A stretch of 41,609 nucleotides of DNA from assembly GCA_030831965.1 (NCBI GenBank), contig JAURJZ010000055.1, positions 1-41,609 on the forward strand. The letters are read 5' to 3'. The stretch comes from Verrucomicrobiota bacterium (GTDB lineage Bacteria > Verrucomicrobiota > Verrucomicrobiia > Opitutales > UBA953). Below the pieces are notes generated by a model that ran no database searches, had not been told where the DNA came from, and worked only from the letters and a program-made list of their open reading frames with translations. Below are positions 1 to 41,609 of this stretch, piece after piece. The first letter of the stretch is position 1. The number at the start of each line of letters is the position of its first letter. The position numbers and the translations under genes are program-made.

Positions 1-1
1 G

Positions 2-68
2 GGATTAAGAATTAAGAATTAAAAATTAAGAGGAGAGGAGGGGTGATGAATGAAAAACGAAGAATGAA
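2..68. repeat. Heptad tandem repeats (GAATTAA and GAATGAA/AAACGAA)
   Basis: Two short runs of 7-bp units lie upstream of the first gene. Positions 2-29 read as four consecutive heptads of the GAATTAA type. Positions 48-68 read as GAATGAA, AAACGAA, GAATGAA. Both are AT-rich islands in a very GC-rich background. The same families recur at 3373-3400 and 4268-4288, so this is a dispersed intergenic family and not chance low complexity. Confidence 0.8.
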
Positions 69-71
69 AAA

Positions 72-95
72 GGGGCAGGGGGAAGGAGGGTGGGG
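72..95 (+). other. G-quadruplex-forming motif upstream of the dehydrogenase gene
   Basis: Four G-runs (72-75, 78-82, 88-90, 92-95) are separated by loops of 2, 5 and 1 nt. This fits the usual G3+N1-7 pattern on the + strand. It ends directly beside a TTGACG hexamer at 96-101 that could be a -35 box. Folding is inferred from pattern only. Confidence 0.5.
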
Positions 96-125
96 TTGAC
101 GGGTGGGTATGGGGAGAGGCAGGAT
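96..125 (+). promoter_or_regulatory. Putative sigma70-type promoter, near-leaderless
   Basis: TTGACG (96-101) and CAGGAT (120-125) are separated by 18 nt. The -10-like box ends 5 nt before the ATG at 131, so transcription would begin at or next to the start codon. The same geometry appears before lexA, dtd and the gene at 41047. No Shine-Dalgarno sequence is needed in this arrangement. Confidence 0.4.
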
Positions 126-130
126 TGGGT

Positions 131-3100
131 ATGGAAATAAACGCGCGATGGGTGGTTGCGGCTTTGATGGGGGTTACGGCCCTGGGTGCGGCGCCGGCTG
201 GGAGAATCGACCCGGCGCCGGGCTCCCGAATCGTCTTGGTCGGCGGCGGCCAGGGGGAGCGGCTGATGCAGGACCCGACGTTTGAGACGGAGCTGCAGCG
301 GCGGTTCGCGGGGAGGGATTTGGCGGTGCGCAACATGTGCGACGACGGCGACACGCCGGGGTATCGCGACCATTCGGGGCGGAACTCGCCCCATGCCTTC
401 CCGGGCGCCGAGAAGTGGCATCCGTTGTCCAAGGCCAAGGACTTCTGGGGATCGGGCCACGCGGGCTCGGGCTTCGCCAAGACCCCCGACCAGTGGCTGG
501 CGGGGGAGAAGGCGGACATCGTGCTGGCGTGGTTCGGCTACGGGGAGTCGTTCGCCGGACCGGCGGGCGTTGATGCCTTCCGCGGCGAGCTGACGGCCTG
601 GCTGGACCATATGGCGGCGCAGAAGCCCAATGGGAAGTCGGCCCCGCGCATCGTGCTGGTCGCCCCGAGCGCCCTGGAGGAGCGGAGCGCCCCGCAGGGC
701 ATTGCGGCGGCGAGGGCGGCGAACGCGAACCTCGCCCTATACGCGGGCGTGATGCGCGAGCTGGCGGCGGCGCGCGGGCTGGGCTACGCGGACCTCCTGG
801 CGCTGAGCCGGGAGGCGTTCGCGGCGAGCCGCGAGCCGCTGACCCGCGACGGGGTGCGGTGGAACGAGCGGGGTCACGCGCGGCTGGCGCCGGCTCTGGT
901 GGGCGCGATCTTCGCGGCGGGCAGCCCTCGGGGAGATGCCAAGGCGGTGGCCAAGGCGGTGTCGGACAAGGACTGGCACTGGGAGAAACTGCACAAGGTG
1001 CCAAACGGCGTGCACGCGCACGGGCGACGGCACAATCCCTTTGGACCGGGCAATTTCCCGGCGGAGCTGGCGAAGCTGGAGGCCTTGGTGGCGATTCGCG
1101 ACCGGGCGATCTGGGCGGCGGCGAAGGGCGAGCGGTTTGATGTGGCGGCGGCGGATGCCGGGACGCCCGTGTTGCCGGAGGTGAAGACAAACTACAACCC
1201 GGCGAACGCGAAGAACGGGCGGCCGAATTACCTCGGCGAGGCGGAGTCGCTGGCCGCGCTGACGCTGGCGCCGGGCTACAAGGCCCAGCTGTTCGCCTCG
1301 GAGGTCACCTTCCCCGACCTGATCAACCCGGTGCGGGTGACGTTCGACACGCGGGGGCGGCTGTGGGTGGCGACGATGCCGAGCTACCCGCAGTGGCGCC
1401 CGGGCGACGCGAGGCCGGACGACAAGATCTTGATCCTGGAGGACACGGACGGCGACGGGCGGGCGGACAAGCAGACGATCTTCGCGCGCGGGCTGCACCT
1501 GCCGCTGTCGTTCGCCTTCGCGCCCGAGGGGGTGTATGTGGCGCAGAGCCAGCACCTGGTGTTGCTGAGGGACACGGACGGGGATGGGCGGGCGGACCGG
1601 TCGGAGACGGTGCTGAGCGGGTTCGACGACCATGACACGCACCACGCGATCAGCGCGTTTGCGTCGGACCCCTCGGGCGCCTTCTACCTGGCCGAGGGCA
1701 CGTTCCTCCACAGCCACGTGGAGACGCCGAGGGGCGTGGTGCGGAGCACGAACGGCGGCTTCTTCCGGTACGACCCGAGGACGGGGCGGCTGGAGCGGAC
1801 GGCGCGGCTGAGCATCCCGAATCCCTGGGGGGTGGCGTTTGACGCTTATGGGCAGGACTTCTTCCTCGACACCTCGGACCCCAACCTGCGGTGGATGGCG
1901 CCGGCGACGCTGGCGGTGCCGTTCGGGGAGTTCGCGCCGCTGCCGAGGAACCTGGTGCCGAAGGAGCAGATGGTGCGTCCGACGGCGGGGCTGGAGTTCG
2001 TGAGCAGCCGGCACTTCCCGGACGAGGTGCAGGGGGATGTGCTCCTGAACAACTCGATCGGCTTCCTCGGGGCGAAGCAGCACGCGGTGGCGGAGGATGG
2101 GACGGGTTGGCGGCTGACCCATCGCCAGGACCTGTACCGTTCGTCGGACGGCAACTTCCGTCCCGTCGCGATGGAGTTCGCCCCGGACGGCTCCCTCTAT
2201 GTGGCCGACTGGCACAACGCGCTGATCGGGCACATGCAGCACAGCGCGCGCGACCCGCTGCGGGACAAGACGCACGGGCGGATCTACCGGATCACGTACC
2301 CGGCGCGGCCCCTGGTGAAGCCGGCGGCGGTGGCGGGGGCGCCGGTCGGGGCCCTGCTGGAGAACCTGAGGTTGCCGGAGCAGCGGACGCGCGAGCGGTC
2401 ACGGCTGGAGCTGCGCGGACGCCAGCCGGCCGAGGTGCAGGCGGCGCTGGGACGCTGGCTGGCGGGGTTGGACGCGAAGGACCCCGCGGTCGAGCGCCTG
2501 AGGCTCGAGGGACTTTGGGTGAGCTGGGGCATCGGGCGGGTGGATGCGGCCTTGCTGCGCACGCTGCTGCAGGCCCAGGACCATCGGGTGCGGGCGGCCG
2601 CGGTGCGGGTGCTCCGGTATGTGGCGGACGAGGTGCCCGATGCCGGGGCCTTGCTGGCCAAGGCGGGTTCGGACCCGCATGGGCGGGTGCGTCTGGAGGC
2701 CGTGGCGGCGTCGACCTGGATGGCCCCGGAGGTGACGCGCGCGGTGCTGGCGGAGGCGCGGAGGCAGCCCTTGGACGACTGGCTGAAGCCGGTGGTCGAG
2801 GCGGCCGAGACTTATCTCAAGGGCGGATCGGTGGCGGAGGCCCCGGTCGCGAAGGTGACGACGGACCTGAAGGGCGAGGAGGCGAGGCTCTTTGAGCTGG
2901 GGGCCGAGGTGTATCGGCGCGAGGCGCACTGCGTGACGTGTCACCAGGCGGATGGGCAGGGGCTGCCGGCGGCGCAATTCCCCCCGCTGGCGAGGTCGAG
3001 CTGGGTCACGGGACGTCCCGAGCGGCTGATCCGCCTGACCCTGCACGGCCTGATGGGCCCGATCGAGGTCAATGGCGTGAAGTACCCCGGGCAGGTGCCG

Positions 3101-3289
3101 ATGACGGCGTTCAAGGGCTTGAGCGACCAAGAGATCGCGGGGGTGCTGACCTATGTGCGGAACAGCTTTGGCAACAAGGCGCCGGCGATCACACCCGCGC
3201 AGGTGGCCAGGGAGCGAGCGGCGACCAAGGATCAGCAGGGGTTCATGGTGCCGGCGGATTTGCTGAGGGAGTTTCCGGATGGGAGGTAG
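131..3289 (+). CDS. PVC-type membrane-bound dehydrogenase with SGNH-like N-domain and C-terminal cytochrome c
   Basis: A 1052-residue secreted multidomain protein. A signal peptide (about residues 1-22) is followed by an SGNH-hydrolase-like domain (about 33-265). A beta-propeller dehydrogenase domain of the Planctomycetes/Verrucomicrobia family follows (about 367-725), with calcium-loop-like DTDGDGRAD repeats. HEAT-like helices (about 765-890) and a class I cytochrome c domain with CVTCH at 934-938 complete it. The family is taken to oxidise sugars or other organics and pass electrons to the attached haem; the substrate is unknown. The SGNH domain looks catalytically dead: GGGQ stands where GDS is expected and DGVR where the Asp-His dyad is expected. 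ATG 131 is preferred over the TTG two codons earlier because it begins the signal peptide and fits the promoter spacing. It stands alone between two repeat-filled gaps. Confidence 0.93.
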   Translation: MEINARWVVAALMGVTALGAAPAGRIDPAPGSRIVLVGGGQGERLMQDPTFETELQRRFAGRDLAVRNMCDDGDTPGYRDHSGRNSPHAFPGAEKWHPLSKAKDFWGSGHAGSGFAKTPDQWLAGEKADIVLAWFGYGESFAGPAGVDAFRGELTAWLDHMAAQKPNGKSAPRIVLVAPSALEERSAPQGIAAARAANANLALYAGVMRELAAARGLGYADLLALSREAFAASREPLTRDGVRWNERGHARLAPALVGAIFAAGSPRGDAKAVAKAVSDKDWHWEKLHKVPNGVHAHGRRHNPFGPGNFPAELAKLEALVAIRDRAIWAAAKGERFDVAAADAGTPVLPEVKTNYNPANAKNGRPNYLGEAESLAALTLAPGYKAQLFASEVTFPDLINPVRVTFDTRGRLWVATMPSYPQWRPGDARPDDKILILEDTDGDGRADKQTIFARGLHLPLSFAFAPEGVYVAQSQHLVLLRDTDGDGRADRSETVLSGFDDHDTHHAISAFASDPSGAFYLAEGTFLHSHVETPRGVVRSTNGGFFRYDPRTGRLERTARLSIPNPWGVAFDAYGQDFFLDTSDPNLRWMAPATLAVPFGEFAPLPRNLVPKEQMVRPTAGLEFVSSRHFPDEVQGDVLLNNSIGFLGAKQHAVAEDGTGWRLTHRQDLYRSSDGNFRPVAMEFAPDGSLYVADWHNALIGHMQHSARDPLRDKTHGRIYRITYPARPLVKPAAVAGAPVGALLENLRLPEQRTRERSRLELRGRQPAEVQAALGRWLAGLDAKDPAVERLRLEGLWVSWGIGRVDAALLRTLLQAQDHRVRAAAVRVLRYVADEVPDAGALLAKAGSDPHGRVRLEAVAASTWMAPEVTRAVLAEARRQPLDDWLKPVVEAAETYLKGGSVAEAPVAKVTTDLKGEEARLFELGAEVYRREAHCVTCHQADGQGLPAAQFPPLARSSWVTGRPERLIRLTLHGLMGPIEVNGVKYPGQVPMTAFKGLSDQEIAGVLTYVRNSFGNKAPAITPAQVARERAATKDQQGFMVPADLLREFPDGR

Positions 3290-3304
3290 GGATTGGCGGG
3301 GCCC

Positions 3305-3413
3305 GTGCGAAGCGCGGGAGGAGTGAGGAGCGCCAGGCGAAGCCTGGGAGGAGCGAGGTGCGTGGGGTGGGGGAATTAAGAATTAAAAAATAAGAATTAA
3401 GAGGGGGGGGGGG
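3305..3413. repeat. Mixed intergenic repeat cluster (26-bp element, heptads, G11 run)
   Basis: The gap between the dehydrogenase gene and the convergent Tat-protein gene is repeat. At 3330-3355 there is a 26-bp element, GCGAAGC flanked by GCGCC and GGGAGGAGCG, which recurs at 4739-4764 with 24/26 identity. A degenerate copy lies just before it at 3306-3324. Positions 3373-3400 are four heptads of the GAATTAA type, as at the window start. An 11-nt G homopolymer runs 3403-3413 and would be prone to slippage. Confidence 0.75.
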
Positions 3414-3421
3414 TGAGGGGG

Positions 3422-4201
3422 TTAGCAGACGATGATGTTAACCTTTTCGCCGGCGGCGTGGAGGATGCGGCGGAGGATGCCGAGGTCCTCGCGGGTCTTG
3501 ACGTAGACGCCGTGGAAGTCGTTGCCGGGGCTGGAGCCCTCGATGATCTCGAAGCACTCGCGGGCGGCGTCGTAGAGCTCGTCGTCGGTGTCCTTGATGG
3601 ACTCGAGGAGCTCGACGACCTCGAGGTAGGCCTCGCCCTCGGGGGTGCTGAAGGCGCCGACGCGGTCGTACCAGTCGTCGCAGATCTCATCGAGGTCGGC
3701 GAGGCGTCGCGGGTAGCGGCAGTACCAGTTGGCGATGTCGTAGGCCATGTCGGGGTCGGTGACCTCGAGGACCTCCTTCCAGGTGGGTCCGGCCGCGGGG
3801 TCCTCGGGCTCGATGCCGGCCTTGGCGAAGGCCCTGAGGTGCTTCTCGCTGTCGCAGGTGATGGCGTTGAGCTCCTCGAGCGAGCCGTCGAGGCCGAGTT
3901 CGTCGAGCTTCAGGAGGACATCGAGCCTCTCCTCGTCGTCGGACGAGCCGGCCTCGAGGACCTCGCGCCAGGTCATGCCCTTGAAGTCATCGTCGGGCTC
4001 GGTGAGGCTGAGACGGTAGCCCTCGTCCTCGGCGCGGGCGTAGAGGTCGTTCCACGACTTGCGGTAGGGGCCGACGACGACCTTGGGGTCCTTGGGCTGG
4101 GTGGCGTCGAGCTCGATTGCCTTGAGGTGGCGGGCGGTGAAGACGGCGACACCCGCGAGGGTGAGGTTGCGGAGGAAGGAGCGGCGGTCGTGGGGGAGCA
4201 T
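3422..4201 (-). CDS. Tat-exported acidic protein of unknown function
   Basis: A 259-residue protein beginning with a twin-arginine signal (DRRSFLRN, then a short hydrophobic stretch ending near LKAIE), so it is probably folded in the cytoplasm and exported by Tat. The mature part is strongly acidic and helix-prone. It contains two related segments, TWREVLEAGSSDDE and TWKEVLEVTDPD, that look like an internal repeat, plus scattered Trp and four Cys including the C-terminal residue. I recognise no family and no catalytic motif. The start at 4201 is chosen because the upstream extension to 4369 is encoded entirely by intergenic heptad repeats. It converges on the dehydrogenase gene and has no operon partner. 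Confidence 0.75.
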   Translation of the reverse strand: MLPHDRRSFLRNLTLAGVAVFTARHLKAIELDATQPKDPKVVVGPYRKSWNDLYARAEDEGYRLSLTEPDDDFKGMTWREVLEAGSSDDEERLDVLLKLDELGLDGSLEELNAITCDSEKHLRAFAKAGIEPEDPAAGPTWKEVLEVTDPDMAYDIANWYCRYPRRLADLDEICDDWYDRVGAFSTPEGEAYLEVVELLESIKDTDDELYDAARECFEIIEGSSPGNDFHGVYVKTREDLGILRRILHAAGEKVNIIVC

Positions 4202-4288
4202 GGGAGTTGGCGAGGAGCGGGGAGTGGGGAGCGAGGCGAGGAGCGGGGAGCGGGGAGTGAGGGACGAGAACGAAAAACGAAGAACGAA
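4202..4288. repeat. Heptad repeats (GAGCGGG/GAGTGGG and GAACGAA)
   Basis: Directly upstream of the Tat-protein gene, 4211-4262 is built from GAGCGGG, GAGTGGG and GAGCGAG-type heptads. Positions 4268-4288 are three heptads GAACGAA, AAACGAA, GAACGAA. The G-rich family appears in inverse orientation (GCTCCTC, ACTCCCC) at the 3' end of cstA. The rest of this gap up to 4505 is G-rich with no gene. It holds a 14-nt perfect palindrome at 4380-4393. Confidence 0.7.
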
Positions 4289-4505
4289 AGGGCTTGGCGG
4301 GGTTGGGTGGAGTGGACGGACAAGGAATCTAGTGGAAGGGTGGGGAGTGGGAAGGGCGGGGTGTGGCATAGGGCCGGCTGGCTGGCGCCAGCCGGAGCGG
4401 GGACAGCGGGGTGGGGGTGTCCGCGGTGCCGGCGGGAGAGACCTAGCCGCGATGGTTGGAAATCAATGAGGCCGCGGCGCGTCGCGGCGGGGATTGCGGG
4501 GCATA

Positions 4506-4529
4506 TGGCTCACTGGCTAACTGGCTAGA
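4506..4529. repeat. Octad repeats of the TGGCTAAC type
   Basis: Three exact-length octads, TGGCTCAC, TGGCTAAC and TGGCTAGA, sit back to back. They are variants of the TAGC-type octads at 4681-4740. Confidence 0.7.
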
Positions 4530-4533
4530 ACAC

Positions 4534-4583
4534 AGGGGCACGGGCAGGGGAGCCGGTGCACAGGGGCTCGGGGGCACGGGGGC
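4534..4583. repeat. 50-bp dispersed repeat, copy 1
   Basis: This 50-nt stretch is built from AGGGGCAC-type octads interrupted by a CCGGTGCAC core. It matches 12595-12644 in 49 of 50 positions; the one difference is G/A at the 19th base. Further AGGGGCAC octads follow at 4650-4665. Two units of the GCGGTGACT nonad family lie at 4618-4635. Confidence 0.85.
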
Positions 4584-4680
4584 TCGGGAGGAGGGAGGAG
4601 CGGGGAGTGAGGGAGGTGCGGTGTCCGCGGTGACTGCATGACGGTCGTCAGGGGCACAGGGGCACGGGTAAATTGCTCTT

Positions 4681-4740
4681 TAGCTTACTAGCTCACTAGC
4701 TTGATAGCGGATTAGCTTACTAGCAGGATAGCTGAATAGC
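4681..4740. repeat. TAGC octad array, 7.5 units
   Basis: Sixty nucleotides divide without indels into octads that all begin TAGC, followed by four variable bases: TTAC, TCAC, TTGA, GGAT, TTAC, AGGA, TGAA, then a final TAGC. The fixed phase with a conserved half and a variable half is unusual. The adjacent GC-rich 26-bp element starts within its last unit. Confidence 0.88.
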
Positions 4741-4764
4741 GCCGGGCGAAGCTTGGGAGGAGCG
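4739..4764. repeat. 26-bp dispersed element, copy 2
   Basis: Matches the element at 3330-3355 in 24 of 26 positions; both differences are transitions. It contains the imperfect inverted core GGCGAAGCTTGGG. It abuts the TAGC array on the left and G-rich sequence on the right. Confidence 0.75.
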
Positions 4765-4794
4765 GGCAGCGGGGCGCGGGGAGCGATGGGGCAT

Positions 4795-4839
4795 GCGGTG
4801 TCTGCGGTGACAGCGGTGACTGCGGTGACTGCGGGGACG
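4795..4839. repeat. Nonad tandem repeat (GCGGTGACT)
   Basis: Five 9-bp units follow each other: GCGGTGTCT, GCGGTGACA, two exact GCGGTGACT, then GCGGGGACG. Related units occur at 4618-4635 and 10647-10672. The remaining sequence to 4883 shows no gene. Confidence 0.78.
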
Positions 4840-4883
4840 ATTGCTGTGCGGGGATGCCGGAGGCGGCGGGTGCGGGGTGTTGG

Positions 4884-4900
4884 CGGTTTCGGAGAAACCG
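4884..4900 (-). terminator. Hairpin downstream of the phosphatase gene
   Basis: A perfect 7-bp inverted repeat, CGGTTTC and GAAACCG, with a 3-nt loop lies about 40 nt past the stop codon of the phosphatase gene. There is no T-run on the transcribed side, so intrinsic termination is uncertain; it could be an mRNA 3'-end stabilising hairpin. Confidence 0.35.
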
Positions 4901-4939
4901 TCCTGCCTGGGGAAGGGGGCGAGCGGGCGGGTGGCCGGC

Positions 4940-6433
4940 CTATTTTTTGTCGATGGCGACGCGGTCGACTTCCTTGCCGTTGGAATCGAGGGCGCGGAGG
5001 GTGAGTCGGGAGCCGGAGGTCTCGAGGAGGACGAAGGAGTTGTCGGTGGCGAAGGTGGTGGCGTTGAAGGGGGCGAAGTTGTCGCGGCCCTCCTCGGGGA
5101 GGTCCTCGAGGTTGTCCTTGACGGGGGTCTTGTTGAGGGTGGTGCCGCCGCCGCCGGCGACGATGTAGAGGACGCCGTCGGGGGTGGTGTCGTCGGCGCC
5201 GTCGAAGGTGGTGTCGATGGCGAAGCTGCCGTTGACGTAGGCGCTGGAGCTGGCGCCCTTGGGGGTGCCGGGGAAGGGTTGGAAGCGGAGGGGGTGGGAG
5301 CGCTGGTAGTTGTGGACGTGGCCGGAGAGGACGAGGTCGACCTTGCAGGCCTCGAGGAGGGGGGCGAGGCGGCGCTGGCGTTGCTCGGGGTAGTGGGCGA
5401 CGGAGACCTGGAAGGGCGGGCAGTGCATGAGGACGGCCTTCCAGCGGGCCTTGGAGGCGCGGAGGTCCTGCTCGAGCCAGCGGGCGACGGCGGGGTCGTC
5501 GGACTTGCCGCCGCCGGAGTTGTCGATGACCGCGAAATGGATGTCGCCATGGTCGTAGCTGTGCAGGGACAGCGCGGGGTAGGCGGGGCCGGCGAGGCGG
5601 CGGAAGCGGTCGGCGACAGGCCCCTTGGGGAGCTGGGTGGCCCAGGGTCCGGGCGTGGCGGGTCCGGTGAGGGGGGCGGTGAAGACGAGGTGGGCGGCGA
5701 GGGCGTCGTCGTAGGTGTTGAGCCGGCCGACGAAGGCGTCGTGGTTGCCGAGGGTGGCGTGGAAGACGACGCCGCCCATGAGCGGGGCGCCGGCCGTGGG
5801 CGAGGGTTCGGGGGCGTTGGCGTAGGTGTGCCAGAAGTGCTGGGTGTACTCGCTCATCCGTCCGTACTTGTAGACGATGTCGCCGAGGGTGATGACGGCG
5901 TGGGGGTCGGCCAGGGCGATCTGGTGGGCGATTTTCTGTTGGCCGGGCTTGCCGCTGGCCATGTCGCCCATGAGGGCGAGGCGGACGGGTTTGCCGGGGG
6001 TGGCGCGGGTGCGGGCGGTTACCTGGCGGACGGGGGTGCCGTTGAGCTGGACGGAGTAGCGGAAGGAGCTGTCGGTGGGAAGGCCGTCGATCCGGGCGGT
6101 GTAGCGGAGGAGCGATTGCTTGGGCTGGGCGAACTCGAGGGGTTCGCGGGTGACGGCGACGGCGCGGGATTGTCCCTTGGCGGGCTGGACGGTGACGGTG
6201 AAGTTGCCCGGGGTGGAGTCGGTGATCCAGCGCAGGAAAAGGGTGTCGGTCGGGCCGACGGGACCCTGGGGGCCGGGCTGGAGGTAGGGCTTGGCGATGA
6301 ACTCCTGGGCGGACGCGTGGGCGGCGAGGAGGAGGGCGGACAGGAGGACCGCAAGGACGGGGGCGCGGGTGACCGGCGACGGCTGGGCGGTGGGTGAGCT
6401 CGCGGTGCTCGTTGTCATGGGGATGGGGAGCAT
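4940..6433 (-). CDS. Secreted purple-acid-phosphatase-like metallophosphoesterase
   Basis: A 497-residue protein with an N-terminal signal peptide ending ALLLAAHASAQ. An FN3-like purple acid phosphatase N-domain (about residues 50-150, starting AKPYLQPG) is followed by the binuclear metallophosphatase domain. All family motifs are visible in order: LMGDMA, GDIVYKYGR, GNHDAF, VLMHCPP and GHVHNYQR. They supply the Asp, Asn and His ligands for the metal pair. It should hydrolyse phosphomonoesters in the periplasm or outside the cell; the substrate is not predictable. Two in-frame ATGs compete, at 6433 and 6418 (five codons later); neither has a Shine-Dalgarno. It is flanked by repeats and is transcribed divergently from the symporter gene. 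Confidence 0.9.
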   Translation of the reverse strand: MLPIPMTTSTASSPTAQPSPVTRAPVLAVLLSALLLAAHASAQEFIAKPYLQPGPQGPVGPTDTLFLRWITDSTPGNFTVTVQPAKGQSRAVAVTREPLEFAQPKQSLLRYTARIDGLPTDSSFRYSVQLNGTPVRQVTARTRATPGKPVRLALMGDMASGKPGQQKIAHQIALADPHAVITLGDIVYKYGRMSEYTQHFWHTYANAPEPSPTAGAPLMGGVVFHATLGNHDAFVGRLNTYDDALAAHLVFTAPLTGPATPGPWATQLPKGPVADRFRRLAGPAYPALSLHSYDHGDIHFAVIDNSGGGKSDDPAVARWLEQDLRASKARWKAVLMHCPPFQVSVAHYPEQRQRRLAPLLEACKVDLVLSGHVHNYQRSHPLRFQPFPGTPKGASSSAYVNGSFAIDTTFDGADDTTPDGVLYIVAGGGGTTLNKTPVKDNLEDLPEEGRDNFAPFNATTFATDNSFVLLETSGSRLTLRALDSNGKEVDRVAIDKK

Positions 6434-6450
6434 TGGCGCGGCAGCTGGGG

Positions 6451-6473
6451 AGCTCAATAGCTCACTGGCATGT
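6451..6473. repeat. Degenerate TAGC/TGGC octads
   Basis: TAGCTCAC (6458-6465) and TGGCATGT (6466-6473), preceded by AGCTCAA, keep the 8-bp phase of the arrays at 4506 and 4681. They lie in the divergent gap between the phosphatase and symporter genes. Confidence 0.45.
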
Positions 6474-6547
6474 CGGATAAAAAAGCGGGGTGAGATTGGA
6501 GGGGAGAATTGGGTTTGAATTGAGGTAAGACCGGCTAGTGGTGGGGT

Positions 6548-7510
6548 ATGCTTGCGCGACTGGCGGATGCGTTTCCCTGGTGGGTCGCCCTGGCGGCCTT
6601 GGCGGGGTGGCTGGCGCCCGGGGTGGTGGCGCCCGCCGGCGAACCCTCGGCGGTGCGCTGGATGCTGACCTTGGTGATGCTGGGCATGGGCCTGACGCTG
6701 ACGCCCGGCGATTTCACGCGGGTGTTGGCGCGGCCGAGGGACGTGGGCGTGGCGGCGCTGGCCCAGTACACGATCATGCCGGGCTTGGCCTGGGTGATTT
6801 CCGAGGCGATGGGGTTGCCGCCGGGATTGGCGGTGGGGTTGATCCTGGTGGGTTGCGCGCCGGGAGGGACGGCCTCGAACGTGGTGACCTATCTCGCGCG
6901 GGGCGACACGGCGCTGTCGGTGCTGATGACGGCGGCCTCGACGGCGGCGGCGGTGGTGATGACGCCGCTGCTGACGCAGCTGCTGGCGGGGCGCCATCTG
7001 CCGGTGGACGGCTGGGCGTTGCTGAGGGACACGGCGGCCATCGTGCTGGCGCCGGTGGCCCTCGGCGTGGCCTTGAACCGGCTGGCGCCGGGCTTGGTGC
7101 GAGTGTGCCTGCCGGCCGCGCCGCTCGTGTCGGTGTTGGCGGTGGCGGCGATCGTGGGCGGGATTGTGGCGCGGAGCTCGGGCGCGATCGCGTCGGCGGC
7201 CTTGCCCTTGGTGATCTCGGTGTTCCTGCTGCACGCGGGGGGCTTCGGGCTGGGCTACCTGGCGGGCAGGTTGCTCGGCTGGGATGAGGTGCGCGGCAGG
7301 ACGCTGTCGGTCGAGGTGGGGATGCAGAACTCGGGCCTGGCGTCGTCGCTCGCGCAGCGGCATTTCCCGACCGAGCCCTCGGCCGCGGCGGTCGGGGCGG
7401 TGTCGGCGGTGTTCCACTCCGTGATCGGGAGCGCGCTGGCCGGCGTCTGGCGGCGGCGCTCGGTGCCGGGTCAGGCGGAGCCGACCGTGCCGACGAGCCA
7501 CCAGGTGTAG
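6548..7510 (+). CDS. Bile acid:sodium symporter (BASS) family transporter
   Basis: A 320-residue polytopic inner-membrane protein with about nine to ten hydrophobic segments, the usual length for the bacterial BASS family. The two discontinuous-helix motifs that bind sodium are recognisable: GCAPGGTASNVVTYLARGD in the first half and EVGMQNSGLASSLA in the second. The family takes up organic anions with sodium, for example bile acids or pantothenate-like compounds; the substrate here cannot be read from sequence. The start at ATG 6548 leads directly into the first membrane helix. The last 40 nt overlap the 3' end of the convergent antiporter gene, so the C-terminal tails of both proteins are coded on opposite strands of the same DNA. 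Confidence 0.9.
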   Translation: MLARLADAFPWWVALAALAGWLAPGVVAPAGEPSAVRWMLTLVMLGMGLTLTPGDFTRVLARPRDVGVAALAQYTIMPGLAWVISEAMGLPPGLAVGLILVGCAPGGTASNVVTYLARGDTALSVLMTAASTAAAVVMTPLLTQLLAGRHLPVDGWALLRDTAAIVLAPVALGVALNRLAPGLVRVCLPAAPLVSVLAVAAIVGGIVARSSGAIASAALPLVISVFLLHAGGFGLGYLAGRLLGWDEVRGRTLSVEVGMQNSGLASSLAQRHFPTEPSAAAVGAVSAVFHSVIGSALAGVWRRRSVPGQAEPTVPTSHQV

Positions 7511-8430
7511 CCGGCGTAGGCGGCGAGCATGAGGATGCCCTCGAGGCGCCCGACCTTGCCGCGGGCTTGGACGAGGGGCAGGAGGAGGACGGCGGCGGCG
7601 AGCATGACGCCGAGGTCGACCTTGCCGATGCCGGCGCCGTCGAGGGGGTTGAGGAGGGCGGCGACGCCGAGGATGCCGAGGATGTTGAAGATGTTGGACC
7701 CGACGACGTTGCCCACGGCGACGTCGGAGTCGCCCTTGACGGAGGCGACGACGGAGGTGGCGAGCTCGGGCAGGCTGGTCCCGACGGCGACGATGGTCAG
7801 CCCGATGACGGCCTGGCTGATGCCCCAGCCCTGGGCGAGCCGCACGGCGCCGTCGACGAAGAGATGGGAGCCGAGGATGAGGATGAGGAGGCCGAGGGCG
7901 ACGAGGCCGGCGGCGGCTCCGGCGCCGAGCCCGCGGGTGGCGGGGAGCTCGTCCTTGAACTCCCTCTCGACGGCGGCGGAGTGGGCCCGGCGGGCGTCGC
8001 GCAGGGTGAGGAGGGTGTAGGCGACGACGCCGGCGAGGAGGAGGGCGCCGTCGATCCGCCCCAGGGTGCCGTCCCAGAGCAGGCCAAGGAGGAGAAGGGA
8101 GCAGGCGATCATCACGGGGATCTCGCGGCGGATGACCTGGACGTGGGCGCTGACCGGGGCGATGGCGGCGGCGAGCCCGAGGATGAGGAGGATGTTGCAG
8201 CTATTGGAGCCGACGACGTTGCCGAGGGAGATGGCCCCGTTGCCGGAGAGCGCGGCCTTGGCGCTGACAACCATCTCGGGGCTGCTGGTGCCGTAGGCGA
8301 TGACGGTCAGGCCCACGGCGAGGGAGCTGAGGCCGAGCCGGAGGGCGAGGGCGGCGCCGCCGCGGATGAGGGTCTGGGCGCCGAGGTAAAGAAGAACGAG
8401 GCCGATGATGAGGTAGATCCAGGGGAGCAT
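7471..8430 (-). CDS. Calcium/sodium antiporter (CaCA family, YrbG-like)
   Basis: A 319-residue inner-membrane exchanger. It shows the inverted two-fold repeat of the CaCA superfamily. The alpha-1 repeat has GTSSPEMVVSAKAALSG and GNVVGSNSCNILLILG. The alpha-2 repeat has VGTSLPELATSVVASVKG and GNVVGSNIFNILGILG. The paired acidic residues (SPE, LPE) coordinate the cation. The likely role is Ca2+ extrusion driven by Na+ or H+. The start at 8430 fits the first membrane helix (LPWIYLIIGLVLLYLG). It overlaps the convergent symporter gene by 40 nt. Confidence 0.92.
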   Translation of the reverse strand: MLPWIYLIIGLVLLYLGAQTLIRGGAALALRLGLSSLAVGLTVIAYGTSSPEMVVSAKAALSGNGAISLGNVVGSNSCNILLILGLAAAIAPVSAHVQVIRREIPVMIACSLLLLGLLWDGTLGRIDGALLLAGVVAYTLLTLRDARRAHSAAVEREFKDELPATRGLGAGAAAGLVALGLLILILGSHLFVDGAVRLAQGWGISQAVIGLTIVAVGTSLPELATSVVASVKGDSDVAVGNVVGSNIFNILGILGVAALLNPLDGAGIGKVDLGVMLAAAVLLLPLVQARGKVGRLEGILMLAAYAGYTWWLVGTVGSA

Positions 8431-8557
8431 GGGAGAGGGGCGGCGGGGCGGTGTCGGCGCGGGTGAGGGTAGAAGGCGGGATTGGGCCCGGGGATAAAGT
8501 CAAAAGGGTGTCGGGCGAGGTGCAAAGGCTCGCCGGAATTGCAAGGGGATCGCGGGG

Positions 8558-9745
8558 TCAGCGCTTCGGGGCGGGGCCGTAGAAGCGGTTGATGCGGTCG
8601 AGGATGGCGGAGGCGACCTTCTCGCGGTCGATGACGCCGGTGTGGCGGAAGAGGACGTCGCCGTTGGGGGCGAGGACGAGGGTGTGGGGGATGGGGCCGG
8701 CCATCTCCTTGTCGAGCGCGGCGGCGAGCTCGTCGGGGGTGCCGGTGAAGAGGTAGTGGTTGGTGCTGCGGCCGTCGTTCCTGGTGCGCGAGTTTTGGCG
8801 CGAGCTGGGGCCGGCGGCCTGTTTCTGGAGGAAGGCCTGGGCCTTGGGGAGGTCGGCGGGCTTGTCGAGGGAGAGCGTGATGAGCTCGACGTTGCGCATG
8901 TCGAACTGGCGGGAAAGGTCGACGAGGTCGGGGAATTCCTGGACGCAGGGGGCGCACCAGGTGGCCCAGACGTTGAAGATGCGGACGTTGCCGGAGCCGT
9001 TGGCGCGGAGCTTGGCGACGCCGGCGGCGTCGATGGCCTCGACGGCGACGGGGGCCTTGGCCCAGGCGGCGTGGACGGCGGCGGTGCGGGCCTTCTTCTC
9101 GCGCCACTTGGTGGAGCAGCCCATGGGGCGGGTCTCGGCGAGGGCGACGGGCTGGCCGGCGAGGATGGCGTCGACGGCGTTGCGGACGTCGTGCGACTTG
9201 ACGGTGGCGTCGTCGAGCTGGCCCGAGTCGTCGAAGCGCCCCTTGTAGCGGAGGCGCAGGTCGGCGTCGAAGACGAAGACGTGGGGGGTGGCGAGGCAGC
9301 CGTAGGCGCGGGCGGTGGCCTGGCGCTCGCCGTCGTAGAGGTAGTCGAAGGTCCAGCCGTTCTTGGCGGCGTAGGGCCTCATCTCCTCGAAGGAGTCGCC
9401 GAACTCGCCGTAGCCGAGCTCGTCGCGGCTGAGGCCCTCGGGGTGGTTGGGGTTGATGGCGACGAGCTTGACGCCCTTGGGGCGGTACTCGTCCCAGAAG
9501 CGCTGGAGGCGGCGCTCGATGCTGTGGGAGGTGGGGCAGTGGTTGGAGGTGAAGAGGACGACGAGGGCCTTGCCGCCCGTGTACTCGCTGAGCTTGTGGT
9601 TGCGGCCGTCGATGCCGGGGAGGTCGAAGTCGGGCGCCTTGTCGCCGATCTTCAGCGTTTGGATGTCGGCCGGATGGCCGTTGACGAGGCCGTCCTGGGC
9701 GAGGAGGGCGAGCGGGGCGAGGAGGAGGGCGAGGAGACGGGGCAT
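8558..9745 (-). CDS. Secreted tandem thioredoxin-fold protein (AhpC/TSA-like plus TlpA-like)
   Basis: A 395-residue exported protein with a short signal peptide (LLALLLAPLALLAQ) and two thioredoxin-fold domains. Domain 1 (about residues 28-200) is of the redoxin type, but its motif reads SNHCP (67-71) where related proteins have CNHCP, so one redox cysteine is replaced by serine. Domain 2 (about 225-390) has an intact WCAPC (C264, C267). An insertion around SRQNSRTRNDGRSTNHYLF precedes the cis-Pro region. Likely a periplasmic thiol reductase or peroxidase-like protein. A conserved-looking MGCSTKWREKKA segment (about 208-219) lies between the domains. The start at 9745 is set by the signal peptide; the longer frame upstream crosses the divergent mutarotase gene. 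Confidence 0.88.
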   Translation of the reverse strand: MPRLLALLLAPLALLAQDGLVNGHPADIQTLKIGDKAPDFDLPGIDGRNHKLSEYTGGKALVVLFTSNHCPTSHSIERRLQRFWDEYRPKGVKLVAINPNHPEGLSRDELGYGEFGDSFEEMRPYAAKNGWTFDYLYDGERQATARAYGCLATPHVFVFDADLRLRYKGRFDDSGQLDDATVKSHDVRNAVDAILAGQPVALAETRPMGCSTKWREKKARTAAVHAAWAKAPVAVEAIDAAGVAKLRANGSGNVRIFNVWATWCAPCVQEFPDLVDLSRQFDMRNVELITLSLDKPADLPKAQAFLQKQAAGPSSRQNSRTRNDGRSTNHYLFTGTPDELAAALDKEMAGPIPHTLVLAPNGDVLFRHTGVIDREKVASAILDRINRFYGPAPKR

Positions 9746-9920
9746 GGGAGGGTGGGGGAAGGGGTTGGGTGCGGGATGATTGAAGGGAAAGGATGGGGGG
9801 ATGAAAGGATTAAGGGAGGGGGCGGGAGTGGGAGGCGCGCCCTTGTCGCCCCGAGCTTCCGATCCCTCAACGGCGCGAGTTTTGGGTTTTCGCAGCCGCC
9901 TGGGCGGGTTTGATGGCGGG

Positions 9921-10379
9921 ATGCTTCGCTCGACGCTGATCCATCCCGAGATGCTCGCGTCCATCGGCCGCGCGGGCCATGGGTCGAAGATCCTGGTGAC
10001 GGACGGCAATTTCCCGGCATCGACCACGCTGGGCCCGAACGCGCGTCTGGTGCACCTGAACCTGGCCCCCGGGCTGCTCGGGGCGACCCAGGTGCTGGAG
10101 GTCCTGGCCTCGGCGATCTTCATCGAGAAGGTGGAGTTGATGGAGCCGTTGCGCGAGGGTCCGCTGGCGATGGCCGGCGAGCCTCCCATCTGGGGGGAGT
10201 TCCGAGAAGTCCTGAGGGCCGCCGGGGTGAGCTCGGACCCGGAGTTGCTGGGGAGGCGCGACTTCTACCGGGCGGCGGGCCAGCCGGAGGTGGCCCTGGT
10301 GGTGCAGACGGGGGAGCAGAGGATCTACGCCAACGTGCTGCTGACCATCGGCGTGGTGGAGAAGGGCTCAGGGATCTAG
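9921..10379 (+). CDS. RbsD/FucU-family sugar mutarotase
   Basis: A 152-residue cytoplasmic protein of the RbsD/FucU family, which interconverts sugar anomers such as beta-pyranose and beta-furanose ribose, or alpha- and beta-fucose. The family signature is clear: HPEMLASIGRAGHGSKILVT with the catalytic His near the N-terminus, DGNFPA, and a C-terminal RIYANVLLTIGV. The ATG at 9921 is chosen because homologs start at MLxSxLIHPEML. A -10-like TTTGAT lies exactly 6 nt before it (9909-9914). It is likely an accessory enzyme for catabolism of a deoxysugar. Its 3' end overlaps the convergent glutaredoxin gene by 12 nt. Confidence 0.92.
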   Translation: MLRSTLIHPEMLASIGRAGHGSKILVTDGNFPASTTLGPNARLVHLNLAPGLLGATQVLEVLASAIFIEKVELMEPLREGPLAMAGEPPIWGEFREVLRAAGVSSDPELLGRRDFYRAAGQPEVALVVQTGEQRIYANVLLTIGVVEKGSGI

Positions 10380-10637
10380 CCCGATCTCGGCGCAGAGGGC
10401 GGGGCGCTTGCGCGCCCAGGGGATGAACTCGTCGACCCCGAAGTCGGCCTTGACCTCGTCGCCATGGCGGAAGGTGGGGCAGCGGGATTGGCCGCTGCAG
10501 GCGATGAGCTGGCGCATCTCGTGCTGGGAGGCGATGACGTCGCGGAGGTCGAGCTGCACGCCCTTCTGCCGGAAGTAGTCGAGGGCCTGGGTGCACCAGG
10601 GGCAGCCGGGCTTGATGTAGAGGATGGGGAGGGGCAT
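10368..10637 (-). CDS. Glutaredoxin-family protein
   Basis: An 89-residue single-domain thioredoxin-fold protein with the CPWC motif at residues 12-15 (YIKPGCPWCTQALDYF). The cis-Pro segment CPTFRHGDEV contains an additional cysteine (SGQSRCPTF). The size suits a GSH- or thioredoxin-coupled reductase of the NrdH/glutaredoxin type; the partner is unknown. No signal peptide, so cytoplasmic. The ATG at 10637 directly precedes the first beta strand (PLPILYIK). Confidence 0.88.
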   Translation of the reverse strand: MPLPILYIKPGCPWCTQALDYFRQKGVQLDLRDVIASQHEMRQLIACSGQSRCPTFRHGDEVKADFGVDEFIPWARKRPALCAEIGLDP

Positions 10638-10646
10638 GGAAAAGTT

Positions 10647-10784
10647 GCGGTGACCGCGGCGAAGCGGTGTCAGCGGGAATCGCGGGGAAGAGCTCGCTGG
10701 GCCCGTTGGCTCGGGAGGTGGGATGCGAAGGAGGCGGAAGAGGAGCAGGGGTGCTCGCTCCTCACTCCCCGCTCCTCGCTCCCG
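10647..10784. repeat. Nonad and heptad repeats running into the cstA stop codon
   Basis: Nonads of the GCGGTGACT family lie at 10647-10655 and 10664-10672. Heptads GCTCCTC, ACTCCCC, GCTCCTC and GCTCCCG lie at 10757-10784. The heptads cover the last codons of cstA: its C-terminal residues GARSGE and the TGA stop are encoded by the repeat. The repeat therefore supplies the present 3' end of the gene. Confidence 0.65.
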
Positions 10785-12456
10785 GTGGGTTTTGGGGTCG
10801 GAGGAGGAAGCGGAGGGTTTCGGCGAGGAGGATGAGGGCGAGGAGGAGGAGGGTGGCGGCGCAGAGGGTCTCGGCGAGGGCGACCGCGGAGAGCGGGCCG
10901 CCGCCGAGGCGGGCGAGAAGGAGAAGGGTGAGCGCGCCGGTGGCGGCGGCGAGCATGACGAGGGCGGGCACGAAGGCGGGCCACCAGCGGCGGCCCTCGG
11001 ACCGAAGCCACAGGGTGGCGGCGAGCAGGGCGAGGGCGGCGAGGAGCTGGTTGGACATGCCGAAGATGGTCCAGAACGTCTTCCAGAGGGGCACCTCGGC
11101 GCCGTTCTGGCTGACCTTGGGCAGGAAGGCGAGGGTGGCGGGGATGGCGAGGGTGGCGAGGGTGGCGAGCCAGGCGCCGGCCTTGGTGGTGATGCCGAGG
11201 AGCTCGCCGAGGGTGTAGCGGGCGAGGCGCGTGCAGGCGTCGAGGGTGTCGAAGACGAAGGTGGCGAAGCCGAGGAGGGCGATGGGAAGGCCGACGGACT
11301 GGGGGATGAGGCCGAAGGTGGCCTGCTCGGCGAGGAGGGCGACGCCTTGGGCGTAGGTGCGGTCGGGCGAGCCGGCGAGGCTGCCGACGACGCAGAAGAT
11401 GGCGAGGGTCAGGGCGGCGAAGAAGGCCTCGAGCAGCATGCCGCCGTAGGCGACGGGTACGGCGTCGGTCTCCTTGTCGAGCTGGCGCGAGGTGGTGCCG
11501 CTGGCGACGATGGAGTGGAAGCCGGAGCAGGCGCCGCAGGCCACGGTGATGAGGAGGATGGGAAGGATGGGCTGGGCTCCGGTGAGGTCGCCGAGGAGGG
11601 GGTTGCCGGTGAAGGCGGGCGCCTTCATCTCGAGGGTGCCGCCGAGGCCGCCGACAAGGAGGCCGGCGGAGGCGACGGCGATGACGCCGTAGAGGAACCA
11701 TCCGCCGAGCTCGCCGCGCGGCTGGAGGAGGAGCCAGACGGGGGACATGGAGGCGAGGGCGCAGTAGCCGAGGAGGAGGAGGGTCCAGAGGCGCGCGTCG
11801 CCGAAGTCCATGGGGAACACCTGGCCGAGGCCGATGACGACGGCGACGAGGGGGAGGAAGATCCACCGGGCGGTGTTGCCGGGCAGGCCGCGCCGGACGG
11901 CCATGCCCATGGCGAGGGCGAGGAGGAGGTAGCCGACGGAGGCGGAGGCGACGGCGGGGCCGGGGGCGTCCTCGCCGGGACCGCCGCGGCTGACGAAGGT
12001 GCCCGCGGTGACGTCGGCGAAGGCGACGATGACGTAGACGAGGGAGAGCCAGATGAAGCCGAGGAAGAGCTTGTGGCTGAGCGGGGAGGCGTGCCTGCGG
12101 ACGAGCTCGGCGATGGTCTTGCCCTTGTGCCGGACGGAGGCGACGAGGGCGAGGAAGTCGTGGATGCCGCCGATGAGGATGGCGCCGAGGAGGATCCAGG
12201 CGAGGGTGGGAGCCCAGCCGAACATGGCGCCGGCGAGGATGGGGCCGACGACGGGACCGGCGGCGGCGATGGCGGAGAAGTGCTGGGGGAGGAGGACGGC
12301 GGCCTTGGCCGGATGCATGTCGTCGTCGGGCGCGAGGTTCGCCGGGGTCACGCGGGAGTCGTCGATCCCCACCCAGGCGGCGAGGCGGGGCCTGGCGAAC
12401 CGATAGGCGAGACCGAGGATCAAGGCGCAACCGAGGAGGTAGGCGACGAGGGGCAT
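10762..12456 (-). CDS. cstA: CstA-family carbon starvation / peptide transporter
   Basis: A 564-residue polytopic inner-membrane protein of the CstA family, which imports peptides or pyruvate during carbon limitation. The family signatures are GPVVGPILAGAMFGWAPTL and GIHDFLALVASVRHKGKTI near the N-terminus, CGACSGFHSIVASGTTSRQL in the middle, and TFWTIFGMSNQLLAALAL late. About 14-16 hydrophobic segments are evident. The ATG at 12456 begins the first helix; the 78 codons upstream are repeat-encoded Pro/Cys-rich filler. The last residues are also repeat-encoded. It is transcribed away from a repeat cluster shared with the divergent sulfatase gene, which could influence both promoters. Confidence 0.94.
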   Translation of the reverse strand: MPLVAYLLGCALILGLAYRFARPRLAAWVGIDDSRVTPANLAPDDDMHPAKAAVLLPQHFSAIAAAGPVVGPILAGAMFGWAPTLAWILLGAILIGGIHDFLALVASVRHKGKTIAELVRRHASPLSHKLFLGFIWLSLVYVIVAFADVTAGTFVSRGGPGEDAPGPAVASASVGYLLLALAMGMAVRRGLPGNTARWIFLPLVAVVIGLGQVFPMDFGDARLWTLLLLGYCALASMSPVWLLLQPRGELGGWFLYGVIAVASAGLLVGGLGGTLEMKAPAFTGNPLLGDLTGAQPILPILLITVACGACSGFHSIVASGTTSRQLDKETDAVPVAYGGMLLEAFFAALTLAIFCVVGSLAGSPDRTYAQGVALLAEQATFGLIPQSVGLPIALLGFATFVFDTLDACTRLARYTLGELLGITTKAGAWLATLATLAIPATLAFLPKVSQNGAEVPLWKTFWTIFGMSNQLLAALALLAATLWLRSEGRRWWPAFVPALVMLAAATGALTLLLLARLGGGPLSAVALAETLCAATLLLLALILLAETLRFLLRPQNPPGARSGE

Positions 12457-12512
12457 GGGGGTGGTGGGAGGATGGGGTAGCGGGGGTTGGGATGAAAGGA
12501 TGAAGACAGGTG

Positions 12513-12693
12513 TCAGGGGCACGGGCAGGGAAGCCGGTGCACAGGGGCTCGGGCAGGGGAGCCGGTGCACGGGGGCACAGGGGCACAGGGGCACAGGGGC
12601 ACGGGCAGGGGAACCGGTGCACAGGGGCTCGGGGGCACGGGGGCACAGCCAGGGAAGCCTGTGCACGGGGGCACAGGGGCACAGGGGCACGGG
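12513..12693. repeat. GGGGCACA octad cluster with G-quadruplex potential and 50-bp repeat copy 2
   Basis: Most of the 370-bp divergent gap between cstA and the sulfatase is repeat. Octads AGGGGCAC and AGGGGCTC alternate with CCGGTGCAC blocks. Positions 12571-12599 contain four G-runs of 4-5 separated by exactly four bases (CACA), a textbook quadruplex pattern on the + strand. Positions 12595-12644 match 4534-4583 in 49 of 50 bases. The flanks 12457-12512 and 12694-12826 show no gene. They include GGATGAAAGGATGA, which is shared in part with 9800-9813. Confidence 0.85.
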
Positions 12694-12826
12694 AGGATGG
12701 ATATAGCAGGGGAACGGGGGCGAGGGATTGGAGCTCCGTGGCTTTCTGGCTCACCGTCGGAGTGGCTATTTGGGCGGGCAGGATTTGGGGTTGGAGGCGT
12801 GGGGTGAATGGGGCAGTTTGGGTGGC

Positions 12827-14308
12827 ATGCGATGTGTGTTGGCAGTGTTTGCGATGGCGGCTGCGTTGGGGGCCGCGGATGTGCCGGCGAGGCCGACCAT
12901 CGTGATGTTCCTGGCGGATGACCTTGGCACGGGCGATGTGGCGGCGCTTTCGGCGAGTTGCCGGATCCGGACGCCTTACCTCGACGGGTTTGCGTCGGAG
13001 GGGATGCGCCTGAGGGACTTTCATTCGAACAGCTCGGTCTGCACGCCGACGCGCTACGGGTTGCTGACGGGGAGGTATGCGTGGAGGACGCGTCTCCAGA
13101 AGGGGGTGCTGGACGGCGGCTCGGAGCCGCTGATCGCGAGGGGGCGCCCCACCCTGGCCTCCGTGCTGCGCGACGCCGGCTATCGCACGGCGTTGGTGGG
13201 CAAGTGGCACCTCGGCCTTGGCTGGGCGAGGGACGGGGCCGCCGGCAAGGCCGACTTCGCCCGGCCGTTCGCCGACGGGCCGCTGTCGTGCGGGTTCGGG
13301 AGTTTCCTCGGCGTGGCGGCGTCGGCCGACATGCCCCCGTATGTCTTCCTGGAGGGTGACCGCGCCGTGGTGGCGCCAACCGCCAGGTTCACGTCGGATT
13401 TCGGCCCGTCGCGGGAGGGGCCGGCGGCGCCGGGATGGACGTCGGAGGCGATCCAGGACGCCCTGATTCGCCGGTCGATCGAGGAGCTGAGGAAGTGCTC
13501 GGAGGACCCGAGGCCGCTTTTCCTGCTGGTGTCCCTGACGAGCCCGCACACGCCGGTCGCGCCCAGCAAGGATTGGCAGGGGAGGAGCGGCATCAACCGC
13601 TATGCGGACTTCGTGATGCAGATGGACCATGACATCGGGCGGGTGCTGACGGCGTTGCGCGAGACGGGCCGGGCCGAGGACGCGTTCGTCGTGGTCACGT
13701 CCGACAACGGCTGCTCGCCGGAGGCGAACTTCGCCCAGCTGGCGGCCCACGACCATTTCCCCTCGGCGGGTTTCCGCGGGGCGAAGGCGGACCTCTACGA
13801 GGGCGGGCACCGGGTGCCGTGCCTGGTGCGCTGGCCGCGGCGGATCGCGCGGGGGTCGACGAGCGAGGCGCTGGCGGGGATGACGGACTGGTACGCGACG
13901 CTGGCTGCGGTGGCCGGGCTGGGGCGACCCGCCGCGGGCGGGGAGGACAGCGTCAGCCTGTTGCCCGCGCTGACCGGCAAGACGGACATGCCGGCGCGCG
14001 ACCATTTTGTGATGCACTCGATCGACGGCAGCTTCGCCCTGCGCGTCGGCAACATGAAGTACCTTGCCGCCCGGGGCAGCGGTGGGTGGAGCGCGCCGAA
14101 CGGAAAGACCAAGGGCTTTGGCCGCTTGCCCGCCGCGCAGCTTTACGACCTGGCCGAGGATCCGCGGGAGGAGGAGAACCTGGCGGCGGAGCGCCCGGGT
14201 GTCGTCGCCTCGATGCGCGAGCGGCTGGTGGCCATCGTGGCGGCGGGTCGCTCGACGCAGGGCCCGGCCTCGGCCAACGACGTCCCGGTGCGGGTCGGCG
14301 GGGAGTAG
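12827..14308 (+). CDS. Secreted type I sulfatase (CTPTR active site)
   Basis: A 493-residue arylsulfatase-family protein with a signal peptide (MRCVLAVFAMAAALGAA). The N-terminal metal site motif is MFLADDLGTGDVA. The formylglycine motif is CTPTRYGLLTGR with Cys72 as the residue to be oxidised; Thr in place of the usual Ser after Pro is a known variant. GKWHLG, SLTSPHTPV and SDNGCSPEANF supply further metal and substrate ligands. It should cleave sulfate esters from glycans or small aromatics outside the cytoplasm. No anaerobic or aerobic formylglycine-generating enzyme is in this window. ATG 12827 is chosen because it begins the signal peptide. Convergent with a second sulfatase only 17 nt away. 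Confidence 0.93.
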   Translation: MRCVLAVFAMAAALGAADVPARPTIVMFLADDLGTGDVAALSASCRIRTPYLDGFASEGMRLRDFHSNSSVCTPTRYGLLTGRYAWRTRLQKGVLDGGSEPLIARGRPTLASVLRDAGYRTALVGKWHLGLGWARDGAAGKADFARPFADGPLSCGFGSFLGVAASADMPPYVFLEGDRAVVAPTARFTSDFGPSREGPAAPGWTSEAIQDALIRRSIEELRKCSEDPRPLFLLVSLTSPHTPVAPSKDWQGRSGINRYADFVMQMDHDIGRVLTALRETGRAEDAFVVVTSDNGCSPEANFAQLAAHDHFPSAGFRGAKADLYEGGHRVPCLVRWPRRIARGSTSEALAGMTDWYATLAAVAGLGRPAAGGEDSVSLLPALTGKTDMPARDHFVMHSIDGSFALRVGNMKYLAARGSGGWSAPNGKTKGFGRLPAAQLYDLAEDPREEENLAAERPGVVASMRERLVAIVAAGRSTQGPASANDVPVRVGGE

Positions 14309-14310
14309 GG

Positions 14311-14325
14311 GCCCGAGGGTCGGGC
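14311..14325. terminator. Short hairpin between convergent sulfatase genes
   Basis: A 6-bp inverted repeat, GCCCGA and TCGGGC, with a 3-nt loop fills the gap between the two convergent stop codons. It has no T-run on either strand. It is a weak candidate for a shared bidirectional terminator. Confidence 0.3.
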
Positions 14326-15738
14326 TCAGCGCGCGGGCTTCAGGAGCTGGCCGTCGTCGCCGAGGCGCCCGGCGGGGCGCTTGCCCTCGGTGAGGTGGCG
14401 TCGGCCCTCGGCGGCGAGGGCGCGCAGCTCCTCGACGATCTTGGGGTGCTGGGCGGCGACGTCCTTCCGCTCGCCGGGGTCTTGGTCGAGGTTGTGGAGC
14501 GAGAGGGGGACCTTCACGGTCCTGGTCGGCCCGGGGGCGCCGTCCTTGCCCCTGGCCTGGCCCTCGTAGGTGCGGCTGGTGTGCTCGAGGTGGAGTTTCC
14601 AGCTGCCGCGGCGCACGGCCTCGAGGGTGTCGCCGTAGAAATAGAGGAAGGAGTCGCGCGCTTGCCCGGACTTGCCGGCGAGGAGGGGGGCGAAGGACAG
14701 GCCGTCGATGTCCTTGGCGGGAGCGCGGGCGCCGGCGAGCTCGACGAGGGTGGGGAGGATGTCGAGGTTGCCGGCGAGGGCCGCGGAGACGCGGTTGGCG
14801 GGGATGCCGCGGGGCCAGCGCGCGATGAAGGGGACGCGGACGCCGCCTTCCCACGTCGTGCCCTTGCCCTCGCGGAGGTGTCCGGCGGACCCGGCGTGGT
14901 CGCCGAAGTTCAGCCAAGGGCCGTTGTCGGAGGTGAAGAGGACGAGTGTGTCGGCGTCGGCGCCCCTCTCGGCGAGGAGGGCGAGCAGGCGGCCGACGCG
15001 CGCGTCGATCTCCGCGATGACCTCGGCGTAGGGTGTGGGGCCCTTGCCCTTGAACTCGGCCGAGGCGCCGAGGGGGGTGTGGGGCATGTTGGGGGCGATG
15101 TAGAGGAAGAAGGGGGCGTCCTTGCCCGCATGGCGGCGAACGAAGGACTCGGCCCAGTCGAACTGGCGGGCGGTGACGCCGTCCATGGCCTCCCATCCGT
15201 CGACAAGGCCGGCCGGTTTACCGTCCTCGATCCAGGGGAGGGGCGGGTGGTTGGACTTGGTCTGGCCGCTCCTGTAGCGGAAGGGCCACATGTCGTTGGA
15301 ATAGGGCAGGACGAGGGACTCGTCGAAGCCGTGGTCGGGCGGGAGGAAGGGCGTGCGGTCGCCGAGGTGCCACTTGCCGGCCATGCCGGTGCGGTAGCCC
15401 GCCTCGCGCAGGAGCTCGGGCAGGGTGTCCTCGTCGGGGTTGAGCCCGCGCTTCTCCCCTGGGAACAGGGCGGTTCCGCCGAGGCCGATGCGATTGGGGT
15501 AGCAGCCGGTGAGGAGGGCGGCGCGCGAGGAGGTGCAGACGGCCTGGGTGGCGTAGAAGGAGGTGAGACGCAGGCCTTCCTTGGCCATGCGGTCGAGGTG
15601 GGGGGTCTTGCAGCCGGGGCCCTGGGTGCCGATGTCGGCCCAGCCCTGGTCATCTGTCATGATGAGGATGATGTTGGGTTTCACGGCCTGGGCGAGGAGC
15701 GGCGAGGCGAGGGCGAGGAGCAGGGCGAGGAGGGGCAT
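14326..15738 (-). CDS. Secreted type I sulfatase (CTSSR active site)
   Basis: A 470-residue arylsulfatase-family protein with a signal peptide (LLALLLALASPLLAQ). The metal motif is IMTDDQGWADIG. The formylglycine motif is CTSSRAALLTG with Cys68; Ser stands in place of the canonical Pro, as in the related C-S-A-S-R subgroup. GKWHLGDRTPF, NMPHTPLG and SDNGPWLNFGDHAG are the remaining ligands. It differs clearly from the neighbouring sulfatase, so the pair is not a recent duplication. Together they suggest use of a sulfated polysaccharide. The start at 15738 is the only ATG before the signal peptide. The 130-bp gap to truA has no recognisable feature. Confidence 0.93.
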   Translation of the reverse strand: MPLLALLLALASPLLAQAVKPNIILIMTDDQGWADIGTQGPGCKTPHLDRMAKEGLRLTSFYATQAVCTSSRAALLTGCYPNRIGLGGTALFPGEKRGLNPDEDTLPELLREAGYRTGMAGKWHLGDRTPFLPPDHGFDESLVLPYSNDMWPFRYRSGQTKSNHPPLPWIEDGKPAGLVDGWEAMDGVTARQFDWAESFVRRHAGKDAPFFLYIAPNMPHTPLGASAEFKGKGPTPYAEVIAEIDARVGRLLALLAERGADADTLVLFTSDNGPWLNFGDHAGSAGHLREGKGTTWEGGVRVPFIARWPRGIPANRVSAALAGNLDILPTLVELAGARAPAKDIDGLSFAPLLAGKSGQARDSFLYFYGDTLEAVRRGSWKLHLEHTSRTYEGQARGKDGAPGPTRTVKVPLSLHNLDQDPGERKDVAAQHPKIVEELRALAAEGRRHLTEGKRPAGRLGDDGQLLKPAR

Positions 15739-15868
15739 GGAGGGAGGGGCGGGGCGACGCGGCTCATCGCGCCGCGCGAGGCGTCCATCGGTGGGCGGCG
15801 GGGGTGGTCGCCGGGGTGAAGGGGTACCGGGATGGGAGCGTCGTCCCGAATGCTTGGTTCCCTGGTTT

Positions 15869-16696
15869 CTACGGCCAGGCCTTGGGACGGGGGGTCCCGC
15901 GGGTGGGCTTGGTCTTGCGGGAGGGGTAGAGGACCTTGTCCATGAAGAGGCCGCGGGCGGGTGCGGTGGGGACCTCGGCGGTGACCTTGCGCTCGTCGCG
16001 GTAGGCGAGGAGTCGCTCGGGGGTCATCTCTCCCCGGCCCACGCGGAGGAGGCCGCCGACGAGGCGGCGCACCATCTTGTAAAGGTAGCCGCTGGCCTCG
16101 GTGACGAGGGTGATGCGGTCGCCGCGCGAACGGATGTCGAGCCTCCGGAGGTCCTTCACGGGGTTCTCGTTCTCCATGCCTTGGCCGTGGTTGGCGCCGA
16201 AGGCGGTGAAGTCGTGGCGGCCGAGGAGGAGCTTGGCGGCCTTGCGCATGGCGGTCAGGTCGAGCTTGCGGTCGCCGATGCCGAGGCAGGTGCGGGCCTC
16301 CCAGGGGAGGGGGTGGCCGCGGCGGATCTCGTAGCGGTAGCGCTTGCCGGTGGCGTCGAAGCGGGCGTGGAAGCCGGGCGGGACGCGGACGACCCGGCGG
16401 ACGAGGACGCCGCCGGGTTCGCCGGCGCGCAGGGCGCGGAGGAGGGTGGAGGCGGGATGGGGCCAGTGGACGTCGAAGTGGCAGCATTGGCCGAGGCTGT
16501 GGACGCCGGCGTCGGTCCGGCCGCTGCCATGGACGGGGACGGGGCGCTTGAAGATCTTGGCGAGGCGCGCCTCGAGGAAGGCCTGGACGGTCGGCCCGTT
16601 GGGTTGCACCTGCCATCCGGCGAAGTCCGTGCCCTCGTAGGCGACGGTCGCGAGGAAGCGCTCCTCGGGGTGGCGGCTGGGCTTAGCCTTGGGCAT
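15869..16696 (-). CDS. truA: tRNA pseudouridine(38-40) synthase TruA
   Basis: A 275-residue cytoplasmic enzyme that makes pseudouridine at positions 38-40 of the tRNA anticodon arm. The catalytic motif GSGRTDAGVH carries Asp62. Other family landmarks are AYEGTDFAGWQVQPN at the N-terminus, the RYEIRRG strand, HDFTAFGA, and YLYKMVRRLVGGLLRVGRG near the end. The start lies inside the 3' end of ruvX (14-nt overlap), so the two are translationally coupled in one operon. The Lys/Pro/Arg-rich C-terminal tail (SRKTKPTRGTPRPKAWP) is longer than usual. Confidence 0.96.
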   Translation of the reverse strand: MPKAKPSRHPEERFLATVAYEGTDFAGWQVQPNGPTVQAFLEARLAKIFKRPVPVHGSGRTDAGVHSLGQCCHFDVHWPHPASTLLRALRAGEPGGVLVRRVVRVPPGFHARFDATGKRYRYEIRRGHPLPWEARTCLGIGDRKLDLTAMRKAAKLLLGRHDFTAFGANHGQGMENENPVKDLRRLDIRSRGDRITLVTEASGYLYKMVRRLVGGLLRVGRGEMTPERLLAYRDERKVTAEVPTAPARGLFMDKVLYPSRKTKPTRGTPRPKAWP

Positions 16697-17144
16697 CGGG
16701 GTCGGGCAGGGCGGCGCCGCCGCGGCTGTCGAGGAAGTCCTGGAGGATGACCTGGGCGGCCCGGGAGTCGACCTGGCCGTCGCGCTGCTGGCTGCGGCGC
16801 TCCTGGGCGGAGCGTGGCTTGCGCCTGCCGAGCGCGTCCTCGGCGGCGGCGCTGCTCAGGGATTCGTCGACCCGGTGGACGGGAAGCCGGAAGCGTCGCT
16901 CGAGGTCGGCGATGAAGCGGTCGACGGCGTCGGTGGTGCGGCTCCTCGAGCCGTCGAGGCGGAGGGGGTAGCCGACGACGAGGTCGGTGACGCGGCGGTG
17001 CTCGATCTCCCGGGCGAGGCGGGCGAGGCGGGCCTCGGGCTCGGGCTCGAGGGCGGCGGGCAGGGCGAAGGCGAAGCCGAGGTCGTCCCCGTGGCTGAGG
17101 CCGATGCGGCGCTCGCCGTAGTCGATGCCTAGGTAAACCGGCAT
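16683..17144 (-). CDS. ruvX: RuvX/YqgF-family pre-16S rRNA nuclease
   Basis: A 153-residue RNase H-fold protein, known as YqgF or RuvX, involved in 16S rRNA 5'-end maturation and often annotated as a putative Holliday junction resolvase. The family motifs are YLGIDYGERRIGLS (Asp8), VVGYPLRLDGS, VDESLSSAAAE and a late DSRAAQVILQDFLD carrying the final catalytic Asp. The ATG at 17144 is preferred to the TTG four codons upstream because it starts right at the first beta strand. It is the first gene of the ruvX-truA operon. Confidence 0.94.
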   Translation of the reverse strand: MPVYLGIDYGERRIGLSHGDDLGFAFALPAALEPEPEARLARLAREIEHRRVTDLVVGYPLRLDGSRSRTTDAVDRFIADLERRFRLPVHRVDESLSSAAAEDALGRRKPRSAQERRSQQRDGQVDSRAAQVILQDFLDSRGGAALPDPDAQG

Positions 17145-17204
17145 GGGTCTAGGCAATGGCGGCAGGGGGCGGAGGCAAGGGACTTGTGCCGCGCGATTCG
17201 GACA

Positions 17205-17232
17205 TTTCCATCGGCGGTGGCGGGGCTAGAGT
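17205..17232 (+). promoter_or_regulatory. Putative promoter of the HupE-like gene
   Basis: TTTCCA (17205-17210) and TAGAGT (17227-17232) are 16 nt apart. The -10-like box ends 8 nt before ATG 17241. The CTAGAG core recurs in the same position before the gene at 41047. Weak -35; inferred from pattern only. Confidence 0.35.
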
Positions 17233-17240
17233 GCGCGGCC

Positions 17241-18341
17241 ATGCGCCTTCTTGCCGGCCTGCTCCTGTCCGTCGCCTCCCTGGCGGCGCACACCTCGTGG
17301 AAGCCGGCCTCGGCCGAGGTGGGGGTGGGCGGGGGGCGGGTCACGGTGGAGCTGAGGTTGGACTTGCCCGCGTTGCTGGTTGGCAAGGTCCCGGCCGACG
17401 CCCAGGACGCGGAGATGGACGCGGCCTTGGCGGACGACGCACGGTTGGCGGAGGCGCTCGGGCGGCTGGCGGGGGAGTGGCCCTCGCGAATCCGCATCGA
17501 CGCGGATGGCCGCCCGGTTCCCCTGCGCGTGGTCGGGGCGCCGGATGTGGCGGGGCTGAGGGCGGAGCAGGTCCGGATGAAGATCGGCGAGGCGTACCCG
17601 CTGATGCAGCTCGTCCGGTTGGAGGGTCCGTGGCCCGGCGATGTCCGGCGGCTGCGGGTCGGGGCCGACGCCGTGCTGGGGCCGGTGGTGCTTCGGCTCA
17701 GGCCGGAGCCGGGGCGGATGGATTTCATCCAGCTGCCCGCCGGAGGCGATTCGGGCGAGATCGAGCTGCGGGGGCCGCCGCCGGGACTTCTGGCCACGGC
17801 CGGCGGTTTCTTCGCCAGGGGGTTCGGCCATGTGCTTCCCGACGGGTGGGACCATGCGCTGTTCATGCTGACGCTCTTCCTGGGGGCGGGTGGGATGCGG
17901 CAGGCGTTGGCGCGCTCGGTCGCGTTCACGCTCGGGCACACCTCGACGATCGCCCTGGTCTGGCTGGGATGGATGGCCGCGCCCGGGGCCTGGGTCGAGC
18001 CCCTGATCGCGCTTTCGATCGCGGCGGCGGCGGCGGCGGTCGCGGCGGGCAGGGCGGTGCCCGGAAGGACGGCGATGGGTTGGGCGCTCGGCTTCGGGCT
18101 TCTCCACGGGCTGGGTTTCGCGGCGGTCGCGGCGATGCCGGAAAGCGGGGGAATGACGGTCCTTGGCGCGCTGCTCGGCTTCAACCTCGGGGTGGAGGCG
18201 GCGCAGCTGGCGGTGATGCTGGCGACGGCCGCCGTCCTCTCGCCCCTGCGCGGGTTCGCGTGGTTCGAGGGCCGGGTGAGACGTCCCTTGGCCGGCATGG
18301 CGGCCGTGGGCGGCCTTGTCCTGATGGTTGGCCGCATCTGA
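17241..18341 (+). CDS. HupE/UreJ-2-family membrane protein
   Basis: A 366-residue protein with a signal peptide-like N-terminus (MRLLAGLLLSVASLAAH). An extracytoplasmic domain of about 175 residues follows, then a C-terminal set of about six membrane helices. The membrane half carries the HupE/UreJ-2 signature: GFGHVLPDGWDHALFMLTLFL, then FTLGHTSTIAL and FGLLHGLGFA. The regularly placed His and Asp residues suggest a metal site. Related proteins are linked to nickel or cobalt supply for hydrogenase and urease, but no such enzyme is encoded here, so the role is open. It lies 39 nt upstream of the MoeB-like gene in the same direction. Confidence 0.85.
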   Translation: MRLLAGLLLSVASLAAHTSWKPASAEVGVGGGRVTVELRLDLPALLVGKVPADAQDAEMDAALADDARLAEALGRLAGEWPSRIRIDADGRPVPLRVVGAPDVAGLRAEQVRMKIGEAYPLMQLVRLEGPWPGDVRRLRVGADAVLGPVVLRLRPEPGRMDFIQLPAGGDSGEIELRGPPPGLLATAGGFFARGFGHVLPDGWDHALFMLTLFLGAGGMRQALARSVAFTLGHTSTIALVWLGWMAAPGAWVEPLIALSIAAAAAAVAAGRAVPGRTAMGWALGFGLLHGLGFAAVAAMPESGGMTVLGALLGFNLGVEAAQLAVMLATAAVLSPLRGFAWFEGRVRRPLAGMAAVGGLVLMVGRI

Positions 18342-18380
18342 CCGCTTGCGGTCGCGCGACAAAGCCGCTCTCTCGGGGAG

Positions 18381-19502
18381 ATGCCAGAGGACCTCCACGC
18401 GCGCTATGGCCGGCAGATGCGCCTGCCGGGTTTCGGCGAGCCGGGTCAGCGGCGGTTGCTCGGCGCCAAGGTGCTCCTGGTCGGCGCGGGCGGGCTGGGG
18501 AGCCCGGCGGCGCTCTACCTGGCGGCGGCCGGCGTGGGTGTCATCGGCCTCGCCGACCCGGATGCGGTGGAGCTTTCCAACCTGCACCGTCAGATTCTCC
18601 ACGGGGCGGAGAGCCTGGGCACGCCCAAGGTGATCTCGGCCGCCGAGACGCTCGGGGCCCTGAATCCCGAGGTCAGGGTCGTCCTGCACGGCGAGGGCCT
18701 GGCGCCGTCCAACGCCCTGTCGTTGGTGAGCGCCTACGACCTGGTGGTGGACGGGGCGGACAACTTCGCGACGCGTTACCTGGCCGCGGACGCCTGCGCG
18801 CTGGCGGGCAAGCCGCTGGTGCACGGCAGCATCCTGAGGTCGTCGGGGCAGGTCGGGATCTTTGTCCCGGGCGGCGGCTGCTATCGCTGCCTTTATCCGG
18901 CGATGCCCGATCCGGCGTCGGTCCCGACCTGCGGCGAGGCCGGGGTGCTGGGGGCGACCTGCGGCGTGGTGGGCTCGTGGATGGCGTCGGAGGCGCTGGC
19001 GGTGCTGCTGGGCCGGCGGGAGTCGTCGGGGCTGGTCCTGATCGAGGTCGCCGAGGGAGAGGCGCGGCGGCTGGCGATCGCGCCCGACCCGGCGTGTCCC
19101 TGTTGCGGGCGCGCGCCGACGATTCGGGGAATCGACCCCGCGGCCTACGAGGCTGGCTGCGGGACGATGAACCCGGAGGCCTGCCCCATGGAAATCACCG
19201 TCGAGGAGACGCGCGAGCTGCTTGGCCGGGGCGCGGGCGTGGTGCTCCTGGATGTGCGGGAGGACGAGGAGCTGGCGATCTGCCGGATGGGCGCCACGCA
19301 CCATATCCCGCTGGGTCAGCTGGGCGAGCGCTGGCAGGAGCTTGCGCGCGACGCCCGGATCCTGGTGCATTGCCACCACGGGGGACGGAGCCTTCGGGCG
19401 ACGCGGTTCCTGAGGTCGAAGGGCCTGTCCGCGGTCAGCAACGTCAAGGGGGGCATCGACGCGTGGTCGCTCCGGGTCGACCCGGCGGTGCCCCGCTACT
19501 GA
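18381..19502 (+). CDS. MoeB/ThiF-type adenylyltransferase with C-terminal rhodanese domain
   Basis: A 373-residue cytoplasmic E1-like enzyme. The N-terminal half has the ATP-binding VLLVGAGGLGSPAALYLAAAG, the RQILH segment, and the VDGADNFATRYL motif that ends the nucleotide site. CYRCLYP and CPCCG supply four zinc-binding cysteines. Residues about 270-373 form a rhodanese domain with the active-site loop HCHHGGRS. This architecture is that of MoeZ/MoeBR and Uba4-type proteins, which adenylate and then thiocarboxylate a ubiquitin-like sulfur carrier such as MoaD, ThiS or CysO. No carrier gene is nearby, so the pathway (molybdopterin, thiamine or other) is undetermined. Confidence 0.93.
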   Translation: MPEDLHARYGRQMRLPGFGEPGQRRLLGAKVLLVGAGGLGSPAALYLAAAGVGVIGLADPDAVELSNLHRQILHGAESLGTPKVISAAETLGALNPEVRVVLHGEGLAPSNALSLVSAYDLVVDGADNFATRYLAADACALAGKPLVHGSILRSSGQVGIFVPGGGCYRCLYPAMPDPASVPTCGEAGVLGATCGVVGSWMASEALAVLLGRRESSGLVLIEVAEGEARRLAIAPDPACPCCGRAPTIRGIDPAAYEAGCGTMNPEACPMEITVEETRELLGRGAGVVLLDVREDEELAICRMGATHHIPLGQLGERWQELARDARILVHCHHGGRSLRATRFLRSKGLSAVSNVKGGIDAWSLRVDPAVPRY

Positions 19503-19506
19503 CCGC

Positions 19507-19545
19507 CGATTATCGCTTGCCCCCGGGCCGTTCCGGGGGGATGTT
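19507..19545 (+). promoter_or_regulatory. Promoter-like element shared with hisF, overlapping a hairpin
   Basis: CCGATTA-T-CGCTTG-CCCCC follows the stop codon of the preceding gene and matches the element before hisF at 35331. TTGCCC (19517-19522) and GATGTT (19540-19545) are 17 nt apart and end 8 nt before ATG 19554. A 7-bp hairpin, CCCCCGG/CCGGGGG (19520-19539), overlaps the spacer and could instead terminate the upstream gene. Confidence 0.4.
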
Positions 19546-19553
19546 TCGCCACC

Positions 19554-20147
19554 ATGAGCCGCCTGCTCCCCCTCCTCGCCGCCGCCTTCGCCCTGACCGC
19601 CTGCGGTCCCGCCCAGAACCCCTCGGATTTCGACTCGGGGATGAACAACGGCGACATGTTCCGCCGCCCCTCCGGCATCGACGCGATGGCCGAGGCGATC
19701 CGCAGCGGCAACATCCCGCCCGAGGCGATCCTGGCCACGGTCTATTTCGGCTTCGACCGCTACGCCGTCGAGTCGGGCGAGCGCGCCAAGCTCGACGCCA
19801 TCGCGGGCCGCGTGGGCGCCACCACGGTGCTGCTCGCCGGTTACACCGACCATGCGGGGACCGAGGAGTACAACCTCGGCCTTTCCGACCGTCGCGCCCA
19901 GTCGGTCGCGGATTACCTCGTCCGGCTCGGCGGCTCGCGCACGCGGATGGAGGTGATCGCGCTGGGCGAGCAGCAGGCCGCCCAGGGCGCCGCCGCCGCC
20001 GCGGCGGCCAAGGACCGCAAGGTGCACATCGTCGACGCCAACTACAAGGTCGGGCCCGGCGTCCGCTCGACCGAGTCGGCCCGTCCGATCAACGCCGCCC
20101 CCGCCCCGGGAGCCGCGCCCGCGCCCGAGCCGGTCGGGCTCAACTGA
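19554..20147 (+). CDS. OmpA-like (Pal-type) outer-membrane lipoprotein
   Basis: A 197-residue lipoprotein: the signal peptide ends in lipobox LTAC, with Cys as the lipidated residue. An OmpA-like peptidoglycan-binding domain (about residues 62-165) starts at VYFGFDRYAVESGE. It contains LLAGYTDHAGTEEYNLGLSD and RRAQSVADYLV, with the Asp and Arg that grip diaminopimelate. It probably tethers the outer membrane to peptidoglycan, as Pal does, but the other Tol genes are not nearby. An Ala-rich insert (QGAAAAAAAKDRK) and a Pro/Ala-rich tail (PAPGAAPAPEPVGLN) are local oddities. A strong terminator follows, so it is probably monocistronic. Confidence 0.92.
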   Translation: MSRLLPLLAAAFALTACGPAQNPSDFDSGMNNGDMFRRPSGIDAMAEAIRSGNIPPEAILATVYFGFDRYAVESGERAKLDAIAGRVGATTVLLAGYTDHAGTEEYNLGLSDRRAQSVADYLVRLGGSRTRMEVIALGEQQAAQGAAAAAAAKDRKVHIVDANYKVGPGVRSTESARPINAAPAPGAAPAPEPVGLN

Positions 20148-20168
20148 TCCGTCCGCGCGACGGCCGAC

Positions 20169-20195
20169 GACCCCGCCCGGCGGGGTCTTTTTTTT
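20169..20195 (+). terminator. Rho-independent terminator
   Basis: A perfect 7-bp GC-rich stem (GACCCCG 20169-20175, CGGGGTC 20181-20187) with a 5-nt loop is followed by eight T residues. It lies 21 nt after the OmpA-like gene stop codon and is the clearest intrinsic terminator in the window. Confidence 0.88.
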
Positions 20196-20238
20196 GGGGC
20201 GGGCGGAACGGGCGACGCCGTCGGTTGTCCTTGTTACC

Positions 20239-21567
20239 ATGCGCACCCCCGCCTCGATCCTTCTCGCCGCCTGCCTGGTCGCGCCCTCGCTCCGCGGGGC
20301 CGCCGAGGAGGGTTTCACCGACATCCTGCCCGGCGAGGGCCTGGCGGGTTGGCGCGGGGGCGACACTTTCGACCATCGCAAGCTGATGGAGATGCCGGCG
20401 GACAAGCGCGCGGCCAAGATCGACCAGTGGAACAAGGCGGCGCAGCAGCACTGGCGTCCCGAGGGCGCGGGCGCCGACCGGCACCTGTTCACGACCGGCA
20501 AGGGGCCCTGCCTGGCGACGCTGAGGGACTACGGCGACATCGACTTCCGCATCGACTACCGGATCTCGCCCAAGGGCGATTCCGGCATCTACCTGCGCAA
20601 CGTCCCCCAGGTGCAGATCTGGGACCCCGAGCACCAGGAGGCCTGGAAGCACGGGGCCAAGCTCGGCAGCGGCGGCCTTTGGAACAACACCGTCGGCAAG
20701 CCCGGCAGGGATCCGCTCGTCCGCGCCGACAAGCCGGCCGGCGAGTGGAACTCGCTGCGCGTCCTGCAGCTCGGCGAGCGCGTGACGGTTTGGCTGAACG
20801 GCCGGCAGGTGGTCGACCACGCCCGCCTCGAGAACTACTACGACCGCTCGCGGCCGATTCCCGCCGCCGCGCCCCTGCTGCTCCAGTCGCACGGCGACCC
20901 GGTGCTCTGGCGCAACGCGCGCATCCGGGAGATCCCCGCCGAGGAGGCCAACGCCGCCCTGGCCGCCAAGGAGGAGGCCGGCTTCCAGGCGGTGTTCGAC
21001 GGCGCGTCGCTCGCGGGCTGGAAGGGGGCCCTCGACAACTACGAGGTGGTCGACGGCGCGATCCGCTGCAAGAAGGGCAAGGGCGGCACGATCTTCACGG
21101 AGAAGGCGTACGCCGACTTCGCGCTGCGGCTGGAATTCCGCCTCCCCAAGGGCGGCAACAACGGCCTGGCGCTCAGGTATCCGGGCAAGGGAAACCCGGC
21201 CTACGAGGGCTTCGCCGAGTGCCAGGTGCTGGATGACAACTACGAGGCGGCCACGGGCAGCAAGATCGACCCGCGCCAGTCGCACGGCTCGGCCTACGGT
21301 CTGGTCGCGGCCGCGCGCGGCTACCAGCGACCCGTCGGCCAGTGGAACTTCCAGGAGGTGACGCTCGTCGGCAAGCGGCTCAAGGTGGAGCTCAACGGGA
21401 CGGTCATCCTTGACGCGGACCTGGGGAAGGTCGACCTGGCCAAGGCGATGGGCAACGCGAGGCACCCCGGTCTCGACCTGGCCGCCGGACACATCGGCTT
21501 CGCCGGGCACAGCGACCCGGTGGAGTTCCGCGGCATCCGCGTGCGCGAGATCGCCGCGGCGAGGTGA
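20239..21567 (+). CDS. Secreted protein with two DUF1080 (3-keto-disaccharide hydrolase-like) domains
   Basis: A 442-residue exported protein with signal peptide MRTPASILLAACLVAPSLRGAA. Two concanavalin-like jellyroll domains of the DUF1080 family follow, at about residues 30-245 and 255-440. Both show the family pattern: a start of the FDGASLAGWKG type, a DFALRLEFRLPKGGNNGLALR strand, the QVLDD or QIWDP segment, and the WNSLRV or WNFQEV strand. Members of this family are reported to hydrolyse 3-keto-glycosides or to bind glycans. The two domains are quite different in sequence, so they may divide binding and catalysis. Typical of PVC bacteria. It converges with lexA (6-nt gap) and follows the OmpA terminator. 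Confidence 0.9.
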   Translation: MRTPASILLAACLVAPSLRGAAEEGFTDILPGEGLAGWRGGDTFDHRKLMEMPADKRAAKIDQWNKAAQQHWRPEGAGADRHLFTTGKGPCLATLRDYGDIDFRIDYRISPKGDSGIYLRNVPQVQIWDPEHQEAWKHGAKLGSGGLWNNTVGKPGRDPLVRADKPAGEWNSLRVLQLGERVTVWLNGRQVVDHARLENYYDRSRPIPAAAPLLLQSHGDPVLWRNARIREIPAEEANAALAAKEEAGFQAVFDGASLAGWKGALDNYEVVDGAIRCKKGKGGTIFTEKAYADFALRLEFRLPKGGNNGLALRYPGKGNPAYEGFAECQVLDDNYEAATGSKIDPRQSHGSAYGLVAAARGYQRPVGQWNFQEVTLVGKRLKVELNGTVILDADLGKVDLAKAMGNARHPGLDLAAGHIGFAGHSDPVEFRGIRVREIAAAR

Positions 21568-21573
21568 GCCCGG

Positions 21574-22230
21574 TCAGATCTTGCGGACGACCGAGCGGGC
21601 GATGCCCTGGACGGTGAGCTCGGCGACGGGATAGAGCTCGGGGTAGGCGGGGTTCTCGGCCTTGAGGAAGGTCTTGCCGCCCTGGCGGACGAGGCGCTTG
21701 AGGGTGGTCTCGCCGTCGATGAGGGCGGCGACGATGTCGCCGGGCTTGGGCTGGCCGGGCTCGATGACGACCATGTCGCCGTCGAAGATGTTGGCGTCGA
21801 TCATGCTGTCGCCGCGGACGCGGAGGGCGAAGGTCTGCGGCGGCCGGCGGCGGGCGCCCTCCCTGACGGGAACCTGGAGCTGGCCGAGGACCCCGGAGGA
21901 CTCGGTGTGGTCGGGGAAGCCGGCGGCGATGGCCCCCATGACGGGGAGGGAGTCGACCTCGGCGGCGTCGTCGCCGGGTCCCTCGAAGCGGATGACGACG
22001 CCGTCAGGATCGGCCTTGGCGGCGTGGATGCGGTAGGCGCGGGCGGCGCCGGGGACGCGCTCGAGGACGCCCTTGCGCTCGAGGGCCTGGATGTGGCCGT
22101 GGACGGCGTTGGTGCTGGCGAACTTGAAGTGGGCCTGGATGTCGCGGATGGACGGCCAGTAGGCGTGCTTGGCCAGGAACTTCTGCATGAAGCTGAGGAT
22201 GGCTTGCTGGCGGGGGGTGAGGGCTTCCAT
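21574..22230 (-). CDS. lexA: LexA repressor
   Basis: A 218-residue SOS repressor. The N-terminal winged helix (about residues 1-65, TPRQQAILSFMQKF to HIQALERKG) binds DNA. The C-terminal S24 peptidase domain has the autocleavage Ala-Gly at 103-104 (AIAAGFPD), Ser142 (RGDSMIDANIFDGD) and Lys178 (TTLKRL), so it should be cleavable through RecA. The linker is long and Pro/Gly-rich. An ATG ten codons upstream (22260) overlaps the perfect TTGACA of the likely promoter; the start at 22230 fits the family and the promoter spacing better. Divergent from the methyltransferase gene. Confidence 0.95.
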   Translation of the reverse strand: MEALTPRQQAILSFMQKFLAKHAYWPSIRDIQAHFKFASTNAVHGHIQALERKGVLERVPGAARAYRIHAAKADPDGVVIRFEGPGDDAAEVDSLPVMGAIAAGFPDHTESSGVLGQLQVPVREGARRRPPQTFALRVRGDSMIDANIFDGDMVVIEPGQPKPGDIVAALIDGETTLKRLVRQGGKTFLKAENPAYPELYPVAELTVQGIARSVVRKI

Positions 22231-22236
22231 GAACGG

Positions 22237-22265
22237 ATGGTCAGGTGATAGGGTGTTCATGTCAA
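22237..22265 (-). promoter_or_regulatory. Putative lexA promoter, leaderless geometry
   Basis: On the minus strand TTGACA (22260-22265, perfect -35) is followed after 17 nt by GACCAT (22237-22242), which ends 6 nt before ATG 22230. I see only half of the TGTTC-N4-GAACA operator described for Verrucomicrobia (TGTTC at 22254-22258 on +), so autoregulation is not shown here. Confidence 0.5.
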
Positions 22266-22325
22266 GGGGGAAGTCGGCCTCGGCGGGGCGGGCATGGGGC
22301 GGGCCGGGGGAAGTTTCGGGTTCAC

Positions 22326-22907
22326 ATGGGGGTGGCCTTGGCCTTGGGTAGCCCGATGGCCCGCGAGAACCGCCACACCGACCCGAGCAAGCCGCTCCGG
22401 CTGCTGGACGAGGGCGACATCCCGCGCCTGCTCGAGGGAAGGAAGGACCCGTTGGTGCTGGTCCTGGACGGGATCCAGGATCCGCACAACGTCGGGGCCC
22501 TGCTGCGCACGGCCGACTGCGCGGGGTGCGCCTTCGTCGTGCTCACGCGCAAGAACTCCTCGCCGGTCAACGAGACCGTGCGGCGGGTGGCGGTCGGCGC
22601 CGCGGAGAGCCTGCCCATCGTGCAGGCGAACAACCTGCGCAACGCGCTCGCGCGGCTGAAGGAGAACGGCGTGTGGATCGCGGGGACGAGCGACCACAAG
22701 GCGAGCCAGTCGCTCTACGCGGCGCGTCTGACGGGGCCCCTGGCCATCGTGCTCGGGGCCGAGGGCGACGGGATCCGCCACCTGACGGCGGAGACGTGCG
22801 ATTTCCTGCTGAGGATCCCGATGCTCGGGAGCGTGCCCTGCCTGAACGTCTCGGTCGCGGCGGGGGTCTGCCTGTTCGAGGCGGTCCGCCAGCGCGGCGG
22901 GCGCTGA
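22326..22907 (+). CDS. TrmH/SpoU-family RNA 2'-O-methyltransferase
   Basis: A 193-residue knotted SPOUT methyltransferase that uses S-adenosylmethionine to methylate ribose 2'-OH in tRNA or rRNA. The three family motifs are intact: motif 1 DPHNVGALLRTADCAG with the catalytic Arg, motif 2 IVLGAEGDGI, and motif 3 IPMLGSVPCLNVSVAAGVCLFE. The N-terminal RNA-binding extension seen in RlmB is short, so the target (tRNA Gm18-like or 23S rRNA) cannot be assigned. ATG 22356 is an equally possible start giving 183 residues. It is followed by two tRNA genes on the other strand. Confidence 0.9.
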   Translation: MGVALALGSPMARENRHTDPSKPLRLLDEGDIPRLLEGRKDPLVLVLDGIQDPHNVGALLRTADCAGCAFVVLTRKNSSPVNETVRRVAVGAAESLPIVQANNLRNALARLKENGVWIAGTSDHKASQSLYAARLTGPLAIVLGAEGDGIRHLTAETCDFLLRIPMLGSVPCLNVSVAAGVCLFEAVRQRGGR

Positions 22908-22932
22908 GCGCGGCCGCGAAAGGGGTTTCCGC

Positions 22933-23007
<75 letters not shown>

Positions 23008-23090
23008 GGGACAGCGGAAAGGGGATGAGGGCAAACCCCGGGGCGGGGTTCAAGCGAAAAGATTCCCGCGGAAGGCCGGCGGAAGGCGGG

Positions 23091-23162
23091 TGGCCCGACT
23101 GGGACTCGAACCCAGAACCAATTGCTTAAAAGGCAACTGCTCTACCATTGAGCTATCGGGCC
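23091..23162 (-). tRNA. tRNA-Lys (anticodon TTT)
   Basis: From 23162 on the minus strand: acceptor GGCCCGA/TCGGGCC, a D-arm identical to the neighbouring tRNA-Lys, anticodon arm GTTGC-CTTTTAA-GCAAT with TTT, and T-arm TGGGTTCGAGTCCCA. The sequence after the discriminator A is CCC, so CCA is not encoded and must be added by a nucleotidyltransferase. It lies upstream of tRNA-Lys(CTT) and may be co-transcribed with it. Confidence 0.96.
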
Positions 23163-23215
23163 CCGGCGCGTGACATTGGAGCGGCCTTGCGCCGCGAGGC
23201 AAACCGGAAAGCCGC

Positions 23216-24235
23216 TCAGCCCACCCTGAGCCGGGAGCGGGCGGCGAGGCCCTCGGCGATCTGGATGGCGTTGAGGGCGGCGCCTTTCCAGAGCTGGTCG
23301 CCGCAGACCCAGAGCGAGAGGCCGTTGTCGAAGAGGGTGTCGCGCCGGATGCGCCCGACGCCGCACTTCTCCCGGCCCGCGTAGTCGAGGGGCATGGGGT
23401 AGGACTTGGCGGCGGGCTCGTCGCGGACCTCGGCGCCGGGGAAGGCGGCGATGGCGGCTCGGGCCGCGGCGACGTCGACCGGCCGCTCGAACTCCGCGCT
23501 GACCGCGATGGAGTGGGAGCGGAGGACGGGGACGCGGACGCAGGTGGTGGTGACGCGGAGGGTGGGGTGGCCGAGGATCTTGCGCCCCTCGTGCAGCATC
23601 TTCATCTCCTCCTTGGTGTAGCCGTCCTCGAGGAAGCTGTCGACGTGGGGGATGAGGTTGAAGGCGATGGGGTGGGGGTAGACCTTGGGCGCCAGGGTCT
23701 CGCCCCTGGCCCAGGCGCGCAGCTGGTCCTCGAGCTCGCGCATGGCCTCGGCGCCGGTGCCGGAGACGGCCTGGTAGGTGGCGGCGAAGAAGCGGCGGAG
23801 GCCGAAGGCCCGGTGGAGGGGCGCGAGGGCCATCAGGGTGATGGCGGTCGAGCAGTTGGGGTTGGCGACGATGCCGCGGTGGGCGTCGAGGGCCTCGGGG
23901 TTGATCTCGGGGACGACGAGGGGGACGTCGTCGCGCAGGCGGAAGGCGGAGGAGTTGTCGATGACGACGCAGCCGCGGCGCACGGCCTCGGGGGCGAGGG
24001 CGAGGGAGATGGAGCCGCCGGCCGAGAAGATGGCGGCGTCGAGCCCCTCGAAGGCCTCCGGGCGGGCCTCCTGGATGGTCCACTCGCGGCCGCCGAAGGC
24101 GAGCTTGCGGCCGGCCGAGCGGGCGGAGGCGAGGGGCCGGAGCTCGGCGACGGGGAAGCGGCGGGCGGCGAGCAGCGCGAGGAGCTCTTGACCCACGGCG
24201 CCGGTCGCGCCCACGATGCCGATGCGATATGCCAT
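23216..24235 (-). CDS. asd: Aspartate-semialdehyde dehydrogenase
   Basis: A 339-residue cytoplasmic enzyme that reduces aspartyl phosphate to aspartate semialdehyde with NADPH, feeding lysine/diaminopimelate, threonine and methionine synthesis. The NADP-binding GATGAVGQ is at residues 10-17. The catalytic cysteine is Cys128 in NPNCSTA. The catalytic His lies in PVLRSHS, and the substrate-binding AATYQAVSGTG is present. The ATG at 24235 overlaps head to head with the start of the divergent L,D-transpeptidase gene by 7 nt, so its promoter must lie within that gene. It supplies diaminopimelate for the wall that the next genes shape and cross-link. Confidence 0.96.
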   Translation of the reverse strand: MAYRIGIVGATGAVGQELLALLAARRFPVAELRPLASARSAGRKLAFGGREWTIQEARPEAFEGLDAAIFSAGGSISLALAPEAVRRGCVVIDNSSAFRLRDDVPLVVPEINPEALDAHRGIVANPNCSTAITLMALAPLHRAFGLRRFFAATYQAVSGTGAEAMRELEDQLRAWARGETLAPKVYPHPIAFNLIPHVDSFLEDGYTKEEMKMLHEGRKILGHPTLRVTTTCVRVPVLRSHSIAVSAEFERPVDVAAARAAIAAFPGAEVRDEPAAKSYPMPLDYAGREKCGVGRIRRDTLFDNGLSLWVCGDQLWKGAALNAIQIAEGLAARSRLRVG

Positions 24236-24786
24236 CCGAGGAAGCCTTGAGGTTGTTGCGTCTGGCCGGTGAGCGCCGACGGGCGCTCGGCTTGGCCGAT
24301 TCGCACGATTGCCTGGTGGTCTCGGTTGTCCAGCAAAGACTGGACCATTTCCGCGGCGGCGAGCCGGTCCGGTCGTATCGGGTGAGCACGGCGCGGGCGG
24401 GGGTCGGCTGCGTGGAGAACTCGCTCCGCACGCCGGTCGGCCTGCACCGCGTCGCGGAGCGCATCGGCGAGGGCGAGCCTTTGGGGATGGTCTTCAAGGC
24501 CCGGCTGCCGACGGGCGTGCTGTGGCGCGACTGGCCGAGCCGGGAGGACAACCTGATCACGACCCGCATCCTGCGCCTCGAGGGCCTGGAGCCGGGGCTC
24601 AACCGGGGGGTGGACGCGGAGGGCCGGGTGGTGGACACGCACCGGCGCCTGGTCTATCTCCACGGCACGAACCAGGCGGCCGGCCTGGGCGCCCCGAACA
24701 GCCACGGCTGCGTGCTGCTGGCGGACGACGACATGCGGGAATTGCACGACGCGGTGGCCCCGGGGGCGCTGGTGATGATCGGCTGA
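24229..24786 (+). CDS. L,D-transpeptidase (YkuD domain) without signal peptide
   Basis: A 185-residue YkuD-fold protein. The catalytic signature is HGTNQAAGLGAPNSHGCVLL with His145 and the nucleophile Cys161. Enzymes of this family make 3-3 diaminopimelate cross-links in peptidoglycan or anchor lipoproteins to it. The protein has no signal peptide or membrane helix: the N-terminus (MPSEEALRLLRLAGERRR) is a charged helix. That is odd for a periplasmic enzyme. It may leave the cell differently, act in the cytoplasm, or be mis-started. Its start overlaps asd by 7 nt on the other strand, and its stop is 7 nt from the convergent mrdA stop. Confidence 0.88.
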   Translation: MPSEEALRLLRLAGERRRALGLADSHDCLVVSVVQQRLDHFRGGEPVRSYRVSTARAGVGCVENSLRTPVGLHRVAERIGEGEPLGMVFKARLPTGVLWRDWPSREDNLITTRILRLEGLEPGLNRGVDAEGRVVDTHRRLVYLHGTNQAAGLGAPNSHGCVLLADDDMRELHDAVAPGALVMIG

Positions 24787-24793
24787 GCCGGCC

Positions 24794-26833
24794 TCAGCGG
24801 GCCTCGGCGCCCCCGTCGGGCAGCTCGGCCCAGGCGGCGAGCATGGCCCGGGCGACGGGACCGGCGGTCGCCCCGCCCCAGCTGGTCATGTCCTCGCCCT
24901 CGACGCAGACGACGAAGGCGACGCGGGGCCGGTTGGCGGGCGCGAAGCCGACCGCCCAGGCGAGGTGGGCCTTGGCGCCGTCCTTGGGGTACTCGGCGGT
25001 GCCGGTCTTGGCGGCGACGCTGAGCCCGGCGATGGCGACGGGCCCGGCCGTGCCCTCGTCGACGCAGCGGGTCATGCCGTCGAGCAGCGCGCGGCGCTCG
25101 GCGGCGGTGATGCCGAGCGGCTCGCCCCCGTGGGTGAGGGAGCCTCGGCCGGGATCCGCCACGAGGGTGAGGTTGGTCCGGGTGCGATGGGCGGCGACCG
25201 ACGCGGTCAGGGCCCCCATGTGGAGCGGCGTCGTCAGCAGGTAGCCCTGCCCGATGGAGAGGTTGGCGGTGTCGCCCTGCGACCAGGGACCGTGGCCGCG
25301 CCGCCGCTTGTAGGCGGGATCGGGCACGACCATGCCCCGCGAGACCTGGCTGGTCTCGGGCTTGCCGTCGTGCGCGCTGACGAGGAGGGGCTCGGCGAGG
25401 CCGAGGCGGCGGGCCTCGGCGGCGAGGGCCTCGGGGCCGACCCGGAGCCCGACGATGTAGTTCCAGACGTTGACCGACACGATGAGCATCTTCTCGAGGT
25501 CGGTCGGCCCGTAGCCGCCGCTGATGTGCTCGGGGAAGACGCGGTTGCCGACCAGGAGGCCGGGGCCGCAGTCGATGACCTCGTCGTGGCGCACGGACCG
25601 GGTGCGCAGGCCGGCGAGCGCGGTGACCAGCTTGAAGGTGGAGCCGGGCGGGTAGAGGCCCTGGGTGGCGCGGTTGAGCCAGCCGCCGCGCTCGTCGACC
25701 GAGTTGTAATACTCCTGGCTGACCCGGCCGGACATCTGGTTGGGGTCGAAGGCGGGGGTGCTGGCGAGGGCGAGGATCTCGCCCGTGTCGATGTCGATTA
25801 GCGCCGCGGAGCCGGGCAGGGAAACGCCGTTGGCGTCGCGGGTGGCGCGGAGGGCGGCCTCGGCGGCGCGCTGCACGCGGAGGTCGAGCGAGAGGTTGAT
25901 GTGCGTCCCCTGCCGGGGCGGGGATTGCTCGAGCAGGGACTGGCGCTCGCCGGCGATGTTGCGTTCCCAGACCTGGTGGCCGAGCTGTCCGGAGAGGATG
26001 GCGTCGAACGACTGCTCGACGCCCGTCGCGCCGCGGTGGCCCGCGCTCACGGTGAAGCTGTTGGCCCCGAGGTTGTGGCGCTCGGCGAGGCGCCGGCGAA
26101 GCTCGCGCTCATCCTCGGACTCGCCGTCGGCGGAGGCCTTGACGTGGCCGAGCACGTGGGCGGCGAGCTCGCCCTCGGGGTAGTCGCGGACGACCTCCGG
26201 CTCGAGGGAGAGCGGCTCCTCGGCGCCGGTCGGCAGCTGCTCGACGAAGCGGGCGAGCCGCCGGGAGGGATCCTCGCCCTCGATCCTCAGGTCGGGGATG
26301 AGGGGGAAGGGGAAGGGGCGGCGGTCGCGGATGTGGCGCGCGAGCGCGACCTCGTTGACCCGGAAGGCGGCGGGGCGTCCCGGTTCCCCGAGGGCGCGGT
26401 TCACGCGGTCGAGGTGCCGCTGGGCGACGAGGCGGCGGGCCTCGGCCAGGACCTGCTCGATGTCGGGCTTGTAGAGGGAGGGCGCGGGCGCGGCGAGCCT
26501 CTGCGCGGCGATGATCCGGCGCTGCTCGGCGCGGATGGCGCGGCGGACCTTGCCCAGGTCGAGGCTGACGCTCCACTTCACCCGGTTGTCGGCCAGCACG
26601 AAGCCGTTGCGGTCGAAGATGCGGCCGCGGGTGCCGGGAATCAGGGTGGCGTGGCGGACCTGGCGCTCGTGCTGCTCCTGGTATCCCTCGGATTGGAGCA
26701 CCTGGCGGTAGCCGAGCCCGGCGGCGAGGACGATCACCCCGGCCGCGACGAGGCCCGCCTGCTGGAGGATGCGACCGCGATGGCTCCTCCCGGAGGGGAT
26801 CTTCTCCACCGAGGCGCCGGACGTCCCGCTCAT
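24794..26833 (-). CDS. mrdA: Penicillin-binding protein 2 (elongasome transpeptidase)
   Basis: A 679-residue class B PBP that cross-links peptidoglycan during lateral growth. One membrane helix (about residues 24-44) anchors it. The dimerisation domain contains RGRIFDRNGFVLADN. The transpeptidase domain has STFK (Ser398, Lys401), SVN (453-455) and KTG (609-611). The start at 26833 overlaps the mreD stop by 4 nt (ATGA), so it is the last gene of the mreBCD-mrdA operon. rodA, the usual glycosyltransferase partner, does not follow. The N-terminal pedestal region carries an Arg-rich insert around residues 96-175. Confidence 0.95.
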   Translation of the reverse strand: MSGTSGASVEKIPSGRSHRGRILQQAGLVAAGVIVLAAGLGYRQVLQSEGYQEQHERQVRHATLIPGTRGRIFDRNGFVLADNRVKWSVSLDLGKVRRAIRAEQRRIIAAQRLAAPAPSLYKPDIEQVLAEARRLVAQRHLDRVNRALGEPGRPAAFRVNEVALARHIRDRRPFPFPLIPDLRIEGEDPSRRLARFVEQLPTGAEEPLSLEPEVVRDYPEGELAAHVLGHVKASADGESEDERELRRRLAERHNLGANSFTVSAGHRGATGVEQSFDAILSGQLGHQVWERNIAGERQSLLEQSPPRQGTHINLSLDLRVQRAAEAALRATRDANGVSLPGSAALIDIDTGEILALASTPAFDPNQMSGRVSQEYYNSVDERGGWLNRATQGLYPPGSTFKLVTALAGLRTRSVRHDEVIDCGPGLLVGNRVFPEHISGGYGPTDLEKMLIVSVNVWNYIVGLRVGPEALAAEARRLGLAEPLLVSAHDGKPETSQVSRGMVVPDPAYKRRRGHGPWSQGDTANLSIGQGYLLTTPLHMGALTASVAAHRTRTNLTLVADPGRGSLTHGGEPLGITAAERRALLDGMTRCVDEGTAGPVAIAGLSVAAKTGTAEYPKDGAKAHLAWAVGFAPANRPRVAFVVCVEGEDMTSWGGATAGPVARAMLAAWAELPDGGAEAR

Positions 26834-27345
26834 GGCTCGGCCAGCTGGGGAAAGCCGGCCCGATCGAGCAAGGCGGCCTGGAACGACCCGGCCAGCGGAT
26901 GGAGGACCAGCCCGAGGAGGCCGGCGAAGGCCGCCTGCACGGGAAGCGCCCAGAGCCAGGCGCCCCAGCCGACGACGCCGTGGTCGAGGGAGGCGAGGGG
27001 AACGACGAGCGCGCAGGCGGCGAGGTTGGCGGCCGCCGCCACCAGGTGGGCCCGGCGTCGGACGAGCAGGTGGCGGTTGGCCTGGAGCACCGCGGCGAGC
27101 GCCATGAGGACGAAGGCCGCCGAGCCGTGCGGGAGGGGGCGGCGCGACTCGTAGGCGAGCCCGAGGCAGGCGGCGAAGAGCAGCGCCTGCCAGGGTCGCA
27201 GGCGCAGGAGGGGCGTCGAGAGGAGGAGTCCGGGCAGGAAGACCAGGAGGTGCCAGGGCGCCAGCAGGTCGCCGAGCAGGTCCCCGGCCAGCAGCCAGGG
27301 GTAGGAGGCGGCCAGGGCGACGAGCCAGCCGAGGGAGGGGGTCAT
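26830..27345 (-). CDS. mreD: Rod shape-determining protein MreD
   Basis: A 171-residue hydrophobic protein with about five membrane helices, consistent with MreD in size, topology and gene order. Sequence conservation in this family is weak, so the assignment rests mainly on its place between mreC and mrdA with 4-nt overlaps at both ends. It probably helps couple cytoplasmic MreB to MreC and PBP2. The start at 27345 (MTPSLGWLVALAASYPW) is set by the overlap with mreC. Confidence 0.85.
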   Translation of the reverse strand: MTPSLGWLVALAASYPWLLAGDLLGDLLAPWHLLVFLPGLLLSTPLLRLRPWQALLFAACLGLAYESRRPLPHGSAAFVLMALAAVLQANRHLLVRRRAHLVAAAANLAACALVVPLASLDHGVVGWGAWLWALPVQAAFAGLLGLVLHPLAGSFQAALLDRAGFPQLAEP

Positions 27346-28211
27346 CGCAGCTCCTCGTAGGGTTGGGGTTGCGTCGGGATCAGGACGCCCACCTCGCGGA
27401 GCGAGAGGAGGTCGGCCGCGGGGGTGAAGACGCCGTTGCGATAGGCGCCCCCTGGCGTGTCCTCGAGCCCGGGCGAGAGGGTGCCGATCCTGAGCCCGGC
27501 CGGGTAGAGGCCGCCGAGCCCGGTGGTCACCACCTTGGCGGGTTGCCCGGCCGGAGGGCTGTAGGTGTAGGGCAGGTAGGTGACGCGGCCGCGGGGCGAG
27601 GCGAAGGGCTGGGGCGACTGGCCCTCGACGAACACCATGCTCCGCCTGCCCTCGGGGGCGTCGTCGCCCTCGATGAAGGCGGAGCAGCGGAACCCGGGGC
27701 TGGTGACGAGCTCGACCTCGCTGGTGTTGACGTGGACGGCGCTGACGCGGCCGACAACCCGGTCGCCGAAGACCACGGGGCAACCCTTGCGGACGCCGTC
27801 GATGCGCCCCCGGCGGATGGTGAGGCTCGACCACCAGGCCCCGCTCTCGCGCGCGGCGACGCGCGCGACCAGGGTGCGGAACTCGGGAAAGGCGGGCGCG
27901 GCGAGCATGGAGCGCAGCCGGCGATTCTCCGAGGCGGCCGACTCAAGCTCGGCCACGCGGAGCTCGAGGGCCGCGTTGGCCCGGGCCAGGTCGCGGCCGG
28001 CGGCGGCCAGCTCGGCGGCGCCGGAGGCCTTCATCTCCGCGGTCAGCACGAGGTCGCGGGTGCGGGAAAGCAGGCTGAGCGAGGGCGCCTGCAGCTCGGC
28101 GAAGGTCTCGCGCGTGAAGAGGCGCCCGGCGGCGGGAAGGAAGACCCAGGCGACGAGGAGCAAGGCCAGGGCCGTGATCGACCCCCTCAGTTGGCTGCCA
28201 GGGGCGGACAT
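27342..28211 (-). CDS. mreC: Rod shape-determining protein MreC
   Basis: A 289-residue bitopic protein. An N-terminal membrane helix (SITALALLLVAWVFLPAAG) is followed by a coiled coil (about residues 60-105, rich in Ala/Glu/Leu) and the double beta-barrel periplasmic domain. That domain carries SLTIRRGRIDGVRKGCPV, DRVVGRVSAV and GLGGLYPAGLRIG motifs. MreC organises the elongasome and activates PBP2. It starts 11 nt after the mreB stop and ends with a 4-nt overlap into mreD. The C-terminus is short, ending PTQPQPYEELR. Confidence 0.93.
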   Translation of the reverse strand: MSAPGSQLRGSITALALLLVAWVFLPAAGRLFTRETFAELQAPSLSLLSRTRDLVLTAEMKASGAAELAAAGRDLARANAALELRVAELESAASENRRLRSMLAAPAFPEFRTLVARVAARESGAWWSSLTIRRGRIDGVRKGCPVVFGDRVVGRVSAVHVNTSEVELVTSPGFRCSAFIEGDDAPEGRRSMVFVEGQSPQPFASPRGRVTYLPYTYSPPAGQPAKVVTTGLGGLYPAGLRIGTLSPGLEDTPGGAYRNGVFTPAADLLSLREVGVLIPTQPQPYEELR

Positions 28212-28222
28212 GCCGGTTCGGC

Positions 28223-29236
28223 TCAGTCCCCGCCCCAGCGGGAGGAGTTGGCGAGGATCTTGCCGGTGCCGTTGGCGACGGCGCAGAGGGGTTCCTCCCC
28301 GACGAAGACGGGCAGGCCGGTGGCCTCGGAGATGAGCCGGTCGATGCCGCGGATGAGGGAGCCGCCGCCGGCGAGGGCGATGCCGCGGTCGACGAGGTCG
28401 GCGGCGAGCTGGGGCGGGCAGCGCTCGAGGGAGGCCTTCACCGTGTCGATGATGGCGTTGAGGTTGTCCATCAGGGACTCGCGCACCTCCTGGGAGGTGA
28501 GGGTGAGCTGGCGGGGGAGCCCGGTCACGGAATCCCGCCCCTTGACCTCCATGGTGAGCTCCTGCTCGAGCGGGTAGGCCGACCCGATCTTGATCTTGAT
28601 GTCCTCGGCGGTGCGCTCGCCGATGATGAGGTTGTAGGAGCGCTTGATGTAGTTGGTGATGGCGCTGTCGAACTCGTCGCCGCCGACGCGGATGGAGCGG
28701 GCGTGGACGATGCCGCCGAGGGAGAGGATGGCGACCTCGGTGGTGCCCCCGCCGATGTCGACGATCATGGAGGCCGCCGGCTCCTCGACCGGCAGGCCGA
28801 CGCCGATGGCCGAGGCGACGGGCTCGGGAATGGTGATGACGTCGTCGGCGCCGGCGCGGTAGGCGGAGTCCATCACGGCTCGCTTCTCCACCGCGGTGAT
28901 GCCGTAGGGCACGGCGATGACGACGACGAGGTTGGTGAAGAGGGACTTCTTCGCGACCTTGCCGATGAAGTAGCGGAGCATGTGCTCGCTGATCTCGAAG
29001 TCGGCGATGACGCCGTCCTTCATCGGGCGGAGGGCGAGGATGTCGCCTGGCGTGCGCCCGAGCATCATCTTGGCGTCGTTGCCGACGGCGATGGGCTTGC
29101 GGGTCGAGGTGCGGATGGCGACCACGGAGGGCTCGCGGAGGACGACGCCGCGGTCCTTGTGGAAGACCAGGGTGTTGGCCGTGCCAAGGTCGATGCCGAT
29201 GGCGTGGGTGAACAGTCCGGGCAGTCGCTTGAGCAT
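28223..29236 (-). CDS. mreB: Rod shape-determining actin MreB
   Basis: A 337-residue bacterial actin that forms membrane-associated filaments guiding wall growth. The ATPase motifs are intact: phosphate 1 AIGIDLGTANTLVF, phosphate 2 IVDIGGGTTEVAIL, and adenosine GIALAGGGSLIRGID. The N-terminus LKRLPGLF gives an amphipathic membrane-binding segment. ATG 29236 is chosen over the ATG eight codons earlier because it matches the family length and lies just after a promoter-like sequence. First gene of the mreB-mreC-mreD-mrdA operon. Confidence 0.97.
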   Translation of the reverse strand: MLKRLPGLFTHAIGIDLGTANTLVFHKDRGVVLREPSVVAIRTSTRKPIAVGNDAKMMLGRTPGDILALRPMKDGVIADFEISEHMLRYFIGKVAKKSLFTNLVVVIAVPYGITAVEKRAVMDSAYRAGADDVITIPEPVASAIGVGLPVEEPAASMIVDIGGGTTEVAILSLGGIVHARSIRVGGDEFDSAITNYIKRSYNLIIGERTAEDIKIKIGSAYPLEQELTMEVKGRDSVTGLPRQLTLTSQEVRESLMDNLNAIIDTVKASLERCPPQLAADLVDRGIALAGGGSLIRGIDRLISEATGLPVFVGEEPLCAVANGTGKILANSSRWGGD

Positions 29237-29251
29237 GGTGAAACCTAGGTT

Positions 29252-29282
29252 TGTATACACTTGGGAACCAAGGGGGTTGCAA
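29252..29282 (-). promoter_or_regulatory. Putative promoter of the mre operon
   Basis: On the minus strand TTGCAA (29277-29282) precedes TATACA (29252-29257) by 19 nt, or TGTATA (29254-29259) by 17 nt. The box lies about 15 nt from the mreB ATG. This AT-richer stretch stands out locally, but the spacing for the better -10 is long. Confidence 0.4.
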
Positions 29283-29322
29283 GGTTATTCACGGCGGGCG
29301 CGACCTCGCGGGGGCGGACCCC

Positions 29323-30375
29323 TCAGCCGCTGACAAAGCCCACCGCGACGACGTGGCGGCAGCCCGGCAGCTCGCGGACCTTGGCGAGCAGGGCCCTGGC
29401 GTGGAAGGCCGCCTCGGCCCGGACAACCGGGCTCTCGCAGTGGATGAGCAGCTTGCCGTCGGGCAGGATGCGAAGGGGGGCGCTCCGGCGGGCGAGGGGA
29501 GGGGGGAGGAGGCGGCCCCAGGCCTCGCTGATGGCATGCTCGGGGATGGGGCGGTCGACGCCCAGGCGACGGACGGCGGCGCCGATGGCCGCGTCGAGGG
29601 TGCCGACCTCGCGCTCGGTCGAGCGGCCGGACTCCTCCGGGTGACCGCGGAGGTTGGCGAGGAGGTTGCGCGCCTCGCGGCGGAGGCGGGTGCCGCGCGT
29701 CGCGCCCAGCATGCCGTCGCGCACGACGCCGGGCAGGCGCGACAGGAGCCGGACGGAGGGGAAGGGGTCGCCGGGCCTCGGTTCGCCGACGAGGATGGCG
29801 CGGGCGCCCGCGGCTAGGGCGCCCTCGGCGTCCTCGCGCCGGCTGTCGCCGACATGGATCATCTCGGCGGGCTGGATCCCGAGGGCGGTCGCCATGCGCG
29901 CGAACGCGGCGGGCGAGGGCTTCGATTCCCCCAGGCAGGCGGCGTCGATGAACGGCAGGAGCCCCTTGGCCCGGATCACCGGCGCCAGGCGGTCGTCGGC
30001 ATTGGACAGGACGCCGATGCGCAGCCCGAGGAACCGCAGCTGCGCGAGGGCGGCGAGGGCCCCGGAGGCCAGGCGCCAGGCCGTCGGCTCGGCGAAGGCC
30101 CTCCAGCACGCGTCCTGGACTTCGGCGAGCGCGCTCCGAGGCAGGCTGTCCCCGAAGGTCCGGTCGACGACCTCATCCCAGCGCTCGCGGTGGCTGCCCG
30201 GGGCGGCGAGGGCGGCGAGCGCCATCGGGAACCTCCGGTCGAGCGCCTGCGGGTCGATCCGGTGTCCGAGCCCGCGCGCGACCCGGGCGTAGGTTTTGCC
30301 CACGCTGGGGTGGGGGTGGAGGAGGGTGCCCGCCAGGTCGAGGGAGACGGCTGCCGGGCGGGTGACGGCGGACAT
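29323..30375 (-). CDS. HAD-superfamily phosphatase fused to a DciA-like (DUF721) domain
   Basis: A 350-residue single reading frame with two modules. Residues 8-215 are a HAD hydrolase of the REG-2/HDHD3-like type: motif I is DLAGT (Asp13, with Ala15 where most HADs have the second Asp), motif II LSN (Ser124), motif III ESKPSP (Lys152), motif IV HVGDSRREDAEGA (Asp177, Asp182). Residues 230-350 resemble DUF721/DciA, the ancestral replicative helicase loader: an Arg-rich start (RREARNLLANLRG), then ISEAWGRLLPPPLARRSAP, LLIHCESPVVRAEAAFHA and LPGCRHVVAVGF. An internal ATG at 29712 (Met222) could also give a free 129-residue DciA-like protein. The product probably acts in the cytoplasm; what the phosphatase contributes is unknown. 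It lies just upstream of the mre operon, in the same direction. Confidence 0.85.
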   Translation of the reverse strand: MSAVTRPAAVSLDLAGTLLHPHPSVGKTYARVARGLGHRIDPQALDRRFPMALAALAAPGSHRERWDEVVDRTFGDSLPRSALAEVQDACWRAFAEPTAWRLASGALAALAQLRFLGLRIGVLSNADDRLAPVIRAKGLLPFIDAACLGESKPSPAAFARMATALGIQPAEMIHVGDSRREDAEGALAAGARAILVGEPRPGDPFPSVRLLSRLPGVVRDGMLGATRGTRLRREARNLLANLRGHPEESGRSTEREVGTLDAAIGAAVRRLGVDRPIPEHAISEAWGRLLPPPLARRSAPLRILPDGKLLIHCESPVVRAEAAFHARALLAKVRELPGCRHVVAVGFVSG

Positions 30376-30408
30376 GACCCCACTTTTCGCGTGTCCCCCC
30401 TGGGGTCA
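30375..30408. repeat. Inverted repeat at the HAD-DciA start codon
   Basis: TGACCCCA (30375-30382) and TGGGGTCA (30401-30408) are perfect 8-bp inverted repeats separated by 18 nt. The left arm begins at the first base of the HAD-DciA start codon (minus strand). It could be an operator or an mRNA hairpin just before translation starts. There is no T-run for termination. Confidence 0.5.
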
Positions 30409-30482
30409 ATACCTCGGGCGAGCGCCGCAGGTCCTGCTTGAAACAGCGGCCAGGCCCGTGCATTCTCCCCGCCAACCCCGCG

Positions 30483-30932
30483 ATGAGCCGCCCCTTGCTC
30501 CTCCTTTTGTCGGCCTGCCTCCTAGTTGGCTGCGGCGCCCGCCCGTCGCCCGCCAATTCCCTTGCCGGCGTGCGCACGCTGACGCTGGCCTCCGTTTCCG
30601 GCGTGAGCGCCTCGGAACTCTCCCCGGGCCTCGGCCTCGACCTTGAGTCCGCGCTGAGGCGCTCCCTCGCCGTCAGGGGGTACCAGATCCGGGACACGGA
30701 GGGGGGCGAGGCCTCGGTGCGGGCATCCTGGTTCCAGGAGGCGCGCCTGCTGCCCGATGGGCGCCGGGAGGTCCACCTCGGGATCTCCCTTTCCATCTTC
30801 GACCGTTCGGGCGAGCGGGTCTTCTCGGCGCGCTCGGCCCGCACGACCCCGGCTGGGCAGTGGAACGGCGACCGGGTCGCCGCCGAGGTGTCCCATCTGC
30901 TGAGGAGCCTGCCCGAGTCGGGGGCGCCCTGA
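30483..30932 (+). CDS. Small lipoprotein of unknown function
   Basis: A 149-residue lipoprotein with signal peptide MSRPLLLLLSACLLVGC, where Cys17 in LVGC is the lipidation site. The mature domain has alternating beta-strand-like segments (VRTLTLASVSGVS, GYQIRDTEGGEASVRASWF, REVHLGISLSIFDRSGERVF). It loosely recalls the DUF4136-type lipoprotein fold, but I cannot assign a family. It may sit in the outer membrane. ATG 30483 is set by the signal peptide. The sequence just upstream (30436-30472) resembles that before hisF. It converges with panE, with one base between the stop codons. Confidence 0.8.
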   Translation: MSRPLLLLLSACLLVGCGARPSPANSLAGVRTLTLASVSGVSASELSPGLGLDLESALRRSLAVRGYQIRDTEGGEASVRASWFQEARLLPDGRREVHLGISLSIFDRSGERVFSARSARTTPAGQWNGDRVAAEVSHLLRSLPESGAP

Positions 30933-30933
30933 G

Positions 30934-31854
30934 TCAGCCTCGCCGGGCGAGGCGCGCGCGGATCTCGCCGAGCAGCCGGGCGAGCTCCGGCATGGCCGCG
31001 CCGGCGGCGACGCCTCGCTCCAGCGGGAGCGTCCAGATGGGGTCCACCTCGACCTCGCGCCCGGCGAGGTAGTCGATGAGGCTCGAGGGGCGGTAGGCGC
31101 CCATGCCGGCCGTGACCTCGAGCTGCCGCCGGATGTGGTCGTCGCCGAAGGGCGCGCCCCGCGCCGCGGCGGCGGACTGGACCTCGAGCATGAGCCTGCG
31201 GGCGCGCTCCCGCAGGGCGGCGTCGCCCAGGATGCGGTCGGTCGTGACGCCGCCCGCGGCGATGGCGAGCCCGTTGAAGGGGATGTTCCAGCACAGCTTG
31301 CGCCAGAGGACGGACTCGAGCGAGTCATCCTCCCGCGCCTCGACGCCGGCGTGGCGGAGCAGGCTGGCGCAGGCGCGGACGCGGGCCTGGGTCGGCCCCT
31401 CGGCGGCGGCGAGCCGGATGTGGCCGGGCAGGGAGTTCTCGATCACCCCGGGCGCGGTGCGGTTGATGCACACGAAGCAGAGGCCGGCCACGACGGGCTC
31501 GGGGCCGCGGAGCCCGGCGAGGGCCTCGGCGTTGCCCATGCCGTTCTGGAGGGTGAGGAGGGTGGCGCCGGGCTTGGCCAGGGGCTCGACGAGCTCCGCG
31601 AGGCGGTGGTTGGCGGTGGCCTTGAGCGCGACCGCGACCAGGTCGAAGCGGCCCAGCCGGCCCGGATCGGTCTCGACCGCGGCGAGCCGGACCCGCCGCT
31701 CGGAGCGTCCGTCGCGCAGCAGGAGCCCGTCGCGCCGCAGCGTCTCGGCGTCGCCCCGCGCGAGGCACGCCACCTCGTTGCCGGCCAAGGCCAGCAACCC
31801 GGCGTACCAGCCGCCGACCGCGCCGGCGCCGACCATCGCGATGCGCAGGCTCAT
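30934..31854 (-). CDS. panE: Ketopantoate reductase (ApbA/PanE family)
   Basis: A 306-residue NADPH-dependent reductase that makes pantoate for coenzyme A, or a relative reducing other 2-ketoacids. The Rossmann motif GAGAVGGWYAG lies at the N-terminus, LKATANHR has the expected lysine after the nucleotide domain, and LQNGMGNAEAL, GGVTTDRI-type and WRKLCWNIPFNGL (catalytic Lys region) follow. The start overlaps the nadB stop by 4 nt, so it is translationally coupled to it. Cofactor-synthesis genes for NAD and CoA are therefore joined here. The exact substrate cannot be confirmed from sequence because this family has paralogs. Confidence 0.88.
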   Translation of the reverse strand: MSLRIAMVGAGAVGGWYAGLLALAGNEVACLARGDAETLRRDGLLLRDGRSERRVRLAAVETDPGRLGRFDLVAVALKATANHRLAELVEPLAKPGATLLTLQNGMGNAEALAGLRGPEPVVAGLCFVCINRTAPGVIENSLPGHIRLAAAEGPTQARVRACASLLRHAGVEAREDDSLESVLWRKLCWNIPFNGLAIAAGGVTTDRILGDAALRERARRLMLEVQSAAAARGAPFGDDHIRRQLEVTAGMGAYRPSSLIDYLAGREVEVDPIWTLPLERGVAAGAAMPELARLLGEIRARLARRG

Positions 31855-33449
31855 GGCGAGCGGCGGACGGAGGAGTGGAGCGCCTGGGGAAGCTTGGCCG
31901 GGTGGTCCGGCGTGTGGTGCAGGCCGCGGCTCTCCCGGCGCTGCTGGGCGCAGGTGACGATGAGCTCGGCGACGAGGACCAGGTTGCGCAGCTCGAGCAG
32001 CCGGGGCTCGACCCGGAAGTTCCAGTAATGCTCGCGGACCTCCTCGGCGAGGGTCCGGATTCGGCTCGCGGCCCGGGCGAGGCGCTTGTCGGTGCGGATG
32101 ATGCCGACGTAGTCCCACATCGCGCGGCGCAGCTCGTCCCAGTTGTGGGAGAGGACGACCCGCTCGTCCGGGTCCGCGGCGCTGCCGTCGACCCAGCCGG
32201 GGAGCCCGTCGGCGGGCGCCTCCGCGCGCGCGAGCTCGGCGGCCGCGCGGGCGCCGTCGTGGGCGACGACCACCGCCTCGAGGAGGGAGTTGGAGGCGAG
32301 ACGGTTCGCCCCGTGGAGCCCGGTGCAGGCGCACTCGCCGACGGCGTGCAGGCCGCGGATGGCGGTGCGGCCCGCCAGGTCGGTGGCGATTCCCCCGCAG
32401 AGGTAGTGGGCGGCGGGGACCACGGGGATGGGCTGGCGGGAGGGGTCGACGCCCGCGCGCAGGCAGGAGGCGTGGATGGTCGGGAAGCGCTCGGCGAAGC
32501 GGCCGCCGGCGACGCGGGTGGCGTCGAGCAGGACGTGGGGCGAGCCCGCGCGCTTCATCACGGTGTCGATGGCCCGGGCGACGACATCGCGAGGGGCGAG
32601 GTCCGCCTGGGGGTGGAAGTCGGCCATGAAGGCGCGGCCCTGGAGGTCGCGGAGGACCGCGCCCTCCCCCCGGACGGCCTCGGAGACCAGGGCGCGGGTG
32701 CCGTCGGCGGCGAAGAGGGCGGTGGGGTGGAACTGGACGAACTCCATGTCCCTGATCTCGGCGCCGGCGCGATGGGCCATCGCGATGCCGTCCCCGGTGG
32801 CGATCTCCGGGTTGGTGGTGTAAAGGTAGACCTGGCCGACGCCGCCCGTGGCGAGGACGACGACCGGGGCGGCGCAGGTCAGCACCCTGCCGGCGCGGGT
32901 GTCGAGCACGTAGAGTCCCCTGACCCGGTCGCCGCTCCGGCCGGGGTCGGCGCGCCCGAGCTTGCCGTCGGTGATGAGGTCGACCGCCAGGTGGTGCTCG
33001 AGGAGGGTGACGCCGGGCAGCCGGGCCACGGCGAGGAGCAGGGCCGACTCGATCGCGCGGCCGGTCATGTCGCGCGCGTGCAGGATGCGCCTCCGGGTGT
33101 GGCCGCCCTCGCGCCCCAGGTCGTGCCGCCCGTCGCGCCCGCGCTCGAAGTCGACTCCCCAGGCGATGAGCTCGCGCACGCGGGCCGGTCCGGCCGCGAC
33201 GATCGCCTCGACGACGGCGCGGTCGCAGAGCCCGTCGCCCGCGGCCAGGGTGTCGGTGACGTGGCTGGCCAGGCTGTCGTCCTCGGCGGTCACGCAGGCG
33301 ATGCCGCCCTGGGCCCAGTTGGTGTTGGAGTCCGACTTGGTCTTCTTCGTGACAATCCCGACGCGCAGCCCGGCCTCGGCCAGCTTGAGCGCGAAGCTCA
33401 GCCCGCCGATGCCGCTGCCGACCACGACGGCGTCGAAGGATGCGTTCAT
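31851..33449 (-). CDS. nadB: L-aspartate oxidase
   Basis: A 532-residue FAD enzyme that oxidises aspartate to iminoaspartate in de novo NAD synthesis. The FAD-binding VVGSGIGGLSFALKLAEAG starts the protein. NTNWAQGGIACV is the NadB signature near the isoalloxazine. FVQFHPTALF, SEAVRGEGAVL and HGANRLASNSLLEA mark the fumarate reductase/succinate dehydrogenase fold, and the helical C-domain ends near residue 500. The tail (QQRRESRGLHHTPDHP) is as in other NadB proteins. nadA and nadC are not in the window. It lies 50 nt downstream of dtd and overlaps panE by 4 nt. Confidence 0.96.
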   Translation of the reverse strand: MNASFDAVVVGSGIGGLSFALKLAEAGLRVGIVTKKTKSDSNTNWAQGGIACVTAEDDSLASHVTDTLAAGDGLCDRAVVEAIVAAGPARVRELIAWGVDFERGRDGRHDLGREGGHTRRRILHARDMTGRAIESALLLAVARLPGVTLLEHHLAVDLITDGKLGRADPGRSGDRVRGLYVLDTRAGRVLTCAAPVVVLATGGVGQVYLYTTNPEIATGDGIAMAHRAGAEIRDMEFVQFHPTALFAADGTRALVSEAVRGEGAVLRDLQGRAFMADFHPQADLAPRDVVARAIDTVMKRAGSPHVLLDATRVAGGRFAERFPTIHASCLRAGVDPSRQPIPVVPAAHYLCGGIATDLAGRTAIRGLHAVGECACTGLHGANRLASNSLLEAVVVAHDGARAAAELARAEAPADGLPGWVDGSAADPDERVVLSHNWDELRRAMWDYVGIIRTDKRLARAASRIRTLAEEVREHYWNFRVEPRLLELRNLVLVAELIVTCAQQRRESRGLHHTPDHPAKLPQALHSSVRRSP

Positions 33450-33499
33450 GAGGGCGGGGGATTACGGGCCGAAGGCGGGGGAACGGAAGGTCGAATTGC

Positions 33500-33937
33500 T
33501 CACGCCTCGAGGATGAAGGTCGCGGGGCCGTCGTTGGCGAGGTCGACGCGCATGCCCGCCCCGAAGACCCCGGTCGGGACGGGCCGGCCGAGCCGCGACG
33601 ACAGCTCGGCCACGAAGCCCTCGAAGAGGGGCCGCGCCGCCTCGGAGGGCATCGCCCGGTGGAACGAGGGGCGGTTGCCCTTGCCGAGGTCGGCCTGAAG
33701 GGTGAACTGGCTGACGGCCAGCGCCTCGCCGCCCTCGAGCAGGGAACGGCCCATGCGCCCCTCCGCGTCGTCGAGCACGCGCAGCTTGGCGACCCGCTCG
33801 GCGAGCCTGGCGGCCGACCCCGCGGTGTCGTCCTTCCCGACCCCGACGAGCAGGAGGAGGCCGGGACCGATCCGGGAAACCTCGGCGCCGGCCACGGCGA
33901 CGGCGGCGTGCAGCACCCGTTGGACAACGCAGACCAT
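33500..33937 (-). CDS. dtd: D-aminoacyl-tRNA deacylase
   Basis: A 145-residue enzyme that hydrolyses D-amino acids, and glycine mischarged on tRNA-Ala, from tRNA. The signature SQFTLQADLGKGNRPSF is intact, as is the Gly-cis-Pro motif in NDGPATFILEA at the C-terminus. ATG 33937 (MVCVVQRVLHAAVAV) is the family start; the frame remains open further upstream but crosses the divergent gene's promoter region. A -10-like GACAAT ends 6 nt before the ATG. First gene of the likely dtd-nadB-panE operon. Confidence 0.95.
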   Translation of the reverse strand: MVCVVQRVLHAAVAVAGAEVSRIGPGLLLLVGVGKDDTAGSAARLAERVAKLRVLDDAEGRMGRSLLEGGEALAVSQFTLQADLGKGNRPSFHRAMPSEAARPLFEGFVAELSSRLGRPVPTGVFGAGMRVDLANDGPATFILEA

Positions 33938-33943
33938 GGGGGG

Positions 33944-33972
33944 ATTGTCGCGACGCAACCCCATGGTTACAA
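33944..33972 (-). promoter_or_regulatory. Putative dtd-nadB-panE promoter, leaderless geometry
   Basis: On the minus strand TTGTAA (33967-33972) and GACAAT (33944-33949) are separated by exactly 17 nt. Each matches four of six consensus bases. The -10 box ends 6 nt before ATG 33937, so transcription would start at the A of the start codon. Confidence 0.55.
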
Positions 33973-34014
33973 GGCTCTTCCGAGGTGTCCTTGACGCCGG
34001 CCCGCCGCCGGCCA

Positions 34015-35328
34015 ATGGTGGGGGTTTGCCCGGTGGAAATCGTCCTCATCCTCGCCTCGATCCTGGTCACGGCCGTCTTCGCCATGGCCGAGATCGCCTT
34101 GGTGACCTCGAACGAGCAGCGGCTGGCCCAGCGGGCCGCCCAGGGGAGCCGGGGCGCCCGGGACGCGATCGAGCTCCTCAGCCAGCCCACGCGTTTCCTC
34201 TCCACGATCGAGATGGGGATCACCTTCGCGGGGGTCCTGGGCGCGATTTACGCGGGAGCCCCGCTGGCCCTCCGGCTTGAGCCGCACCTGGCCGGCCTCG
34301 GTGTCGACTGGGTCGCCGGGAACGCGCGCGTCGTGGCCGAGGGCGCCGTCGCGTTCGGGGTGGGCGCGGCGACCATCGTCTTCGCCTCGCTTGTGCCCAA
34401 GCGTCTGGCGCTGCAGCACCCCGAGCCGATCGCGGTCTTCCTCTCCCCCCCTCTCCGCTGGGTGGCCCGCGTCGCCGCGCCCCTCATCCGCGCGATGAGC
34501 TGGGTGGCCGACCAGTTCCTGCGTCCCCTCGGCGCGACGAGCGCCGCGCGGGGCGGCGTGAGCGAGGACGAGATCCGGCTCCTGATCGACAAGGGAATCG
34601 CCTCCGGCGTCTTCCACGAGGGCGAGCGCCGGATGGTGGCCGGCGCGATGGCCCTCGACGCCACCACGGCGGAGCAGCTGATGACCCCGGCGAACCGGGT
34701 GGTCTGGCTCAACCTCGACGACACCGACGAGGTCAACTGGCGGAAGGTCGTGGCCTCGGGCCACACCTGGTTCCCGGTTTTCCGCGGCTCACCCGACCGC
34801 GCGCTCGGCGTGGTCTCGGTCAAGCGCCTCTGGTCGAACCTGGCGCTGGCCGGCACCGCGGTGGTGCGCGACCTGGTGACGCCGGCGCCGTCCGTGCCGC
34901 CCTCGCTTCCCGCGACCCAGCTGCTCGAGCGCTTCCGCAAGGAGAAGATCCACCTCGCGCTGGTGGAGGATGAGTTCGGCCGGGTGCGCGGCGTGGTCTC
35001 GCTCAACGACGTGCTCGAGCGCATCGTGGGCGAGCTCCCGGGCGAGCTCGCCTCGGCGCGCAGCCAGCGGGTGCGCCGCCGCGACGACGGCACCCTCGTG
35101 GTCGACGCGCTGCTCCCGGTGCCCCAGTTCCGCGAGGCGCTCGCGCTCGCGCAGCCGCTCCCGGGCGAGGGGACCGGACGGTTCACGACGGTGGCGGGCT
35201 TCCTGCAGCGGGCGCTCGGGCGCCTGCCGGAGGAGGGCGACCGGGTCGAGGTCCCCGGGCACGTCGTCGAGGTGCTGGACATGGATGGCCACCGGGTGGA
35301 CAAGGTCCTTGTCACCCGCGCCGGCTGA
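34015..35328 (+). CDS. CorC/HlyC-type hemolysin-family membrane protein with CBS pair
   Basis: A 437-residue protein with the standard three-part layout. The DUF21/CNNM membrane domain (about residues 1-180) has EIALVTSNEQRLAQRAAQGS and FLSTIEMGITFAGVLGAIYAG. The CBS-domain pair (about 200-320) has TAEQLMTPANRVV and VEDEFGRVRGVVSLNDVLE. The CorC_HlyC transporter-associated domain (about 335-437) ends at VEVLDMDGHRVDKVLV. Related proteins act in Mg2+ or Co2+ efflux and bind nucleotides through the CBS domains. ATG 34015 is preferred to the GTG at 33985 because the membrane domain begins soon after it. It is divergent from dtd and is followed 52 nt later by hisF in the same direction. Confidence 0.92.
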   Translation: MVGVCPVEIVLILASILVTAVFAMAEIALVTSNEQRLAQRAAQGSRGARDAIELLSQPTRFLSTIEMGITFAGVLGAIYAGAPLALRLEPHLAGLGVDWVAGNARVVAEGAVAFGVGAATIVFASLVPKRLALQHPEPIAVFLSPPLRWVARVAAPLIRAMSWVADQFLRPLGATSAARGGVSEDEIRLLIDKGIASGVFHEGERRMVAGAMALDATTAEQLMTPANRVVWLNLDDTDEVNWRKVVASGHTWFPVFRGSPDRALGVVSVKRLWSNLALAGTAVVRDLVTPAPSVPPSLPATQLLERFRKEKIHLALVEDEFGRVRGVVSLNDVLERIVGELPGELASARSQRVRRRDDGTLVVDALLPVPQFREALALAQPLPGEGTGRFTTVAGFLQRALGRLPEEGDRVEVPGHVVEVLDMDGHRVDKVLVTRAG

Positions 35329-35330
35329 GC

Positions 35331-35376
35331 CCGATTAGCCGCTTGTCCCCCGGCGCGGCCCGTTCATCCTCCCCGC
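35331..35376 (+). promoter_or_regulatory. Promoter-like element upstream of hisF
   Basis: CCGATTA-GC-CGCTTG-TCCCCC (35331-35350) repeats the element at 19507 before the OmpA-like gene. GGCCCGTTCATCCTCCCCGC (35357-35376) matches 30453-30472 before the small lipoprotein gene in 18 of 20 positions. TTGTCC (35343-35348) and CATCCT (35365-35370) are 16 nt apart. Confidence 0.42.
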
Positions 35377-35380
35377 GACC

Positions 35381-36142
35381 ATGCCCCTCTCCGTCCGCAT
35401 CATCCCCTGCCTCGACGTCCATGCCGGCCGGGTTGTCAAGGGCGTTCGGTTCGAGGAGCTGCGTGACGCGGGCGACCCCGTCGCGGTGGCCGCGGCCTAC
35501 GAGGCGCAGGGGGCGGACGAGCTGGTCTTCCTCGACATCACCGCCTCGAGCGAGGGGCGCCGGACGATGATCGAGGTCGTGGAGAGGACCGCCGACCAGG
35601 TGTTCATGCCGCTGACGGTCGGGGGCGGGCTGCGCTCGGTCGAGGACATCCGCGCGATGCTCAACGCGGGCGCCGACAAGGTCTCGCTCAACACCTCCGC
35701 CGTGCGCGACCCCGGCCTTGTGCGCGAGGCGTCGCGCCGCCTGGGCAACCAGTGCATCGTGGTCGCGATCGACGCCAAGCGCGTGGCGCCGGGCCGATGG
35801 GAGGTCTTCACCCATGGCGGCCGCAACCCCGCGGGCATCGATGCGGTCGAGTGGGCCCGGCGCATGCGCGAGCACGGCGCGGGCGAGATCCTGCTCACGA
35901 GCATGGACGCCGACGGCACCAAGGACGGCTACGACGTGCCCCTGACCCGGGCGGTCTGCGACGCGGTCGACATCCCCGTCGTCGCCTCCGGGGGCGCGGG
36001 CCGGCTCGAGCACCTCGCGGACGTCCTGCGCGACGGGCATGCCAGCGCCGTGCTCGCCGCGTCCATCTTCCACTTCGGCACCTTCACCGTCCGTCAGGCC
36101 AAGGAGCATCTCCGCTCGGCCGGCCTTCCCGTGCGGCTCTGA
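35381..36142 (+). CDS. hisF: Imidazole glycerol phosphate synthase subunit HisF
   Basis: A 253-residue TIM-barrel cyclase that, with glutaminase HisH, makes imidazole glycerol phosphate and AICAR in histidine synthesis. The two catalytic aspartates are present: Asp12 in [14 protein letters not shown] and Asp131 in VVAIDAKR. The phosphate-binding loops [13 protein letters not shown], and [13 protein letters not shown] with AASIFHFG are complete. No other his gene is nearby, so the histidine genes are scattered. The start is set by the family N-terminus and the upstream promoter-like element. Convergent with the isochorismate synthase gene, 6 nt apart. Confidence 0.97.
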
Positions 36143-36148
36143 CGGCGC

Positions 36149-37480
36149 TCAGGCGAGCGACTCCAGGATGGTGCGGAGCTTCATCTCGGTCTCGGCCGCC
36201 TCGGCGGCCGGGTCGGACCCGTCGACGATGCCCGCGCCGGCATAGGCGCGCGCCCGGTTGCCGGAGAGCTCGGCGCACCGCAGGGCCACGAGGAGCTCGC
36301 CGGACCGGCCGTCGGCGCCCACCCAGCCGACGGCTCCCGTGTACAGGCCGCGGTCGTGCGGCTCGAAGCCCGGGATGTAGGGCAGGGCGCTGGCGCGCGG
36401 CTTGCCGCCGACGGCGGGAGTGGGGTGCAGCTCCCCGGCCACCTCGAGGAACCGGCGCCGGGCGGGCAGGCGCGCGGTCACGGGGGTGCGCAGGTGCATC
36501 ACCTTGCCGAGCCGGAGGAGCTCCGTGCGGCTCGCCACCTCGCCCTCGATCCCGACCAGGCTGAGGCGGCGGAGGATGGAGGCGGTGACGACATTGTGCT
36601 CGCGGTTGTCCTTGTCGCTGGCGAGCAGCGCGTCGGCGAGGGCGGCGTCCTCCGAGGGCGTCGAGCCGCGCCGGGTGGTTCCCGCGACCGCCTCGGTGCG
36701 GAGGGCGTCGCCCGCGACGGCGAGGAGCGTCTCGGGCGTCGAGCCGACCAGGGAGCCGTTGGGTGTGTCGGCGAGGAAGGCGTGGCAGGCCGGGTTGGAG
36801 CTGCGCAGGCGGTGCAGGGTGGCGTGGGCGTCGAAGGGTCGGTGCCGCCGCCAGTCGAAGGCCCGCGTCAGGACCACCTTCTCGAAGGCGCCCTCGCGGA
36901 TGAGCTCCGTCGCCCGGCGCACGGCTGAGACAAACCAGGGACCGCCGACCTCCGAGAGGACGGGATGGGCGTCGGGCTCGGGCAGCCCCGTCGGCCGGTA
37001 GGCGAACCTGAGGAAGCGCTCGGCGCGAGCGGCGAGGCGGGCCTCGGCCTGGTCATCCGCGGCCTCGGCGAGGACGACGGTGGTGCCGCGGTCCGAGCTG
37101 ATGACCTGCCAGGCGGGCAGGAAGAGCCGGGACGACAGGCCGGCTGCCTCGCCTCCGGCGTGGAAGGGGAAGCGGGCGCAGATCCTGGGGGCCGTTCCGA
37201 TCGAACGCAGGGACGCTGTAAGCGCGCGCAGCCAGTCGTCGGCCTCGGCGAACCGGCCCGGGCCGACGCCTTCCCAGCTGGCGACGGCCTCGCCGGCGGC
37301 GAAGGCGACGCCGCGCGCGGGCGTCTCGAGGTAGGCGCTGGGACCGCAGGGGGAGAGGGTCTCGAGCACGGCCAGCGGGTCGAGGTGGGGAACCTCGAGG
37401 GCGCGCGAGACAAAGGCCGTCGCGGCGGCGGGAGGGGTTCCCCGGTCCGGGCGCGCGGCTTCGTCGGGCTTCGAGGACAT
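36149..37480 (-). CDS. Isochorismate synthase (MenF-like)
   Basis: A 443-residue chorismate-utilising enzyme. The C-terminal catalytic domain shows KVVLTRAF with the general-base Lys, LVGSTPETLL with the Glu of the active site, GTTRRG, ELHPTPAVGG and LYTGAVGWVG, then the Mg-binding YAGAGIVDGSDPAAE. HPTPAVGG and the presence of the Lys favour isochorismate synthase (menaquinone or siderophore routes) over anthranilate or aminodeoxychorismate synthase. No other menaquinone gene is nearby. It lies 43 nt downstream of metG in the same direction. The N-terminal 30 residues are Pro/Ala-rich and poorly conserved, so the start could be later. Confidence 0.88.
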   Translation of the reverse strand: MSSKPDEAARPDRGTPPAAATAFVSRALEVPHLDPLAVLETLSPCGPSAYLETPARGVAFAAGEAVASWEGVGPGRFAEADDWLRALTASLRSIGTAPRICARFPFHAGGEAAGLSSRLFLPAWQVISSDRGTTVVLAEAADDQAEARLAARAERFLRFAYRPTGLPEPDAHPVLSEVGGPWFVSAVRRATELIREGAFEKVVLTRAFDWRRHRPFDAHATLHRLRSSNPACHAFLADTPNGSLVGSTPETLLAVAGDALRTEAVAGTTRRGSTPSEDAALADALLASDKDNREHNVVTASILRRLSLVGIEGEVASRTELLRLGKVMHLRTPVTARLPARRRFLEVAGELHPTPAVGGKPRASALPYIPGFEPHDRGLYTGAVGWVGADGRSGELLVALRCAELSGNRARAYAGAGIVDGSDPAAEAAETEMKLRTILESLA

Positions 37481-37523
37481 GGGCCGAAGGTTGGGGATTT
37501 GCCCCGGTTGGCAAACGGCGGGC

Positions 37524-39089
37524 CTAGCTGGCGGGCGTCGCCGGAGGGTCGAGCGGAGGGAAGAGGATGTCCTTCTCCGCCAAGGCTCGGCCGACGCCGA
37601 CGGAGGACCAGGCGAGCCCCTCGTCGAGCCGGGTGGCGGGAGGCAGCCCGAGGTCGGCGAGGAGGCGGGTGGAGACGGTCGGCATGACCGGGGTCAGGCA
37701 GGTGGCGACGAGGCGCAGGCCCTCGCCGACATGGGCGAGGCAGCTGTCGAGCCGGGACCGGTCCGCGGGATCGGCGGACTTCCCGAGCTTCCAGGGCGCG
37801 CGGGTGTCGACATAGGCGTTGAGGGCGCGGATGAAGACCCAGAGCTCCTCGAGCGACTCCTTGAGCTGGAGGTCGGACGAGAGGGCGAGGTATTTGGCCG
37901 CGGTCGAGGACCAGAGGGCCCGCAGCTCGCGCTCGGGCGCCTCGTCGGCGGCGGGCGCGGGCAGCTTGCCCGCGGCGTAGCGGCCCGCCATGTTGAGCAG
38001 GCGGTTGAGCAGGTTGCCGAGGTCGTTGCCGAGGTCGGTCCGGTAACGCTGCCGGAAGAGCTCGAGGGTGAACTCGCTGTCCTGCCCGAGCGTCATCTCG
38101 CGGATGAGGAAATAGCGCAGGGGATCGGCCCCGTGGTCGCGGGCGAGGGCGAGCGCGTCGAGGGGCCTGGGGGCCGGCTCCCCCGCGGCCGCGGCCGGGG
38201 CCTGGGTCTTCGAGACCTTGGCCCCGCCCATGGTCCACCAGCCGTGGACGAGCAGGCGGCGGGGCGGCTCGAGGCCGAGCGCCTTGAGCATGCAGGGCCA
38301 GTAGACGGCGTGGGGCGGGACGAGGATGTCCTTGCCGATGACGTGCAGGTCGGCCGGCCAGAGGCCCTTGTCGGCGACGGCGGAGTAGTAGTTGGTGAGG
38401 GCGTCGAACCAGACATACGTCACGTAGTCGCGGTCGAACGGGAGCTCGATGCCCCAGCTCAGCCGGGACTTGGGGCGGGAGATGCAGAGGTCGTTGACCG
38501 GCTCGCGGAGGAACTCGAGCACCTGCCTTTGCCGGAACCGCGGGTAGACGAAGTCGGGGTGGGTCTCGAGGTGCCCGACCAGCCAGGCTTGGAACTGCGA
38601 GAGGCGGAAGAAGTAGTTGGCCTCGGTCAGCTGGACGACCTCGCCGAGGAGGGAGGGCCATGAGCCGTCCGGCGCCCGGTCCTTCTCGAGGAGGAACTGC
38701 TCCTGGCGGACCGAGTAGAAGCCGGTGTACTCGGCGCGGTAGACGAGGCCGGCGTCGAACAGCCGCTGGAGCGCGTCCTGGACGACGCGGACATGGCGGG
38801 GCTCGGTGGTGCGGATGTAGTCGTCGTTGGAGATGTCGAGCAGCCCGAGCATGCCGCGGAAGAGCCCGGCGATGGCGTCGCAGTGGGCCCGGGGCTCGAT
38901 CCCGGCGCGGCGCGCCGTCTGCTCCACCTTCTGGCCGTGCTCGTCGAGCCCGGTGAGGAAGTGGACCTGGTCGCCTCGCATCCTCCGGTGGCGGGCGATG
39001 ACATCGGCGAGGACCTTCTCGTAGGCGTGCCCGAGGTGGGGCGCCCCGTTGGCGTAGTCGATGGCGGTGGTGAGGTAAAAGCGACCCAT
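37524..39089 (-). CDS. metG: Methionyl-tRNA synthetase lacking zinc knuckle
   Basis: A 521-residue class I synthetase that charges tRNA-Met. The HIGH motif is HLGH (18-21) in DYANGAPHLGHAYEK. The KMSKS motif is the variant KVSKT (291-295). The connective-peptide segment (about 121-160, YTGFYSVRQEQFLLEKD) lacks the cysteines that bind zinc in the usual one- or two-knuckle enzymes. An Ala/Pro-rich insert follows KVSKT (QAPAAAAGEPAPRP). The C-terminal EMAP/Trbp111-like tRNA-binding domain is absent, because the protein stops after the anticodon-binding helices. ATG 39089 is the family start. It lies 57 nt downstream of the orphan gene and upstream of the isochorismate synthase gene. Confidence 0.95.
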   Translation of the reverse strand: MGRFYLTTAIDYANGAPHLGHAYEKVLADVIARHRRMRGDQVHFLTGLDEHGQKVEQTARRAGIEPRAHCDAIAGLFRGMLGLLDISNDDYIRTTEPRHVRVVQDALQRLFDAGLVYRAEYTGFYSVRQEQFLLEKDRAPDGSWPSLLGEVVQLTEANYFFRLSQFQAWLVGHLETHPDFVYPRFRQRQVLEFLREPVNDLCISRPKSRLSWGIELPFDRDYVTYVWFDALTNYYSAVADKGLWPADLHVIGKDILVPPHAVYWPCMLKALGLEPPRRLLVHGWWTMGGAKVSKTQAPAAAAGEPAPRPLDALALARDHGADPLRYFLIREMTLGQDSEFTLELFRQRYRTDLGNDLGNLLNRLLNMAGRYAAGKLPAPAADEAPERELRALWSSTAAKYLALSSDLQLKESLEELWVFIRALNAYVDTRAPWKLGKSADPADRSRLDSCLAHVGEGLRLVATCLTPVMPTVSTRLLADLGLPPATRLDEGLAWSSVGVGRALAEKDILFPPLDPPATPAS

Positions 39090-39146
39090 GGGAGGCCCCA
39101 CCCTTGGCGAATCGCCGGCGGCGCGCAAGGCAGGGCTGACCGGGCG

Positions 39147-40916
39147 TCAGGACCTCGCGATCTCGGGCTCGTAGGCGATCTCGAGGGTCAGGGACTGTCC
39201 GGCGCGCACGGCCATCGGGAGGTCGCGGCCGAGGGTCTGGTAGTAGTGGATCTTGCCCCAGCAGGTCCGATGGGAGGGGTCGAGGCCGACGGCCTCGACC
39301 TCCCTCCAGGCGCAGCCGAAGTCGTCCCGGACGACCTCGCAGCGGTGGTAATCGGCCCCGAGGGAGAAGCCGCCGTGCGGGCTCAGCCGGGAGTGGGGCG
39401 CGGCGATGGGCACGGCGAGGCGCACGGCGTCGATCGCGAAGGCGGCGCGGGGGAGCAGGGTGAATCGCCCGACCATCCTGCCGCCGAGGAACTCCCACTC
39501 GACGCGGAGCGCCCCGAGCCCGGGCGCGAGCCGCTCCGCGGTGTCGATGAGCTCGGGTTGGTCGTAGCGGAAGAGGGTCGCCCCGCGCGTGCCCAGCGCG
39601 ACCTGCACGTTGCGTCCGTAATGGGAGGGGGTGATGCGACGGTCGCCGATGTGGAATTCGGGGATGAAGCACGGCCGGGAGGCGGCGACCGGCCAGTCCA
39701 TCACCCCGGGCATGTGGGGGAAGGCGAGGGAGTCGCTCAGGCCGCGCCCCCCGCCGGACACCAGGGGAATCTGGACGAAGAGGCCGCTGCGGGCGTCGCT
39801 GTAGACGCAGAGCCCCTGCTCCTTGTCCCGCCCGCGGTCGAAGGGGAAATACCTGCAGGGCACGGAGGGGGCCGAGGGGGGCGCGGAGGGCAGGGCGCCC
39901 CCGATGGTGCGGGCGAGCCGCGACCACTGGCAGAGGTAGCGGGCGGCGTCGATGTTGGCCATGCGGGTGGTGTGGCCCGGGATGGTGTCGCGCTCCTCGT
40001 CGCGGATCACGAGGACGCCGTGCTCGAGGTCGACGAAGGAGCCGAAGAAGCAGGTGAAGAGGCGGCGGACGAGGTCGCGGGCCTGGGTCTCCCTGTCGGC
40101 CGGGACCCACTTGTCGCGCAGCGCCTGGAGGAGGACGGAGATGGGGTGCATCTGGCCGTAGGCGCCGATGCCCCGCCCGTAGGACCATCCCATGCCGTCC
40201 TCGCGGGTGGCGTCGAGGAGGATGCGGACGTACTTCTCGCCGTGGGCCCGGAGGCGCGGCAGCTTGGCGTCGCGCACCGCGAGGTTGGCGTGCAGCTGCA
40301 GGGCCTGGCGGGCGAAGATGAGGGCGACGAGGCCGTAGAGGTCGAAGCAGCCGCCGAGGGCGCCGCTGCCCTTGGCGGCGGGCGCGTCGTCGAGCAGGCC
40401 GCCGGTGCCGTGGGCGGCGATGCCGTCCACCATCCGGTCGACGAGGGCGCCGGTCTCGTCGCGGTCGGTCATGCCGAGCGAGAAGCGGCAGACGGCCTTG
40501 GCGATGTCGAAGGCCTGGAAGTGGTTGTCGTGCGCGCCGGCGGCCGCGAGGCGGGCGGCGATGACCTCCCGGGTCCCGGCGTCGAGTCGGTCCCAGACGG
40601 CGTTGCGGTCCTTGGAGGCGCCGAAGGAGATCAGCCCCAGGCAGGCGTAGGCGAGGCCGTTGTCGGCGCCCTCCCGGATGGCGACCTGGGCCGTGACGCA
40701 GCGCGCGGTCAGCTCGACGAGGTCGACCTTGCCGAGGACGGTCTCGTTGGTCGCGCGGTGGTACTCGCCGAGGGCGAGGGCGACGTGGCCGGGCTCGTCG
40801 GCCCGCATCGTCTCGCCCGCGACGGGCGAGACGCGGCCATCAGGGCCGACCGACCCGAGGTTCTGCTGCAGCAGCGACTTCGCGAGGTCGAGGCACTGAT
40901 TGGCAAGGTTCAGCAT
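39147..40916 (-). CDS. Large protein of unknown function, possible alpha/alpha-toroid plus beta-sandwich
   Basis: A 589-residue protein with no signal peptide that I cannot assign. The first 350 residues are helix-rich with repeated aromatic/His motifs (AGAHDNHFQAFDIAKA, GMGWSYGRGIGAYGQMH, FGSFVDLEHGVLVIRDEE, GHTTRMANIDAARYLCQW). The rest is beta-rich (SGLFVQIPLVSGGG, GATLFRYDQPELIDTAERL). This layout recalls the heparinase II/III or DUF2264-like alpha/alpha-toroid plus beta-sandwich proteins that act on acidic sugars, but I see no firm catalytic signature. ATG 40916 is preferred over TTG 40961. A perfect TTGACA lies upstream (40956-40961, minus strand) without a good -10. Likely the first gene of a metG-containing operon. 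Confidence 0.82.
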   Translation of the reverse strand: MLNLANQCLDLAKSLLQQNLGSVGPDGRVSPVAGETMRADEPGHVALALGEYHRATNETVLGKVDLVELTARCVTAQVAIREGADNGLAYACLGLISFGASKDRNAVWDRLDAGTREVIAARLAAAGAHDNHFQAFDIAKAVCRFSLGMTDRDETGALVDRMVDGIAAHGTGGLLDDAPAAKGSGALGGCFDLYGLVALIFARQALQLHANLAVRDAKLPRLRAHGEKYVRILLDATREDGMGWSYGRGIGAYGQMHPISVLLQALRDKWVPADRETQARDLVRRLFTCFFGSFVDLEHGVLVIRDEERDTIPGHTTRMANIDAARYLCQWSRLARTIGGALPSAPPSAPSVPCRYFPFDRGRDKEQGLCVYSDARSGLFVQIPLVSGGGRGLSDSLAFPHMPGVMDWPVAASRPCFIPEFHIGDRRITPSHYGRNVQVALGTRGATLFRYDQPELIDTAERLAPGLGALRVEWEFLGGRMVGRFTLLPRAAFAIDAVRLAVPIAAPHSRLSPHGGFSLGADYHRCEVVRDDFGCAWREVEAVGLDPSHRTCWGKIHYYQTLGRDLPMAVRAGQSLTLEIAYEPEIARS

Positions 40917-41011
40917 CCGTGGGAAAGGGGTTTGGTTGGAGTCGGCGGGATGGGTTGTCAACCTCCGCCGTAAAAAGACTGCGAAAGTCCTCCGGCCGCC
41001 TCTCGAAAGTG

Positions 41012-41040
41012 TTGTCGGCGTCGGATTCGAACCCTAGAGA
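41012..41040 (+). promoter_or_regulatory. Putative promoter of the C-terminal partial gene, leaderless geometry
   Basis: TTGTCG (41012-41017) and TAGAGA (41035-41040) are exactly 17 nt apart. The -10-like box ends 6 nt before GTG 41047. An in-frame TAG at 41035-41037 excludes a longer upstream start. CTAGAG also occurs before the HupE-like gene. Confidence 0.5.
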
Positions 41041-41046
41041 TGCGGG

Positions 41047-41609
41047 GTGTCAGACGACCCCTCACCGCCAAGCCCGCCCGAGGACCTCGGGTCCAGGCCT
41101 TCGCTCGACCGACCCCGCCGCGGGTGGTGGCATCGCCTGGGCGGGGAGGGCCTGCTCGCCTCGCTGGTCTTTCACGGCGCGCTGCTCCTGCTTTTCGCCG
41201 CCTGGGTGATCGTCACGATCACGGACGAGGCCAAGACGGACCCCGAGACCTTCGCCACCGGTTCCGGGGGGGGCTCGAAGGGTGAGCGGGCCAAGGCCTT
41301 CGAGCACAAGATGCAGCCGAGGAACGCCCAGAACCTCGCCCGCACCTCGGCCCGCATCACGTCGAAGTCCGCCACGGCCTCCGTCGCCTTGCCCGACCTG
41401 CCCACCACCTCGGCCCCGTCGCTCATGGCCGGCCTCTCCGGCGGGGGCTCCTCCAAGGGCTTCGGCGGCGGCTCTGGCGGCGGCATCGGCTCCGGGGTCG
41501 GGGTCGGGGTCGGCAACTCCCGCAATTTCGTCTCGGTCTTCGGCAGCAAGGCGGCGACCGGCGGGTTGCTTGGCGAGTTCTGGGACATCAAGCTGGACCG
41601 CAAGGGCAA
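41047..41609 (+). CDS. Membrane-anchored glycine-rich protein, 5' part only
   Basis: At least 187 codons, running off the window. GTG 41047 is the first possible start: a TAG lies four codons upstream in frame and no ATG precedes the membrane segment. The cytoplasmic N-terminus (about residues 1-36, Pro-rich then RPRRGWWHRLGGEG) leads into one membrane helix (LLASLVFHGALLLLFAAWVI). A long low-complexity Gly/Ser linker follows (GGGSSKGFGGGSGGGIG). The last readable residues (FVSVFGSKAATGGLLGEFWD) look like the start of a beta-sandwich domain. The layout resembles TonB-like or energy-coupled periplasm-spanning proteins, but no such domain is visible before the cut. No family assigned. Confidence 0.72.
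   Translation, partial: MSDDPSPPSPPEDLGSRPSLDRPRRGWWHRLGGEGLLASLVFHGALLLLFAAWVIVTITDEAKTDPETFATGSGGGSKGERAKAFEHKMQPRNAQNLARTSARITSKSATASVALPDLPTTSAPSLMAGLSGGGSSKGFGGGSGGGIGSGVGVGVGNSRNFVSVFGSKAATGGLLGEFWDIKLDRKG

Follow-up and report, generated by a model that had tools for sequence, protein, structure and literature searches.

A reading frame that joins a HAD-family hydrolase to the helicase loader DciA in one family of Opitutales

Introduction

DciA is an essential loader of the replicative helicase. It is a basic polypeptide that is found in genomes with DnaB and without dnaC or dnaI, and there is still debate about how it works and with which partners. The locus described here raises the question of whether a DciA can be encoded as one protein with a hydrolase of the haloacid dehalogenase (HAD) superfamily and, if so, how the two came together and whether the hydrolase has any part in helicase loading. 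The gene lies in a window (the whole stretch of DNA analysed) of 41,609 nucleotides. Its fused frame, domain content, distribution in related genomes and possible functions are considered in turn.

Gene structure and domain content

The gene runs on the minus strand from an ATG at 30375 to a stop codon at 29325-29323 and encodes 350 aa with no internal stops; the plus strand of 29323-30375 was rejected as its coding strand. The features of the locus are as follows:

29323..30375, minus strand: fused HAD-DciA gene of 350 codons and a stop codon (open reading frame and Pfam; frame shared with 56 further genomes in the family)
29761..30348, minus strand: HAD hydrolase module, HDHD3/REG-2-like, aa 10-205, with a helical cap at about aa 20-95 (PF00702, TIGR02252, 3k1z, conservation)
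29602..29760, minus strand: linker together with DciA's basic N-terminal extension, aa 206-258 (AlphaFold2; alignment with stand-alone DciA N-termini)
29326..29601, minus strand: DciA/DUF721 KH-like domain, aa 259-350, with an invariant Trp286 (PF05258, 7ykm, 8a3v)
29710..29712, minus strand: in-frame internal ATG (Met222), conserved only in the window's genus
28223..29260, minus strand: mreB, the next downstream gene, 62 bp from the fused gene (MreB_Mbl, 6e-140)

Each half of the protein passed its curated Pfam cut-off. PF00702 (HAD hydrolase) matched aa 9-190 with 66 bits against a required 26.4 (7.6e-18), and PF05258 (DciA) matched aa 260-336 of the full protein with 39.5 bits against a required 24 (6.6e-10), scoring 42.1 bits when the C-terminal 137 residues were searched alone. 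These profile matches confirm the original prediction, made by eye, that a HAD and a DciA-like module share one 350-codon frame. The same continuous frame was found in 56 other genomes, so a frameshift or assembly artefact is ruled out by a total of 57 unbroken frames. In the AlphaFold2 model of the full protein (pLDDT 88, pTM 0.63), two domains are folded and the linker is poorly ordered, aa 244-258 (pLDDT < 50) being probably disordered.

Median pairwise dN/dS, obtained by a simple counting method over 98 pairs, was 0.27 for the HAD half and 0.20 for the DciA half, values that indicate purifying selection on both halves and no more than that. Scans for promoters and terminators found none. 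A close-alignment search of genome contigs returned relatives among uncultured Opitutae/Opitutales, mostly metagenome assemblies (e.g. 'Opitutia bacterium UBA953'), and a genome-contig search with the window protein as single query gave no match.

The DciA half and the replication genes of the host genome

The C-terminal module is a DciA and more than DUF721-like, as family, PDB-profile and fold comparisons agree. It matched 7ykm (D. radiodurans DciA) in the PDB profile search (E = 7e-7), and an AlphaFold2 prediction for the C-terminal 121 residues, on which the KH-like fold was checked, matched solved DciA structures in Foldseek, with 8a3v (V. cholerae DciA in complex with DnaB; 2.7e-4) and 7ykm (3.6e-4) ahead of DnaA domain I. 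The match to DnaA domain I agrees with the similarity between DUF721 and the N-terminal domain of DnaA described in the literature (PMC5720831). After the HAD, the fusion keeps 'FSRxxxNLIANFRGLPED', the aligned N-terminus of stand-alone DciA; therefore the whole of DciA, extension included, has been appended to the HAD. Net charge was +8 for aa 225-350, and its median was +9 in fused DciA halves compared to +6 in stand-alone relatives.

The host genome (1.85 Mb, 98.35% complete), that of an uncultured Verrucomicrobiota of Opitutales type, possessed a single DnaB_C protein, and the fused copy was its only DciA, the search for a separate dciA having found none. Its only PF01695 (IstB/DnaC-type) match above the cut-off sits in the DnaA gene, which was recognised by reading its translation, and no separate DnaC/I-type loader was found above threshold in this 98.35% complete genome. 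As the sole loader candidate in the genome, the DciA half most likely acts on DnaB as DciA loaders usually do.

The HAD half and its conservation

HAD superfamily hydrolases are characterised by four motifs, which comprise a nucleophile Asp, a Ser/Thr, a Lys and an acidic metal site. In the window protein these residues are D13, S124, K152, D177 and D182, all at the positions assigned to them beforehand. The best NCBIfam model of the HAD half was TIGR02252 'REG-2-like' (3.5e-31), and as its 108.5 bits lie below the curated cut-off of 155.2, the domain is labelled 'REG-2/HDHD3-like' only. The best PDB match was human HDHD3 (3k1z; profile E = 3.4e-38, Foldseek E = 1.1e-15). Across the 52 full-length fusions, D13 was conserved in 49, K152 in 49, D177 in 46 and D182 in all 52.

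In DxD HAD phosphatases, the second Asp of motif I acts as general acid/base. It is replaced by Ala15 in the window protein, as the original prediction had noted, and by A, T, S, F or V across the family. The Ala does not mark a change in catalysis that came with the fusion, since the unfused orthologues inspected all lack this Asp too (with A, V, G, T or F in its vicinity), which makes its absence a trait of the subfamily. With this residue missing throughout the subfamily, phosphatase activity of the HAD is uncertain.

Four species of one genus (g5; G009, G015, G021 and G030) have lost the HAD nucleophile and the cap, and retain a HAD remnant with an open frame into DciA. All fused HADs without D13 among the 52 full-length sequences belong to this genus (G009, G021 and G030). 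The four loci (L226, L223, L225 and L227, respectively) are natural pseudo-enzyme versions of the fusion.

Distribution and origin of the fusion

Among the 61 genomes of the family (f1; G000-G060), dciA was recovered in 57 and was fused to the HAD in all 57, which consisted of 52 full-length sequences, G015, G032, and three sequences cut at a contig end and starting inside the HAD (G023, G043 and G054). No dciA was found in G024, G027, G040 and G060, which are 75-86% complete. The gene was stand-alone in 27 other families of the order, and the longest DciA frames outside f1 among the matches listed (G113, G188, G233 and G249) contained no HAD fused to them. When 288 genomes of the phylum were searched with a profile of the entire fusion, full-length matches came only from f1 and from G111, whose match contains a TAA (see below), ruling out independent HAD-DciA fusions elsewhere within this set. 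Most outgroup genomes, among the matches listed, possessed a normal dciA and either an unlinked HAD or none.

An unfused HAD orthologue was present in 36 sampled genomes outside the family, a count that leaves out the weak match G123. In at least 11 of the 36, it lies beside dciA on the same strand, directly in ten and with a glycosyltransferase gene between in G087; G188 and G205 are two further cases of a HAD orthologue beside dciA. Families f5, f8, f15, f18, f20 and f21 have the unfused HAD as a same-strand gene upstream of dciA, and in f3 a single gene separates the two. The two genes lie within a few tens of bases in G074 and G077, overlap as ATGA (HAD stop and dciA start) in G064, and share one frame in G111 (L121:4441-5574), a near-fusion in another family in which only a single TAA and a short spacer separate them. 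In the HAD tree, all fused sequences split from all unfused ones (support 100/97), and the tree of the DciA half, too short to be well resolved, is by itself no proof of a single origin. As had adjoins dciA, overlaps it or stands one TAA apart from it in other families, the fusion came from an operon pair, and the simplest reading is that the two became fused at the base of the family.

Gene neighbourhoods

In the window, mreB is followed by an mreC-like sequence and then a PBP2-type transpeptidase (5e-42; stretch 24794-29260). Among the loci read, the fused gene directly precedes mreB only in the window's genus. A small divergent ORF of 164 aa at 30438-30932, with a lipoprotein-like start and no Pfam match, is conserved next to the fused gene in several relatives.

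Neighbours of the unfused HAD included a lipid A acyltransferase/glycosyltransferase and an MsbA-like ABC exporter (f3, f5), and glycosyltransferases (f3, f15, f18, f20). This adjacency to envelope-glycan genes suggests an envelope sugar-phosphate as the HAD substrate, an indication weakened by families f2, f21 and f24, in which the HAD has different, non-glycan neighbours. One tight same-strand cluster (L054:1215-7142, G064) comprised a family 9 glycosyltransferase to which a lipid A acyltransferase is joined, followed by an MsbA-like exporter, an MFS transporter, the HAD and dciA.

Functional interpretation

The favoured explanation, with a probability of roughly 0.62, is that of a bifunctional protein in which the DnaB loader DciA and an HDHD3/REG-2-like HAD that keeps its own reaction come from joined neighbour genes, the join mainly fixing their co-production. 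Two co-oriented neighbours, had and dciA, were joined via loss of the intervening stop and start. The DciA half, with its basic N-terminal extension and KH-like core, would load DnaB, and the HAD half, tethered to it by a flexible linker, would continue its own hydrolysis, probably on a sugar-phosphate-like envelope-glycan substrate if the neighbours of the unfused orthologues are a guide. The main effect of the join may then be that HAD and DciA are always produced together, and, judging from the decay of the HAD in one genus, the loader would work without HAD catalysis. Selection may also act on the join itself, as the fusion has been kept almost universally.

It is rather doubtful that the HAD acts instead as a sensor or regulator of helicase loading, such that a metabolite (e.g. 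an envelope sugar phosphate) bound or turned over alters the action of DciA on DnaB or ssDNA and initiation tracks envelope or carbon status. Such a role would fit the retention of the fusion in 57/57 genomes with dciA, the conservation of the catalytic residues in nearly all fusions, the recurrence of the unfused had-dciA neighbourhood in seven families and the position of the fused gene before mreB in the window's genus. It would also fit the finding that Caulobacter needs the N-terminal extension of DUF721, which here forms the link to the HAD, for loading as well as for binding to ssDNA (PMC12547741). However, the four species that lost the HAD nucleophile and cap keep DciA, which argues that HAD catalysis is dispensable and any regulatory coupling not essential; the linker is partly disordered, and a normal dciA with an unlinked HAD or none is the rule in the outgroups listed. 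The tie of replication initiation to a small-molecule or phosphoprotein signal, suggested in the original prediction, would likewise be hypothetical. The most specific form of the regulatory reading, in which an envelope-glycan sugar phosphate is sensed or processed by the HAD, which thereby gates DnaB loading as a direct metabolite-to-initiation switch inside the helicase loader, is more doubtful still.

It is improbable that the HAD, with only vestigial catalysis, now serves DciA mainly as an N-terminal extension with a structural or DNA-binding role. N-terminal extensions of DciA do differ between lineages and assist loading (PMC12547741), genus g5 retains a half-HAD remnant in frame without the nucleophile, and the second Asp of motif I is absent. 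Outside the four species, however, the nucleophile, the Lys and the metal-binding residues are nearly invariant, which indicates selection for catalysis, and the net charge of the HAD part is only +2, so DNA binding by it is not indicated.

Least probable of all is that free DciA is also translated from Met222, leaving the fusion partly nominal: the internal ATG noted in the original prediction does exist, and its codon is kept in 6/6 fused genes of the window's genus, but it is not conserved across the rest of the family, no Shine-Dalgarno-like motif was found upstream of it, four fused genes have no ATG, GTG or TTG in the corresponding region, and the decayed HAD remnants keep their frame open, having gathered none of the stops expected if DciA were made separately, so that the fusion is most likely the form in which DciA is made and the proposed release of a free form is not upheld.

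The favoured bifunctional protein would matter in several respects. A permanent join of DciA to a metabolic-type hydrolase in one family ties the loader naturally to a pathway that may be its partner. Taken together, the states observed (linked, overlapping, one stop apart, fused and decayed) make a clear case of an essential replication gene gaining and losing a fusion partner, and with this series any influence of HAD activity on helicase loading could be tested directly. If the HAD did gate DnaB loading, the natural loss-of-function species would serve as controls.

Comparison with known systems

No mention of DUF721 together with a haloacid dehalogenase, or of a HAD-DciA fusion, was found in the literature searched, although Blaine et al. 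(2022) may already list the architecture. The founding paper mentions occasional Zn fingers as the only additions to DciA (PMC5109545). Three papers describe extensions that vary and may be N- or C-terminal, with a Zn finger in Cyanobacteria (PMC5109545; PMC12547741; PMC9912922), and one of them, PMC9912922, cites Blaine et al. (2022) for the wide range of architectures in which DciA occurs.

The C-terminal half resembles the DciA/DUF721 (PF05258) loader in its Pfam match, fold, conserved Trp and basic N-terminal extension, but in place of standing alone it carries about 205 HAD residues at its N-terminus. The N-terminal half resembles the HDHD3/REG-2-like HADs (TIGR02252, 3K1Z) in a motif I without the second Asp and a helical cap after motif I; the 3K1Z protein, at 263 aa, is too short to include a DciA, whereas the HAD in the window is fused to one. 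Compared with the lineage-specific architectures of DciA, in which the additions are extensions, the extension here is a complete enzyme domain. The novelty of HAD-DciA is one of DciA architecture and does not amount to a system of another kind.
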